From positions 1 to 55,671 of the forward strand of contig JAJRXF010000049.1 in assembly GCA_024276425.1 (NCBI GenBank): DNA of 55,671 nt. Direction: 5' to 3'. Below the pieces are notes generated by a model. That model saw only the letters and a program-made list of their open reading frames with translations, ran no database searches and was not told where the DNA came from. Shown here in pieces: positions 1 through 55,671 of the stretch (its first letter is position 1; each line of letters starts with the position of its first letter). Source of the stretch: Actinomycetes bacterium. GTDB taxonomy: Bacteria; Actinomycetota; Acidimicrobiia; Acidimicrobiales; SZUA-35. Position numbers and translations under genes: made by a program.

Positions 1-1
1 C

Positions 2-196
2 ACGGTGCCTGCCCTAGTGGTGCAAAGTACCGGGGACACCGGGGTGTTCCCATCTGACGCCCAAGCAATTTTTGATGGGCTCGCGGCCAAGGACCGAACC
101 CTGGAGTTTGTTCCCGGTGACCACTACCTGCAAGCTCCCGATAACGCCCGGGCGATCCTGGCTGATCTCGTTGCCGACTGGTTGAACGCACACTAG
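2..196 (+). CDS. Alpha/beta hydrolase, C-terminal fragment (5' end outside window)
   Basis: The reading frame is open to the left edge, so only the last ~64 residues of a longer protein are here. The piece looks like the end of an alpha/beta-hydrolase fold: a strand VPALVVQSTGD carrying the usual acid residue, a helix, then a strand FVPGDHYL with the histidine of the catalytic triad, and a final helix DLVADWLN. The nucleophile region lies upstream, so the substrate cannot be guessed. Its TAG stop overlaps the stop codon of the converging cytochrome b-like gene by two bases. Confidence 0.6.
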   Translation, partial: TVPALVVQSTGDTGVFPSDAQAIFDGLAAKDRTLEFVPGDHYLQAPDNARAILADLVADWLNAH

Positions 197-801
197 TTGC
201 TCTGGTCGTCCTCGACGGCAAGAAGCTTCAGGGCGGCGAGACCGCCCCATGCAAGCGAACCGGCGACTGCGGCATGAGCCACCAACGCAATCAGCATGGT
301 CCTGGGTGCAATTACTTGGCCATCAACGAGAGCAAACTTAACTTGGTCGCCAAGCAATACCCAGAAGCCGCGCATGTTGGTGCCGACCACAACGGCGTAC
401 AGGCCAAGCTGATCCCATGGCAACAGGGGTGCGGTCACCTGTGCTACCACAATGCTCAAGAACGGGCCGAGAATTGCAGGCAGAGTCCAGCGGGATCGAC
501 GAAAGATGCTCCGCCGGTCGATCATTCCCGTTATGACCACCACGGCAACTGTCAAACTCAGTACCGCTGCACCAAGCTGGTGGACCAGTCGTACTGACTG
601 ACCGAACGACCACCCTAAGGTGGCAACATCGCCACCCCAGGCCTTGGTCGCGGTCGGCTGGTAGTAGAACATTTGGTAGGCCCCACTGGCAGCGACCAGA
701 ATAAAGATGATAACCGCTGCCCTATACGCGGGGTAAAAGATTCGTGCCGCCGTCATCGCACAGAGTCTAGCAAGACGTGGGAACTCAATCGTTTCGTTCA
801 C
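193..801 (-). CDS. Cytochrome b/b6-like membrane protein, apparently with one heme site
   Basis: A 202-residue membrane protein with about four hydrophobic segments (roughly 27-45, 73-93, 107-125, 168-192). It resembles the N-terminal four-helix domain of cytochrome b/b6: SVRLVHQLGA at 69-78 matches the first heme-binding helix, and LLPWDQLGLYAV at 126-137 matches the conserved LPWDQ.GYWA segment of cytochrome b6. His74 and His176 sit where the low-potential (bL) heme ligands are expected. The partners for the bH heme, expected 14-15 residues later in each helix, are Val88 and an Ala/Gly-rich stretch near 190. One heme rather than two is therefore inferred. No Rieske protein or cytochrome c is adjacent, so the electron partner is unknown. 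Confidence 0.6.
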   Translation of the reverse strand: MNETIEFPRLARLCAMTAARIFYPAYRAAVIIFILVAASGAYQMFYYQPTATKAWGGDVATLGWSFGQSVRLVHQLGAAVLSLTVAVVVITGMIDRRSIFRRSRWTLPAILGPFLSIVVAQVTAPLLPWDQLGLYAVVVGTNMRGFWVLLGDQVKFALVDGQVIAPRTMLIALVAHAAVAGSLAWGGLAALKLLAVEDDQSN

Positions 802-811
802 TTGATCGGTC

Positions 812-1142
812 TCAGACGTCAGTCCAGTAGGGATCGCGAAGCACTCGCTTCTTCAACTTGGCGTGGGCCTCTCGGGGCAAGGCGTCAATCATGTCGAACG
901 ACGAGGCGGGTGCCAGCGCGGGCATTGCCGAGATAGAACTCGGGCCACTCCGCTCGGTTGTGGGCCAGAACTCTCCACACCAAACCGGGGCCGACCCCAT
1001 TGATTTCAAGAGCGTTGGACAGTTGACGTGCTCGGTGCTCCAGCTGCGCCCTTGTCAGCGAACGCTCCGGGGCTAGCACAGCCACCACTTCTGGGTCCTC
1101 AGCTTCGATTAGGTACTGAGTTTGGGGGACGAGCGGGAGCAT
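812..1142 (-). pseudogene. Acyl-CoA synthetase remnant: N- and C-terminal ends joined by a large internal deletion
   Basis: Two frames on the minus strand carry opposite ends of an AMP-forming acyl-CoA synthetase. From 1142 to about 900 the frame gives the family's N-terminal motifs (RSLTRAQLEHRARQL, then GVGPG and NRAEWPEFYLGNARAGTRLV), where the intact family continues for some 400 more residues. Near 885-905 the frame changes and the next residues are DALPREAHAKLKKRVLRDPYW, the C-terminal segment that holds the catalytic lysine region (normally LPR..tGKllKR.LR..YW). All central ATP/AMP-binding motifs are missing. I infer a single deletion of over 1 kb that fused the ends out of frame. It lies just upstream of the cytochrome b-like gene. 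Confidence 0.75.
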
Positions 1143-1163
1143 CTCCGAAAGACCTCGTTCGTC

Positions 1164-1535
1164 TCATGCACGAATCAAGGGAACGCTATAGCTTGAGAAC
1201 TCTCGATCGCGAGTCATGATCGTCAAGCCTTCGACCTTCGCTTGCGCTATCAAGATTCGATCGAATGGGTCACGATGGTGGACAGGCAGTTCACCAGCCA
1301 AGCGGGCATGAGCGAACCCTATGTCTAGAGTCTCGAAGTCTTCAGCCGCCATAGCATCCAGGTCGCCATCGACCGACAGCTTGCCAAGTGCTTGCTTGAT
1401 GCTGATCTCCCAGATCGACGCCGCGCTCACAAACACAAGGTTGTCGGTATCGGAGATGACATCAATCGCCCCATCGTCCAGGCCAACACCCGAGGCCCAC
1501 CACAACAGCACATGAGTATCCAGAAGCAGGTTCAT
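1164..1535 (-). CDS. PIN-domain ribonuclease toxin (VapC family)
   Basis: A 123-residue PIN-domain protein of the VapC type, expected to cleave RNA when not held by its antitoxin. The four acidic active-site residues are visible: Asp6 in LLLDTHVLLWW, Glu43 in IWEISIK, Asp92 in DPFDRILIAQA and Asp110 in TRDREF. Length is normal for the family. The ATG start overlaps the stop of the upstream antitoxin gene by four bases (ATGA), the standard arrangement of toxin-antitoxin pairs. RNA target unknown. Confidence 0.9.
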   Translation of the reverse strand: MNLLLDTHVLLWWASGVGLDDGAIDVISDTDNLVFVSAASIWEISIKQALGKLSVDGDLDAMAAEDFETLDIGFAHARLAGELPVHHRDPFDRILIAQAKVEGLTIMTRDREFSSYSVPLIRA

Positions 1536-1765
1536 GGGGCAGATTCGAAATCATCAATGAGCCAGCTTGGTGTTTCATCGAAATCGTCGGCAATCTTGAT
1601 CTTTCCGGCAAGACGACCGGGAACTCGTGGTTGTTTCGTCTCTCGATATGGCACAAGACGAGCCAGCGGTTTGCCTGATTTACCAAGAATGATTTCCTCG
1701 CCACTCGCGGCGCGATCCAGCAGCTTTGAAAGCTGAGTCTTCGCTTCGTAGACATTGATTATCAT
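1532..1765 (-). CDS. Antitoxin, Phd/YefM-type, partner of the PIN toxin
   Basis: A 77-residue protein starting MIINVYEAKTQLSKLLDRAASGEEIIL, the typical N-terminal DNA-binding and dimerisation part of Phd/YefM antitoxins. The acidic C-terminal tail (DDFDETPSWLIDDFE) would occupy the toxin's active site. It is the first gene of a two-gene operon overlapping the toxin by four bases, and probably represses its own promoter; see the inverted repeat just upstream. Confidence 0.88.
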   Translation of the reverse strand: MIINVYEAKTQLSKLLDRAASGEEIILGKSGKPLARLVPYRETKQPRVPGRLAGKIKIADDFDETPSWLIDDFESAP

Positions 1766-1784
1766 GAAATGAGTTTACTAACTA

Positions 1785-1798
1785 GACCAGACTTGGTC
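1785..1798. promoter_or_regulatory. Inverted repeat upstream of the antitoxin gene, possible autorepression operator
   Basis: GACCA-gact-TGGTC is a perfect 5-bp inverted repeat with a 4-base spacer, about 20 bases ahead of the antitoxin start. Phd-type antitoxins commonly bind such palindromes in their own promoter. Position is the only support. Confidence 0.3.
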
Positions 1799-1871
1799 AA
1801 GACTCTCACATTGTGTCGGTCGAACGCTTTCTGCAATAGTCGGCTGCACTCACCACACGTTGGAGCACCTG

Positions 1872-2630
1872 ATGGAAACTCACATAGCTGGCCCCGCATT
1901 GGTAACCGGCGCATCAAGTGGTATCGGAGCCGCAGTGGTGCGGGCTCTGCGACAGCGGGACGTTCAGGTTGTTGCCGTTGCTCGACGCTCGGACCGGCTG
2001 GCCGCCTTGGCCGATGAGACTGGGTGCGAGATCCAGGTGCTGGACATCCAGGACCGGGCTGGCGTCGCCGAACTTGGCGCCTTCCGACCTTTCAGTCTGG
2101 TGGTCAACAATGCGGGGCTGGGGCGAGCCATGGGATCACTGGCGACCGCTTCGACAGATGATATCGAGCGCACCATTGACACCAATGTCACGTCGGTTCT
2201 CCACATCATCCGAGCCGTACTGCCGGCCATGATTGAGCGGGGCGAAGGGCACATTGTCAATGTCGGTTCGATGGCCGGACACCATCAACTTCCTGCGGCC
2301 TTGTATGGAGCATCAAAGGCTGCAATCCATCTCTTGTCAGCCAACCTTCGTTTGGAACTCGCTGGTAGCGGAGTCCGGGTGACCGAGATTGCCCCGGGTC
2401 GGGTATCGACAGAGTTCTACGACGTCGCCATTGATGATCGCGTCCTGAGTGCCAGGGTCAAGGACTCTGGTATCACCGAGCTGAGTCCCAGCGACATTGC
2501 CAACGCCATCATGTACGCCATTGAGGCTCCTTCTCATGTGAACGTCAATCGAATCGAACTACAGCCAACCGAGCAAACCTACGGTGGAAGCCAATTCAGA
2601 GCCAAGATTGGCAGGGGACGCGATGTCTGA
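1872..2630 (+). CDS. Short-chain dehydrogenase/reductase, YdfG-like
   Basis: A classical SDR of about 252 residues. The NAD(P)-binding motif TGASSGIG is near the N-terminus, NNAG follows the fourth strand, and the catalytic Ser (VNVGSMAG) and Tyr-x3-Lys (YGASK) are present. The C-terminal segment, ending in NRIELQPTEQTYGG, resembles the YdfG/serine 3-dehydrogenase subgroup that oxidises beta-hydroxy acids, often with NADP. I chose the ATG at 1872 because GGAG lies six bases upstream; a TTG at 1860 is in frame but less likely. It overlaps the next SDR gene by eight bases, so the two are probably co-translated. The substrate is not known. Confidence 0.85.
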   Translation: METHIAGPALVTGASSGIGAAVVRALRQRDVQVVAVARRSDRLAALADETGCEIQVLDIQDRAGVAELGAFRPFSLVVNNAGLGRAMGSLATASTDDIERTIDTNVTSVLHIIRAVLPAMIERGEGHIVNVGSMAGHHQLPAALYGASKAAIHLLSANLRLELAGSGVRVTEIAPGRVSTEFYDVAIDDRVLSARVKDSGITELSPSDIANAIMYAIEAPSHVNVNRIELQPTEQTYGGSQFRAKIGRGRDV

Positions 2631-3396
2631 GCACTCCGAGACGTCTGAGAAACCTGCGACCGCTCGGGTCGTTGTCATCACCGGAGGTGGTTCGGGCATG
2701 GGGGCGGCGGCCGCTCGGAAGTTTCATGACCTGGGCGAGGTCATCGTAATCGTCGATCGAGACGCTGATCGCGCCTCGGCCGTGGCCGATCAGGTATCTG
2801 GGACTGTCATTGTTGGTGATGTGTCCGACTCGGCATTTTGTGACGAAACGGTGACCGCTGTCCTGGAGCAGTATGGCCGGCTTGATGTGCTGGTAAACGC
2901 CGCCGGCGTCATCTATCGGGCCGGAGGCCTTGACACCGACGACGAAAACTGGCGACGAGTCATGTCGGTGAACGTTGACGGGCTGTTCTTCATGTCACGA
3001 GCAGCCATTCAGCCAATGCTTGAAGCGGGGTCGGGTGCAATCGTTAACTTTGGATCAATCTGGGGAGGTATCGGAGCCAGCGGAGTACTGGCCTACTGCG
3101 CCTCCAAGGGTGCCGTCCACCAGATCACTCGGGCCATGGCCCTCGAGCACGCGACCGATGGGATCCGCATCAACGCTGTCGCCCCCGGCGAGGTCAATAC
3201 CCCAATGCTGGCGTCGGGCCGCGCGACCCCACCCAGCCAGGCCGACCTGCAGGCGCTTGCTGATGCCACCATTCCCATGAAGCGCCTGGCCGAGCCGGAC
3301 GAGATCGCCGACGTTGTGGTCTTCTTGGCCTCCGGTGCTGCCAGCTATATGACTGGAGCAATCGTTCCCGTCGATGCCGGCTACACAGCTCAATGA
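2623..3396 (+). CDS. Short-chain dehydrogenase/reductase, FabG-like
   Basis: A 257-residue SDR with the cofactor motif TGGGSGMG, an Asp after the second strand (VIVDRDADRA, suggesting NAD preference), NAAG, the catalytic Ser in NFGSIWGG and Tyr-x3-Lys in YCASKGAVHQ. The C-terminus (FLASGAASYMTGAIVPVDAGY) is standard for the FabG/3-oxoacyl reductase type. The start is the ATG at 2623, with AGGGGA just upstream inside the end of the previous SDR gene. Both reductases probably act on related hydroxy or keto substrates, which is inferred from co-location only. Confidence 0.87.
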   Translation: MSEHSETSEKPATARVVVITGGGSGMGAAAARKFHDLGEVIVIVDRDADRASAVADQVSGTVIVGDVSDSAFCDETVTAVLEQYGRLDVLVNAAGVIYRAGGLDTDDENWRRVMSVNVDGLFFMSRAAIQPMLEAGSGAIVNFGSIWGGIGASGVLAYCASKGAVHQITRAMALEHATDGIRINAVAPGEVNTPMLASGRATPPSQADLQALADATIPMKRLAEPDEIADVVVFLASGAASYMTGAIVPVDAGYTAQ

Positions 3397-3416
3397 CTGG
3401 CTACACAGTCCAATGA
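3379..3416 (+). repeat. Tandem duplication across the stop codon of the second SDR gene
   Basis: GGCTACACAGCTCAATGACT at 3379-3398 is followed at once by GGCTACACAGTCCAATGA at 3399-3416. The copies differ by a two-base swap. The first encodes the protein's last residues and stop, so the second copy is untranslated. It looks like a slippage duplication. Confidence 0.75.
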
Positions 3417-3495
3417 GAGCTCAAACCCTCCGACCCCACGGGTTCTTGGTTTTGTGCCCGCCGTGCCGCCGTCTTCACTCATAGCCTAGCTTGAC

Positions 3496-5343
3496 GTGGC
3501 AGCTCAATCTTTAGACCCGTCGGAACCCTCGGACAACGCCCAGTACCGAAAGACGCTGCGATCGTGGATGACGTACGACTGGGCCAATTCGGCCTTTGCC
3601 ACCACCGTCCTAGCCGCCGTGTTCCCTATCTACTATTCCGCGGTTGCCGGGTCGACGCTCCCATCGAGGGCAACCGCAACCCAGTACTACACCCTCACCC
3701 TGTCGGCTTCGGTGCTGGTCATCGCCCTGGTCAGCCCGATACTTGGCGCGATTGCTGATGGTCGAGGAACTCGCAAACGTTGGCTTCTCGCCTTCGCCTT
3801 TCTTGGGGCAGCAGCGACCACGGCGCTCTACACCGTCGGGTCTGGAGACTGGCTAGTTGCCTCCGTCATTTTTGGCCTGGCCCGAATTGGCTTTGGCGGA
3901 TCCATTGTCTTCTACGACGCACTCCTCCCCCATGTCGCCAAGCCAGAAGACATCGATTCCACCTCGTCGAAGGGTTACGCACTTGGCTATCTCGGCGGCG
4001 GGCTTCTGCTGATTGCCAACGTTGCTCTAATTTTTGCTCTCCCCGATGATGGTCTGGGGGTACGGGTTTCGCTGGCGTCGGTTGGGCTTTGGTGGGCTCT
4101 GTTCACAATCCCGCTAATCCGGAACGTGTCGGAGCCTCCGCCAGCCTACGGCGGTGCCAAGGTGGCACACAGTCTTGACGAGACGGCTCGTTCGCTAGGA
4201 ACCGAGCTGAAACGGACGCTGAGGGAGATTAGACAGCTCCCAGATCTGGCTCGGTTTCTCATCGCATTCCTCATCTACAACGACGCAATCGGAGTCGTCA
4301 TCTCCGTCGCCACGATCTATGGAGTGGAACTACGCTTTGGGGCGATCGAACTGACGCTGGCCATCCTGATGGTGCAGTTCGTCGGAATCCCCTATGCCCT
4401 CGCCTTTGGAGCAATGCCTAGTGCCACGGGTAGGAGACGATCGGTACTCCTGGCTTTTGTTGTGGCCAACATCGTCCTGCTACCGGTCTTTGGTATCGGC
4501 ATGCGGCTCTTTGGACCGACCGATGTTGGAGGCGTTGCTCCCGACGATTTCGCCGATCAGGGTCTGATCGAGTTCGCAGACGGTGAGGTTTCTCTCTTCT
4601 CCTGGGAAGGGCAGTCACTCACGGTGACGAATTCGGGCGGTCCGGACTTCACCGACCTGAACGTCCTCGTTGATGGAGAGATTGTCACCGACGGCGATGA
4701 GGCACTCATCATCGAGGCCAAGGTTGCTGTCGCTCGCACCGGAGATCAGGTGGAGATCGAACTCGAAACTCCTGGCCAGCACACTCTTGAGTTCGTGCCC
4801 GCCGACCCGGGTGGACGGGTCGCGATCGAGAGCATCGAGGTTCTCCCTCCACCCCGGGAATCCAACCTAGGGATAATCATTTTGGGGATCCTCGCCGTTC
4901 AGGCTGTTGCCGGACTATTCGCCATCGGGCCCGGCTCCGCTCTTCTTGAACCGCTGGCCCGCGCCCTGAGCACAAAGGGGGCGATCATCCTGGCCCTGAG
5001 TGCCTATGTTGTTATCGCTCTTTGGGGTTTCGCCCTTGACTCGGTGGTCGAATTCTGGGGTCTTGCCTGGTTGGTTGCAGTCTGTCAGGGCGGATCACAG
5101 GCGCTCTCAAGATCCCTATTCACACGTCTGATTCCCACAGATCGAAGTGGAGAATACTTCGGCTTCTTCTCGATCATTTCGAAGTTCGCCTCCTTCTTCT
5201 CTCCCCTGCTCTTCGTCGCCAGTGTGGCTTTTTTCGGCTCCAGTCGACCGGCGGTTGGCCTTCTCAGCCTCTTTTTTGGTACTGGTATTTGGCTCCTGCG
5301 CGGTGTGAACGTCGAACGAGGACAGGCCGCTGTCGCCAGCTAG
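3496..5343 (+). CDS. MFS transporter of the UMF1 (Atg22-like) family with an inserted soluble domain
   Basis: A 615-residue membrane transporter. The N-terminus (SWMTYDWANSAFATTV, residues 23-38) is the signature of the UMF1/Atg22-like branch of the major facilitator superfamily; known relatives export small molecules such as amino acids from vacuoles. Two halves of about six helices each are visible. Between the helix ending near 336 and the one starting near 457 there is a ~120-residue insert (nt ~4504-4863) that is hydrophilic, Asp/Glu-rich and looks beta-stranded (SLTVTNSGG, NVLVDGEIV, GQHTLEFVPAD). Typical bacterial family members are shorter (roughly 400-500 residues). The insert should sit in one loop; I infer the outside. 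Start is GTG at 3496. Substrate unknown. Confidence 0.85.
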   Translation: MAAQSLDPSEPSDNAQYRKTLRSWMTYDWANSAFATTVLAAVFPIYYSAVAGSTLPSRATATQYYTLTLSASVLVIALVSPILGAIADGRGTRKRWLLAFAFLGAAATTALYTVGSGDWLVASVIFGLARIGFGGSIVFYDALLPHVAKPEDIDSTSSKGYALGYLGGGLLLIANVALIFALPDDGLGVRVSLASVGLWWALFTIPLIRNVSEPPPAYGGAKVAHSLDETARSLGTELKRTLREIRQLPDLARFLIAFLIYNDAIGVVISVATIYGVELRFGAIELTLAILMVQFVGIPYALAFGAMPSATGRRRSVLLAFVVANIVLLPVFGIGMRLFGPTDVGGVAPDDFADQGLIEFADGEVSLFSWEGQSLTVTNSGGPDFTDLNVLVDGEIVTDGDEALIIEAKVAVARTGDQVEIELETPGQHTLEFVPADPGGRVAIESIEVLPPPRESNLGIIILGILAVQAVAGLFAIGPGSALLEPLARALSTKGAIILALSAYVVIALWGFALDSVVEFWGLAWLVAVCQGGSQALSRSLFTRLIPTDRSGEYFGFFSIISKFASFFSPLLFVASVAFFGSSRPAVGLLSLFFGTGIWLLRGVNVERGQAAVAS

Positions 5344-5532
5344 ATGGTTGGCGGCCACAGAATATTGATTCGTGAGTCAACCACAGTCAAGAACTGCCGA
5401 TGGGTAGGCAGAGCTATCAGAGACTTCTTGGCTTGAATCTACGGTGACGGGAACTTTTGTGTTCCTTCGCATCGTCGTAGTTGCAGCCCTCGGGCTTGTG
5501 GCACGAACCTCGTGCGTGATCGGAGTAACCCA

Positions 5533-6978
5533 ATGCGTAAACTACTCATCTGCCTGGTCGCTCTCCTGCTCGTTGCATCTGCGTGCGGGGCCGCTGGCAC
5601 CGACGACGATTTTGCTAGGACCGACGACACGGCCTCCGTCGATGATGCTGGCGGCGAAGAGTTCGCGGATAGTGCCGAAGCTGGGGACGTCAGCGCAGAC
5701 GGTGACTCAGCTGGTGGTGCCGAGATTGTCACCGAGAGCGACTCCTCTAGTTCCGAGGGTGCCTCAACCAAGGATGAGTCTTCCTTTGCGGAGGAAGCCC
5801 CAGCGGCACCCATTGAGGGCGATACCGCCGATATTGTTGTCGAGCCACCTCCGGTTGATGATGGGCCTACGCCCCAGGCCGGGCTTCTCACCGCTGGCGA
5901 CATCGACGACAATCTAAACTTCGACTTCTTTACCGGCTACCTCGAGCGCACCCAGTCGACCTATGGTCAAGCTCTTCCCCAGATCAACCTGTCTGATAGG
6001 GTCATCCTCCAAGTCATTGGTGCTAACTCCGTCGGTCTGGCCAACGCCCAGGTGGAGATCACCAGTGCCCAGAAGACCGCAACAGTCTTTACCAACAGCG
6101 CTGGCACGGCCTACCTTTTCCCCGCCCAATTCGGCTTAGGCGAGTGGGGCACTCTTGACATCACCGTCAGGGACGGACGATCCGACGCCGAGCAGGCATT
6201 CTCCTTGACCAGCGCGGACTTTGAGTCCGACGGCACAACCATTGTGCTGGACATGGATGATGTAACCGGACAGAGCCCTTCCTCGTTAGATGTTGCCTTG
6301 GTCCTGGATGTGACCGGTTCGATGACAGACGAACTTCGCTACCTCACTGTCGAGTTTGAGTCGATCATTGCTCGTGTCTCCCAGACCTACTCCGACGCCG
6401 ATATCCGGTTTGCTCTTGTTGTCTATCGTGACGAGGGCGACGACTTTGTTACCCGAGTATTCGACTTCACTAGCGACGTTGGTGAGATGCAGATGCAGTT
6501 GGCGGCCCAAGTAGCCGATGGTGGCGGAGATTTTCCTGAGGCCATGGACCAAGCCCTGGCCGAGGCCAATGGGCTCGCCTGGAGGTCTGGCGACGTGGCC
6601 AGGGTCATCATCCTCAATGCCGACGCCCCACCGCATTCCCAAGATCTCGGCCAGACGATGTCCGAGGTCGACATGGCCAGGACGAATGGAATTCGCATCT
6701 ATCCTCTTGCTGCCAGTGGCGTGGACGATGTGGCGGAGTTTGTCATGCGATCAATGGCAACCTTGACCGGTGGACGCCACCTGTTCTTGACCGATGACTC
6801 TGGAGTTGGTGGGGTTCATCAGGAACCCAAGACCCAGTGCTATGTGGTCACTCGTCTTGATCAACTCCTCGTCCGGGTCCTGGAGTCCGAACTGGCTGGT
6901 GAGCGGGTTGAGGCCCATCCGGATGAGATCATCCGCACCGTCGGCTCCTACGCTGGTGGAGTATGCTCCGAACAATAG
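5533..6978 (+). CDS. Lipoprotein with von Willebrand factor A domain
   Basis: A 481-residue secreted lipoprotein. MRKLLICLVALLLVASAC is a clear signal with a lipobox; Cys18 would be lipidated. Residues ~20-110 are a low-complexity Asp/Glu/Ser/Ala linker. A beta-rich segment follows (~135-240) resembling a carboxypeptidase-regulatory or Ig-like fold. From ~254 there is a vWA domain with the metal-binding motif DVTGSM at 259-264, i.e. D-x-T-x-S instead of the usual D-x-S-x-S. A second conserved part is GGGDFPEAMDQAL. The ATG at 5533 places the signal at the N-terminus; a GTG at 5512 is in frame. The role is likely adhesion or surface protein interaction, inferred only from the domain. Confidence 0.85.
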   Translation: MRKLLICLVALLLVASACGAAGTDDDFARTDDTASVDDAGGEEFADSAEAGDVSADGDSAGGAEIVTESDSSSSEGASTKDESSFAEEAPAAPIEGDTADIVVEPPPVDDGPTPQAGLLTAGDIDDNLNFDFFTGYLERTQSTYGQALPQINLSDRVILQVIGANSVGLANAQVEITSAQKTATVFTNSAGTAYLFPAQFGLGEWGTLDITVRDGRSDAEQAFSLTSADFESDGTTIVLDMDDVTGQSPSSLDVALVLDVTGSMTDELRYLTVEFESIIARVSQTYSDADIRFALVVYRDEGDDFVTRVFDFTSDVGEMQMQLAAQVADGGGDFPEAMDQALAEANGLAWRSGDVARVIILNADAPPHSQDLGQTMSEVDMARTNGIRIYPLAASGVDDVAEFVMRSMATLTGGRHLFLTDDSGVGGVHQEPKTQCYVVTRLDQLLVRVLESELAGERVEAHPDEIIRTVGSYAGGVCSEQ

Positions 6979-7095
6979 GCTCATCGCTAGGCGTCTGGGG
7001 GATCCTGAATCAAGATGTCTTGTAGGGCTTGTTTTGTCAAAGTGCTTGCAATCATCAGACCCAGGGCAATCAGAGCCTCCACCATTCAGGGCGAT

Positions 7096-7554
7096 TCAAT
7101 CAATCACGATAACGGTGGTGCCACCATTCTCCAGACAGGTCCCGACAGGAATCTCATACACCTGCTCCAAGGTCTCTGAATCAAAAAACACCATCGCCTC
7201 AGTCAAACAAAGACGATCCCCATCACGATCGAGCCTGTCACGAAGCTCCGGCTCGATTGCCTCCTGATAGTTAGGGACGATGGTGAGGATGGGGGCCTTG
7301 CCATCGACAGCTGTTGGAAACTCCATCCACCGTGACCAAGGGTAGAAGTCATCCGGACTAGCCGAAAACACTAACTCATCGTCGCCACCGTTCCAGCCCT
7401 TCAAACGTTCACCTTCATAGGTGATGTCGAAACGAAGGGTGAACACCTCTCTTGGGTTGCCAGGAGGCAAGGCGCAACCCGACCCAAGAAGAGCCACAAC
7501 AAGCAAAGCCCACCACCATCGTTTCCCTGATCCAAGGACTCTTTCCCTACCCAT
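7096..7554 (-). CDS. Small lipoprotein of unknown function
   Basis: I start this gene at the ATG at 7554, giving 152 residues, because a lipoprotein signal follows (KRWWWALLVVALLGSGC) and GAGGGG lies about seven bases upstream. The mature part is rich in Asp, Glu, Trp and Tyr, has no recognisable domain and includes one further Cys near the C-terminus (VGTCLENGG). The frame stays open upstream through 7683 and on to the stop of the oxidase gene, so a longer form is possible but would bury the signal peptide. I do not recognise the family. Confidence 0.65.
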   Translation of the reverse strand: MGRERVLGSGKRWWWALLVVALLGSGCALPPGNPREVFTLRFDITYEGERLKGWNGGDDELVFSASPDDFYPWSRWMEFPTAVDGKAPILTIVPNYQEAIEPELRDRLDRDGDRLCLTEAMVFFDSETLEQVYEIPVGTCLENGGTTVIVID

Positions 7555-7752
7555 AACGTGCCCCTCGGTCCCTTGCCAGTTGGTTGACTCATCGGCACAC
7601 GGCACCAAATTCTCGGGTGTCTCTCCTAATACCACCAACTCATCCCCATCTTCCTCGCTGGGGTACAACTGCCAGAGACTCACCGGGAGAACCTTGGGGA
7701 AAACGTCCTGGCCATGTGGGTGTTGCCCGGGGCCGAAGGCGCTGGTCCTCGG

Positions 7753-9081
7753 TCAGCGACGCAGGAACGACCAAACCATCTCAGCCTCGCGAGCAGGCTT
7801 CCCGCTGATGGATTCCTTGCGGTCAGCCCGTTCGAATAGTTCGGCACCAAGCATGATGCCCACCCAGCGAAACGGCTCGATCGGCCAACGGCGGGACGGC
7901 TTGTGCACCCATGGCAGACGCGTGAGCTGGCTCCTGGTGCCGGTGATGAGATCGGCCAGGGTCCTCCCGGCGAGGTTGGTCGCGGCCACTCCCTCCCCGA
8001 CGTAGCCACCCGCCCGATACAGCCCTTGATGGTGAGAGACCGCAGGTTTCCAGTTTCTGGGGACGCCAAGAACGCCACCCCACCGGTGAGTGATCTGGGC
8101 ATCCTCTATCACCGGGAACAGTTCGACCAGAGTCTGGCGGATTTGTTCGTGAGTGGCGTGGTTGTTTTCCGTTGCCGGATCGATGGCCGAACCCATCAGG
8201 TAGGGGGCAGCCCGACCGCCGAAAGCCAGCCGGTCATCGGCAGTCCGTTGACCATAAATCACTCGGTAGCGGGCGTCGGTAAATGTTGGGCGGTCGGCCA
8301 GGCCAATCTGCTCCCAAGCCTCTGCTCCCAGGGGTTCAGTGGCGATCATGAGCGAGTAGAAGGGGATGAGGTCTCGTTTGTGACCAGCGAGTTCGGCGGT
8401 GTATCCCTCGGTTGCCAATACGACGTGAGCTGCGCTGACCGTGCCCTGGCTAGTCCTGACCGAATTGGCTTCCACTTGTAGAGCCCTGGTGTGTTCATAG
8501 ATTGTGGTCCCTTGGGCCTCTACCACTCGGGCAAGTCCGTGGACCAATTTGGCCGGATGGAGTGCCGCCGTGTGGGGGGTGAAGGCCCCGCCAAGGACAT
8601 TCGTTGCTCCACAAACAGCCTGGGCTTCCGCGGCCTCCAGCCACCGATAGTCGTGTCCCAGACTTTTTTGAAGGCGACTTTGCTGGGCCTTGTTCCGGGC
8701 CAGGTGTATCTCACCGCCGCGAGCGAAGTCGCAGTCGATCTTTTCGGCGCTAATGACTCGTTCGATCTCATCAACGGTGCCAACCATGGCCTCATGCATG
8801 CTTCGCCCATAATCGTGGGCCAACTCCGCGATGCACCATCCGCCGTTACGGCCAGAAGCCCCAAAGCCAACCGTTTCGGCTTCGAGCACCACGATCGAGG
8901 CGTCGGGAGCTCGCTGGGCCAGGTAGTAGGCCGACCACAGGCCGGTATATCCGCCTCCAATAATGGCTATGTCACAAGAAATTGATTGTCTCAGCGAAGG
9001 CCGGGTGCTCAATCCAGTTGAGTCAGGGGGCTCGGATCGGACCTGGTCAGACCAGAGTGAGAGAGCGTCAATCGCTTGCAT
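7753..9081 (-). CDS. FAD-dependent amine oxidoreductase (DAO family, PuuB-like)
   Basis: A 442-residue flavoprotein of the DAO superfamily. The FAD-binding dinucleotide motif CDIAIIGGGYTGLWSAYYLAQ (about residues 36-56) is followed by an acidic end of strand 2 (VVLEAE) and the SGRNGGWC motif typical of gamma-glutamylputrescine oxidase/glycine oxidase relatives. The C-terminal GYVGEGVAATNLAGRTLADL is the second FAD-contacting segment. It would oxidise an amine or amino acid, giving an aldehyde or keto product, ammonia and H2O2 or a reduced carrier. Polyamine or opine-like substrates are plausible; the true one is unknown. It is divergent from the amidohydrolase downstream on the other strand. 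Confidence 0.85.
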   Translation of the reverse strand: MQAIDALSLWSDQVRSEPPDSTGLSTRPSLRQSISCDIAIIGGGYTGLWSAYYLAQRAPDASIVVLEAETVGFGASGRNGGWCIAELAHDYGRSMHEAMVGTVDEIERVISAEKIDCDFARGGEIHLARNKAQQSRLQKSLGHDYRWLEAAEAQAVCGATNVLGGAFTPHTAALHPAKLVHGLARVVEAQGTTIYEHTRALQVEANSVRTSQGTVSAAHVVLATEGYTAELAGHKRDLIPFYSLMIATEPLGAEAWEQIGLADRPTFTDARYRVIYGQRTADDRLAFGGRAAPYLMGSAIDPATENNHATHEQIRQTLVELFPVIEDAQITHRWGGVLGVPRNWKPAVSHHQGLYRAGGYVGEGVAATNLAGRTLADLITGTRSQLTRLPWVHKPSRRWPIEPFRWVGIMLGAELFERADRKESISGKPAREAEMVWSFLRR

Positions 9082-9208
9082 GCCCGAACACTAGCCCCAC
9101 ACCCCCCGGCTGGTGGCTTAGGAGAAGTCCCGTGTAGCCTCCGCGATGATTGGTTTGGCAACGTAGGAAGCCCCAAGCCGACGAAGAACGAGCGCGGAGG
9201 ACACCAAT

Positions 9209-11080
9209 GTGATGGAAGATCGACTAGGGAGCGGATCAGCGTCTGATCCGGTGACGGTGTTTGTGGCCAAGCGGTTTCACACCATGAACCCCGATCAGCC
9301 CCACGCCACCGCAGTGGCCGTTGATGATGATCGGATCGTGGCCGTTGGATCCATGAGTTCTGTAACCAACAAGCTTGATGGTGTCGCCCTTGTCGTTGAT
9401 AAATCTTTTGAGGGTGAGGTTGTTCTCCCCGGTCTCATTGATCAGCACCTCCACCCAATTCTTGCCGCCTCAACCCTGGCTACCGAGGTCATTAGCACTG
9501 AGGATTGGGTGCTTCCCGAACGGATCTATCGCGCCGCTACTAGCCAACAGGAGTACCGTCAGCGGCTTCGCGAGGCCGATGCCGCCCTCCAGGATCCCAC
9601 CGAATGGCTCTTCTCCTGGGGTTATCACCGGCTTTGGCACGGAGAGCTGAGTCGGGGCGTTCTCGATGAGATCAGCACCACCCGCCCTATCGGTATCTGG
9701 CAACGCTCCTGCCACGAGTTCTATCTCAACAGTGCCGCCATCGAGGCCCTCGGGATTACTGAGGAGACCATGCAGGGACATGGTCTGAACGACGCAACCA
9801 TCGATCTGGCTAACGGGCATTGGTGGGAGAACGGCTTCTTTACCGTTCTCATGAGGTCCCTGTCCCCAGTCTTCTTGACACCGGAGCGCCTGATATTCGG
9901 GCTCAACCAGATGGTCACCTATCTTCACCAGAACGGTGTCACTGCCTTCAACGAGCCCGGAATCAACCTCTTTCACGGGCTTTGGGATCTTTATGAGAGC
10001 ATTCTTGGTTCTCCGGAAACGCCCTTCGCCAGTTACTTCATGGTAAACGCTCGGTCTCAGGCCGAGGCAGGCATGGATATCGAGTCCGCGCTTCGAGACT
10101 CAGCCGAGCAAATCGCGAGCGCCCCCGGGGGCAAGGTTTCCTACTTCGCAGATCAGGTGAAGCTCTTTGCCGACGGAGCAATCATTTCACAACTCATGCA
10201 GATGCGCGATCCCTATCTGGATGACCAAGGTATGCCAGATCACACTCACCACGGTGAGTGGCTGATGACTCCAGAAATCTTGGAGACCTGGTCCAAGGCC
10301 TACTGGGATGCGGGCTACCAGCTTCACGTGCACGTCAACGGAGACCTTGGGCTCGACGCCGTGTTGGACATGCTGGAACGGAGGCTGGCGGAAAACCCTC
10401 GCCCTGATCACCGGACCGTGATTGTGCACTTCGCCAACTCCACCGAGGACCAGGTGGATCGGATTGCCGAACTGGGGGCAATCGTGAGCGCCAACCCCTA
10501 CTACCCGGTTGGGTTTGCCGATAAGTACGCGGATTTCGGGCTGGGTCCCCAACGAGCAGATTCGATGGTTCGTAGCAAATCGGTGCTTGATCGAAAGATC
10601 CCGCTGTCCTTTCACTCGGACCTGCCAATGGGACCGAGTGATCCCTTGTCCCTGATGTGGTGTGCGGTGAACCGGCGGACCCAATCGGGGCGAATAGCGG
10701 CCCCAGACCAGCGAATTGGAGTGCATGATGCGCTCCGGGCGGTGACAATCGAGGCGGCCTATTCCTGGAGACGCGAGCATGAGTTGGGTTCCCTTGAAGT
10801 AGGCAAGATGGCCAACTTCACCGTCGTGGATGCTGACCCCTACCTGGTTGATCCAATGGATCTTGACAAGGTGGGAGTAATTGGCACGGTATTTGGTGGC
10901 CGATGGTTCCCAGTGCCGGGCCGGTCCTCGACGAAGCTGCGCTCACTCGCCGGGGATAACTTCCGTGAAGGGCTTTTGAAGGCAAGGCCGCTTCCCGGTC
11001 ACAGTGTCGGGCTTGACGGTCCGGGGTGTTCTTGTGAGGTCTCTCGTCACCTCATCCAGGCCCTCGGCTGGGCCGCCTGA
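9209..11080 (+). CDS. Metal-dependent amidohydrolase (YtcJ-like, amidohydrolase_3)
   Basis: A 623-residue hydrolase of the YtcJ-like amidohydrolase family. The metal site is visible: GLIDQHLHP (HxH) near residue 80, the lysine in DQVKLFADGAI that is usually carboxylated, HVHVNGD, the later His in IVHFAN, and the Asp in SFHSDLPMGP. The N-terminal part (VFVAKRFHTMNPDQP...) and the final FTVVDADPYLVDP form the usual beta-sandwich. GGAGG stands eight bases before the GTG at 9209; ATG at 9212 is an alternative. Such enzymes hydrolyse amide or cyclic C-N bonds; the substrate here is not known. It is followed on the same strand by a PLP decarboxylase. Confidence 0.85.
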   Translation: MMEDRLGSGSASDPVTVFVAKRFHTMNPDQPHATAVAVDDDRIVAVGSMSSVTNKLDGVALVVDKSFEGEVVLPGLIDQHLHPILAASTLATEVISTEDWVLPERIYRAATSQQEYRQRLREADAALQDPTEWLFSWGYHRLWHGELSRGVLDEISTTRPIGIWQRSCHEFYLNSAAIEALGITEETMQGHGLNDATIDLANGHWWENGFFTVLMRSLSPVFLTPERLIFGLNQMVTYLHQNGVTAFNEPGINLFHGLWDLYESILGSPETPFASYFMVNARSQAEAGMDIESALRDSAEQIASAPGGKVSYFADQVKLFADGAIISQLMQMRDPYLDDQGMPDHTHHGEWLMTPEILETWSKAYWDAGYQLHVHVNGDLGLDAVLDMLERRLAENPRPDHRTVIVHFANSTEDQVDRIAELGAIVSANPYYPVGFADKYADFGLGPQRADSMVRSKSVLDRKIPLSFHSDLPMGPSDPLSLMWCAVNRRTQSGRIAAPDQRIGVHDALRAVTIEAAYSWRREHELGSLEVGKMANFTVVDADPYLVDPMDLDKVGVIGTVFGGRWFPVPGRSSTKLRSLAGDNFREGLLKARPLPGHSVGLDGPGCSCEVSRHLIQALGWAA

Positions 11081-11134
11081 ACCGCTGCCCTGCGCTCCGA
11101 CGTTGGTAGACAGGAAGGCTGGTAGACAGTAGGC

Positions 11135-12517
11135 ATGTCAGACCGCTTCTTCCCCGTGGATGAACCAATGCTGCAGGAGGTCCTGGACTGGGCATCCCAC
11201 CGGATTGTGAATGGGCCGGATCCCAGTCATGGGGCAGAACCGGCCTCGGCACTGGCGGCGGAACTGGCGGGTTCCATTTGCACGCAAGGAATAGGTGGCA
11301 CAGAGGCCTTGCGGCGATTTACCGAGATCATCGTCCCGGCTACTCGTGCTCAGGACGAGCGGATGAACTTGGCCTATGTGGCCGCCGCTCCGACCCCGGC
11401 CGCCTTGACCTTCGACCTTGCCGTCTCGGCGGCGGAAATCTTTGGAGGGACCTGGGAAACCGGCGCCGGTGCCGTCGCGGCCGAAAATCAAGCACTGGAC
11501 TGGATTGCCGGGTTGGCTGGGTTCCCAAAGTCTGCCGGAGGAACCTTTGTTTCCGGTGGCACGATTGGCAACCTCAGTGCCTTACACGCCGCCAGGGAGC
11601 GAGCCAGGTTGCGCAACCCTCAAGTTCGCCACTGGCGCCTGGCAACAACGGCTTCTGCCCATTCCAGTATTGCTGCGGCGGCCAAGGTGATGGACGTCGA
11701 CTTGTGCCACGTTCTTGGTGATGAACAAGGCCGCATGACCAAATCAGCCCTCGCGGATGCTCTTGGCCAAGATGAGGACATCTTTGCCGTACTGGCCACC
11801 GCTGGAACGACCAATGCTGGTGTGATTGATGACTTGTCTGGTATCGCCAGCCTCTGCGAAGAGCGGGAACTCTGGCTCCATGTTGATGGTGCCCTTGGCC
11901 TGGCGGCCCTGGCGTCGCCAGAGGCCCGCAGTCGATTTGCTGGTATTGAACGAGCAGACAGTTTTGTTGTTGATCCCCACAAATGGCTATTTGCCCCCTA
12001 TGACTGTTGTGCCCTGATCTATCGCAATCCCGCGGATGCTGCCAGTGCACACGCCCAAATCGCCCCGTATCTGGACCAGGTCGACCGTGACGAATGGAAT
12101 CCGGCCGACTACGCCATTCATCTCTCTCGTCGGGTTCGTGGGTTGCCGCTTTGGTTTTCACTCGCGGTATATGGGACCGAGCGCTACGGGGCCGCTATTG
12201 ACCAGGTCCTCCAAACTGTGGCCGCGATTGTCGAAGGCATCGAAGACTCCCCAGACCTGGAGTTGGTAGCAGAGCCTGACCTCAATGTCATCTTGTTCAA
12301 ACGCCCATCCATGTCCGACTCAGAGATGCTTCTTTGGTCCGAAGCCCACCGTCAGGCTGGCACTATCTTGTGTTTGCCGACCACTCATCGTGGCCAGCAG
12401 GTTTTTCGTCTCTGTTTGGTTAATCCCGATACCAAGGCCGAGGAGGTCTTATTCATGGTCCACAGCGATGTGTCCACGACCGGACGGATCAACACTTCTG
12501 GTGCGGAGGAGCCATAG
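11135..12517 (+). CDS. PLP-dependent group II amino acid decarboxylase
   Basis: A 460-residue enzyme of the fold-type I group II decarboxylases (aromatic amino acid, glutamate, histidine decarboxylase relatives). Visible features: VSGGTIGNLSALHAAR, which contacts the cofactor phosphate; ATAGTTNAGVIDDL; HVDGALG with the Asp that pairs with the pyridine nitrogen; and VVDPHKWLFAPYD with the PLP lysine, Lys283. It would turn an amino acid into an amine and CO2; the substrate is not readable. Its TAG stop is followed with no gap by the ATG of the AhpD-like candidate selenoprotein, implying translational coupling. Confidence 0.88.
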   Translation: MSDRFFPVDEPMLQEVLDWASHRIVNGPDPSHGAEPASALAAELAGSICTQGIGGTEALRRFTEIIVPATRAQDERMNLAYVAAAPTPAALTFDLAVSAAEIFGGTWETGAGAVAAENQALDWIAGLAGFPKSAGGTFVSGGTIGNLSALHAARERARLRNPQVRHWRLATTASAHSSIAAAAKVMDVDLCHVLGDEQGRMTKSALADALGQDEDIFAVLATAGTTNAGVIDDLSGIASLCEERELWLHVDGALGLAALASPEARSRFAGIERADSFVVDPHKWLFAPYDCCALIYRNPADAASAHAQIAPYLDQVDRDEWNPADYAIHLSRRVRGLPLWFSLAVYGTERYGAAIDQVLQTVAAIVEGIEDSPDLELVAEPDLNVILFKRPSMSDSEMLLWSEAHRQAGTILCLPTTHRGQQVFRLCLVNPDTKAEEVLFMVHSDVSTTGRINTSGAEEP

Positions 12518-13069
12518 ATGGCCTGGATTGAAACCATCCCCGATGACCAATGGAGCGGTGCACTAGGGGAGCTTTATGAAGAGGTTGTAGACAAACACTA
12601 TGGGCGAGTGGACGAGATCATGGCCATCCACTCTCTGAATCCCCGGGCATTGCGGGCCCACGCAAGTCTTTATGAGTCGGCAATGGCAGGGACAAAGGGG
12701 CTGCGCAAAGTTGAACGCGAGCTCATTGCCCTGGTGGTAAGCCTTGAAAACCAATGCCACTATTGAGTGACTCATCACCGGCGCGGTCTGCGCCAACTGC
12801 TCAAGGATCCCAACCTAGTCACTCGCATCGAAGCGGGTTGGGTCGATGCGGGTTTGTCTGAGGCTCGCGTGGCGATGCTCGGCTATGCCGTCAAGCTGAC
12901 CAAGGCTCCTGGCTCAATCGTCGAGCAAGACGTCCTTCTCCTCCGTCAGGCGGGATTCTCAGACCGAGACATCCTCGACATTGCCGAGGTGACGGCATAC
13001 TACGCATACGCCAACCGCATCGCGGATGGTCTTGGAGTTCCGCTTGAGGGGTGGATTCCCGAAGACTAG
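12518..13069 (+). CDS. AhpD-like peroxidase-related protein, candidate selenoprotein (in-frame UGA as Sec83)
   Basis: Read through one in-frame TGA at 12764-12766, this gives a 183-residue protein of the AhpD/carboxymuconolactone decarboxylase fold (peroxidase-related type). The first 82 codons end SLENQCHY, then UGA, then VTHHRRGLRQLL; relatives read N.C.YC..HH at this point. The redox motif C-x-x-C-x3-H therefore appears as Cys80-His-Tyr-UGA83-x3-His87, with UGA exactly at the resolving/attacking Cys. Sequence similarity to the family continues normally after it (SEARVAMLGYAVKLT, DILDIAEVTAYYAYANRIADGLG). A hairpin with a GGUCU loop follows at the position expected for a bacterial SECIS. 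A simple nonsense mutation is the alternative. No Sec genes lie in this window. Role: thiol/selenol peroxidase or disulfide reductase, inferred. Confidence 0.82.
12764..12794 (+). promoter_or_regulatory. SECIS-like element: UGA codon plus downstream hairpin with GGUCU loop
   Basis: Downstream of the in-frame TGA (12764-12766), 18 bases precede a GGTCT loop at 12785-12789 that is closed by a perfect 5-bp G/C stem, GGCGC (12780-12784) with GCGCC (12790-12794). The well-studied SECIS of E. coli fdhF has the same GGUCU loop sequence at the same 18-base distance from its UGA, as I recall that sequence. This is what SelB needs to insert selenocysteine. Confidence 0.8.
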
Positions 13070-13091
13070 CGGGGCGGGCAAAAGGTGAGAT

Positions 13092-13149
13092 GACCGGCAT
13101 TCGCCTCAGTCGTGTGCGGGTGTTTCCACCCCCGAGGCCAATGCCGGTC
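13092..13149. repeat. Long imperfect inverted repeat (58-base hairpin) after the candidate selenoprotein gene
   Basis: GACCGGCATTCGCCTC at 13092-13107 pairs with GAGGCCAATGCCGGTC at 13134-13149: 15 of 16 positions pair, with one C/C mismatch. Inside the loop GGGTG and CACCC can form a second short stem. There is no T-run on either side, so this is not a standard intrinsic terminator. It lies 22 bases after the stop of the AhpD-like gene and before the converging DUF952 gene. It could protect the mRNA end or act as a bidirectional terminator; function unknown. Confidence 0.55.
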
Positions 13150-13297
13150 GCTAGCTCACATTTGGTAGCCGCCAAGTAGAGCCAGCAGCGGACGTTACGT
13201 CCGTGCATCTATTCTCGACCGCTACGCCAGTCCGTATTAGGGGCGTTCAACTCCCTTTGGAGTAACGACCGCTTCTAATTGGGCGAACCTTGCAGAT

Positions 13298-13648
13298 CTA
13301 TAGGTCCTGAGGAAGCGAGAACTGACCGTCGCTATTGCTAGGGAAATCGACGACCCGATACACTGCATCAACCTCAATTGGGCCATAAACATGGGGGAAT
13401 GCTGTGCCGGAGTTGTAGGAATCCTCGATCACAAGGTCACTTTTGAGTTTCTCGGGATTGATCGCCAGCAAGACAAGGTCGTCCCGGCCGCTAAAGAGTG
13501 CGTTCGCCGGAAGGAGTACCTGGCTGTCATAGGAACAATGAATAAAACCTTCCGTGTCCAGTGAAGGGTCAAGGAGCACACCGGCCTCCTGCGCCTCCGC
13601 CCAGTTTGATCGAGTGCAAATATGCAGGAGGATCGACGGTGCAGTCAC
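13298..13648 (-). CDS. DUF952 family protein
   Basis: A protein of about 116 residues matching the DUF952 family: ILLHICTRSNWAEAQ at the N-terminus, then DTEGFIHCSYDSQV and PHVYGPIEVDAVYRVVDF near the end. The family is small, soluble and of unconfirmed function, with a fold related to ADP-ribosyl-processing or RNA 2'-phosphotransferase-like enzymes in some analyses. I start it at the GTG at 13648, where the family similarity begins; an ATG at 13711 would run into the start of the J-domain gene on the other strand. Confidence 0.8.
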   Translation of the reverse strand: MTAPSILLHICTRSNWAEAQEAGVLLDPSLDTEGFIHCSYDSQVLLPANALFSGRDDLVLLAINPEKLKSDLVIEDSYNSGTAFPHVYGPIEVDAVYRVVDFPSNSDGQFSLPQDL

Positions 13649-13709
13649 AATCAGAAGTCTAGGGCCTCTCGATCTCGCACTGGGCTTCAAAGCGGGGCAC
13701 AATGGGGCC

Positions 13710-14390
13710 ATGTCGGTCCTAGGACGAGATCTTTACGCGATCATCGCCGTCGACCGGGCATGCACGATGGAAGAGCTGCGTGCCGCCTACCGAGAACGAG
13801 CTCGCCAGCTTCACCCGGATGTTTCCGGAGTGGATGATGGTGGCCGTTCGATGGCGGACCTGAACGAGGCATGGCGGTGCCTGAGCAACCCTGAGCTCCG
13901 GGAAGCCTATGACGCTGAGCTCGTCCAAGCCCAGCCCGTTCCCATTCCCGTGGCCACGGGCCTGAGTCGCCGAGATGCCTGGGTCATTGGCGTGCAGGCC
14001 CAGATTGGTCGGCTCGGCCGGCTGGCTGGCCGCAGCGCCACTCAGACCCTTCTACTTCGGTCCTCTCGTGCCAGCCGGTCGCACTATGACGAACTGGTTC
14101 TGATGGTGGTCGAGGAATTGATGCTCGACACGGTCGCCCGGGTTCGGGCCGCCCGAGCCGCCGGTTCGGCTCCCCTAGATCTTGGAGTCGCAGCAGCCCT
14201 CATTGGGGTTCGTACTCTGGCCGACCGGATTCGTCGTCAGGCTTCCCTGGGCATCACGACCGAGCTCGTGATGACCGCGGAACTACTGGATCGAATGTGG
14301 GATATCTTGGCCCACGAGCTACCCAACTCCTTGGAAGTGGCGCTGGGCTCGAACCCCCAGGTCACCCGCGGACTGACGTCGTTGGACTAG
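13710..14390 (+). CDS. J-domain (DnaJ-like) protein
   Basis: A 226-residue protein with an N-terminal J domain: DLYAIIAVDRACTMEELRAAYRERARQLHPD, with the essential HPD tripeptide at about 34-36, then LNEAWRCLSNPELREAYD. The J domain stimulates the ATPase of an Hsp70 partner. The rest (~90-226) is helical and Arg/Ala/Leu-rich with no zinc finger or Gly/Phe region, so it is not a full DnaJ but a specialised co-chaperone. The start is the ATG at 13710 in front of SVLGRDLY. Client unknown. Confidence 0.82.
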   Translation: MSVLGRDLYAIIAVDRACTMEELRAAYRERARQLHPDVSGVDDGGRSMADLNEAWRCLSNPELREAYDAELVQAQPVPIPVATGLSRRDAWVIGVQAQIGRLGRLAGRSATQTLLLRSSRASRSHYDELVLMVVEELMLDTVARVRAARAAGSAPLDLGVAAALIGVRTLADRIRRQASLGITTELVMTAELLDRMWDILAHELPNSLEVALGSNPQVTRGLTSLD

Positions 14391-14399
14391 CTCGCTTGA

Positions 14400-15362
14400 C
14401 TAGCCGAGCTTGATGGATGCCATCTGTGCGAACAGGCCAATGATGCCTGGGGACTCATGGCTGGGATCAAGTTCGCCATAGACCGTGTCAACGTTGATGG
14501 CAATTCGTTCCCAGTCGGACCACTCGGTATAGGCCCCGAGCTCGATGTCTCTGGCCGCGTCAGCGGCTGACATCCCAGCCTGATGGCGCATGGTTGCCTC
14601 CCTAACCACGAACTGGAGATACTCCCGGACAGCCCGGACCCCCTCGGCATCGGTCAAGGGCCCATGGCCGGGAACGATCACCGAGCAGTCGAGTTCGAGA
14701 ATTCGGTCGCACGCAGATATCCAATTGCGGACTGGGCCATCCCAAATCAGAGGGGTTCCGTTGATAAACAAGATGTCACCAGTGAAGATGACCTTGTCAT
14801 TGGGTAGATGGACCAGTAGATCACCGGCGGTGTGTGCTGGCCCAACTTCGATGAGTTCGACTGCCTTGCCTCCTGGTGAAATGGCTAGTGAGCCAGTAAA
14901 GGTGCGGTCGATGCGTGGCGGCTCGATTCCAGTAAAGGTGAATGGCCCGAATGCATCTTGGAGGTACTGGTTGGTCGTGGAGTCAAAGTCCATCTCTAAC
15001 AAGGCGGCCAGCGCTGCCGGTGGGAGAGCCTCCATCTCCGCCGCCGATGCCGCCGATGTTATGACCTCAGCCCCGGTGATGAGCTGGTTGCCATAACAAT
15101 GGTCGCCGTTGGCGTGGGTGTTAACCAGGGTGCCTATGGGAGAGGCGTCGATGATGGCGGCCATCTCGTCGAGCATCTCTCGGGTCAGGTTGAGGTCGAA
15201 AAGAGTATCGACCAACATTGAGGACTTTTCACCCACCGCCAGGCCGGCATTGCTCCATCCCCACCCGCCGTCGGGTTGTAAGTAGGCGAAGATGCCCTCA
15301 GCCACCTCGTGGAGGCCCTTGTTGTAGCTTGATGACCCGTAAATGCTAGTTTCTGTCCCCAT
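14400..15362 (-). CDS. Metallo-beta-lactamase fold hydrolase
   Basis: A 320-residue MBL-fold hydrolase. The metal motif is NTHANGDHCYGN, i.e. H-x-N-x-D-H, where the second position of the usual HxHxDH is Asn; this variant occurs in some class B enzymes and quinoprotein-relay-type proteins. Further ligands are likely in VGPAHTAGDLLV and the acid in FTGDILFIN; VIVPGHGPLTD is the late His motif. It has no signal peptide, so it is cytoplasmic. Its ATG shares one base with the stop of the upstream GGDEF-like gene (TAATG), so the two are probably co-translated. Substrate unknown. Confidence 0.85.
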   Translation of the reverse strand: MGTETSIYGSSSYNKGLHEVAEGIFAYLQPDGGWGWSNAGLAVGEKSSMLVDTLFDLNLTREMLDEMAAIIDASPIGTLVNTHANGDHCYGNQLITGAEVITSAASAAEMEALPPAALAALLEMDFDSTTNQYLQDAFGPFTFTGIEPPRIDRTFTGSLAISPGGKAVELIEVGPAHTAGDLLVHLPNDKVIFTGDILFINGTPLIWDGPVRNWISACDRILELDCSVIVPGHGPLTDAEGVRAVREYLQFVVREATMRHQAGMSAADAARDIELGAYTEWSDWERIAINVDTVYGELDPSHESPGIIGLFAQMASIKLG

Positions 15363-16207
15363 TACAGGGAAAAGATATCAGTTCTGTTGCCGCCACTGGC
15401 AGCCGCCTTCTGACCAACGGCCTCAAGTCGGGATAGGACGCGCTCCACCGAAGGCCGCTGGGGCCCAATGGCAGCCACCATCACGCTGGCAGTAAATGAG
15501 ACCAGCCCACCATCGAAGTCGACCGGGAACGATACTTCCGAACGTAGTCGGTCCGCAATGATTCGGAGTTGTTCGAGGTCGGAGTCTGTGGTGAGTAGCG
15601 TTAAGAACGCGGCATCGTCGAATCGACCCAAAAGGTCGGGCCCCCGCAGTCTGGCTTGAATTCGTTCGGCCACCTGCCGGCAGACTCGGTCAACAACTCG
15701 GGTTCCCCGCTCGGCCTTCAATTCGGCCAGGTCATCAATCCAGATACCGATCAAGGCCAGAGGCTGGGCCGGGGTAGCAACTAGCCGGCCGTGAAGGCGC
15801 TCGAGCACATGGTGACGGTTGGGTAGCCCCGTTATTGGGTCATGGGTTAGCTCCGCCGCGGACTGGGCGGAAAGTTCGTGTTCGAACGCCATGGAACGGA
15901 CGCCGACCATGGCGATCTGACCGTTGACTCGCCGAAAGGCCAATTCGATTGGCACCAAGCCAGCACTGAGTCGAGTCGACAACCGTCGGACGCCCTCGGT
16001 CTGACTTGCTAAACAGGATCGAACAGCATCCTTGTCATCATCGATAATAAGCTCTTCCAGGCTGACACCGACTAGGTGGTGACGGGGAATTCCACTCACA
16101 CCGATGGCCTCGCCATTGGCACCCTTGATGGTTCCCCCCTCGACCAAGAGACAAGCACCAGGAACGTAACGGAGCACATTGGTTAGCTTTTTAGCGTCTA
16201 GAGCCAC
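15362..16207 (-). CDS. PAS-like plus degenerate GGDEF domain protein
   Basis: A 281-residue protein. Residues ~8-110 look like a PAS-type sensor (LLVEGGTIKGANGEAIGVSG, then GVSLEELI). From ~120 the start of a GGDEF domain is clear (HDPITGLPNRHHVLERL), but the catalytic loop reads GRFDDAAFLTLL where active diguanylate cyclases have R.GGDEF. The signature Gly-Gly and Glu are lost, so cyclase activity is unlikely. No inhibitory RxxD site is obvious. It may bind c-di-GMP or GTP, or act only by protein contact. It has no membrane segment and is co-translated with the MBL hydrolase. Confidence 0.75.
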   Translation of the reverse strand: MALDAKKLTNVLRYVPGACLLVEGGTIKGANGEAIGVSGIPRHHLVGVSLEELIIDDDKDAVRSCLASQTEGVRRLSTRLSAGLVPIELAFRRVNGQIAMVGVRSMAFEHELSAQSAAELTHDPITGLPNRHHVLERLHGRLVATPAQPLALIGIWIDDLAELKAERGTRVVDRVCRQVAERIQARLRGPDLLGRFDDAAFLTLLTTDSDLEQLRIIADRLRSEVSFPVDFDGGLVSFTASVMVAAIGPQRPSVERVLSRLEAVGQKAAASGGNRTDIFSL

Positions 16208-16394
16208 GGACCCTCATTGCATCATCAGGACAGAACAGTAGCCCCGGGTCTCCCCCGGAGCGGCTCTCACAGTATCGGTCAGTGTTTGGGCCGTCCTGAG
16301 CCATATTTCCCTTCTTTAACAAAATTCGAATCAGGCCAAGGGGCCGATATGGCTAGCTCCACCCCGGGACGAAAGGGAGCCTCGGCCACGAAAT

Positions 16395-17810
16395 CTAATC
16401 GGCCGCATCGATGAGAGCATTCTCGACCACCTCGGTGAGCGCCGGGTGGATATAAAACACCTCGCTGGCCAACTCCGAGGCAGTTTGGCCAAATTGCATG
16501 CCTTGGATGAGGGGTTGGATCAACGATGCCGCCTGTGGTCCGATGATGTGGGCGCCGAGAATGAGGTCGGTTTCGGCATCCACCAGGACCTTCGCGAACG
16601 AGGTTGAATCATCCAGGGCCCAGCCATAGGCAGTACCTCCAAAGTCTCGTCGACCAATCCGATATTGAACACCCTCCCGATGAAGGTCCACCTCGGTTTT
16701 GCCAACGCTGGCAACCTGAGGGCCGCTAAAGACCGCGCTTGGAACGGCCCGGTAGTCGACTTCGCGGACGTCATCTGGGTGGGCAATGTTCCAGAACGCC
16801 ACTTTGGCCTCGGCGTTGGCCACATGCTTGAGTTGAAAGTCATTAGCGACGTCACCAATAGCCCACACGCCGTCCACGCAGGTTCGCATCTGCAGATCAA
16901 CAGCTATGCGGTGCTTCTTGTTGGTGGCCACTCCCCCCGCCTCAACCCCCAGCAGGTCGGTGTTTGGTACCCGTCCGGTGGCAACGAGCAATTCGTCGAC
17001 CTCGATGACCTCGTTTTCAAGGTGTAGCAGCACTGAGCCCCGGTCGGAGTTTTCAACCAGTCTTGGAAGTTGCCCAAGCCGTAGATCGACTCGTTTTGCG
17101 AAAATCTGGGTGAATCGATCAGAGATGTCGAGGTCATGGGCGCTGAGTAGGCAATCCGACCGGTTGAACATGGTGACTTGGCTGCCGTAGCCGGCAAACA
17201 CATGTCCCATCTCGACCGCGATAAAGCCACCTCCGATTATTCCAAGCCGCCTTGGAAGCTGCTCCAAGCGCATGATTGAGTCTGAGGTGTGGTGTCGGGC
17301 GTCGACAAGGCCAGCGATATCAGGCATATTGGGCCGCGAGCCGACAGCCAGAAGAATTTTGTCCGCGGTGATTCGTCGATCACCGACGTCGAGGAGTTTG
17401 TCGGCCACAAAGCGGGCCGTGCCCTGGATCAGGGTCAGGTTGTCGGTTCCGGAGGCCCGGTACTCTCGACCGCCAGCGGCGATCGGATCGATCAGGCCGA
17501 AGACGCGGTTGCGGATTTGTGGCCAATCGACCTCGTGGAAGGTTGCACGAACTCCAAGATGGTCGCTGTGCTTGGCTGACTCGGCGACATCGGCAGGCAT
17601 GACAAACATCTTGGAGGGAATACACCCCCGATTGAGACAGGTGCCGCCGAAGACATCTCGCTCTACCAGCGCAATCTTCCATCCGTCAAAGTAGTCAGGA
17701 ATCGAGTTGCCTGAGCCGCTCCCGATGATAATCAGATCAAAGCGTTCTGGATCTGACTGTGCTGGATCTGACTGTGCTGGATCTGACTGTGCTGGATCTG
17801 TTGTGGTCAT
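16395..17810 (-). CDS. mtr: Mycothione reductase
   Basis: A 471-residue flavoprotein disulfide reductase. FDLIIIGSGSGNSI is the FAD-binding motif in the form typical of mycothione reductase (GSGSGN). The redox-active disulfide is in GGTCLNRGCIPSKM, the NADPH site in LGIIGGGFIAVEMGHVF, and the catalytic His-Glu pair in IHPALTEVVENAL near the C-terminus. It keeps mycothiol reduced using NADPH, the actinobacterial counterpart of glutathione reductase. The first ~20 residues are an unusual threefold repeat of Asp-Pro-Ala-Gln-Ser encoded by a DNA tandem repeat. The start overlaps the upstream DUF983 gene by four bases (ATGA). Confidence 0.88.
   Translation of the reverse strand: MTTTDPAQSDPAQSDPAQSDPERFDLIIIGSGSGNSIPDYFDGWKIALVERDVFGGTCLNRGCIPSKMFVMPADVAESAKHSDHLGVRATFHEVDWPQIRNRVFGLIDPIAAGGREYRASGTDNLTLIQGTARFVADKLLDVGDRRITADKILLAVGSRPNMPDIAGLVDARHHTSDSIMRLEQLPRRLGIIGGGFIAVEMGHVFAGYGSQVTMFNRSDCLLSAHDLDISDRFTQIFAKRVDLRLGQLPRLVENSDRGSVLLHLENEVIEVDELLVATGRVPNTDLLGVEAGGVATNKKHRIAVDLQMRTCVDGVWAIGDVANDFQLKHVANAEAKVAFWNIAHPDDVREVDYRAVPSAVFSGPQVASVGKTEVDLHREGVQYRIGRRDFGGTAYGWALDDSTSFAKVLVDAETDLILGAHIIGPQAASLIQPLIQGMQFGQTASELASEVFYIHPALTEVVENALIDAAD
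17747..17800. repeat. 15-bp tandem repeat, 3.6 copies, inside the mycothione reductase N-terminus
   Basis: The unit CTGGATCTGACTGTG is repeated exactly three times (17747-17761, 17762-17776, 17777-17791) and then for nine more bases. Read on the minus strand it encodes Asp-Pro-Ala-Gln-Ser repeats at the protein's N-terminus. Because the unit length is a multiple of three, copy number changes would not shift the frame. Confidence 0.92.
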
Positions 17811-18301
17811 GAGGGTCGATTTCCGGTTTTACCTTTGCGCTGGCGAGTAACGAAACGCCAGTCAACTTCGTGGGGTTCAAGCTTGCGCATGAGGATGTCG
17901 ATGGCGCTCCAAAGAGTCTGAGCAGTTGGCTGAAACAAGATCGGATGGATGATGGCCACCGCCACGCCGAAGATAACGAGTTCCTTGACGGGGAAATCTG
18001 GGAAGGTAGCGACGAGCCCAACAATGAGGTAGACCAAGATCATAAAGAAACTGACGATCGTGTTCATTCCAATCGCTCCAATCCAGTGTCCTTCTATTCG
18101 TTCGAAATGGAGTCCGCAGCGGGGGCAATCCTCCTTGATGGTGAGGCCCCAGCCGAATAGCTTTCGCTGCCCGCACGCTGGACAGGCCCGTGTGGCCCCA
18201 CGATAAAGCAGCGTCCGCCAACGCGGTGTGGCATAGATAGTTTCCGTGTCAGGGTCCAGGAACGGGCCACCCTGGGCATCGTGGTTGGAGGTGCTCGTCA
18301 T
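17807..18301 (-). CDS. DUF983 family membrane protein
   Basis: A 164-residue protein with a zinc-ribbon-like pair of CxxC motifs (ACPACGQRKLF and DCPRCGLHFE, residues ~39-64), then two hydrophobic helices (~75-100 and ~108-128). This is the DUF983 layout; the family is common near cytochrome oxidase genes in other bacteria, but function is not established. Its stop overlaps the start of the mycothione reductase gene, so they are in one operon. Confidence 0.8.
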   Translation of the reverse strand: MTSTSNHDAQGGPFLDPDTETIYATPRWRTLLYRGATRACPACGQRKLFGWGLTIKEDCPRCGLHFERIEGHWIGAIGMNTIVSFFMILVYLIVGLVATFPDFPVKELVIFGVAVAIIHPILFQPTAQTLWSAIDILMRKLEPHEVDWRFVTRQRKGKTGNRPS

Positions 18302-18334
18302 CGGAAGTTCCTTGGAAGCATGAACAAGGCGGAC

Positions 18335-19555
18335 TCAGATTTGGCCGGAGCCGTGTCGTCTGGTCCAATCCTGAAGTCTCGCCATAGCTTCGGTCATTGT
18401 GGAGGGTGATCCAGCGTAGGAGAAGCGCACAAACCGGTCCCCCCTTTGACGGTCGAAATCCACGCCAGGTGTGACGGCGATGCCGAGTTCGTTAAACCAG
18501 TGGGCACACAGCTCTTGACTGGTAGGTAACGAGCTAGAGAGCAGGTGGGAGATATCACACCACACATAGAAGGCACCATCGGGTGGTGCAAGCTCGGTCA
18601 TTCCGGCGGCCCCCAGTCCATCGAGGACAATGGCCCGGTTCTCTCGGTACTGGTGGACATTGGCTTCGCATTCCTCGACACCGTCGAAGGCAGCGACTCC
18701 GCCCAACTGGCTCAGGGTTGGTGGAGCGATCGTCAAATTCTGTGCTAATCGCTCCAGCGGTGTCATTAGCTCCTTTGGGGCAACGATCCACCCGAGGCGC
18801 CAACCGGTCATCGAGAAGTACTTGGAGAAGCTATTGAAGACCAACACTGGAGGCCGTCTCCCCGGCGTCACCGCCCCATTCGAGTTGTGGAGCACCTTGA
18901 GGATCGAAGATGCTGGCTTGTCGTAGGTGATCCCGTGGTAGATCTCATCGACCACCAGGGCGACCCCATTAGTCGCCGCCCAATCCGCCACCATGGCCAA
19001 GTCCTCCTCGCTAAGCACCGTTCCGGTTGGATTGGACGGGCTGGCCAGCACAAGGCCACTCATGGGCCCCGCTTGGTCCAAGATTGCTCTGGTGGGGCGA
19101 TACGACGTATCGGGCCCGACCGGAATGGGCACGACTTCGATCCCGAAGGTCTCCAGGTCGTTCCGGTAGCACGGGTAACCGGGCTCTAGGACTCCGACGC
19201 GCTCTCCGGGGTCCCAAAGGGCCAGGAAGCTCAGGACAGAGCTGCCAGAGGCACCAGTGGTGACGACGATCTGATCTAGTGGGACACTGATCTCATTGCT
19301 GGTCTGATACCACTGAGAGATGGCCGAACGTAGCGCTGGGAGTCCAAGGGCTTCGGTGTAGCCAAGTCGGTCGTTGTCAAGGGCGTCATGAGCCCGAGCG
19401 AGCACGGTTGCAGGTGCTGGGGTTGAAGGTTGCCCAACCTCAAGATGGAGAACTTCGTGGCCAGCGGCCTCGCGTTTGGCCGAGGCCCGCATTACCTCCA
19501 TGACATAAAACGGGGCAATCGCAGAGCGGCGACTGGTCACGAAAGGGTCCACCAA
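18335..19555 (-). CDS. Class I/II PLP-dependent aminotransferase
   Basis: A 406-residue fold-type I aminotransferase. The PLP lysine is in FNSFSKYFSMTGWRLGW; SPSNPTGTV contains the Asn that contacts the cofactor, and VDEIYHG holds the Asp and Tyr. The C-terminal Arg that binds the substrate carboxylate is in FVRFSYAG. It resembles the aspartate/aromatic aminotransferase subfamily. It begins 39 bases after the last permease gene of the ABC importer, so it is probably transcribed with it and may process an imported amino acid or peptide; that link is inference. Confidence 0.85.
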   Translation of the reverse strand: MVDPFVTSRRSAIAPFYVMEVMRASAKREAAGHEVLHLEVGQPSTPAPATVLARAHDALDNDRLGYTEALGLPALRSAISQWYQTSNEISVPLDQIVVTTGASGSSVLSFLALWDPGERVGVLEPGYPCYRNDLETFGIEVVPIPVGPDTSYRPTRAILDQAGPMSGLVLASPSNPTGTVLSEEDLAMVADWAATNGVALVVDEIYHGITYDKPASSILKVLHNSNGAVTPGRRPPVLVFNSFSKYFSMTGWRLGWIVAPKELMTPLERLAQNLTIAPPTLSQLGGVAAFDGVEECEANVHQYRENRAIVLDGLGAAGMTELAPPDGAFYVWCDISHLLSSSLPTSQELCAHWFNELGIAVTPGVDFDRQRGDRFVRFSYAGSPSTMTEAMARLQDWTRRHGSGQI

Positions 19556-19594
19556 CAGACCTTACCAAGGCTGGTTGAGGTCTGGTCTGGTGCC

Positions 19595-20572
19595 CTACAG
19601 GGCCGAGCCTCGCACTGCACCTCGCTTCTGGAACCAGTCACCCACCTGGTTAAGGGAGAGAACCGTCAGGGTTAGGAAGAGCGACGGCCAAACCACCGGC
19701 ATGATCGTCTGTTTGATATCGCGCCGGGATTCGTTCAACATATTGCCCCAACTGGGGGTTGGGAGCTGAACACTCAACCCAAGGAAGGACAAGGTTCCTT
19801 CCACCACAATCACCGTGGCAGCGCCTACCAGGGCGAAGGAAAGCAGGGTCGGCAAGATGTTGGGGATGATCTCTCGGAACAGGATCTTGCTGGGTTTGGT
19901 TCCAATAGCCTTGGCCGCCAGCACAAACTCGCGATTGCTTATGGCCAAGCTGTTGGCCCGGGCAACCCTGGTGTAGGGAGGGATAGACAAGAAGCCAATA
20001 ACGAGGCTGATGATGTAAAGATTTCGCACCGCAAAAATCGACACCATGGCCAACAGGAGTACCAGGGCGGGAAATGCCAGGATGACGTCGATGAGGGCCA
20101 TGATGACAGTTTCGGTCCGACCCCGAACGAACCCCACCAGTGATCCGAGGAACCCACCAATGACGATGCCAAAGGTGACGGAAACGGTGGCAACGGTGAG
20201 GCTTACCCAGGATCCGTGGATGATACGGGCAAAGCTGTCTCTGGCGATGCTGTCGGTGCCAAACCAGTGAGCGGCCGAGGAGGGCTCGATGGGCTCACCG
20301 GTGCCAAATTCACCGGTGGCAGGGTTGAAGCCGTTGGTTTGGAGGAAGGGGTCCTGTAGGGGAAGGCTGCCGCCAAGGGCACTATCGAGTTTGGCGTACA
20401 GGGCACCACCAACCATAAAGAGCAGCCAGGCGGATGACAGCTTGATGAGCAGGGGCATCTCTTTGAAAACTTCAAGCGGGCTCTTGCGTTTTGGCTTGGA
20501 TCCAACGGCAGTGACCGCCTTGCCTATTGGGGACGCCTTGGTTGTCTCGGCGGCTGATTCGGCGATGCTCAC
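19595..20572 (-). CDS. ABC transporter permease, DppC-type
   Basis: One of two membrane subunits of a peptide/nickel/opine-type ABC importer, about 325 residues. After a ~40-residue cytoplasmic tail there is a first helix, an extracytoplasmic segment, then five helices. The EAA-like loop that contacts the ATPase is visible around FVLAAKAIGTKPSKILFREIIPN. I take the GTG at 20572, one base after the stop of the DppB-type gene, because AAAGGG lies six bases upstream. Confidence 0.88.
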   Translation of the reverse strand: MSIAESAAETTKASPIGKAVTAVGSKPKRKSPLEVFKEMPLLIKLSSAWLLFMVGGALYAKLDSALGGSLPLQDPFLQTNGFNPATGEFGTGEPIEPSSAAHWFGTDSIARDSFARIIHGSWVSLTVATVSVTFGIVIGGFLGSLVGFVRGRTETVIMALIDVILAFPALVLLLAMVSIFAVRNLYIISLVIGFLSIPPYTRVARANSLAISNREFVLAAKAIGTKPSKILFREIIPNILPTLLSFALVGAATVIVVEGTLSFLGLSVQLPTPSWGNMLNESRRDIKQTIMPVVWPSLFLTLTVLSLNQVGDWFQKRGAVRGSAL

Positions 20573-20573
20573 G

Positions 20574-21527
20574 TCAACCCTTTCGAATTCTGGGGTCAAC
20601 AAAGGCGTAGAGCACGTCGACCAGGGTGTTGATTACGACATACACCGTGGCCACAAACACGGTGATGCCCTGGACCATGAGGATGTCGCGGGAGTTGATG
20701 GCATTAATGAGTCGGAATCCAAGGCCCGGCAAGGCAAACAGGGTTTCGATCACGACGGTTCCGCCCAAAAGGGCGCCAAAGTTGATTCCGATAATGGTGA
20801 CCAAACTGAGCGAACTGGGCCGCAGTGCGTGGCGTAGCAGGATGAATCGATCGTTCAGACCCTTAGCCCGAGCCGACAAAATATAGTTCTCCTGCAGGGT
20901 GGCGATCATGTCCGAGCGCACCAGGCGACTAAAGATGGCCATCTGGGATAGAGCCAGCGCTGAGGCCGGTAAAACCGCCGTTCTAAAGTTGGCCCATATG
21001 CCCTTGTCCCATCGGTTCCAGTTGGAGGCCGGAAACCATCGTAGCTTGACGGCGAAAAGCCAAATGAGAAAGATTCCAGTGATGAAATTGGGGACCGACA
21101 GCGCAATCTGGGATGCGGCTGAGGTTGCCTGGTCGATCGCTCTGCCCTGCCGGTAGGCCCCAACGACCCCCATCGGTACCGAGATCACAACGGCAAAGAC
21201 GATGGCCATAGCCGCCAGTTGGGCAGTAACGGGGATTCGGTTCTTAATCTCGCCCATCACACTTTGGCCACGGTTGACGTAGGACTCCCCCAGATCGAGG
21301 CGAGCCGCGTTACCTAGCCAGTTCACGTACCGGACTAGAACAGGATCGTCCAGACCAAACTCCTCCCGGATCTGGGCCACAATTTCTGGATCGCGGGGTG
21401 CGTCGGGTGGGAGGATGGCATTGATCGGATCGCCGGGCAGCAGAGCCGTCATGATAAAGGTGATAAAGGTGACAGCGAGAATGGTTGCAACCAGCCTCGC
21501 CAGGCGTGAAAGTATCACCTTGACCAT
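20574..21527 (-). CDS. ABC transporter permease, DppB-type
   Basis: The second membrane subunit, 317 residues, with the N-terminal helix and LLPGDPINAIL segment typical of DppB/OppB, and the ATPase-contact loop YILSARAKGLNDRFILLRHALRP. The ATG at 21527 has GGAG nine bases upstream and is preferred to a TTG two codons earlier. It follows the binding-protein gene and is nearly contiguous with the DppC-type gene. Confidence 0.88.
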   Translation of the reverse strand: MVKVILSRLARLVATILAVTFITFIMTALLPGDPINAILPPDAPRDPEIVAQIREEFGLDDPVLVRYVNWLGNAARLDLGESYVNRGQSVMGEIKNRIPVTAQLAAMAIVFAVVISVPMGVVGAYRQGRAIDQATSAASQIALSVPNFITGIFLIWLFAVKLRWFPASNWNRWDKGIWANFRTAVLPASALALSQMAIFSRLVRSDMIATLQENYILSARAKGLNDRFILLRHALRPSSLSLVTIIGINFGALLGGTVVIETLFALPGLGFRLINAINSRDILMVQGITVFVATVYVVINTLVDVLYAFVDPRIRKG

Positions 21528-21575
21528 GAACAAGCTCTCCTACCCGGGATCAACACGTTGAACTGTCTTGCTCGG

Positions 21576-23357
21576 CTACTCGCCGATCCAGACTTCGTGA
21601 TAGCGGCCCTCAGCGGCCGGGAAGCCGATGCCAAGGTCTCCGCTTGGTAGATGCCAGCCGTTGAAACCATTCACGTTGTCAGCGGTGGCAATCATGGTGG
21701 CGGTGTGACCGGAGTACCAGATTGGAACCTCTTCGGCGATCCTCAACATGATTGACTCATAGAGGGCGAATCGCTCGTTGAAGTCGTCGGTGCGAATGGC
21801 AGCAACGGCAGCTCCGAAGGCCTCTGGATCAAACCAGTTGGCGAAGTTCAACGGAGAGACAATTCCGTCAAGACCAGCAGCTTCGGCCACGGCCGGGCTG
21901 TAGGGGGCCAGGGCAGGGTTCAGATCCACCGATGGGTCGCTATCAGAGCTGAAGCGCCAGCAGTGGGCACCGTGGGTGCCAATGAAGTCGGGTGGAGCAC
22001 CAAGGGCGTTGTTGATGTGAGTTTGCTGATCAAAGTTGGTCAGGTTCACATTCACGAGTCCCGATGCGGTCCAGGCCTGTTCGATCACCTGCATGGCGGC
22101 AATCAGGGTTGGGTCAGGCGGACACGAAAGCTCGACGTCGATCTGCTCGCCAGCGGCCTTACCGTCGGACCGGGCAGGATCATCCACGTACTCTTGAAGC
22201 AGCGCCTTACCACCCTCAAAGTCGAACTTGGGCCAGGCATCGGCAACCTTCTGGGAATACCATGGGCTATCGGGGCTGAACCACTGAGTACCAGGATCAG
22301 AGATCCCCTCACCGCCAAGGGCGGCAATGACCTGATCCTGAGCGTTCATCATGACAAGACCCTTGCGAACCCGCACATCGTCATAAGGAGCCAAGGCGAC
22401 GTTAAACATGCCGCCACCGACATTGTTGCCCTGGAACTCCAGCCGGGCAATACCATCGGCGTCACGAGCATCACGAATGGTGCCCTGGCGCAGTGTGTGC
22501 ATTCCATTAACGGTTCCAGAAACCAAGGCATCCAGACGTGTTCCCTCGTCGGGAATAGGCCGGAAGATCAGTTCGTCCAGGTAGGGCAACTGATTGCCTT
22601 CGGGGTCGACTCCCCAGTAGTTCTCGTTGCGAACCATGACCGTTTCGTTGTCCAAGTCTCGGCTCTGGATCACGAACGGACCGGTTCCGACGGGTGCGGT
22701 GCTAAAGCCGTCAGGGTCGGCGGCAGCCGCTCCCGGCTCAAACACCATGCCGATGGGGGCCCGAGACAAGAAGGACGGGAAGGCCGAGTGAGGTTGACCA
22801 AGGGTATAGGTCACCTCAAGATCGCCGGTGGCCTCCACATTCTCCACCTTGGCCGAGCCAAGTACACCAGCCGAGGTTGCACCGGTCTGCTGGATGGCCC
22901 ACATGTCGACGATGGTCTGAGCGGTCAGGGGCTCACCATTGTGGAAGACAACGTCGGGTCGAAGGGTGATGACCCAGCTGGTGAAGTCCTCATTGGATGA
23001 CACCGAATCGGCCAGGTACGGCTGATATAGGCCGTCCACGTCCTGTTCGAACAACTTGTCGAACACGGAGATGGCCATGTTGTAGCATGGGGCGGAGCAG
23101 GTGTCCTCCCAGGGGCGAAGGCCCGTAGCCTCGGCTTCGAGGGCCATGGTGAGGGTGCCGCCATACTTGTCGACGGTTTCATCGACAACGGCTTCGGTGA
23201 CCTCGGTATTGCCTTCGGTGGTGGTTGTTTCTTCGCTCCCGCCGGCGTCTGTTGTGGTATCCGAGCCTTCTTCGCTCGAACCCCCACCACAGGCGGCGGC
23301 GATCATTGCGAATGCGAGCAGCAATGCGATCAGTCTCGCTACGCCCCTCTTGTTCAT
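21576..23357 (-). CDS. Peptide/opine-type ABC substrate-binding lipoprotein
   Basis: A 593-residue extracytoplasmic solute-binding protein (family 5). MNKRGVARLIALLLAFAMIAAAC is a lipoprotein signal with lipidated Cys23, followed by a Gly/Ser/Thr/Glu linker. The mature part has family landmarks: DKYGGTLTMALE, LFEQDVDGLYQPYLADS, VVFHNGEPLTAQ, then VGTGPFVIQSRD. The binding pocket cannot be read for specificity. Its two cognate ATPases lie upstream and its permeases downstream on the same strand. Confidence 0.9.
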   Translation of the reverse strand: MNKRGVARLIALLLAFAMIAAACGGGSSEEGSDTTTDAGGSEETTTTEGNTEVTEAVVDETVDKYGGTLTMALEAEATGLRPWEDTCSAPCYNMAISVFDKLFEQDVDGLYQPYLADSVSSNEDFTSWVITLRPDVVFHNGEPLTAQTIVDMWAIQQTGATSAGVLGSAKVENVEATGDLEVTYTLGQPHSAFPSFLSRAPIGMVFEPGAAAADPDGFSTAPVGTGPFVIQSRDLDNETVMVRNENYWGVDPEGNQLPYLDELIFRPIPDEGTRLDALVSGTVNGMHTLRQGTIRDARDADGIARLEFQGNNVGGGMFNVALAPYDDVRVRKGLVMMNAQDQVIAALGGEGISDPGTQWFSPDSPWYSQKVADAWPKFDFEGGKALLQEYVDDPARSDGKAAGEQIDVELSCPPDPTLIAAMQVIEQAWTASGLVNVNLTNFDQQTHINNALGAPPDFIGTHGAHCWRFSSDSDPSVDLNPALAPYSPAVAEAAGLDGIVSPLNFANWFDPEAFGAAVAAIRTDDFNERFALYESIMLRIAEEVPIWYSGHTATMIATADNVNGFNGWHLPSGDLGIGFPAAEGRYHEVWIGE

Positions 23358-23431
23358 AGGTTCTCCCCTTTAGTCTTGATTGTTGGATACAACACAGCGT
23401 CCAACAGCTTCGATGTGTAGCAGATGTGACC

Positions 23432-23483
23432 GGGGGCACAAAATCACACCCCCAGATCGTTATGTGGTCGTTATGGAACGATC
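23432..23483. other. Two inverted repeats between the ATPase and binding-protein genes
   Basis: In the 146-base gap between the DppF-type and binding-protein genes, GGGGG (23432-23436) pairs with CCCCC (23449-23453), and GATCGTT (23455-23461) pairs with AACGATC (23477-23483). The second loop also holds a CGTTATG direct repeat. Structures in this place often set the high level of binding protein relative to ATPases by protecting the mRNA end; here that is inference. Confidence 0.45.
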
Positions 23484-23503
23484 ACAGAGAATTTTGCACG
23501 TAT

Positions 23504-24529
23504 CTAGGCGGAAATGGTCACCTCGGACTCTTCAATTGTGACCAGCGGATGATGACAAGCCACGAAGTGATCGTCGTTGACCCGACGCATCTGAGGCTCA
23601 ACTCGTTCACAGATCTCATCGGCGAAGGGGCAACGGGTACGGAATCGACAACCAGAGGGCGGGTTGATTGGTGAAGGCAGTCCCTCGTCCTCGCTAAGTT
23701 GGCGGTCGATCGTAACCAGGGGGTCCGGCATTGGAATCGAGGTAAGAAGAAGCTGGGTATAGGGGTGAGCCGGATGGGCATACAGCTCATCGGATTCGGA
23801 CACCTCACACATCTTGCCCAGATACATCACCGCCACCCGATCACTAATGTTCTTGACCACCGCCAAATCGTGGGCGATGAAAACGAGCGTCAGGCCATAC
23901 TCGGCCTTGAGGTCCTCCAACATGTTAAGGATTTGTGCCTGGACCGAGACATCGAGGGCCGATACTGGCTCGTCACAGATGATTAATTCGGGTTCGAGCA
24001 CTAGCGCCCGGGCGATGGAGATCCGCTGACACTGGCCCCCGGAGAACTCGTGGGGGTGCTTGTACCGGGCCACATCGGGGTCGATTCCGACCGCGTCGAG
24101 CATGACCGACACCTTGGCCCATTGCTCGTCCTTGTTGGCGGGTCCCCACACCTCTAAGGGTTCGGCCACCACCTCACCCACGGTCCGTCGAGGATTCAGT
24201 GACGACACTGGGTCTTGGAAGATCATCTGCAAGTCGGTGCGTTTCTGGCGCATGGCCTCATTGCTCAAGCCAGCCAAGTTCTCCCCATCGAGAATCACCG
24301 AGCCTGCGGTCGGTCGTGGAAGTTGCAGAATTCCCCGACCGGTGGTCGACTTACCGCACCCGGACTCCCCCACCAGGCCCAGGGTTTCACCCCGCTTGAT
24401 ATCAAAGCTGATGCCACTGACGGCATGGACAACCTTGCCTCGGCCAACGGGAAACTCGACCGTCAGGTCCTCCACGCGGAGCAGGGTTTCCTCTTTAGCC
24501 CGAAGGTGTGCCTTTCCTGAACCAGCCAT
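23504..24529 (-). CDS. ABC transporter ATP-binding protein, DppF/OppF-type
   Basis: About 341 residues. Walker A is GLVGESGCGKSTTGRGIL, the signature LSGGQ appears as FSGGQCQRISIARAL, and Walker B is LIICDEPVSALDVS. The C-terminal oligopeptide-transporter extension with a Cys-containing PSGCRFRTRCPFADEIC segment is present, as in DppD/DppF relatives that can carry an iron-sulfur cluster. The ATG at 24529 has GGAGG six bases upstream; the longer frame to 24673 overlaps the preceding gene too far. Confidence 0.9.
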   Translation of the reverse strand: MAGSGKAHLRAKEETLLRVEDLTVEFPVGRGKVVHAVSGISFDIKRGETLGLVGESGCGKSTTGRGILQLPRPTAGSVILDGENLAGLSNEAMRQKRTDLQMIFQDPVSSLNPRRTVGEVVAEPLEVWGPANKDEQWAKVSVMLDAVGIDPDVARYKHPHEFSGGQCQRISIARALVLEPELIICDEPVSALDVSVQAQILNMLEDLKAEYGLTLVFIAHDLAVVKNISDRVAVMYLGKMCEVSESDELYAHPAHPYTQLLLTSIPMPDPLVTIDRQLSEDEGLPSPINPPSGCRFRTRCPFADEICERVEPQMRRVNDDHFVACHHPLVTIEESEVTISA

Positions 24530-24530
24530 C

Positions 24531-25667
24531 TCAGCCTCCCCCGATGGTTGCAGGGATGTCTTCGGTGGCGTTGAGTTCACCCGCGGCAGCCAGGGTCTGT
24601 AGACGCCCAGCAGCCATGTTGGTCTCCCATGCTTGGTTGCCTTCGGGAGAGCCGACTGGGAACCAACAGGCATACTGGTGGCCCGGTGCCGGTGCCGCAG
24701 TTAGCGGCGGGGTTTGTTCGAAACACTTCGGTTGGGCGTAGGGGCATCGGGGCGAAAACGCGCAGCCTGAAGGAGGGTTGATGAGGTCAGGAGGACGACC
24801 GGAAATGGCGGCGAGCCGGGTGTGTTTGGGCTGATTGATTTTGGGAATAGAGCGCAGGAGCGACTCGGTATAGGGGTGACGCATGTCGGCGAACAGTTCC
24901 CCCGTCGGGGCTTTTTCTGCGATCTTGCCCGCATACATGACGGCAATCTCATCGGTGCGTCCGGCGACGACTCCGAGATCGTGAGTGACCATGATCATGG
25001 TCATGAACCGGTCTTTTTGTTGTTGTTCCAGCAGGTTGAGAATCTGGTGCTGAACCGTCACGTCGAGCGCCGTGGTCGGCTCATCAGCGAAGAGCATTTT
25101 GGGGCCACACGCCAGAGCTATAGCGATACACACCCGCTGGCGCATGCCCCCGGACATTTCGTGGGGATAATTGCTAAAACGGGCCTCGGGTTCCGGAATG
25201 CGGACGCTTCGAAGGAGTTCGATGGCGGTTTCGGCCGCTTCACTCTTTGAGACCTTGAGGTGATGGCGAATGTGCTCGGTCATCTGTCGCCCAACTCGAA
25301 CCACTGGGTTTAGCGAAGTCATTGGGTCCTGGAATACCATGGCCATCTCTACCCCCCAAATCTCCCTCATTTCCTTGGGTGACTCCTGAAGCAGATCCTC
25401 CCCGTCATAGGAGACTCGGCCATGGGTGATCACGTTGCCAGCGGTATTGAGCCTCATGATTGATCGAGACAGGACCGTCTTTCCCGAGCCCGACTCGCCA
25501 ACAACGCCGAGCGTCTTGCCCCGAGCGACCGACAAAGACACGCCGTCTACCGCCTTAACCAGGCCATTGGGCGTCGCGAAGTGCGTCTTTAAGCCCTCGA
25601 CCACAAGCAACGGTTCGGTTTGCTGGGACTTGGTGAGGCGGGTGGCGTCAGCACCAGCGGTCGGCAT
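24531..25667 (-). CDS. ABC transporter ATP-binding protein, DppD/OppD-type
   Basis: The first gene of the importer operon, 378 residues. Walker A is [18 protein letters not shown], the signature is [15 protein letters not shown], Walker B is [14 protein letters not shown]. The C-terminal [17 protein letters not shown] carries the family's Cys motif. AGGAG lies just ahead of the ATG. Together with the DppF-type protein it forms the ATPase dimer. The last ~50 residues after the Cys motif run longer than in typical relatives. Confidence 0.9.
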
Positions 25668-25835
25668 TCAGGCTCCTTGACTTGAGAGAATAGTTGGCAA
25701 GCTCGAGATTTCGTAGGGGGAATTGTGACCGCAGTCACGTGTCATGTCGAATTGTTGAAGCAGAAAACCGTTGGACAGCCCGCTCTGCCACCGTTCAGGG
25801 CTCCCCGATTGGTGAGCTGTCAGTCCATGGAGGGG

Positions 25836-26627
25836 CTATCGGCCCAGCGACTTCAAGTAAGCAACCCGCGCCTCTCGGCACTCAGGGTCGGCAAACGCGT
25901 TTGCCAATCCATCTGCGTCCGACCACGATCTCCCAGTACCGACCATCTGGTCAGTCACGGCGTTGACATGACGTTTCGTTATTGCTGTCGCAACCGGCGC
26001 CTTGGTGGCAACAGTTTGAGCTAGTTTCTCAACCTCGGCCAGCAAGGAATCTTCGGCGACGACCCGATTAAGGAAACCGGCGGATTTGCCTTCGGCTGCG
26101 GTGAAGGGCCGACACGTCATGACCAATTCCTTGGTGAGGGCTGGCCCGATCTCTCTGACCAGCCGTGGAATCCCGCCCCACGCCAACGGGATTCCAAGAT
26201 CGACCTCGGGAATGGAGAAGCGAGCCGAATCCGCTGCCACGCGAAGATCACAAGCGGCCGCCAGGACAAGACCTCCACCGACGCACCAACCCTGAATACC
26301 GCAGATGGCGACAGCCCGCATGTTCTCCAACGCCTCGGCCATTCGTCTTCCGTACTCCGCTGCATCTCGCGAGGTCATCTCCAACTTGGTGTTGAACGTT
26401 GACAGGTCAGCGCCGGCACAAAACGATCGACCAGCGCCGCTGACCACCACGACTGCAATCTCTCGTTGTGAGTCAAACCAATGGGCCGCCTGGGCGATTT
26501 CGTGAAGACACTGCCACCCCAGTGGGTTGAGCTTGTCCGGATTGTTCAGTGTGAGCCTGCCGATGCGGCCCTCTGCTGAGACCATGATGGTTTCAGCGGT
26601 CGATGGACTAAACGTTGCCTCGAACAT
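25836..26627 (-). CDS. Crotonase-fold enzyme (enoyl-CoA hydratase/isomerase family)
   Basis: A 263-residue crotonase-superfamily protein. The oxyanion-hole parts are visible: SFCAGADLSTF and IQGWCVGGGLVLAAACDLRVA. In true hydratases two glutamates are catalytic (Glu144 and Glu164 in the rat enzyme). Here the equivalent of the first reads GGGLVLAA, without Glu, while the second is kept in SIPEVDLGIPLAWGG. It may therefore be an isomerase, thioesterase or other crotonase rather than a beta-oxidation hydratase. It is divergent from the F420 oxidoreductase gene. Confidence 0.82.
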   Translation of the reverse strand: MFEATFSPSTAETIMVSAEGRIGRLTLNNPDKLNPLGWQCLHEIAQAAHWFDSQREIAVVVVSGAGRSFCAGADLSTFNTKLEMTSRDAAEYGRRMAEALENMRAVAICGIQGWCVGGGLVLAAACDLRVAADSARFSIPEVDLGIPLAWGGIPRLVREIGPALTKELVMTCRPFTAAEGKSAGFLNRVVAEDSLLAEVEKLAQTVATKAPVATAITKRHVNAVTDQMVGTGRSWSDADGLANAFADPECREARVAYLKSLGR

Positions 26628-26666
26628 GTTGGATCTCCTGCACTTGGCCGTTAGGCCCGTTGCGAA

Positions 26667-26708
26667 TTAGGTTCTTTCGTATGAAACTTAGGTTCCTCGT
26701 ATGAAACT
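26667..26708 (+). repeat. Near-perfect tandem duplication over the start codon of the LLM oxidoreductase gene
   Basis: TTAGGTTCTTTCGTATGAAAC at 26667-26687 is followed by TTAGGTTCCTCGTATGAAAC at 26688-26707. Both copies contain an ATGAAAC start. The first opens a 7-codon mini-gene (26681-26704, peptide MKLRFLV) whose TGA overlaps the ATG at 26701 of the real gene (ATGA). Confidence 0.8.
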
Positions 26709-27738
26709 CAGTATGTCCGTTAACTATGGCGGCGATCCAAAACAGCTAGCAGTCCAGGCTCGGGACTATGAGTCGGCCGGTATCGACATGGTGTGGGTAG
26801 CTGAGCTGTACAGCTTTGACGCCATCTCCATCATGGGTTACCTGGCGGCGGTAACCGAGCGAATGGAAATCGCGGCTGGCATCCTTCCGCTGTACTCCAG
26901 GACCCCGACCCTAATTGGGATGAGCGCCGCCAGCCTCGACGCTTTGTCCGACGGTCGCTGTGTCCTGGGGTTGGGAGCATCCGGTCCTCAGGTAATCGAA
27001 GGATGGCACGGGGTTCCCTATGACCGCCCCATCGGTCGCACCCGAGAGATCATTGACATATGTCGTCAGGTCTGGCGTCGCGAAAAGGTGGTTCATTCAG
27101 GCCGGAGCTATCAGATTCCCCTCCCAGCAGACCAGGGCACCGGATTGGGCAAGCCGCTCAAGCTGATCAATTACCCCGTTCGTCCCAACATCCCCATCTA
27201 TGTCGCGTCGCTTGGGCCCAAGAACGTTGCGATGACGGCGGAACTGGCCGAAGGTTGGCTCCCAATCTTCTTCCATCCAGACAAAGCCAAGGAGGTCTGG
27301 TGGCCCGACGTTGAGGCCGGTCTGGCAAAACGTTCACCGGAGCTGGGAGAACTTGAGATTGTGGCCGGCGGAGTCGTGAGCCTTTGCTCCAATGACGAAG
27401 CGAAACAAATACGAGACGCAGGCCGGGGGATGACGGCACTTTATGTGGGCGGCATGGGGTCCAAGGACGTCAACTTCTACAACCGACTCTTTCGCCGCTA
27501 CGGGTACGAAAAAGAGGCGGCTACGATTCAGGAGTTGTATTTGTCGGGACACCAGGCCGAGGCGGCGGCCCATGTACCAGAGGAGTTCCTGGCCGCTACC
27601 TCGATGGTCGGTGACGAGGGATTCGTTCGGGATCGAATCGAGGCATTTCGTGACGCAGGCGTCACCCGTCTGTCTATTACACCCGTTGGTGACAATCCCC
27701 TGCAGTTGATCGAAAAAGTCAGAGGCTGGGCCAGCTAG
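26701..27738 (+). CDS. LLM-class F420-dependent oxidoreductase
   Basis: A 345-residue luciferase-like monooxygenase-fold protein. The TIM-barrel landmarks are present: MSVNYGGDPKQLAVQARDYESAGIDMVWVAEL, GILPLYSRTPTLIGMSAASLDALSDGRCVLGLGASG and PIYVASLGPKNVAMTAELAEGWLP. This last segment marks actinobacterial F420-using members. It would use F420 or F420H2 for a hydride transfer; the substrate is unknown. A duplicated start region precedes it, which may tie its translation to a tiny leader peptide. Confidence 0.87.
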   Translation: MKLSMSVNYGGDPKQLAVQARDYESAGIDMVWVAELYSFDAISIMGYLAAVTERMEIAAGILPLYSRTPTLIGMSAASLDALSDGRCVLGLGASGPQVIEGWHGVPYDRPIGRTREIIDICRQVWRREKVVHSGRSYQIPLPADQGTGLGKPLKLINYPVRPNIPIYVASLGPKNVAMTAELAEGWLPIFFHPDKAKEVWWPDVEAGLAKRSPELGELEIVAGGVVSLCSNDEAKQIRDAGRGMTALYVGGMGSKDVNFYNRLFRRYGYEKEAATIQELYLSGHQAEAAAHVPEEFLAATSMVGDEGFVRDRIEAFRDAGVTRLSITPVGDNPLQLIEKVRGWAS

Positions 27739-27765
27739 TCAGCAAGCCGTTTGAAAGGTTTGGTC

Positions 27766-28476
27766 TCAGCGGCCAAAGACTAGGGAGAACTCCATAATTC
27801 CTTGGTCTTCGATGCTGGCGACAACCGGGGCACTCGGCGGAGTGATCCCAAAGTCAGACATCACAATGTCCATTCGACCAACGACGACCAGGCGGTCACC
27901 TTCGACTGTGCTATCGATGGAAACCTCGACCGATTGGGTTTCACCATGCACGGTTAGGTCTCCGACCGCCGTCGTGGTGAACACCTCCCCCGCTGTGGGA
28001 ATGGAGCCAATATCGATTGGGCTCGTGAGTTCGAAGGATGCATCAGGGAACGTGTCTGTTTCCAATCCTTGTTGTCTCAGTTGGTTATCGCGACCCCTGC
28101 TATTGCTACGAAGCGCCGACAAGTCTGCGGCCACAGAAACCGAACGAATTGTCAGACCTTCAGCCACCAGGGTGCCGCTAACTTCGGCAGTCCGGCCGAC
28201 CGCGGTGAAATCGCCCACGCTGGCCAGAACTTCCTTGACCCGATAGCCAACAAAGGTTGCATCACTGGGCTGAACTTGCCAGGTTCCTGTGAGATCCGAA
28301 AGTGGTTCCTCCGACGCGGTTTGGTCTCCGGTCTCGTTCTGGAGAATCGCGGCGACTTGGGAGACGGATGCGGCTTCCTCTTCGCTCGCAAAAATGCCTA
28401 GATACCAGGCCAGCCCTCCGAGCACGGCGATGACAACTGCGGACAAACCAACGACTGCCTTAAAGCGGGTACTCAT
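27766..28476 (-). CDS. YceI family protein with N-terminal membrane anchor
   Basis: A 236-residue protein. Residues ~7-27 are one hydrophobic helix (signal or anchor), then a short Glu-rich linker and a YceI-like lipocalin domain from about residue 63 (GTWQVQPSDATFVGYRVKEVL, then DLTVHGETQSVEVSI and MSDFGITPPSAP). YceI proteins bind isoprenoid-type lipids in a beta-barrel; some carry quinones. It should act outside the membrane. Convergent with the LLM gene, 28 bases apart. Confidence 0.87.
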   Translation of the reverse strand: MSTRFKAVVGLSAVVIAVLGGLAWYLGIFASEEEAASVSQVAAILQNETGDQTASEEPLSDLTGTWQVQPSDATFVGYRVKEVLASVGDFTAVGRTAEVSGTLVAEGLTIRSVSVAADLSALRSNSRGRDNQLRQQGLETDTFPDASFELTSPIDIGSIPTAGEVFTTTAVGDLTVHGETQSVEVSIDSTVEGDRLVVVGRMDIVMSDFGITPPSAPVVASIEDQGIMEFSLVFGR

Positions 28477-28524
28477 GGCAGGTGACCCTAGATCAGGTTG
28501 CCACCGAGGCTGGATCGGGGGTTC

Positions 28525-28562
28525 AAAAAGAGTGGAGGGCGACCCCTGGAGAGGCCGCCCTC
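28525..28562 (-). terminator. Terminator-like hairpin with T-run, minus strand
   Basis: GAGGGCG (28535-28541) pairs with CGCCCTC (28556-28562), a perfect 7-bp stem with a 14-base loop. On the minus strand five T residues follow (28529-28525) after a 5-base spacer. It would end a minus-strand transcript coming from the glgC leader side, in the 308-base gap between yceI and glgC. Confidence 0.45.
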
Positions 28563-28764
28563 AGTCGAGAACAAGATTCAGAATGAAGCAAACGTCCGCC
28601 CGCTGGAGTTCGCATCGGACCTGTCCCCGATACCCGCTCAGCCATGATGCCATATCACCACTCTCCGTGGCAATGGTTCGAATGGACCAAAGCTCATCGA
28701 CTTGGTTTTGGGGCACAAAAGCATCGCCCCGGCCGAGGGGTGAGGCCATTGAACGGGTACTCAC
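28561..28764 (-). CDS. Possible small protein of 67 residues, antisense to the glgC leader
   Basis: This is the only open frame of note in the ~308 bases between yceI and glgC. It starts with GTG and its TGA stop lies within the arm of a terminator-like hairpin, which is what makes it worth listing. The product (with [21 protein letters not shown] and a Cys-containing C-terminus) matches no family I know. It may be chance. Confidence 0.22.
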
Positions 28765-28784
28765 TCGTGGCAGGGGTCGCCCTG

Positions 28785-30050
28785 ATGGTCCATCAGATGG
28801 TGAACAATGTGGTGGTGGAACAACTCGGAACTCGACCCAGCGTACTCTCGATCGTTTTGGCTGGCGGGGAGGGCAAAAGGCTTATGCCGCTCACCGCAGA
28901 CCGAGCCAAACCAGCCGTGCCATTTGGGGGACCCTACCGGCTCATCGATTTTGCTCTTTCCAACCTAGCCAACGGTGGCTACCGCAAGATCGTTGTGCTG
29001 ACCCAATACAAAAGCCACTCACTGGACGTCCACATTAGCCGCACCTGGCGACTGGCCACGTTCCTTGGCAACTACGTCACCTCCGTTCCAGCCCAGATGC
29101 GTCGAGGGCCCGAATGGTTCCAAGGTTCCACCGATGCGCTTTATCAAAATCTCAATCTCATCGAAGATGAGAAACCGAAATACCTTTTCGTCTTCGGGGC
29201 CGATCACATCTATCGCATGGATCCGCGCCAGATGCTCGATGCCCACATTGCCAGTGGTGCAGGGGTGACGATTGCGGCCTTGCGAGTGCCACGGAAGGAG
29301 GCTGATCAGTTTGGGGTCATCAAGCAGGGGGCAGGCACCAGCATCGAGGCCTTTCTAGAAAAACCGGCTGATCCCCCAGGTCTCGTTGATTCTCCCGATG
29401 AGAGTTTTGCCTCAATGGGCAACTACGTCTTTGACGTCGACGCGCTCGTTGATGCCCTACACACCGACGCCGCCAACGAGGAGTCATCCCGCGATTTGGG
29501 GGGCGATCTTATTCCCCGACTGGTCAAGGATGGAGTTGCCCACGTCTATGACTATTCGACTAACCGAGTGCCGGGCGATGGCGAGACTCAGCGAGGCTAT
29601 TGGCGAGATGTTGGAACCATCGAGGCCTACTACGAAGCGCACATGGATCTGGTACAACCACTTCCAAAGTTCAGTCTCTACAACGACCGTTGGCCAATCT
29701 TTAGCCTTGGCCGTTCCCTTCCTCCGGCCAAGTTCGTCGTAGCCGAAGGATCATCCCCCACCGTTGAGAACTCTGTCGTGTCCAATGGCTCGATCGTGAG
29801 CGGAAGCGTGGTCCACAACAGCGTCATCTCGCCTAACGTGCGGGTGCGGCGGGGTGCTGATGTCGACGGAGCGATCCTTTTTGACGATGTTGAAATTGGG
29901 GAGGGCGCCCATGTCCGCAAGGCCGTGATTGACAAGAATGTTGTCATCCCCGCCGGCACCCGAATCGGCGTGGACCGACAAGAAGACGAGGCCCGGTTCA
30001 CCGTTTCGGATTCCGGCATTGTGGTTGTTCCCAAGAACTACGAGTTCTAG
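28785..30050 (+). CDS. glgC: Glucose-1-phosphate adenylyltransferase
   Basis: About 421 residues. It makes ADP-glucose from glucose-1-phosphate and ATP, the first committed step of bacterial glycogen synthesis. [28 protein letters not shown] is the nucleotide-binding signature, followed by [30 protein letters not shown] and [11 protein letters not shown]. The C-terminal third is a left-handed beta-helix ([26 protein letters not shown]), where allosteric effectors act in the family. I take ATG 28785, with AGGGG eight bases upstream; ATG 28797 is possible. The gene converges on glgA with three bases between stops. Confidence 0.93.
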
Positions 30051-30053
30051 CCA

Positions 30054-31460
30054 CTACCGCTTGGAGGATTCGGCTTGACCGAGTTGGCGGTAGATCTCCA
30101 CGTGCTCGTGGGCTGGTTCATCCCATGACCAGTCGATTTGCATTCCCCGACGTTGGATTCCTCGACGCCGCGACGTCACCCGGTAGGCGCGGACTGCTCG
30201 ATGAACGGCATCGACGAAACCGGCCAAATCCAGCGTCTTAGTCAAGAAGCCTGTCCCAGTCGCCCGATGGTCATCAGCATCGACAATGGTGTCAACCAGT
30301 CCGCCAACCGACGTTGCAACCGGCGGCGTGCCATAGGCCATGGCCTGCATCTGGGCAAGACCACAGGGCTCGAATCGGCTCGGCATGAGGAAGAGGTCGG
30401 TTCCCGCGAAAATCTGGTGGGCTAGCTCCTCGTCGTAGCGGTCGGTGACCGCCGCAACATGATGGGGGTAGCTCACCACAAGATCCTCCACCAATTGCGT
30501 CAGATCCGACTGGCCAGAGCCCAATATGACAAGCCGTGCCGGAAGATGGGCCAAATACGGCCCTAGACCGGTAAGTAGGTCGATCCCCTTTTGATCAACC
30601 AGGCGGGAAACGACACCCATGATGGGATTGTTCGACGATTTCCATCCGAAGCGCCCCAGTAGTTCTACTTGGGCCCGATCCCGTCCTGTCTCAAAGTTGG
30701 AGTGATCATAGGGCTCCGGAAGGCAGTGGTCGCGGGTGGGATCCCAAATTTCAGTGTCGATACCATTGCGTATTCCAACCAGGGCAGACCCTCGCCGTTC
30801 GAGTTCCTCGTGGAGACCTTGGCCGTTGGACTCGGATAGGATCTCCTTGGCGTAGTTGGGGCTAACAGCGATGATTTTGTCTGCGCTTCTGATAGCGCCA
30901 AGCAAGGGATTGCAGGACTCATACCATGCGTATCTCCAAGACTCAAAGGGGATGCGTTGTAACCAGTCCTTCTGGCAGAGCCCCTGATACCCGAGGGTGT
31001 GAATGGTCAACACCGTTGGTGGAGGCGTAGCCAAGAATCCGATAGTGGCGGCAGTGTGCCAGTCATTGAGATGGAGAACATCTGGCTTGGTCTCAACCAC
31101 GAGCGCGGCGACGGCGGCAGAAAATCCGAGGAAGCGATGATCGTTGTCTGGCCAACCTTGTCCGCTTCCGGGTTCCACATAAGGGTGGGGGCGGGCCATT
31201 CCGGGCCGATCGATGAGCACGAGTTCGCCAATACCTGGGGCAACGCCTTGGCGAACGCGGGCCGGGCCGGCCCAAGAGGGAACGTCGAGGGGCCAGCTCG
31301 TTTCTCCATCTAGCACAATGCCCCCATAGTCCGGCAAGACGACCGTCACCTTGGTCCCCTTGGCTCGCAGGGCCTTTACTAGCCCCGCTGAGGCCTCGGC
31401 CAGTCCGCCAACCCGGGCAACTGGTGCCAATTCTGCAGTCGCGAACAGGACGTTTGGCAT
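30054..31460 (-). CDS. glgA: Glycogen synthase, GT5 family
   Basis: A 468-residue starch/glycogen synthase-type glycosyltransferase that would extend alpha-1,4-glucan from ADP-glucose. The N-terminal catalytic domain has VLFATAELAPVARVGGLAEASAGL, where the family's Lys-x-Gly-Gly-Leu reads Arg-Val-Gly-Gly-Leu, a conservative change in an ADP-glucose contact. VLHLNDWHTA and YGTPPVATSVGGLVDTI are present, the latter in the C-terminal GT-B domain with its Glu in SRFEPCGLAQMQAM. Ten bases separate it from glgX. Confidence 0.9.
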   Translation of the reverse strand: MPNVLFATAELAPVARVGGLAEASAGLVKALRAKGTKVTVVLPDYGGIVLDGETSWPLDVPSWAGPARVRQGVAPGIGELVLIDRPGMARPHPYVEPGSGQGWPDNDHRFLGFSAAVAALVVETKPDVLHLNDWHTAATIGFLATPPPTVLTIHTLGYQGLCQKDWLQRIPFESWRYAWYESCNPLLGAIRSADKIIAVSPNYAKEILSESNGQGLHEELERRGSALVGIRNGIDTEIWDPTRDHCLPEPYDHSNFETGRDRAQVELLGRFGWKSSNNPIMGVVSRLVDQKGIDLLTGLGPYLAHLPARLVILGSGQSDLTQLVEDLVVSYPHHVAAVTDRYDEELAHQIFAGTDLFLMPSRFEPCGLAQMQAMAYGTPPVATSVGGLVDTIVDADDHRATGTGFLTKTLDLAGFVDAVHRAVRAYRVTSRRRGIQRRGMQIDWSWDEPAHEHVEIYRQLGQAESSKR

Positions 31461-31469
31461 GCCTTTGTC

Positions 31470-33632
31470 CTATCGCTTGTCTTGGCGAAGCACGACAACT
31501 GACCAGGGTCCGACATCGACGGAGCCAACCGCCGGAGCCCCGGGCGGCTTTGGGTCTCCGCTGTCAAGCTCAACCTGCCACCACCGAGCTGTGATTTCCT
31601 CCGCAAACCGAAATCCGACAGAATCCCCACTGGCGTTAAAGAGGACTACGAAGCTGTCCCCTCTGATTGGTTCGCCCCGCGGCCCTCTGTCGGCTAGTTC
31701 GTCGCCGTTGAGAAACACCGCGAGTTGGCGTGAGGACGGATCGTTCCAGGCCGCTTCATCCATACGCTGACCGTTGGGGTGATACCAGCCAATGTCTGGT
31801 AGCCGCTGACAATCGGCCCCGGAACTGTCTGATTTGGTTGCCGTGGTCTGGTCGCGGCCAGAGAAAAACCGGCGGCGCCGGAAAACTGGGTTGGCCTGAC
31901 GCAGCTTGATGAGGCGCTGGGTAAATCCGACGAGTTCGTCATCGATCTCGTCCCAATCCAGCCACGATACCTCATTGTCCTGGCAGTAGGCATTGTTATT
32001 GCCGCCCTGGGTGCGGCCGCGCTCGTCTCCCGCCAAGAGCATCGGCACCCCCTGGGACAACAACATGGTCGTCAAGAGCGCTCGCTCGCGGCGACCACGG
32101 GTTTCGAGCACCGCCGGATCATCACTAGGCCCCTCGGCCCCAGAGTTCCAGGAACGGTTGTGTGCTTCCCCATCCCGGTTCTCTTCGGTGTTGGCCAGGT
32201 TGTGCCGTTCGTTGTAGCTCACAAGGTCTCGAAGGGTGAACCCATCGTGGGCGGTAATGAAGTTGATGGATGCCGAGGGTCGGCGACCATTCAGTTCATA
32301 GAGGTCCGAACTGCCGGTGAATCGGGAGGCGAGCGAGCCGAGCTTGTTGGGCTCTCCCCGCCAGTAGTCGCGAATAGTGTCGCGGTAGTCGCCGTTCCAT
32401 TCCGACCAAAGTGGCGGAAAACGCCCGACGTGATAGCCCCCCTCCCCAACGTCCCACGGCTCGGCGATGAGCTTTACCTGGCTCAGGACGGGATCTTGAT
32501 GGATGATGTCGAAGAACGCGGCGGCCGAGTCAACGTGATGACTGTCACGCCCAAGAGTGGCAGCAAGGTCGAAACGGAAGCCATCGACGTGCATCTCGTT
32601 GACCCAGTAGCGCAGTGAGTCCATGATGAGGCGCAGGGTGTTTGGATGCGAGACATCGAGCGTGTTCCCGGTTCCCGTGTAGTCCACATAGCGGCTGGGG
32701 TCTCGCTCATCAAGTCGGTAGTAGCTTTGATTGTCCAGTCCCCGGTGGCACAACGTTGGCCCAAGCGGGCCTCCCTCACACGTGTGGTTGTAGACCACGT
32801 CGAGAATTAGTTCGATACCTCCTTGGTGCAAGGCACGAACCATGTGCTTGAACTCTTGGACCTGTTCCCCGTTCTCCCCCCAGCCCGCATACGCATTGTG
32901 AGGGGCCATGTAGCCAATGGAGCTGTATCCCCAGTAGTTGGTTAGACCACGCTCCACCAGGAACGGTTCGGGGAAGAACTGGTGGACTGGCAACAGTTCG
33001 AGGGCGGTGACGCCGAGCGAGCGGAGGTAGTCGATGACGATCGGATGAGCGATCCCCGCGTAGGTGCCTCGGAGCTCCTCGGGGAGCATTGGGTGGAGTT
33101 GGGTCAGTCCCTTGACATGTGCCTCATAGATGAGGGTGTCTCTTCGGGGCCGTCTTGGCCGACGATCGTTGCCCCAATCGAAGAAGGGGTTGACAACAAT
33201 GGACTTGGGAACCGAAGGGGCGCTGTCGGTCGGATCGGCGGTGAGGGGAGCCTCTTGAATGTGGGAGTAGATGGCTTGGTCATAAGAGGGGAAGCCGGCA
33301 ATGGCTCGCGCATAGGGATCAAGGAGAAGCTTGGCTGGGTTGAAGCGATAACCATTGGCTGGGTCCCAACGTCCGTGGGCACGGAAGCCATATCGTTGGC
33401 CTGGGCCGACCCCGTGAAGATACCCGTGATATACAAAGGCACTTCGCTCCACGAGGGGGACGATAGTTTCGGTCCCGTCGGCATCGAAGAGACACAGGTC
33501 CATTGATTGGGCGTGTTCGGAGAAGACCGAGAAGTTTGTACCAGACCCATCCCAGGTGGCTCCGAGAGGATGGGACCGACCAGGCCAGGTCGTCTGAGTC
33601 CGAGCGGGCCTTTCTTTGAAATCAGCGTTCAT
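31470..33632 (-). CDS. glgX: Glycogen debranching enzyme (GH13 isoamylase type)
   Basis: A 720-residue GH13 enzyme that removes alpha-1,6 branches from limit dextrin left by phosphorylase. An N-terminal CBM48-like part (GATWDGSGTNFSVFSEHA) is followed by the barrel with all catalytic elements: nucleophile Asp in HVDGFRFDLA, acid Glu in LIAEPWDVG, transition-state Asp in FITAHDGFTLRD. SIGYMAPHNAY and ILDVVYNHT are the usual regions I and neighbours. Its ATG overlaps the stop of the upstream phosphorylase gene by four bases. Confidence 0.92.
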   Translation of the reverse strand: MNADFKERPARTQTTWPGRSHPLGATWDGSGTNFSVFSEHAQSMDLCLFDADGTETIVPLVERSAFVYHGYLHGVGPGQRYGFRAHGRWDPANGYRFNPAKLLLDPYARAIAGFPSYDQAIYSHIQEAPLTADPTDSAPSVPKSIVVNPFFDWGNDRRPRRPRRDTLIYEAHVKGLTQLHPMLPEELRGTYAGIAHPIVIDYLRSLGVTALELLPVHQFFPEPFLVERGLTNYWGYSSIGYMAPHNAYAGWGENGEQVQEFKHMVRALHQGGIELILDVVYNHTCEGGPLGPTLCHRGLDNQSYYRLDERDPSRYVDYTGTGNTLDVSHPNTLRLIMDSLRYWVNEMHVDGFRFDLAATLGRDSHHVDSAAAFFDIIHQDPVLSQVKLIAEPWDVGEGGYHVGRFPPLWSEWNGDYRDTIRDYWRGEPNKLGSLASRFTGSSDLYELNGRRPSASINFITAHDGFTLRDLVSYNERHNLANTEENRDGEAHNRSWNSGAEGPSDDPAVLETRGRRERALLTTMLLSQGVPMLLAGDERGRTQGGNNNAYCQDNEVSWLDWDEIDDELVGFTQRLIKLRQANPVFRRRRFFSGRDQTTATKSDSSGADCQRLPDIGWYHPNGQRMDEAAWNDPSSRQLAVFLNGDELADRGPRGEPIRGDSFVVLFNASGDSVGFRFAEEITARWWQVELDSGDPKPPGAPAVGSVDVGPWSVVVLRQDKR

Positions 33633-35662
33633 TGTCTCATTGGTTCAGAAGTCTCGCAGGGGGCACAAAGTGGCTCGTAAAGCTGCTGGTTGTAGTCACT
33701 GACCATACGAGCAGCAGTCACCCTTGGCCCCAGGTATTGCCACCCATAGCGAATGCGATCGTTCCATTCCGACCCCGGAATGTTGGCGTTAGATGGGCCT
33801 GTGGCAAAAGCATCGGCATAGAAGGTTGGGATGATCTGTTCGCGGAAGAGTTTGAGGACTCCGGCCGCTTCGGCCCGATCACGTTTGGCGGGATTGGTCT
33901 CCTCACTGGTTGCAATGGCCCAGCCGTTCTGGGGTTGAAACCACTCGGCCCACCAGCCATCCAGAATCGAGCAGTTTAGACCCCCATTTAGCGCAGACTT
34001 CTCGCCGCTTGTCCCACAAGCCTCCTGGGGCCGGACCGGATTGTTCAGCCACACATCGCACCCGCCATAGAGCATGTTTGCCACGGAGATGTCATAACCA
34101 GGGACAAGGATGAAGCGCCCATTGGCCTCCGGCGAGGCACTGAATTCGGCAATTTGTCTAAAGACCTTCTGACCTTGGGTATCGGCTGGATGGGCCTTGC
34201 CAGCGAAAACGAATTGGATCGGATGTTCGTCGTTGTTGAGCATTGCTACCAGGGCGTCGCGTTCCAAAAGAAGTAGGGCCGCTCGTTTGTAAGTAGCGAA
34301 ACGTCGAGCGAACCCAACGGTCAAGGTGTAGGGGTCAAAACCATCGAACCCGTGGGCTTGTCGAAGGTAGGTCACCAGGTCGGCCCTTAACTGGTTCCTC
34401 AATTGGCGTACCGTGGAGTCTGGGATAGCTCCGGTTGCGGACCAACGTTCTTCATCGGCCTGAGAAAAATCCTTCCCCACCACTTCGTCCAGCAAGTCCT
34501 GGACACTTCGAGCCATCCAGGTTCGGGCGTGAACTCCATTAGTAACCGAGGTAATTGCCGATCCCTCATCCAGCGATCCAAACAGTGACTGGCTTACCGT
34601 TCCATGGAGAGCAGAAACTCCGTTACTGAGCCCAGCATGGCGAAGGCAAAAGGCTGCCATGTTGAACAGGTCTCCCTCAGTTTCTGACGGAAGGGCTCCG
34701 CTATCCCACACCGCTTGAGCGGTCCCGGCTGGAAGCTCGGTCGCCCAGAGATCAAGATACGGACGAAGAAGAGTAACCGGGAAGCGGTCGATTCCGGCTG
34801 GTACTGGAGTGTGAGTCGTGAAAAGGGTCCGACAGCGAATACGGGCTCGAGCGCTATCCAGATCGACCCCAGTGTTGAGTTGTTCGGCCAGCAATTCGAG
34901 CAGTAAGAATCCGGCGTGTCCCTCGTTCAAGTGGAGTACCTTGGGCCGGATGTCCATGGCCTGTAAGGCTCGTAGGCCTCCCACTCCAAGGAGCCACTCT
35001 TGCTCGATCCGATGCGCCTGATCTCCGCCATAGAGCCGGTCGGTGACTGCTTTGGCCCAAGGCTCGTTCTCCTCTACTCGAGCGTCGAGCACATAAAGCT
35101 GGGTGGCCCCAACCTTTGCTAACCAGATCGAGGCATGAATGGGACCGCGGGGTGTTTCAACCGAGATTTTCCGTCCCATATCGACCAACCCAAGTTCGGC
35201 TGGCTGATAGGTGGCATAGGACACCGACTGTTGGTTCTTGGTCAGTCCCTGTTCGAAGTAGCCGTTGGCATAGAACAGGCCAACACCAACCAGGGGTATG
35301 CCCAAATCTGACACGGCCTTGAGATGATCGCCGGCCAGAATGCCGAGGCCGCCCGAATACTGCGGGAGAGTCTCGGAGATGCCAAACTCCGGGGAGAAGT
35401 AGGCAACGTCGGGCCGTGAAGTCAAATGCCCTTCTAGTTCTTTTAGCTCGGATGCTTGAGCCAGTGCGTCGGCCACAAAGGTTCTGTCTTTGGACAGACG
35501 CCCAAGATCTTCTTCGGTTAGGGACTGAAGGGCCTTATAGGGATGTACTTCGCCCCGCCAGTCTGGTCCAACAGCCTGCACGAGCAACGCCTTGCGAGCA
35601 TTGTCCCATACCCAGGAGTAATTCTGAGCGATTGAGCTCAATGCTTGACGAAGATCTGACAT
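33629..35662 (-). CDS. glgP: Alpha-glucan phosphorylase (GT35)
   Basis: About 677 residues, the shorter bacterial form of alpha-glucan phosphorylase, which releases glucose-1-phosphate. DVAYFSPEFGISETLPQYSGGLGILAGDHLKAVSDLG is the N-terminal signature, and the PLP lysine is in CGTSGEKSALNGGLN. The C-terminal half contains VTNGVHARTW and FVFAGKAHPAD. I choose the ATG at 35662, where family similarity begins; a TTG at 35764 would add 34 residues of Pro-rich sequence read from a 15-bp direct repeat. No Shine-Dalgarno sequence is clear for either start. It heads the glgP-glgX-glgA run. Confidence 0.9.
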   Translation of the reverse strand: MSDLRQALSSIAQNYSWVWDNARKALLVQAVGPDWRGEVHPYKALQSLTEEDLGRLSKDRTFVADALAQASELKELEGHLTSRPDVAYFSPEFGISETLPQYSGGLGILAGDHLKAVSDLGIPLVGVGLFYANGYFEQGLTKNQQSVSYATYQPAELGLVDMGRKISVETPRGPIHASIWLAKVGATQLYVLDARVEENEPWAKAVTDRLYGGDQAHRIEQEWLLGVGGLRALQAMDIRPKVLHLNEGHAGFLLLELLAEQLNTGVDLDSARARIRCRTLFTTHTPVPAGIDRFPVTLLRPYLDLWATELPAGTAQAVWDSGALPSETEGDLFNMAAFCLRHAGLSNGVSALHGTVSQSLFGSLDEGSAITSVTNGVHARTWMARSVQDLLDEVVGKDFSQADEERWSATGAIPDSTVRQLRNQLRADLVTYLRQAHGFDGFDPYTLTVGFARRFATYKRAALLLLERDALVAMLNNDEHPIQFVFAGKAHPADTQGQKVFRQIAEFSASPEANGRFILVPGYDISVANMLYGGCDVWLNNPVRPQEACGTSGEKSALNGGLNCSILDGWWAEWFQPQNGWAIATSEETNPAKRDRAEAAGVLKLFREQIIPTFYADAFATGPSNANIPGSEWNDRIRYGWQYLGPRVTAARMVSDYNQQLYEPLCAPCETSEPMRQ

Positions 35663-35691
35663 CGGTGGGTTCAGTGTCGGTGGGTTCAGTG
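35662..35691. repeat. 15-bp perfect direct repeat at the glgP start
   Basis: TCGGTGGGTTCAGTG occurs twice head to tail (35662-35676, 35677-35691), right at the proposed glgP start codon. It has the same unit length as the repeat in the mycothione reductase gene but a different sequence. Confidence 0.88.
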
Positions 35692-35808
35692 GAGAATCGG
35701 GCACAACATACCTTGAGGTTCTTAGGGCCAGTAGCCAGCGCGGGATACTCTTCCGATCGGCCAAGGACGGTCAATCTGTAGCAAAGGCCTTGATAGGTCC
35801 AAGTAGAC

Positions 35809-36762
35809 CTAGAGTCTGCGGAGTTTCACCGTCTTAACCCTATGGTCTGCACCCTTCTGAAGGATTAGATCTGCTCGTTCTCGTGTGGGCTCAATGTTCT
35901 CCTCCAGATTCTTCTGGTTAATCTCGGTCCAGATGCGGACGGCTGTGGCCTCCGCCTCGGCGTCGCTCAGTTTGGAAAAGGAGTGAAAGTAGGATTCGGG
36001 GTCGGCAAATGCCGTCTTGCGAAGAGTGAAAAATCGCTGGACGTACCAGTTCTGAATGTGTTGGGCCTCCGCATCGACATAGATGGAAAAGTCGAAAAAG
36101 TCTGACACAAACAATGGGTGAGCAGAGCTTGCGGTTCCGGTCTGCAAAACGTTGATTCCCTCGACAATGACGATGTCTGGTTGACAGACAACAACGCTTT
36201 GGTTGGGAATGACGTCATAGGTCAGGTGAGAGTACACGGGCGCTCGAACTTCCGGCGCTCCAGACTTGATGTCACTAATAAAGGAGAGCAACGCCCGACG
36301 GTCGTAGCTTTCGGGAAATCCCTTGCGGTTTTCGAGACCGCGTTCTTCCAGGATCCTATTTGGTAGCAGAAACCCGTCGGTGGTGATGAGGTCGACCTTG
36401 GGGTGGTTTGGCCAGCGGTCAAGCAGAGCCTGGAGGACGCGAGCAGTCGTCGATTTGCCCACAGCTACCGAACCCGCCACACCAACGATATAGGGGACCT
36501 TGCCCGGGAGTTGCCCCAAGAATGTGTCGCTGGCCCGGTACAGCTCTTGGGAAGCTCCGACATAGAGATTCAGCAACCTCGAAAGGGGTAGGTAGATTTC
36601 TACAACCTCATTCAGACTCAACTCGACATTGATTCCCCGCAGACGTTCGAGGTCGGCCTCACTCAGATCCAATGGTGTGGATGCCCGCAGTTCCCCCCAC
36701 TCACTTGCACTAAAGACCATGTAGGGCGAAAGCTCACCTCCCAGCCCAGAACCAGACATCAT
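35809..36762 (-). CDS. coaA: Pantothenate kinase, type I
   Basis: A 317-residue type I (bacterial CoaA) pantothenate kinase, which phosphorylates pantothenate in the first step of CoA synthesis. The P-loop is [19 protein letters not shown] near residue 95; [20 protein letters not shown] and [10 protein letters not shown] are family motifs, and [13 protein letters not shown] is near the pantothenate site. Two adjacent ATGs (36762, 36759) could start it; the first overlaps the stop of the CoA transferase gene. The mycobacterial enzyme has the same length range. Confidence 0.92.
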
Positions 36763-37979
36763 TGGTTCTCGTTCCTTTCAGAAGGGCCGCTACCGGCTCC
36801 ACCTATTTCGCTCTCACCCAATGGGCCGACATCGCCCTGCAAAACTCCCGCTATTCGAAGACGTTCCAATTCAGCTGCGTCGTACCCAAGCCACTCGTCC
36901 AGTATTTCGCCGTTGTGCTCTCCCCGGTAGGGGGAGCGGGTTCTCACTCCGGAATCGGCGTTGCTGAACCGATAAGGGGATTGAACTATTCGCCGCTTTC
37001 CCGAGGGGAAGTCAATCGGGGTTGACAGTCCCAGTTCTACTCCAATGTCGGAATCGAAAGCTTCAGACGTCGTGCGTATGTCAGCCCAAGCGATATTGAG
37101 GCCATCAAGCCTGGCGATCAGACTCCTGCGATCGGGGAAGGACAGAAACCACTGGTTGAGAGCGGCCTCCCTCGCCCTAATCTTGTCGGCCACAGTGGCA
37201 TTGGGGGCCAGTCCGTCAGAGACGAGGCCGGCTGAGCTGAGCTGAAACCAGGTGGTTCGTAGATCACCCGAGATCATGATGTGGCCATAGCTAGTAGCTC
37301 GAACTTGTCCCCCCAAGGGACGAACCGGAATGTCGTCCAGGGCCCAATGCACATAGTCATCGGTGGCGATCATGGCCGACATCATGGCGAGGTCAATATG
37401 TTGGCCAAGCCCCGTACTTTCTCTCATCCATAGGGCTGACAGCAGGCCAACGAGGCCATGTAACGCTGCGTTGGTGTCTGCGATCGACAAGATTGGGTTG
37501 GTTGGGGATGCGGCATCTACGGCGCTTTGCCGTTCAATGAGCCCCGCTTCGGCGTGAATAATCGGGGCGTAGGCGGGACGGTGTCGCCAGGAGGTTTCCT
37601 GTCCGAATCCACTAATCGACAGGTAGATGAGGGCAGGGTTGACCGCTCGACAACTCTGGTAGTCAAGCCCAAACTTCGACATGATTCCTGGACGGTAGTT
37701 CTCGACAAGCATGTCTGCCTTGGCCACCAGGTCCAGCAGAAGTTCGGTCGCCCCCTCGGCCTTAAGGTCAACGGAGATGTCGCGCTTGCCAGCATTCTGT
37801 TGGTTGAAGTAGCCGGACAAGCCATCCGTCTTGTCTCCCCAGGTTCGAAGCAAGTCTCCCTCCGGTGGTTCGACCTTGACAACATCGGCACCAAGGTCGG
37901 CCAACATGCGGGTAGCGAATGGGCCAGCAACAACGCGAGAGAAATCGAGGACCCGTAGACCAGCGAGGGGAAAGGACAC
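36759..37979 (-). CDS. CaiB/BaiF (class III) CoA transferase
   Basis: About 406 residues of the class III CoA-transferase family, which moves CoA between acyl groups. [35 protein letters not shown] is the N-terminal signature, [18 protein letters not shown] follows, and the catalytic Asp is probably in [26 protein letters not shown] is the next conserved block. I start at GTG 37979 because an upstream start at 38066 would overlap the divergent Nudix gene. Substrate unknown; the coupling to coaA suggests a general CoA-linked operon only by position. Confidence 0.85.
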
Positions 37980-38039
37980 CGCAAGATGTTGGCAGGTGGG
38001 AGTCGAGAATGCGAGTTCGGACGCTATTAGGGTTAGGCA

Positions 38040-38552
38040 ATGACCCGATGGCTTCTGAAACGACAAGCTGCCCGTGTGGTTCTGCTAAGCGAAGACCAGC
38101 GTGTCTTACTCATTCGCTCAGTCGACCCGGCCGACTCCTCCAAAGCACCATGGCTTGAGATCCCCGGAGGAGGCATCGACCCTGGCGAAACCTCCGAGGC
38201 TTGTGTCGCCCGTGAGTTATGGGAAGAAGCTGGTATCGACCAGGCAGAAATCGGTCCTGTCGTGTGGACTCAATACGTAGAGTTCAGCTTCGGTGGCTAC
38301 GACTTTGAACAGGACGAGGTCATCCATGTCGCCTGGAGCCACCAGACCGAGATCCGCAAGCCTCAAGGATTGGAGTTCTTGGAGGCACTGGCCTTTCAGG
38401 GCGCTCGATGGTGGACCAGACAGGAAGTCGAAAGCTCAGCGGAGCCGTTCTTGCCGCCGGTCCTCCCCGAACTCATCGGGACACTGTTTGACGGAGAACT
38501 TCCTGATCCGCCCTTGGACATTACTCCGGCACCCGAGGAGAAACTGTCCTAG
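38040..38552 (+). CDS. Nudix hydrolase
   Basis: A 170-residue Nudix protein. The full Nudix box GX5EX7REUXEEXGU is visible as GGIDPGETSEACVARELWEEAGI (about residues 43-65). The family hydrolyses nucleoside diphosphates linked to another group; typical roles are removal of oxidised nucleotides or nucleotide sugars. The ATG at 38040 has AGGG seven bases upstream. Its end overlaps the converging LytR_C gene by four bases. Confidence 0.88.
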   Translation: MTRWLLKRQAARVVLLSEDQRVLLIRSVDPADSSKAPWLEIPGGGIDPGETSEACVARELWEEAGIDQAEIGPVVWTQYVEFSFGGYDFEQDEVIHVAWSHQTEIRKPQGLEFLEALAFQGARWWTRQEVESSAEPFLPPVLPELIGTLFDGELPDPPLDITPAPEEKLS

Positions 38553-39073
38553 CGCAAAACCTGGTCGGTTCCAATGATGGCAACAAGGTGAGCTTCGCCC
38601 GGAGAGCCGTTGGTGAGTTCGGACATTGGGGCAACTGCCTCGCTTGACATGCCTAACAGACCAGCAACCTGGACGGCATCCCCCTCATAGCCCTCAAGGA
38701 AGTAGATGACGCTTCGATCCGTCCTGTTTCCATTTGTCGGAGGAAGAGTGGCGTACCCGGCAGCTTTCAGTAGATCCGTGCCCTGGCCCGCAATGCCCCC
38801 AATTCTGGCGGCATTTGAGACGAGAACTTGTACCTCGCTTGGCACCCTGAGGGTGATGGCCTCGGTAGTTGTCGTTGTCGGCTCGGTGGTCGAGGTGGTC
38901 GAGGTCACCACCGGAACGATTTCGGGTTCAGGTTTCTGGGTAGTCACGATGTCGTTGTCCTGGACAGTCGTTACGAGCCTCCGAGCAAGGATCGAGAGAA
39001 CCAGAGCCATAACGAGTAAGGCAAGTGCGAGGAAGAGGGCGTTGATGATGTCGTGTCGCTCGATGCGGTCCAC
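38549..39073 (-). CDS. LytR C-terminal (LytR_C) domain protein, membrane-anchored
   Basis: A 174-residue protein with a short cytoplasmic N-terminus, one membrane helix (~11-31), a Thr/Glu/Pro-rich linker (PVVTSTTSTTEPTTTTTEA) and a C-terminal domain that begins VQVLVSNAARIGGIAGQGTDLLKAAGY and resembles LytR_C. That domain is common in actinobacterial envelope proteins and often attached to wall-polymer ligases; alone it probably binds envelope components outside the membrane. Confidence 0.78.
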   Translation of the reverse strand: MDRIERHDIINALFLALALLVMALVLSILARRLVTTVQDNDIVTTQKPEPEIVPVVTSTTSTTEPTTTTTEAITLRVPSEVQVLVSNAARIGGIAGQGTDLLKAAGYATLPPTNGNRTDRSVIYFLEGYEGDAVQVAGLLGMSSEAVAPMSELTNGSPGEAHLVAIIGTDQVLR

Positions 39074-39182
39074 AGAAAAACCAATCTAGGTTGTGGCCCA
39101 AAACCTAGACCCGTCGTGGTTGGAGGTGGGCCGGAAACAGACTAGGCGCCCTTTGCACCGAAACGGTGGCGTTTCGTCAGGA

Positions 39183-40352
39183 TCAACGAGCTCCGCTGTC
39201 AATTGTCCTCGATCCTGTGTCATCGATCGTGCCAGCAAAGCGACGAATATCTTCAAGCAAGGCTACTGGTTGTTCAAGGGCAGCGAAGTGTCCACCCCGG
39301 TCAAATTCCGTCCATTGCACAATGTTGTAAGACGACTCAGCCCAGCGTCTTGAGCAGCGATAAATCTCCAGGGGAAACATGGCCCCAGCGGTGGGAACAG
39401 CGACAGAGTCTGCCACAGCACGCTCGTCAGCTACAGAGAATTCGTAGTAGATTCTCGCCGCGGATCCGGCAGTCCCGGTAAACCAGTAGAGGGCCACATT
39501 TGCCAGGAGACGGTCCCGATCATGCACACCAAACACATCGCCGTCGCAGTCCGACCATGTTCGGAATTTCTCAAGAATCCACGATAGAAGGCCTACTGGG
39601 GAGTCATTGAGCGCATAAGCCAGAGTCTGGGGCTTGGTCCCCTGGATAGCCTGGTAACCAGTTTCACTGGTCTGGAATGCCATCGCCGCGCCTAGCATCT
39701 GGGTCTCATCCTCGGACATGTCAACCATGAGTTCATCCGTTGGGGTGACTGTCAGCATGTTGATATGAATCCCGGCGCAGTGGGTTGGATCGAGTTGACC
39801 GATCCAACTGGTGATGATGGCGCCCCAGTCTCCGCCTTGAGCCAGGTATTGGTCATAGCCCAGTTGGGCCATGAGTGAAATCCACATCTTGGCGATTCTG
39901 CGAGGCGACACTCCCGGGGTGATGGTTGGTCCACTAAGGGTGAAGCCAGGAAGGGATGGCGCCACCACATGGAAGGCTGGAAGGCTTGGGTCCTCTGGCT
40001 CGATTAGCGGACGGATCAGATGAAGGAACTCCACGATTGAGCCAGGCCAGCCATGGCTAAGAATTAGGGGGCGAGCATCAGACCGGGGGGAGCGGGCATG
40101 AATGAAGTGAATCTGTTCACCGTCGATGGTAGTTAGGAACTGGGGCCACGCATTGATCGAGTTTTCAGCCGATTTCCAGTCAAAGTCATTGAGCCAATAC
40201 TTGGTTAGGGCCTGCAACTCCGCCATGTCGGTGCCATAGATCCACGCTTGGCCTGGAAGCTGATCTGGCCAGCGGGTGTTCTTTAGTCGACCATGGAGGT
40301 CGCTGATGTCCTCATCAGCGACGGAGAAGCGAAACTCAGAGATCGTCGTCAT
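39183..40352 (-). CDS. Epoxide hydrolase, EHN-type alpha/beta hydrolase
   Basis: About 389 residues. The N-terminal EHN domain (DEDISDLHGRLKNTRWPDQ) precedes an alpha/beta-hydrolase core. The nucleophile Asp is in AQGGDWGAIITSWIG, the oxyanion region in HGWPGSIVEF, and the catalytic His in FDRGGHFAALEQP. Such enzymes open epoxides to diols. The start is ATG 40352, with AGGA eight bases upstream; the frame extends to 40388. Confidence 0.87.
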   Translation of the reverse strand: MTTISEFRFSVADEDISDLHGRLKNTRWPDQLPGQAWIYGTDMAELQALTKYWLNDFDWKSAENSINAWPQFLTTIDGEQIHFIHARSPRSDARPLILSHGWPGSIVEFLHLIRPLIEPEDPSLPAFHVVAPSLPGFTLSGPTITPGVSPRRIAKMWISLMAQLGYDQYLAQGGDWGAIITSWIGQLDPTHCAGIHINMLTVTPTDELMVDMSEDETQMLGAAMAFQTSETGYQAIQGTKPQTLAYALNDSPVGLLSWILEKFRTWSDCDGDVFGVHDRDRLLANVALYWFTGTAGSAARIYYEFSVADERAVADSVAVPTAGAMFPLEIYRCSRRWAESSYNIVQWTEFDRGGHFAALEQPVALLEDIRRFAGTIDDTGSRTIDSGAR

Positions 40353-40421
40353 GCTTGGATCCTGGCAGTCCGGGGGTACCGACTTCAACTCCGGAGGTCC
40401 TAGAGGGCATCATCTTGGCTC

Positions 40422-40452
40422 AAAAAGAGCCCCGGCCTAGTGACCGGGGCTC
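40422..40452 (-). terminator. Intrinsic terminator after the trmI operon, minus strand
   Basis: GAGCCCCGG (40427-40435) pairs perfectly with CCGGGGCTC (40444-40452), a 9-bp G/C-rich stem with an 8-base loop, and on the minus strand TTTTT follows at once (40426-40422). It closes the ttuB-ttuA-trmI transcript and separates it from the epoxide hydrolase gene. Between it and the trmI stop lie ~174 bases with further short hairpins (for example CGCCC/GGGCG at 40488-40500) but no gene I can recognise. Confidence 0.85.
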
Positions 40453-40626
40453 CCTCGTGCTTCTGCCCACATGCCCGACAAGGCAATCGCCCAGCGGGCG
40501 GCACAGCTAAAGCTAGTCCGCCTTCGACCCCATTGTCTCAGGCGACCTTCCCTATATCGGCGAACAATTCTCCGTTCTGAGCCCTTGCTGGAGATTGGTA
40601 CAGATGACGCTGGCCGGGATCAGGAT

Positions 40627-41565
40627 CTAGGGAAGTTTTGCATTGCCTCTGGCTAACTTGGTCGGCTGTGGCGGATTCGTGGTGGTCACCTCTCCCACTC
40701 CAGGTTGGGTGGTTGGGCGCTCTTTGGCGATGAGGGCGGCCTCGGTTTCGCCGATAGAACTGGACATCAGGCGAGCCCGGGTGAGGAAAGCGGTGTGGGC
40801 CACCATGCGATGGTCTGGTCGAACTGCCTGACCTTCAATATGCCAGTTGCGATGAAGCACCTCCATTGTCTTCTCCTCTACAAACAGGGAACTGGCTAGG
40901 CGTTCCCGAAGACGAGTGGCCTGGGTGATCGAGGGGGTATAGGCCAAGAACACGCCACCGGACCGCATGGCAGTCTCTGCGTGGCCGACCACTTGCCATG
41001 GCTCCGGCAGGTCAAGGACAACCCGGTCGAAGTCGTCCCCTTGGATTGGCTCATAGGCGCTGCGGAGGTGCACGTGGTAACGATCAAGCACCTCCTCTCC
41101 TAGATAACCAATCACGTTCTTCTTCGCCCGGGCGGCAAAATCTTCGCGGATTTCGTATCCAACGATGTCCGCCCCGGCTCGCAGCAAGCCAATGGACAGG
41201 GCGCCAGATCCAATTCCGGATTCGAAGACTTTCATTCCAGGGCCGATGTCAGCGAGCATCAGAATGGGCGCAATGTCTTTTGGGTAGATGACCTGGGCCC
41301 CTCGCGGCATCGAGAGCACATAGTCCTCAAGGGTTGGCCGAAAAACCCGAAATTTCTGCCCTTTGGTTGAGTGAACGACAGTGCCCTCAGGTTTGCCGAT
41401 CATTTCGGTGTGAGCCAGCACCCCAGCGTGGGAATGGAATGCATCATCGGCACCGAGTTCCACCAAATAGCGCCGGTTTCTGGTGTCGGTGAGCAATACG
41501 AATTCGCCCACCCTGAGTGGGCCTGTTCGGGTTGTGGTCCCAACGATTGGTATTGGTTCACCCAT
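40627..41565 (-). CDS. trmI: tRNA (adenine-58-N1)-methyltransferase TrmI
   Basis: A 312-residue SAM-dependent methyltransferase of the TrmI/GCD14 family that makes m1A58 in the tRNA T-loop. The N-terminal beta domain (LLTDTRNRRYLVELGAD) is followed by the family segment LSMPRGAQVIYPKD and the SAM-binding loop VFESGIGSGALSIGLLRAG. VVLDLPEPWQVVGHAETAM holds the DLPEPW motif. Its ATG shares a base with the stop of the TtuA-like gene, so the two modification enzymes are co-translated. Confidence 0.92.
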   Translation of the reverse strand: MGEPIPIVGTTTRTGPLRVGEFVLLTDTRNRRYLVELGADDAFHSHAGVLAHTEMIGKPEGTVVHSTKGQKFRVFRPTLEDYVLSMPRGAQVIYPKDIAPILMLADIGPGMKVFESGIGSGALSIGLLRAGADIVGYEIREDFAARAKKNVIGYLGEEVLDRYHVHLRSAYEPIQGDDFDRVVLDLPEPWQVVGHAETAMRSGGVFLAYTPSITQATRLRERLASSLFVEEKTMEVLHRNWHIEGQAVRPDHRMVAHTAFLTRARLMSSSIGETEAALIAKERPTTQPGVGEVTTTNPPQPTKLARGNAKLP

Positions 41566-42548
41566 TAGTTTCTCTTTCGGGTCATGGCAATGGGCACCGG
41601 CTTGGTGCCAGCGGTGCTTCTGACCAGCCGACAGAAGGCACAGAGCTCAGAGTTGGTGGTTGCCCCACACTCCTCACAGGCACGAAGCATCCCGACATCG
41701 TCGTCCGGTTCGGTTCGCTCTCGCTGTTCCTCTGGTTCGGAATAGGTACGTTGCTCAGAAAACAAATCTACGGCGTTACGAAGAAACCCAAAGTAGAAGG
41801 CCTGTTTAGAACCGGGTGACTCGGACTCGATAAGGTTGAGGGCCGCTTTGTAGTGCAGGTGCTTGTTTCCTTTGGCCATCGGGCATTCCTCCACCAGATA
41901 GTCGATACCGGCGAGGACACAGTAGGCCGCCGTCTCCCGCTCACCCAGACGAACAAGTGGCTTAACTTTCTTGGGGAAACCGTGACCGGCAGGAAGCACA
42001 GGTTGTTGCCGGCCAAGGTAGTCGCTTTGCCAATGGAGCACATTGCCAAACAACACGGCGGCCTCATCGTCCAGATTGTGTCCAGTGACGAGCGCATCAA
42101 AATCACCCGCCAGGGTGGCCTGGTCAAAAACATGGCGTTTGGAGAGCCCACAGGCTGAACACGGGGCTCGACCAGTGACCGAGGCCGCAGTAGGGACGTC
42201 AATGTCATAGGTCCCACGAATGTCGACCTCGATCAACTCCAGACCACGTTCCTCGGCAAAGCGCCGGGCGTGGCGTCCCGAAACGTCATAATACTCACCA
42301 AGGCCAAGTCCGACATAGAGACCCGTGGCCTCATAACCCAGGTGAAGCAGAATGTCCCACACGGCAAGACTGTCTTTTCCACCAGAAACCGCCACCAAAA
42401 CACGATCCCCGGGCTTCACCATCGAAAATTCTTTGAGCGTCTTTTCGACCTGAGTCCGGCAGTATCGCAGGAAGTGCTCCTGGCAAAAGTTGGCGTTGTG
42501 TCGCCGAATGTCAATGACTGCTGGACCACGGCAAACGCGACACTTCAT
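41565..42548 (-). CDS. ttuA: TtuA-type tRNA 2-thiolation enzyme (PP-loop, iron-sulfur)
   Basis: A 327-residue ATP-pyrophosphatase of the TtuA/CTU1 group. The PP-loop SGGKDS is at 55-60. An N-terminal zinc-finger-like part has CRVC at 3-6 plus Cys22 and His25; a second pair, CEECG and CAFC, lies near the C-terminus. The three cysteines expected to hold a [4Fe-4S] cluster are Cys130 and Cys133 (APCSAC) and Cys222 (EECPM), the same numbers I recall for the Thermus enzyme. In Thermus TtuA uses a thiocarboxylated carrier, TtuB, to make 2-thioribothymidine at T-loop position 54. A carrier gene lies 22 bases upstream and TrmI overlaps downstream. Confidence 0.88.
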   Translation of the reverse strand: MKCRVCRGPAVIDIRRHNANFCQEHFLRYCRTQVEKTLKEFSMVKPGDRVLVAVSGGKDSLAVWDILLHLGYEATGLYVGLGLGEYYDVSGRHARRFAEERGLELIEVDIRGTYDIDVPTAASVTGRAPCSACGLSKRHVFDQATLAGDFDALVTGHNLDDEAAVLFGNVLHWQSDYLGRQQPVLPAGHGFPKKVKPLVRLGERETAAYCVLAGIDYLVEECPMAKGNKHLHYKAALNLIESESPGSKQAFYFGFLRNAVDLFSEQRTYSEPEEQRERTEPDDDVGMLRACEECGATTNSELCAFCRLVRSTAGTKPVPIAMTRKRN

Positions 42549-42570
42549 TGTTGGGTCGGCCTCACTGGCA

Positions 42571-42765
42571 TTAGCCGCCCGAGATTACGGGACGGACCTC
42601 GACCACTGCGTTGTCGCTCAGAACGGCGTCACCAGGTATCAAGGTGCCATCTTGGATGACCAGAACTTCTTCGCGGTTGACCTTGAGCCGGTTGAGGAGT
42701 TTGACCACCGAAATGGGGCCGTCAATGACCTCCTGCCGTGTCGGGTTTCGGAGTTTAACCAGCAT
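42571..42765 (-). CDS. ttuB: TtuB/ThiS/MoaD-like sulfur carrier protein
   Basis: A 64-residue beta-grasp protein ending in Gly-Gly at the stop codon (VRPVISGG), the hallmark of sulfur carriers that are activated by adenylation and thiocarboxylated at the C-terminus. The rest fits the fold: SVVKLLNRLKVNREEVLVIQDG, then LSDNAVVEV. ThiS or MoaD identity is not excluded by sequence alone, but its position next to the TtuA-like gene makes a TtuB role the best reading. The E1-like activator (TtuC) is not in this window. Confidence 0.82.
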   Translation of the reverse strand: MLVKLRNPTRQEVIDGPISVVKLLNRLKVNREEVLVIQDGTLIPGDAVLSDNAVVEVRPVISGG

Positions 42766-42777
42766 CGCAAAGAAAGG

Positions 42778-43068
42778 CTAGCTGACTCGCTTGGCGGCGC
42801 GGGCTGCCTTCTTGTCTGCTCGTTTGGCCTGCTTTGATGCCTTCTTCCGCCGCTTCTCGTCCTTTAATTGCTCCTTGTGCGTGATGTCGAGGTGCTCAAT
42901 GACGATCTTGTCTCCGGGTTTCGTGCCCGAGAGGTCGATGAGTTCGCGACGACCGGTTCCCTTGCGTACCAGGCGAAGGAGGGCCAATGCGCCCGAAGTG
43001 AAAACCCAGGACTTAGCCGGTCCACGAACGAGCCCGCGTACCACCAACGACAGCAGTTTCTCCAGCAT
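42778..43068 (-). CDS. Small protein with a Lys/Arg/Ala-rich C-terminal tail, unknown function
   Basis: A 96-residue protein I do not recognise. It has a mildly hydrophobic N-terminal half (FTSGALALLRLV), a short beta-like segment (DLSGTKPGDKIVIEHLDIT) and a very basic helical tail (DEKRRKKASKQAKRADKKAARAAKR) of the sort that binds nucleic acid or acidic membrane. Its ATG is 12 bases from the end of a run of co-translated genes, upstream of the sulfur carrier gene, and shares a base with the preceding stop (TAATG). Confidence 0.7.
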   Translation of the reverse strand: MLEKLLSLVVRGLVRGPAKSWVFTSGALALLRLVRKGTGRRELIDLSGTKPGDKIVIEHLDITHKEQLKDEKRRKKASKQAKRADKKAARAAKRVS

Positions 43069-43277
43069 TAGAGACGGCGAATCTCGAGCACAGTGCTCTT
43101 CTTTTTGCCAGCATTGCGCCCAAGAACATAGATGATGAGAAGCAAGATGACCGCCACCGCCGAGCCACCAATAACGGCTTTCTTTTTCCCGTCTTCGGTG
43201 ACGGTGTCCACCTGTCCCTGGATGTCGCGGAACTTAGCCTCGATATCGGCCGGAGTGATGTTTGCAGTTTCGGTCAT
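43068..43277 (-). CDS. Small single-pass membrane protein, unknown function
   Basis: A 69-residue protein: an N-terminal helical soluble part (DIEAKFRDIQGQVDTVTEDGKKKA), one membrane helix (~35-50, VIGGSAVAVILLLIIYVLG) and a short basic tail. It overlaps the gene before it by four bases (ATGA) and the gene after it by one, so all three small genes are translated as a unit. No known family. Confidence 0.7.
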   Translation of the reverse strand: MTETANITPADIEAKFRDIQGQVDTVTEDGKKKAVIGGSAVAVILLLIIYVLGRNAGKKKSTVLEIRRL

Positions 43278-43591
43278 GACTTGACCCTCTTTCCTGCTCG
43301 ACTCATGAGATAGCCAACGATACCCATCAACACGAGGAGGGCCACAACTGAAAAGCCGTATGGGGCCAGTGATCCGAAGCTCCCACCCGAGAAACGTTCA
43401 ACTCCTTGGAAGAATCGAAGAACCCCAATGGCCAAGAACATGGCACTCAAGAAAATACATATCGCTCCGGGGACGCCGAACTGCAGATAGCGGCCAAGGG
43501 TCTTGAGGGGTTCGACCGTCTCCTGCTTGGCGTAGGTCACAAGCATCTGCTGCAGATCCTTCGCCTGATCGATTGGAGTTTCACTAGCCAC
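43274..43591 (-). CDS. Small membrane protein, unknown function
   Basis: About 105 residues with two membrane helices (PGAICIFLSAMFLAIGVLRFF and APYGFSVVALLVLMGIVGYLM) and an Arg/Lys end. The layout resembles small phage-holin-like or Acidimicrobiia-type membrane proteins, but I cannot assign it. I use the GTG at 43591 because GGAG lies five bases upstream; an ATG at 43615 is possible. It is the first gene of the run leading to ttuB-ttuA-trmI. Confidence 0.68.
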   Translation of the reverse strand: MASETPIDQAKDLQQMLVTYAKQETVEPLKTLGRYLQFGVPGAICIFLSAMFLAIGVLRFFQGVERFSGGSFGSLAPYGFSVVALLVLMGIVGYLMSRAGKRVKS

Positions 43592-43678
43592 TTCTGCTCC
43601 TTGGTGCCAGATCATTCACCCTGGCTCAGGACCGGGGCAGAATGTGTCGCTCAAACTGCGGATGAGTGTAGAACGAAG

Positions 43679-44335
43679 TCAACCCAAATCGAGTTGCATC
43701 TCGAACAACCTCCGCAAGTCTGATACTAGTGATCGCAGAAGGCAAAGGCGGTCATCAACGCCAGGAGATTCCAGAAGGCGCTGCTTGTCGTGTGCCTGAA
43801 GGGGCGCAGCGGCGCAAAGTTGGTAGGAGGCAATGGTCACATCATGGTCAGTCTCGGGCAATGGACCAAGAGACTGGCCCATCCGTTGGATAACATCATT
43901 TAGCCGGTCAAGTTCGGATCGAACGGCCGAGACCTGGTCGCTTAACACCGCTAGATTATTGGCTGTTGCACTCTCCTCGGGCCATGCTTGGACGGCGGCC
44001 CGAGGATAGGGATTGTCCGCCAGCCAGTCGCTAACCCGGAACCGCTCCTCCCCCACAATCAAGATCTGGCATGGCTCATTTGCGTGATTCTTGGCTGGAC
44101 GCATGTCGAGGATGCGAGCGGTCGGGCCGACGCTGGAACGTGCTTGGCCGTAATCGGGATCACTGGGGCCAACTTCGCTTCCTCGCCGAAGCAATACGAC
44201 GCCAAATCTGCCGTCGGCGCCGCCTATGTCGGAAAGGAGCGACAGGTAGCGTGGTTCGAAGACGTTGAGCGGAACAAGCATGGTGGGCAGTAGGACTGCA
44301 CTCAAGGGGAAGAGTCCCAACTCCTGAATGGTCAT
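43679..44335 (-). CDS. LON substrate-binding domain protein
   Basis: About 218 residues of the Lon N-terminal-domain family without the ATPase or protease parts. LGLFPLSAVLLPTMLVPLNVFEPRYLSLLSDI is the family's start, with FGVVLLRRGSEVG and IVGEERFRVSDW as later landmarks, and a helical C-terminal third. Function of stand-alone LON domains is not settled. I start at ATG 44335 (AAGGG nine bases upstream); a GTG at 44356 would overlap the DacB gene by four bases. Confidence 0.82.
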   Translation of the reverse strand: MTIQELGLFPLSAVLLPTMLVPLNVFEPRYLSLLSDIGGADGRFGVVLLRRGSEVGPSDPDYGQARSSVGPTARILDMRPAKNHANEPCQILIVGEERFRVSDWLADNPYPRAAVQAWPEESATANNLAVLSDQVSAVRSELDRLNDVIQRMGQSLGPLPETDHDVTIASYQLCAAAPLQAHDKQRLLESPGVDDRLCLLRSLVSDLRRLFEMQLDLG

Positions 44336-44352
44336 CTCTGCGGGCCCTTCGT

Positions 44353-45867
44353 TCACCCCTCTGGAGGTTCCACGCTTGGTAGCGGAGTCGGATTGGCCAT
44401 GACTGGCTCGGGGTCAAGGTCCGCAATGGTTGGACCAACCGGATAGGCAGCCAACTGTTCGATGAAGGGCCGTTGTAGATCCTTGAGACTGACCGAGATG
44501 CCTGCTTCACGTCCATTGACCACGTAACTGAAGATAATTGTCGTTCCTGGCTCCGATATGGATTCGACGTAGCCAGAGAGGGCAGAGACGTCATTGAGCG
44601 TCCCGGTCTTGGCAAAGATCTGCCCTGCCGCAGGGCTGTCCTCATAGCGGGTGAGCAAGCTACCGCGCTCGCCCCCGATGCTCAGCGAACGGGCAAAGTC
44701 TGAATCGGGCTCAGCCTTGTCCAACACCTCAGCCAAGAGAGTACAAGTGAGGAGATCTTGTTCGGGGATACCGTCGGAATCGAGATCCACACCGTCCGCC
44801 AATCCTGATCCGTCCAGAACGCTCAAACCAGCTACGGTAAACCCCTCCGCTTGCAGAGTATCGAACACGGCCTGGGCCCCGGCCTTCGTTGTTCCAACCC
44901 CCGCGACTTGTAGCCCGAGATGCTTGAGCACAATTTCCGCGCCGAAATTGCTGCTGTAAGAATTGATGTGGGTGATGATGTCAAGGAGTGGGGGTGAGTT
45001 CACAGCTGCTATCACGAGGGCAGTGGCCGGGGTCAACCCGGCATCGGTACCCCCGATGGTCACTCCCCGCTCCCGCAACAAGGCGGCCAACTGATCGGCG
45101 GCATGAAGTGGGGGATTGTCGGTTTGTTGGCGTTGAGTTGCACTCACGTACTCTTGGGGCCAGCGGGTGTGTCCTTCGTTGACAGCCAAGGCAGATAGTG
45201 GGCCGGATTGCCTTTGGTCGATCAGACGCTGAGGCCAGGGGCCGGTGCGCACCGAGTCAAAGAGTGACTCATCACCGACGAGGCTTCCGGTGACTTGGGT
45301 CAGGCCGGTGGCAACAATGGCATCGGCTAAATCTTCCAATCGGGTGTGGGCTCGGCCGCTCGCCTCTGCGTACTGGGTCCACCAGTCGTCGGTGCTAAGG
45401 AAGGGGTCGCCACCACCAACCAAATACAGATTGCCATCCAGTACCCCTTGGCTTATGGCTACATCCGAACGCACCGAAGTGGTGAAGCGGTAGTCGGGCC
45501 CTAGGAGCTTCAGGGCAACATAGGTGGTGAGAAGTTTCTCGTTCGACGCCGGAACGAGAGGCGTTGTTTGAGAAACCTCAGCCAGTACCCGGTCATCAAC
45601 CTCGACAGTCAAACAGATCTGGTTTCCAGCTGACCCGTTGACCAATGCCGCGATTGCGGGCTGGAGATTGGCATCAATCACCGGCGCTCGCAACGTTTCG
45701 GGGATACGTCGAGCAGACAAAACAGGAGTGGCTAGCTCGTTGTCGTATCGGATTGGGTTCACCGACGCATTGTCGACATCAACAATGTCGGCGACCCGCC
45801 AGGCAACGACGGAAATGGTGATCAAGACAGCGAGCGGCAGCCAGCGTCGGAGAGAGCGAAAGTTCAT
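44353..45867 (-). CDS. dacB: D-alanyl-D-alanine carboxypeptidase/endopeptidase, PBP4 type (S13)
   Basis: About 504 residues of the class C penicillin-binding protein family, which trims or cuts peptidoglycan stem peptides outside the membrane. A single N-terminal hydrophobic helix (PLAVLITISVVAWRVAD) serves as signal anchor. The active-site motifs are all present: SxxK in VPASNEKLLTTY, SxN in SYSSNFGAE, KTG in IFAKTGTLNDVSAL. The ATG at 45867 places the signal at the N-terminus; TTG at 45900 is in frame. Confidence 0.88.
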   Translation of the reverse strand: MNFRSLRRWLPLAVLITISVVAWRVADIVDVDNASVNPIRYDNELATPVLSARRIPETLRAPVIDANLQPAIAALVNGSAGNQICLTVEVDDRVLAEVSQTTPLVPASNEKLLTTYVALKLLGPDYRFTTSVRSDVAISQGVLDGNLYLVGGGDPFLSTDDWWTQYAEASGRAHTRLEDLADAIVATGLTQVTGSLVGDESLFDSVRTGPWPQRLIDQRQSGPLSALAVNEGHTRWPQEYVSATQRQQTDNPPLHAADQLAALLRERGVTIGGTDAGLTPATALVIAAVNSPPLLDIITHINSYSSNFGAEIVLKHLGLQVAGVGTTKAGAQAVFDTLQAEGFTVAGLSVLDGSGLADGVDLDSDGIPEQDLLTCTLLAEVLDKAEPDSDFARSLSIGGERGSLLTRYEDSPAAGQIFAKTGTLNDVSALSGYVESISEPGTTIIFSYVVNGREAGISVSLKDLQRPFIEQLAAYPVGPTIADLDPEPVMANPTPLPSVEPPEG

Positions 45868-45936
45868 GGCCTGGTGAACGCTAGTCGCTGGTGCCCGCAA
45901 CGAGGTGACACCCAGGTATAGCCAACCAGTGATCTG

Positions 45937-48204
45937 CTAGTCGAATGAGGAGGCAGACCTCCGCAGTTGAAACTGCCGATAGTGCCAGAGGTGCTCCAAA
46001 GCCGTCACCGCACGATTGGCCGACGCGTAGCAGAGCCGACCGGTCTCTCGCACGGTTGCCGGTCCCGGGTTGGCTGGATCGGTTGTTGCCAGCTCGGTGG
46101 CGGCCAGGATTGGTTTCCCCGTCTCCATGGAAATGTCGGCCGCGGCCTGGGCAAAGCGGCGATCTTGGCGCTGGTGATAGTTCACGATTCGTTCCAGCCC
46201 ATGATCGGGGTAGAACCCGCTGTCGCGCATCATCTTTGCTTGGTTGGATTGGATACCGAGCCCAAGATAGATAATGGCATCCACCTCAGGATGGGAGGCA
46301 ACAAGACGAAGGACCTCAGGAATCGTGTCGCGAGTCTCACCGCCAGCGAGATCTACCGGGTTGCTGCGACTCCAACGGGGCGGCAGCTTGGTGTTGATGG
46401 CTTCCAGCAGATCGCTGGGCAAGGTAAGGAGTTCAAGATCGCTCTCATGAATGGCATCGGCGGTAACCACTCCCCAACCACCGGCCGTGGTCAGCACCAC
46501 GACACGATTCCCCGTCGGTACTGGCTGAGTGGCGAAGGTGGCGGCGGCCTCGAAACCCTCCTCCACCGTTGAGGCTCGGATAACCCCAGCCTGTCGCATT
46601 GCGCCGTCGAACACTCGGTCATCTGAAGCCAGACTGCCGGTGTGACTGGCGGCAGCCTTTGCCCCGCCAGCGGTGGCTCCGCCTTTGACAAGGACCAGTG
46701 GCTTGGTCTGGGCGACCCTACGCATTCGTTGGTAGAAGGCAGCCCCATCGGAAATTCCCTCGACATAGGAGAGTCCGACGGAGGTTGCTGGGTCCGAGCA
46801 GTAGAACTCCAGGAAATCCGGAACTGTTGTTGCCGCCGCATTACCTGCGCTCACTGCGCGACTGATGCCAACTCCCGTCTGGGTCGACCAGTTGAGGAAT
46901 GAAGAAACGAAGTTGCCGGACTGGCTGGCCACCCCAATGGAACCGGCTGGCGGGTATGGCGCCACGATCTGAGCGCAAAGCTGGGACGGCGTTGACACCA
47001 CGCCCTGACCATTTGGGCCAGCCAACAGAATTCCCTCCTCAGCGGCAACCGCTACCAACTCGGCCTGCGCCGCAATGCCCTCTGGACCAGACTCGCCGTA
47101 GCCCGCCGAGGTGACAAACGCGGCACGAATGCCCTTGGCGGCGCAGGCGCGGAGCACTCCGACATTGGCCTCTTTGGGGGTGCAGACGAAAACGAGGTCG
47201 ATTTCTCCGTCTGGAAGATCATCGATGGACCGCACGCACTTCACACCCAGAACTTCGGATCCATCGCGGTTGGTGGCAAAGACCTTGCCTTGATACCCCG
47301 ACGTAAGCAGGTTATGGAGGCTGACAAACCCAAACTTGCCTGGGTGGGTAGACGCGCCAGCAATCACCACACCTCGAGGATTGAACAGGGCATTGAACAG
47401 CTCGGCTGAGATAGGCTTGGATAGCTCGGAGCTTCTGGTCTGGACCGTGTTGTCGGGGTCCGCTGGCTCTACCTTCGCTGCCTCCAGATTGGCCGTCTCC
47501 ACCAGGGCGTCGACTGCAACGGGCCTTCCCTCGACTATGAGTACAGGGTTCAGGTCGATCGAGCGGATCCTGGGCTCGGCCATGAGGGAGTCGGACAACC
47601 CAACAAGAAGATCTGCCAAGGCCTCACGGTCAATGGCCGGTTCACCACGGAATGGTCCGATCAGCAGCTGGGTTCGGAGATCATCGATCATCTCGTTGGC
47701 ATCGACGGCTGTGATGGGGCAAAGACGAATAGAAACGTCGGCGATGGCCTCGGTCAACACTCCCCCGACGCCAAGAAGCACAGTTGGACCAAACTGGGGA
47801 TCGGTCGCGCACCCACAAATGAACTCCCGATTGGACTTAACCATTGGAGCAACAAGTACTGAAACCACGCCATCTTCGGGGCGGGCAGCGCCCAACAACT
47901 CTTCGACCGCTATCGACAGCGCCTCCGGGGTGGACAACCCAAGTTTGACTAAGCCGCGTTCGGTTTTGTGGGCAATGGTCTCGCCATTGAGCTTGGCCAC
48001 CACCGGGTAACTCATACCCATAGATCGGGCCGCGTCAACGGCATCGGGCCCGCTGTTGGCTGTGATCTCCGGCAGAAACGGGATGCCGTATTGAGTGAGA
48101 AGCAGCTTGGAAGCCTGCTCGGACAATGTAATGAGATGCGAGTTAGTCGATTCGGGGCCTCGTGAGTCCGCGGGATCAGCAGAGGAGGATTTGGGCTGTG
48201 ACAT
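45937..48204 (-). CDS. NDP-forming acyl-CoA synthetase with ATP-grasp domain first
   Basis: A 755-residue protein of the NDP-forming (acetate-CoA ligase, ADP-forming) family that interconverts acyl-CoA plus ADP and acid plus CoA plus ATP. Residues ~25-245 are the ATP-grasp (beta-type) domain (YPVVAKLNGETIAHKTERGLVKLGL). From ~275 comes the CoA-binding domain (NPRGVVIAGASTHPGKFG), then the succinyl-CoA ligase-like part with the phosphohistidine loop ASHTGSLASDD, His521. Many fused relatives have the alpha-type part first and ATP-grasp last, so the order is reversed here. Substrate unknown. Confidence 0.85.
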   Translation of the reverse strand: MSQPKSSSADPADSRGPESTNSHLITLSEQASKLLLTQYGIPFLPEITANSGPDAVDAARSMGMSYPVVAKLNGETIAHKTERGLVKLGLSTPEALSIAVEELLGAARPEDGVVSVLVAPMVKSNREFICGCATDPQFGPTVLLGVGGVLTEAIADVSIRLCPITAVDANEMIDDLRTQLLIGPFRGEPAIDREALADLLVGLSDSLMAEPRIRSIDLNPVLIVEGRPVAVDALVETANLEAAKVEPADPDNTVQTRSSELSKPISAELFNALFNPRGVVIAGASTHPGKFGFVSLHNLLTSGYQGKVFATNRDGSEVLGVKCVRSIDDLPDGEIDLVFVCTPKEANVGVLRACAAKGIRAAFVTSAGYGESGPEGIAAQAELVAVAAEEGILLAGPNGQGVVSTPSQLCAQIVAPYPPAGSIGVASQSGNFVSSFLNWSTQTGVGISRAVSAGNAAATTVPDFLEFYCSDPATSVGLSYVEGISDGAAFYQRMRRVAQTKPLVLVKGGATAGGAKAAASHTGSLASDDRVFDGAMRQAGVIRASTVEEGFEAAATFATQPVPTGNRVVVLTTAGGWGVVTADAIHESDLELLTLPSDLLEAINTKLPPRWSRSNPVDLAGGETRDTIPEVLRLVASHPEVDAIIYLGLGIQSNQAKMMRDSGFYPDHGLERIVNYHQRQDRRFAQAAADISMETGKPILAATELATTDPANPGPATVRETGRLCYASANRAVTALEHLWHYRQFQLRRSASSFD

Positions 48205-48280
48205 GGCCGAAAGCTAGCTCAGCAGTAGGCGGAACCAGAAGTTGTGAGGTCGAAGCCGTCAGGACTACTAGCGTCAAGGC

Positions 48281-48685
48281 ATGAAAATTATCGCGGCCCT
48301 CTTTATGGAAGACATCGAACTTCGATCTGTTCCTGGCCCCTCGACCAGAATCGACCTCGGCGGCATCCAGTTCTCTGGTCCCGCTCCCGGGCCGGTGCCA
48401 GTCACGATTGGTCCCCACCTGGTCGTGCTGGTGTGGAATCCGCCAGACGCTAAGCCGGTTGGTGCCCTGACCGTCGTGTTTACCAACGAGGACCAGATGG
48501 CGGATGAGGGAGAGCCCTTGGCCCGCAACGTGCAACCGCTCGAGATCGAACCGGGGAAATTCAACTACCGATTGGTCCGGGCCGACATCTTGTTCGAGGA
48601 CTACAAGACTGTCCTGGCCCGATGCAGCATCGACGGCGGATCAGAACATGTTGTTCCCTACACCCTGCTTCCCCCCGTTGATTGA
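48281..48685 (+). CDS. Conserved-looking protein of unknown function
   Basis: A 134-residue soluble protein starting MKIIAALFMEDIELRSVPGPSTRIDL, predominantly beta-stranded and Pro-rich (FSGPAPGPVPVTIGPHLVVLVWNPP), with one Cys near the end. It fits no family I know. A FIST-domain gene overlaps its last ~38 bases in another frame, suggesting co-translation and a shared task. Confidence 0.6.
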   Translation: MKIIAALFMEDIELRSVPGPSTRIDLGGIQFSGPAPGPVPVTIGPHLVVLVWNPPDAKPVGALTVVFTNEDQMADEGEPLARNVQPLEIEPGKFNYRLVRADILFEDYKTVLARCSIDGGSEHVVPYTLLPPVD

Positions 48686-49805
48686 TCCAGATGAATACAC
48701 CTGCGCTGTCTCCCTGCACCCAGATCCTGCCGCTTGTCTCGGCGAAGTTCTGGGGGAAGTGACTGAGCGGGTTGGCCCAGCGCCCGGGCTTGCCATCGTG
48801 CTTACCAGCGGACCAGCTACGGACCATATGGATGAGATTGTTGATGCCATCCACAGCTTGCTTTGCCCCATTGTCCTGTTGTCCTCGCCCACCTCCCAGA
48901 TTTTCGCCGGGTTCGAACGACCTTCCTCCCGTTCGAATAACAGGAATGGAATCCTCGTCTGGGCGGGAAACCCGGGTGATGTTGAACCGGTGCGATATGA
49001 CCTGTCGATACCAGCCAAACCACAAGCACAGTCTCATCCGGACTCAACATTTCTGATTGGCTTCGGCTCCGGCGAGAGTTCGGAACTTTCCCGCCTGCTG
49101 CTGGGCGAAAATCTCAACTGGGTAATCGGACTCAACCAGACTCCGCTAGAGACTGGCAAGTTGTGGCTCGATAATCAGTCCTACCAATCAGGAATTGTAG
49201 GGTGTCGGATCCAGGCCGCCCCCAGGGTGGTCCTGTCCCATGGTTATGTCGCTGTTGGCGACCCGATGACCGTCACTGGTCTGCACAATGATCGGATTGT
49301 TACTCTTGCGGGCCAGCGGGCGAAAAGCCGGATGGACGAAGTCATCGCGCAGCTCACTCCGACAGAAAGGCGAGCCGCTGGGGTGGAGTTATGTCTCGGC
49401 GTGTTGGTTGATCAGATGCATGAGCGCTACCAGGCCAACGATTTCGTTCTCCGAACTCTTCAAGGTTCTACACAGGCCGGTGAGCTTGTTCTGGAACCAC
49501 TGAGGCCTGGAGGTGCCGCTTTACCCACAGAGACTCCCGTCGGTGAGGTCAACGTGGGCTCCGTCGTCCAGTTCCATGTCCCCTATCGGGGAAACATTGA
49601 GGCAGCCCAACCCAGTCGAAATCTGGCATCGGGCGAGGCCGGTCTGGTCATCTCCGCTGGTACCAACCGCATCAGTGACCTCGAATTCTTATCGGAGTTT
49701 GGAATGACAACTGTGGCCGGAGCGGTTTGTGATCGGGTGCTCGGCCAACAACACGGGCACCCAGTCGATCTCGCCGCCGGGGCAGCGGTCATGGTCTTTG
49801 GCTAA
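48648..49805 (+). CDS. FIST-domain protein (small-ligand sensing)
   Basis: About 385 residues matching the FIST N/C architecture. The N-terminal half has beta-alpha repeats (GLAIVLTSGPATDHMDEIVDAI, LLSSPTSQIFAGF). The C-terminal half has SGIVGCRIQAAPRVVLSHGYVAVGDPMTVTG, the usual FIST link, and ELVLEPLRPGG, VNVGSVVQFHVPY. FIST domains are proposed to bind small ligands such as amino acids, often in signalling proteins; no output domain is attached here. The start is uncertain: ATG 48648 or a TTG at 48678. A longer frame from 48504 overlaps the previous gene too far. Confidence 0.7.
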   Translation: MLFPTPCFPPLIDPDEYTCAVSLHPDPAACLGEVLGEVTERVGPAPGLAIVLTSGPATDHMDEIVDAIHSLLCPIVLLSSPTSQIFAGFERPSSRSNNRNGILVWAGNPGDVEPVRYDLSIPAKPQAQSHPDSTFLIGFGSGESSELSRLLLGENLNWVIGLNQTPLETGKLWLDNQSYQSGIVGCRIQAAPRVVLSHGYVAVGDPMTVTGLHNDRIVTLAGQRAKSRMDEVIAQLTPTERRAAGVELCLGVLVDQMHERYQANDFVLRTLQGSTQAGELVLEPLRPGGAALPTETPVGEVNVGSVVQFHVPYRGNIEAAQPSRNLASGEAGLVISAGTNRISDLEFLSEFGMTTVAGAVCDRVLGQQHGHPVDLAAGAAVMVFG

Positions 49806-49861
49806 TGCGCTAGCGTGAGCGAAGTTCCGGACCGACAAAAACTGAACACTGGAGTAACAAG

Positions 49862-51841
49862 GTGACTATGGACGTGAATGCCGATCTGGAGAAGCGTGCG
49901 GTTGATGTGATTCGAGCGTTGGCGATGGATGGCCCCCATGCCGCCAACTCCGGTCATCAAGGCACCGCAATGGCCCTCGCTCCCTTGGCCCATGTCCTGT
50001 ACACCAGGATTCTGCGTTATGACTCCTCGGATCCTCTTTGGGCCGATCGTGATCGACTGATTTTGTCAGCCGGGCATGCCTCCATCTTGCTTTACTCGAT
50101 GCTGTACCTCACTGGCTATGGCCTGACGCTAGACGATTTGCGCCAGTTCCGTCAGTGGGACTCGGCTACTCCGGGACACCCTGAGGTTGGGCACACCGCT
50201 GGGGTCGAGGTAACTACCGGACCATTGGCACAAGGGTTTGCCAACGCAGTTGGTATGGCATTGGCGGAGCGCAATCTGCGTGATCGTTTTGGTGAGGAGG
50301 TATGTGACCACCACATTTACACCATCCTGGGTGATGGTTGTATGGAAGAGGGACTGAGTCATGAGGCAGCATCACTTGCGGGGCATCAGGGCCTTGGGCG
50401 AGTGGTGGCTATCTACGACGACAACCACATCACCATCGATGGCAGGACCGAAATTTCCTTCTCCGACGACACCGCCGGTCGCTTTCGAGCATATGGCTGG
50501 GATGTAATCGAGTTGGGAGAGAAATCCGAGGACCTTGATGCCATTGAAGAGGCACTCCTTCGAGCTAAGAGCGTGGAGGACAAGCCGTCGCTCATCATCA
50601 TGCGCAGCCACATCGGCTTCCCCTCCCCCGACTTCACCGATACGCCCGCCGCCCACGGCAAACCCTTCACCGACGAAACCATTGCTGCCACAAAGAAGGT
50701 CATGGGTCTGCCCGAGGATGAGTCGTTTTGGGTTCCAGATGCCGTTCTGGCTCTCTATCGCGAGGCCGGTAGTCGTGGCGCCTCGACGCGAGCCGACTGG
50801 GCGGTCCGCCTGGCGGCCATATCCAACCGAACCGAGTGGGATGCGGCCTGGAACGGTACTGGAGTCCCAGGGTGGGACGATGTCCTGCCGACATTTGAGT
50901 CGGGTGAATCTATTGCCACTCGTAAGGCGTCTCAGGCATCATTGAGCGCGCTGGCTCCGGTGGTTCCGGGGCTGATTGGGGGTTCGGCTGACCTTACTGG
51001 GAACACGGGAACCAAGCTGGATGGTCTTGGAATCCAATCACCTTCAGAACCAGGCGGCCGACAGATCTATTTCGGAGTTCGTGAGCACGCCATGGCCGCC
51101 ACCATGGTTGGCATGGCTCTGCACGGCGGAGTGACCCCACTGGGTGGGACCTTCCTTGTTTTCGCCGACTACATGCGACCGGCGGTTCGCCTGGCGGCGT
51201 TGTCCCAAGCCAAGTGCATCTTTGTCTGGACCCACGACTCGGTGGGTGTTGGCGAGGATGGCCCAACTCATCAGCCGGTGGAGCAAGTCATGAGTTTGCG
51301 TGGCATTCCTGGTCTGCGAGTCATCCGGCCCGCTGATGCTCGAGAGGCCGCAGGAGCGTGGAAGGTCGCCATAGAGAGCGATGGCCCCACTGCTCTGATC
51401 ATGAGCCGCCAGGGACTTCCTGTCTTGGAGAACTCCAACATGTTGGCTGTGGCCAAGGGGGCCTACATTCTGGAAGACCCCGAAGGGGCGACGGTGGCCC
51501 TGGTGGGTACAGGTAGCGAGGTCAGCCTGTGTGTAGAGACCGCGGCGGCATTGGCCGACGAAGGCATCAAGGCCAGGGTGGTTTCCATGCCTTGTTGGGA
51601 GTCCTTTGAAGATCTTGAGGAGGCAGACCAGGAGGCAGTGCTTCCGGCATCGCTGCCGACTGTCTCGGTCGAGGCTGGCATCACACTTGGCTGGGATCGC
51701 CATGCAGATCTGCCGGTTGGAATTGATCGCTTCGGTGCGTCCGCACCCGGCGAGAAAGTTATGTCCGAACTGGGTATGAACGTCAGCAACATTGTGGCGG
51801 CCGTCAACGAACTGCTCTCGATAGTTGCCAACAAGGGGTAG
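49862..51841 (+). CDS. tkt: Transketolase
   Basis: A 659-residue transketolase, a thiamine-diphosphate enzyme moving two-carbon units in the pentose phosphate pathway. The ThDP motif GDGCMEEGLSHEAASLAGHQGLGRVVAIYDDN is near 160-190; LILSAGHASILLYSMLY and GHPEVGHTAGVEVTTGPLAQG are substrate and cofactor contacts, and FGVREHAMAATMVGMALHGG holds the catalytic Glu of the pyrimidine domain. GGAG lies seven bases ahead of the GTG at 49862. Transaldolase follows 66 bases downstream. Confidence 0.94.
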   Translation: MTMDVNADLEKRAVDVIRALAMDGPHAANSGHQGTAMALAPLAHVLYTRILRYDSSDPLWADRDRLILSAGHASILLYSMLYLTGYGLTLDDLRQFRQWDSATPGHPEVGHTAGVEVTTGPLAQGFANAVGMALAERNLRDRFGEEVCDHHIYTILGDGCMEEGLSHEAASLAGHQGLGRVVAIYDDNHITIDGRTEISFSDDTAGRFRAYGWDVIELGEKSEDLDAIEEALLRAKSVEDKPSLIIMRSHIGFPSPDFTDTPAAHGKPFTDETIAATKKVMGLPEDESFWVPDAVLALYREAGSRGASTRADWAVRLAAISNRTEWDAAWNGTGVPGWDDVLPTFESGESIATRKASQASLSALAPVVPGLIGGSADLTGNTGTKLDGLGIQSPSEPGGRQIYFGVREHAMAATMVGMALHGGVTPLGGTFLVFADYMRPAVRLAALSQAKCIFVWTHDSVGVGEDGPTHQPVEQVMSLRGIPGLRVIRPADAREAAGAWKVAIESDGPTALIMSRQGLPVLENSNMLAVAKGAYILEDPEGATVALVGTGSEVSLCVETAAALADEGIKARVVSMPCWESFEDLEEADQEAVLPASLPTVSVEAGITLGWDRHADLPVGIDRFGASAPGEKVMSELGMNVSNIVAAVNELLSIVANKG

Positions 51842-51907
51842 AGTCGCCGACCGCCCGTTCCGGTGGGCAGTACAGTCAACTCGTCCAGCATCAACTCGGA
51901 GAATCAC

Positions 51908-53002
51908 ATGGGAACCCTTCATGACGTCTATGACCAGCAGGGCCAAAGCCCTTGGTTAGACAATCTGCGCCGCGGTTGGATGTCCAACGGAGAGCTGCAA
52001 GCGTGGCTAGACCGCGGGGTACGTGGCCTAACCTCTAACCCGTCGATCTTTGCCAAGGCCATGATTGATACCGACGACTATGACGCCGAGTTGGCGGAAC
52101 TGGTGGCCAAGGGCGTTTCGGTGACAGATGCCTACTGGGAACTTGTTGTTGGCGACATTCGCCAAGCCCTCGCCCTATTGGCTGCTGTCCATGAATCTTC
52201 CGGGGGCGAGGACGGTTACGTCTCGGTTGAGGTATCCCCCACCCTGGCCAACGACGAGGCAGGAACAACAGCCGCTGCTCGAGATCTTGATAATCGAATC
52301 GAGGCCCCCAACCTTTACGTCAAGGTTCCTGCCACCAAGCAGGGAATCCCAGCCATTCAGACCCTGATCGGCGAGGGTCGGTCGATTAATGTCACCCTGA
52401 TCTTCAGTCTTAGTCGCTACCGCGACGTAATGGAGGCCTACATTGCTGGTCTGGAGGCCTGCCAGTTGGACGACCTCTCATCGGTTTCATCGGTGGCTTC
52501 GTTTTTCATTAGTCGCGTGGATGTCAACGTCGACAATCGGCTCAACGAGATTGGCACAGACGAAGCACTGGCTTTGCGAGGCAAGGCCGCTGTGGCCCAG
52601 GGGCAGATTGCCTATGAGTTGTTCACCCAAACCTTTCGAGGCGACCGTTGGGACGCATTGGCGGCCCGAGGGGCCCGATTGCAGCGTCCGCTGTGGGCCT
52701 CCACATCAACCAAAGATCCCGCCTACCCCGACACGCTCTACGTCGACACTCTGATTGGACCGAACACCGTCAACACGTTGCCGGACAAGACGCTTTTGGC
52801 CTTTGAGGATCATGGAACTGTGGCTCGAACTATCGACGCGAACGTCGCCAACGCACACCAGGTGGTTGCCGATCTGGCTGCGCTTGGGATCGACCTGGAA
52901 GAAGTCGCTGACCAGTTGGAGGACGAGGGCGTTGCCAGTTTTGCCCAGGCGTTTGAGGACGTGCTGGCGACGCTCGCCAGCCGCGCCGCCGAAATGGGCT
53001 AA
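51908..53002 (+). CDS. tal: Transaldolase
   Basis: About 364 residues, the long form of transaldolase found in actinobacteria. GLTSNPSIFAKAM near the start and the Schiff-base lysine in NLYVKVPATKQG are diagnostic; NVTLIFSLSRYRDVMEAY and ASFFISRVDVNVDNRL are further family segments. It transfers a dihydroxyacetone unit in the non-oxidative pentose phosphate pathway. The ATG at 51908 has GGAG about seven bases upstream. It pairs with transketolase in one operon. Confidence 0.93.
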   Translation: MGTLHDVYDQQGQSPWLDNLRRGWMSNGELQAWLDRGVRGLTSNPSIFAKAMIDTDDYDAELAELVAKGVSVTDAYWELVVGDIRQALALLAAVHESSGGEDGYVSVEVSPTLANDEAGTTAAARDLDNRIEAPNLYVKVPATKQGIPAIQTLIGEGRSINVTLIFSLSRYRDVMEAYIAGLEACQLDDLSSVSSVASFFISRVDVNVDNRLNEIGTDEALALRGKAAVAQGQIAYELFTQTFRGDRWDALAARGARLQRPLWASTSTKDPAYPDTLYVDTLIGPNTVNTLPDKTLLAFEDHGTVARTIDANVANAHQVVADLAALGIDLEEVADQLEDEGVASFAQAFEDVLATLASRAAEMG

Positions 53003-53008
53003 CGACTC

Positions 53009-53935
53009 CTAGTCCACCCCTACTTCCGCCCTCAGTGCCTGCTCAATACTTGGGTGCTCGAAGATGAAATCGTCAGCCGCGAGTCGGCTGGGAAGAACCC
53101 TGGCGCTCGAGAACATCAGTTGGTCCACCAGTTCCCGTCCATAAACCAGGGCGGGAACAACCTTAGGGACGGGAAGAATGGCCGGTCGGTGAAGCAGATG
53201 ACCCAGGGAGCGGTTGAAGTCTCCGTTACTGACCGGCTCCGGAGCAGTCAGATTGACTGGCCCAGCAAGATCACTCTCCATGAGCCACCGAATGGCTCGG
53301 ATCTCATCGGTCAATGAGATCCAGCTCATCATCTGACGCCCCGAGCCGAGGCGCCCACCGAGGCCCCACCGGTACAGGGGTAAGAGACGCCCAAGGAGCC
53401 CGCCCTGCGATGAGAGCACTGCGCCGGTCCGTAGGTGACATACTCGAATACCGGACCGTTCAGCTGGTCGAGTCGAGGCCTCCCATGCTCGACATACGTC
53501 GGCAAGAAACCCCGGTGCGGCCACTGGGTCCGTGGCCGAGTCCTCGGTCAGGGTCTCGTGTGGTCGGTGACCGTAGACGCCGATCGCTGAACCGCTCAGG
53601 AATGCCTTTGGTGGCGAATCTAGCTTGGACAGGGCGTCGGCCAAGAGCAGTGTTCCTTTCGCCCGGCTGTCCAGGATGCGGGCCTTTTGATGCCGTGTCC
53701 ATCTCTTGTCAGCGATCCCCTCGCCTGCAAGGTGCAGAACCACGTCGCATTCCTCAAGTCCCTGAGCATCGATGGTGCCTTGTTCTGGGTCCCACACGAC
53801 CTCAGGCGACGCTGAATTGGCGGAGATCTGGCCCCCCGGTCGCCGGATTGGCACTATGTCATGTCCATCGAGAACAAGCGTTCTGGCTAAAGCCTGCCCG
53901 ATGAGCCCACTTGCTCCAGTAACTGCCACCTTCAT
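53009..53935 (-). CDS. TIGR01777-family NAD-dependent epimerase-like protein (YfcH/SulA type)
   Basis: About 308 residues. MKVAVTGASGLIGQALARTLVLDGHDI is a Rossmann nucleotide-binding start; VVLHLAGEGIADKRWTRHQKARILDSR and FLSGSAIGVYGHR are hallmarks of the TIGR01777/DUF1731 group, and the C-terminal FIFEHPSIEQALR is the usual end. Biochemical role unproven; often linked to cell division or nucleotide-sugar redox. The ATG at 53935 has GGGAG seven bases upstream. Confidence 0.85.
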   Translation of the reverse strand: MKVAVTGASGLIGQALARTLVLDGHDIVPIRRPGGQISANSASPEVVWDPEQGTIDAQGLEECDVVLHLAGEGIADKRWTRHQKARILDSRAKGTLLLADALSKLDSPPKAFLSGSAIGVYGHRPHETLTEDSATDPVAAPGFLADVCRAWEASTRPAERSGIRVCHLRTGAVLSSQGGLLGRLLPLYRWGLGGRLGSGRQMMSWISLTDEIRAIRWLMESDLAGPVNLTAPEPVSNGDFNRSLGHLLHRPAILPVPKVVPALVYGRELVDQLMFSSARVLPSRLAADDFIFEHPSIEQALRAEVGVD

Positions 53936-54021
53936 CGGTCGACTCCCTTCCTGGAACGCCTCTGTTCTGGCGAAACGGTAGCGCAGCGGGTGTCTAGCCG
54001 GGACCGATAGTCTCCCTCCTT

Positions 54022-55200
54022 GTGGAAATTGAAGCTGAGAAGCAGGCGAATGAGCGGGCGGTCGGTCTTCACCGAGCAACATGGGGCGAACCAGCATTCG
54101 CCATCCGCGCCCCGGGTCGAGTCAATCTAATTGGTGAACACACCGACTACAACGATGGCTTTTGTCTCCCAATGGCGCTCGACTTCGACACGGTTGTCGC
54201 CGTGAGTCCGGACGCTGATCCGAAAATTGTCCAGATTCACTCCGAAGATTTTGGGACAGTAACGATCGACACCACAAAGCCTGGCCATGAGATTGCAGAT
54301 TGGGCAACCTATGTGGCGGGAGTCCTGTGGCTACTGGCCCAGGACGGCATTCCCGCTGGTGGTTGGCGGGGTGTAATCACCAGTGACATCCCGTCCGGCG
54401 CAGGCCTTTCTTCATCCGCCGCACTCGAAGTAGCGATTGCCAAGGTCGTTCTGAATCTCGCCGAGGCCGAATGGAGCGCACTTCAGATTGCGAAATTGGG
54501 TCAGCGGGTCGAGTCGGAGATTGTTGGTCTCCCTTCTGGCATTATGGATCAGTTCATCTCGGCAGGAGCAATCGCCGGTCATGCTGGTCTTTTGGACTGT
54601 CAAGAGCTGTCGCTAACTCCGATTGCCCTCCCACCCGGGTTGACGGTTGCCGTCATGGATACCGGAACTCGCAGGCGGTTAGCCGAGACGGCCTACGGTA
54701 AGAGACGAGCTAGCTGCGAAGCTGCGGCGAAAAGGTTGGGTCTTGCCTCATTACGCGAGGCCACGCTCGAAATGGTCGATCAGTTACCAGACTCCATGGC
54801 TTTGGGGCGTCAAAGGGCGAGGCATGTTGTGACCGAGAACTCTCGTACGTTGCGAGCGGTCGAGGCCATAGGAGAGGGAGACACTTCCCTGCTTGGGTCG
54901 CTTATGGACGAGAGTCACCGCAGTCTCCGAAACGACTATGAAGTCTCCTCTCCAGCCCTGGACCGGATGGTCGAAGTGGCCCGCCAAGCGCCCGGTTGCC
55001 GAGGGGCGCGGATGACCGGCGGTGGGTTTGCTGGTTGTGCGGTGGCAATTCTTGACTCCGTTGACCAAGACGTCTTCCGAGACCGCGTTTTGGCAGAGTA
55101 CGACTTTGTGGACCCAGTGACCTCGGAGTCCTTCCACTCAACCATATGGTTTTGTACGCCCCAAGCAGGTGCGGGTCCGGACAGCATTCTTGACCGGTGA
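54022..55200 (+). CDS. galK: Galactokinase
   Basis: A 392-residue GHMP kinase that phosphorylates galactose at C1. The galactokinase signature GRVNLIGEHTDYNDGF is at about 33-48, the ATP-binding loop SDIPSGAGLSSSAALEVA near 115-135, and the third motif GARMTGGGFAGCAVAIL near the C-terminus. The Asp base is in LPSGIMDQFIS. The start is GTG 54022, without a clear Shine-Dalgarno sequence, so it may be leaderless. No other Leloir genes are adjacent. Divergent from the TIGR01777 gene. Confidence 0.9.
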   Translation: MEIEAEKQANERAVGLHRATWGEPAFAIRAPGRVNLIGEHTDYNDGFCLPMALDFDTVVAVSPDADPKIVQIHSEDFGTVTIDTTKPGHEIADWATYVAGVLWLLAQDGIPAGGWRGVITSDIPSGAGLSSSAALEVAIAKVVLNLAEAEWSALQIAKLGQRVESEIVGLPSGIMDQFISAGAIAGHAGLLDCQELSLTPIALPPGLTVAVMDTGTRRRLAETAYGKRRASCEAAAKRLGLASLREATLEMVDQLPDSMALGRQRARHVVTENSRTLRAVEAIGEGDTSLLGSLMDESHRSLRNDYEVSSPALDRMVEVARQAPGCRGARMTGGGFAGCAVAILDSVDQDVFRDRVLAEYDFVDPVTSESFHSTIWFCTPQAGAGPDSILDR

Positions 55201-55311
55201 AACTGGACGATCTACAGAACCAAGATCGTCGCGGCTGAGCCGGATTGACCTTTTGGGCCCGAAGGTCTCCTGATATGCAGTTCGTCGCAAGGTAGCAAAT
55301 AACAACCTATA

Positions 55312-55328
55312 AGTTGCATTGAGCAACT
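55312..55328. promoter_or_regulatory. Inverted repeat ahead of the HxlR-type regulator gene
   Basis: AGTTGC-attga-GCAACT is a perfect 6-bp inverted repeat with a 5-base spacer, ending 21 bases before the regulator's ATG; TATAAG just before it could be a -10 box. It is a candidate autoregulation site. Confidence 0.35.
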
Positions 55329-55349
55329 GACTTCACGTAGCGTTACCCT

Positions 55350-55671
55350 ATGGCCACCTCGAAGCTGACGACAGCGGCCCCTTCGTCGCCTCCGTCTGAA
55401 CCATCGGGTTCGCAACCCTGGGAGCCAGACCAGGGCAGTCAGACCGACGGCTGCTCGATCGAGGCCACACTCTCCGTCATTCGCGACCGCTGGACTCTAC
55501 TGATCTTGCGCAATGTCTTTCGTGGAGTTCGGCGCTTCGCTCAGATGCAACTCGACCTCGATATTGCCAAAAACATCTTGTCTGATCGTCTCAACAAACT
55601 AGTTGCAAATGGTGTTTTGGAAAAGGTTCCTTACCAGGAGCGGCCAACTCGCTATGAGTATCACCTAACGC
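55350..55671 (+). CDS. HxlR-family winged-helix transcriptional regulator, N-terminal part
   Basis: The frame opens with ATG at 55350 and runs off the right edge, giving 107 residues. After a Ser/Pro-rich tail of ~37 residues comes the HxlR domain: GCSIEATLSVIRDRWTLLILRNVF, then RRFAQMQLDLDIAKNILSDRLNKLVANGVLEKVPYQERPTRYEYHLT. The Cys at the domain start is conserved in the family and, in some members such as HypR, senses oxidants. It probably controls itself or a neighbour beyond the window. Confidence 0.85.
   Translation, partial: MATSKLTTAAPSSPPSEPSGSQPWEPDQGSQTDGCSIEATLSVIRDRWTLLILRNVFRGVRRFAQMQLDLDIAKNILSDRLNKLVANGVLEKVPYQERPTRYEYHLT

Follow-up and report, generated by a model that had tools for sequence, protein, structure and literature searches.

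Predicted AhpD-like selenoprotein in an Acidimicrobiia genome and the conservation of its in-frame UGA codon among relatives

AhpD-like proteins with selenocysteine (Sec) in a CxxU motif have been described on several occasions. A survey of the Sargasso Sea yielded 27 AhpD-like CxxU sequences in 2005 (PMC1088965), the AhpD-like 1 and 2 selenoproteins were reported from GOS in 2008 (PMC2398784), and a catalogue of 2026 explicitly lists the CxxU form of TIGR01926 with one example accession (PMC13188914). Furthermore, earlier work counted the Actinobacteria among the selenoprotein-rich phyla (PMC1794560). The AhpD-like CxxU selenoproteins of TIGR01926 are thus already known and catalogued, and the first-pass annotation of the locus discussed here was correct in treating AhpD-like proteins as a known class of Cys-to-Sec replacement; a selenoprotein of this kind is not new (PMC1088965; PMC2398784; PMC13188914). 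A search of the open-access literature found no report on selenoproteins of Acidimicrobiia or Actinomarina.

The locus lies in a window of 55,671 nucleotides, the whole stretch of DNA that was analysed, from a member of the Acidimicrobiia (Table 1). The frame at 12518-13069 (+) consists of 82 codons, TGA, 100 codons and TAG, exactly the two halves split by a single in-frame TGA that had been annotated. With TGA translated as Sec, the product carries the motif C80-H-Y-U83-V-T-H-H87. The earlier placement of the UGA at a redox cysteine (C80-x-x-U83-x3-H87) stands, but its description as the second position of the motif has to be amended, since the codon is that of the second Cys of CxxC. The product scores 146.4 bits against TIGR01926 (peroxidase-related AhpD-like), above the curated cut-off of 81.8, and 47.9 bits against Pfam CMD. 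It has in common with the TIGR01926 CxxU selenoprotein family the NCBI family itself, the CxxU motif, the size class and a SECIS after the UGA, but the Acidimicrobiia-wide Sec-only subfamily and the HHRRGL/GGUCU signature discussed below are not described in the reports cited above on that family. NF041238 (AhpD_rel_CFYUT) is likewise AhpD-related, and its CxxU motif has Sec in the second position. However, it is a 357-position model, whereas the protein here has 183 residues, and the product reaches 43.3 bits against its curated cut-off of 175. On the sequence evidence, the frame is almost certainly a selenoprotein gene; within the CMD/AhpD fold it is assigned to the AhpD-like branch TIGR01926.

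Table 1. Features of the selenoprotein locus, in window coordinates.
Feature	Position	Strand	Basis or remark
Pyridoxal-dependent decarboxylase gene, adjoins selenoprotein gene	11135..12517	+	Pfam PF00282, 184 bits
Shine-Dalgarno-like GGAGGAG, 6 nt before ATG	12505..12511	+	Sequence
Predicted AhpD-like selenoprotein gene ending in TAG; product of 183 residues including Sec83	12518..13069	+	Translation with TGA as U
Cys80 codon, putative redox partner of Sec83	12755..12757	+	Invariant in 31-sequence alignment A1
Predicted Sec codon UGA, second redox position of CxxC (codon 83)	12764..12766	+	
Candidate SECIS upper stem-loop GGCGC-GGUCU-GCGCC	12780..12794	+	Loop 12785-12789 begins 18 nt after UGA

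As to whether Cys replaces the UGA in close relatives, a point raised in the first-pass annotation, no such case was found. Fifty genes in 49 of the 296 genomes sampled from the class match the gene over nearly its full length at 55-73% identity, and every one of these orthologues has TGA at the U83 codon (Cys codon in 0/50). A separate scan of named genomes, whose titles are mostly Acidimicrobiales, Acidimicrobiia or Microthrix MAGs, found TGA at the same codon in 80 of 80 loci; the two sets overlap. These titles also agree with the Acidimicrobiia-type genome proposed at first pass. The TGA form of the subfamily is present in 14 of 39 genomes of the window's own family, the window's own genome not counted, and in one same-genus member of those 14 the gene is divided over two contig ends. 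The subfamily also occurs in two genomes from other classes of the phylum (L202, L203). Cys stands at the U83 place only in distant homologues, mostly below 40% identity, among them a paralogue in the window's own genome (C73:58308-58745).

In comparison with 47 orthologues, third-position changes dominate on both sides of the UGA, and pS/pN is 0.74/0.26 before it and 0.65/0.27 after it. The half downstream of the UGA evolves as coding sequence and, as judged from these alignments, purifying selection acts on both halves of the frame. Under translation table 11 alone the locus falls into one ORF of 82 codons and another of 100, as expected of a pseudogene or of two small genes produced by a nonsense mutation or a sequencing error at the redox Cys. 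This is contradicted by the recurrence of the TGA at one codon in all members of both ortholog sets, which come from independent assemblies, by the purifying selection on both halves and by a synonymous constraint found at the hairpin only. The probability of such an origin is negligible, and the conservation seen in the alignments already refutes it. Decay in sister strains, which had been named as an observation that would speak against a selenoprotein, was not seen, the UGA being kept at the same codon across relatives.

The source genome (3.95 Mb in 203 contigs, 96% complete) encodes the machinery for Sec decoding. Its tRNA-Sec scores 65.7 bits against an Rfam cut-off of 47 and is also called by ARAGORN as tRNA-SeC with anticodon TCA. 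SelB, with a C-terminal SelB winged helix, SelA and SelD all score over their family cut-offs; SelA is encoded on the same contig as SelB, immediately upstream, and SelD has a single in-frame TGA of its own (GAG-U-GCK). A search for selA, selB, selD and a selC tRNA, proposed at first pass, thus recovered all four from the same genome, and the objection that the machinery might be absent does not apply because they are present. On contig C2 of this genome (L110, 1918-5356), selD adjoins genes for the selenoneine synthase SenA (451 bits, NCBIfam cut-off 420) and the selenosugar synthase SenB (302.7 bits, NCBIfam cut-off 300), and the organism probably makes selenoneine besides selenoproteins.

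Sec decoding is common in the Acidimicrobiia, with selA in 201 of the 296 sampled class genomes, and the earlier expectation that a selenoprotein in this class would be notable does not hold, as it is not exceptional at that frequency. Among the genomes carrying the gene, selA was found in 48 of 49 (Fisher p 2e-8); in the exception, G280, the gene is present and selA was not found in a genome that is 84% complete. The presence of an in-frame TGA does not by itself tell which residue is inserted, and the codon might instead be decoded as another amino acid through stop codon reassignment or near-cognate read-through. However, UGA also serves as the terminator in 34 of the 50 orthologues, so the genetic code as a whole is unchanged. 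The presence of tRNA-Sec, SelA, SelB and SelD, the alignment of the site with Cys in distant homologues, the SECIS after the UGA and the co-occurrence of selA likewise argue against another amino acid, which is very improbable.

The SECIS candidate lies within all four limits for bacterial SECIS elements given in Fig. 2A of PMC13188914. The apical loop, GGUCU, has 5 nt (limit 3-9 nt), the upper stem has 5 bp in this gene against 6 bp in the consensus (limit 4-16 bp), the distance from UGA to loop is 18 nt (limit 16-37 nt), and the folding energy is -8.3 kcal/mol (limit -7.5 kcal/mol or lower). A G is expected in the first two loop positions, and the GG is invariant in 49 sequences. The energy refers to the 15 nt of the hairpin (z -2.36); the 40 nt from the UGA fold at -12. 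With the protein sequence held fixed by synonymous recoding, the hairpin of this gene has a z of -2.2 against a class mean of -1.6, with p<0.05 in half of the orthologues, and the Cys homologues lean negative too (-0.6). The energy was therefore dropped as stand-alone proof, being only moderately unusual after recoding, and the case for the SECIS rests on codon freezing, covariation and spacing.

Codon freezing is limited to the hairpin, codons elsewhere in the gene varying among the 50 orthologues. The loop codons are GGT in 48/50 (background 0.28) and CTG in 49/50 (background 0.37), and the preceding Arg is coded CGC in 46/50 (background 0.35). Stem positions pair in 98.0% of cells, compared with 93.1% in shuffled alignments. 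Double-change cells number 10 where 1.3 are expected, a number reached in 0 of 500 shuffles, and the covariation is lost when the partner position is slid. The middle pair of the stem is found as GC, CG, GU, AU and UA. The hairpin resembles the E. coli fdhF SECIS in its GGUCU apical loop and in a loop 18 nt after the UGA. The fdhF element has a bulged U, whereas the stem here is uninterrupted (GGCGC/GCGCC), with no counterpart of that bulge seen. When the 3.95-Mb genome was searched with a covariance model (R1), no second gene with the same SECIS was found, the single match being 12780-12794. Elsewhere in the window, a second TGA at 24027 (+) has 86 open codons before it and 190 after it, and is followed at 25 nt by a weak hairpin with a GGTG loop; it is probably due to chance. 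For the selenoprotein gene, SelB would bind the hairpin (12780-12794) and deliver Sec-tRNA(Sec), and the ribosome would then read UGA83 as Sec. Such decoding of UGA83 through SelB and the hairpin is strongly supported at the level of sequence comparison.

The AlphaFold model of the product has a mean pLDDT of 94.9, and its structure matches are AhpD-like (2prr, Z 22.9; 3c1l, 22.7; 6k40, 22.4). The active site of M. tuberculosis AhpD is formed by Glu118, Cys130, Cys133 and His137. This protein (1knc, 1gu9) shares with the product the fold (Z 11.3 for 1knc against the model) and the Glu...Cys-x-x-Cys-x3-His arrangement, but the two are only about 11% identical and AhpD has Cys instead of Sec. 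In the product, E68, C80, U83 and H87 provide the Glu, the Cys-x-x-Sec and the His at AhpD spacing, and all four are invariant in the 31 sequences of alignment A1. Sec83 presumably occupies the place that the reactive, more C-terminal Cys holds in AhpD (Cys133 in the M. tuberculosis enzyme).

By analogy with AhpD, the product would run through a CxxU redox cycle, with Sec83 as the attacking and Cys80 as the resolving residue. Sec83, standing in place of the reactive Cys of AhpD, would be activated by Glu68 and His87 for its attack on an oxidised substrate, which is probably either a disulfide or an organic hydroperoxide. Cys80 would then resolve the selenenyl group as an Se-S bond, which a cellular reductant would reduce. 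AhpD has an AhpC or lipoamide partnership; none is shown for the selenoprotein here. Downstream of the selenoprotein gene, at a distance of 3.3 kb, is a mycothione reductase gene (16395-17810, -, 582 bits). That the mycothiol system is the reductant of the selenoprotein is a guess. Taken as a whole, the locus is very probably best explained as a Sec-decoded AhpD-like gene, read through SelB and the hairpin, whose product is a CxxU redox catalyst.

A peroxidase- or disulfide-type role, suggested by analogy, is somewhat favoured for this catalyst. The selenoprotein might instead have a task other than peroxide reduction, for example a reductive dehalogenation like that of Bmp8 or a step on the amine produced by the neighbouring decarboxylase. 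The debrominase Bmp8 does share the fold (Z 19.0, 16-17% identity), and within the genus the decarboxylase gene keeps its place beside the selenoprotein gene. However, the closest sequences and structures are those of peroxidase-related AhpD-like proteins, and the decarboxylase was not found beside the gene outside the genus in the loci examined (those of the family, 29 from the class and 80 named ones). A role of this other kind is rather unlikely, though it carries appreciable weight.

The decarboxylase gene adjoins the selenoprotein gene without a gap, as first annotated, its TAG ending directly before the selenoprotein ATG, and co-transcription of the two is probable. In G687, the one same-genus genome tested, a decarboxylase of 76% identity stands beside the gene, and DUF952 and metallo-beta-lactamase genes are also kept on the downstream side. 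Decarboxylase homologues occur elsewhere in the order. The operon was considered as a functional clue and ruled out, being found only in same-genus G687; because it is shared with no locus outside the genus, the neighbour says little about function, and the pairing is most readily taken for an operon at the level of the genus. Among other neighbours no widely shared cluster was found, the commonest short clusters being the gene's own shadow frames.

Sec is also predicted in other groups of AhpD-like homologues. A second Sec subfamily (clade B) is paralogous, at about 35-46% identity, and has TGA at the same codon. Its hairpin differs (GATCTCC-GGTC-GGAGATC, with the loop about 25 nt after the UGA) and shows weaker covariation, which rests on one pair. 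Genomes of about 1 Mb in genus g66 (L065-L067, L115-L118) have a clade-B gene with an in-frame TGA and a GATCTCC-GGTC-GGAG hairpin, most of them together with selA; these genomes may be Actinomarina-like. The tree unites, with support, both main Sec groups and a third, small one, with a single long Cys branch at their base, and places two other Sec pairs among Cys rows. The tree needs three label changes, the exact number being uncertain given the long branches. Four sequences with TGA at the redox position (L086, L087, L210, L211) group among Cys homologues, which suggests separate gains or losses of Sec. Also, an AhpD-like frame with TGA on a very long branch (L215; G497:C142:25410-25847) has Ala in place of the partner Cys (TAHY-U), and is possibly a Sec-only active site without a resolving Cys.

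Strict conservation of Sec, with no Cys form, across a large uncultured actinobacterial group seems not to have been described. What is new is the Sec-only subfamily through the Acidimicrobiia, the count of selA in the sampled genomes, and the second Sec subfamily, whose range extends to 1-Mb genomes. In each genome with the gene, a standard annotation would miss it or break it in two, and CxY-UGA-..HHRRGL with a GGUCU loop offers a signature for finding it. With Sec in all 50 genes and Cys in distant homologues only, the subfamily is a good test case for the retention of Sec over Cys, and it is the Sec-only pattern across the class that deserves further attention. It is conceivable, though doubtful, that clade A (the subfamily of the Acidimicrobiia and close actinobacterial neighbours) is Sec-obligate, with Cys never accepted at the active site. 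If so, its chemistry would go beyond that of Cys, its substrate perhaps not being an alkyl hydroperoxide, and clade A would help to maintain Sec decoding in a large uncultured class.
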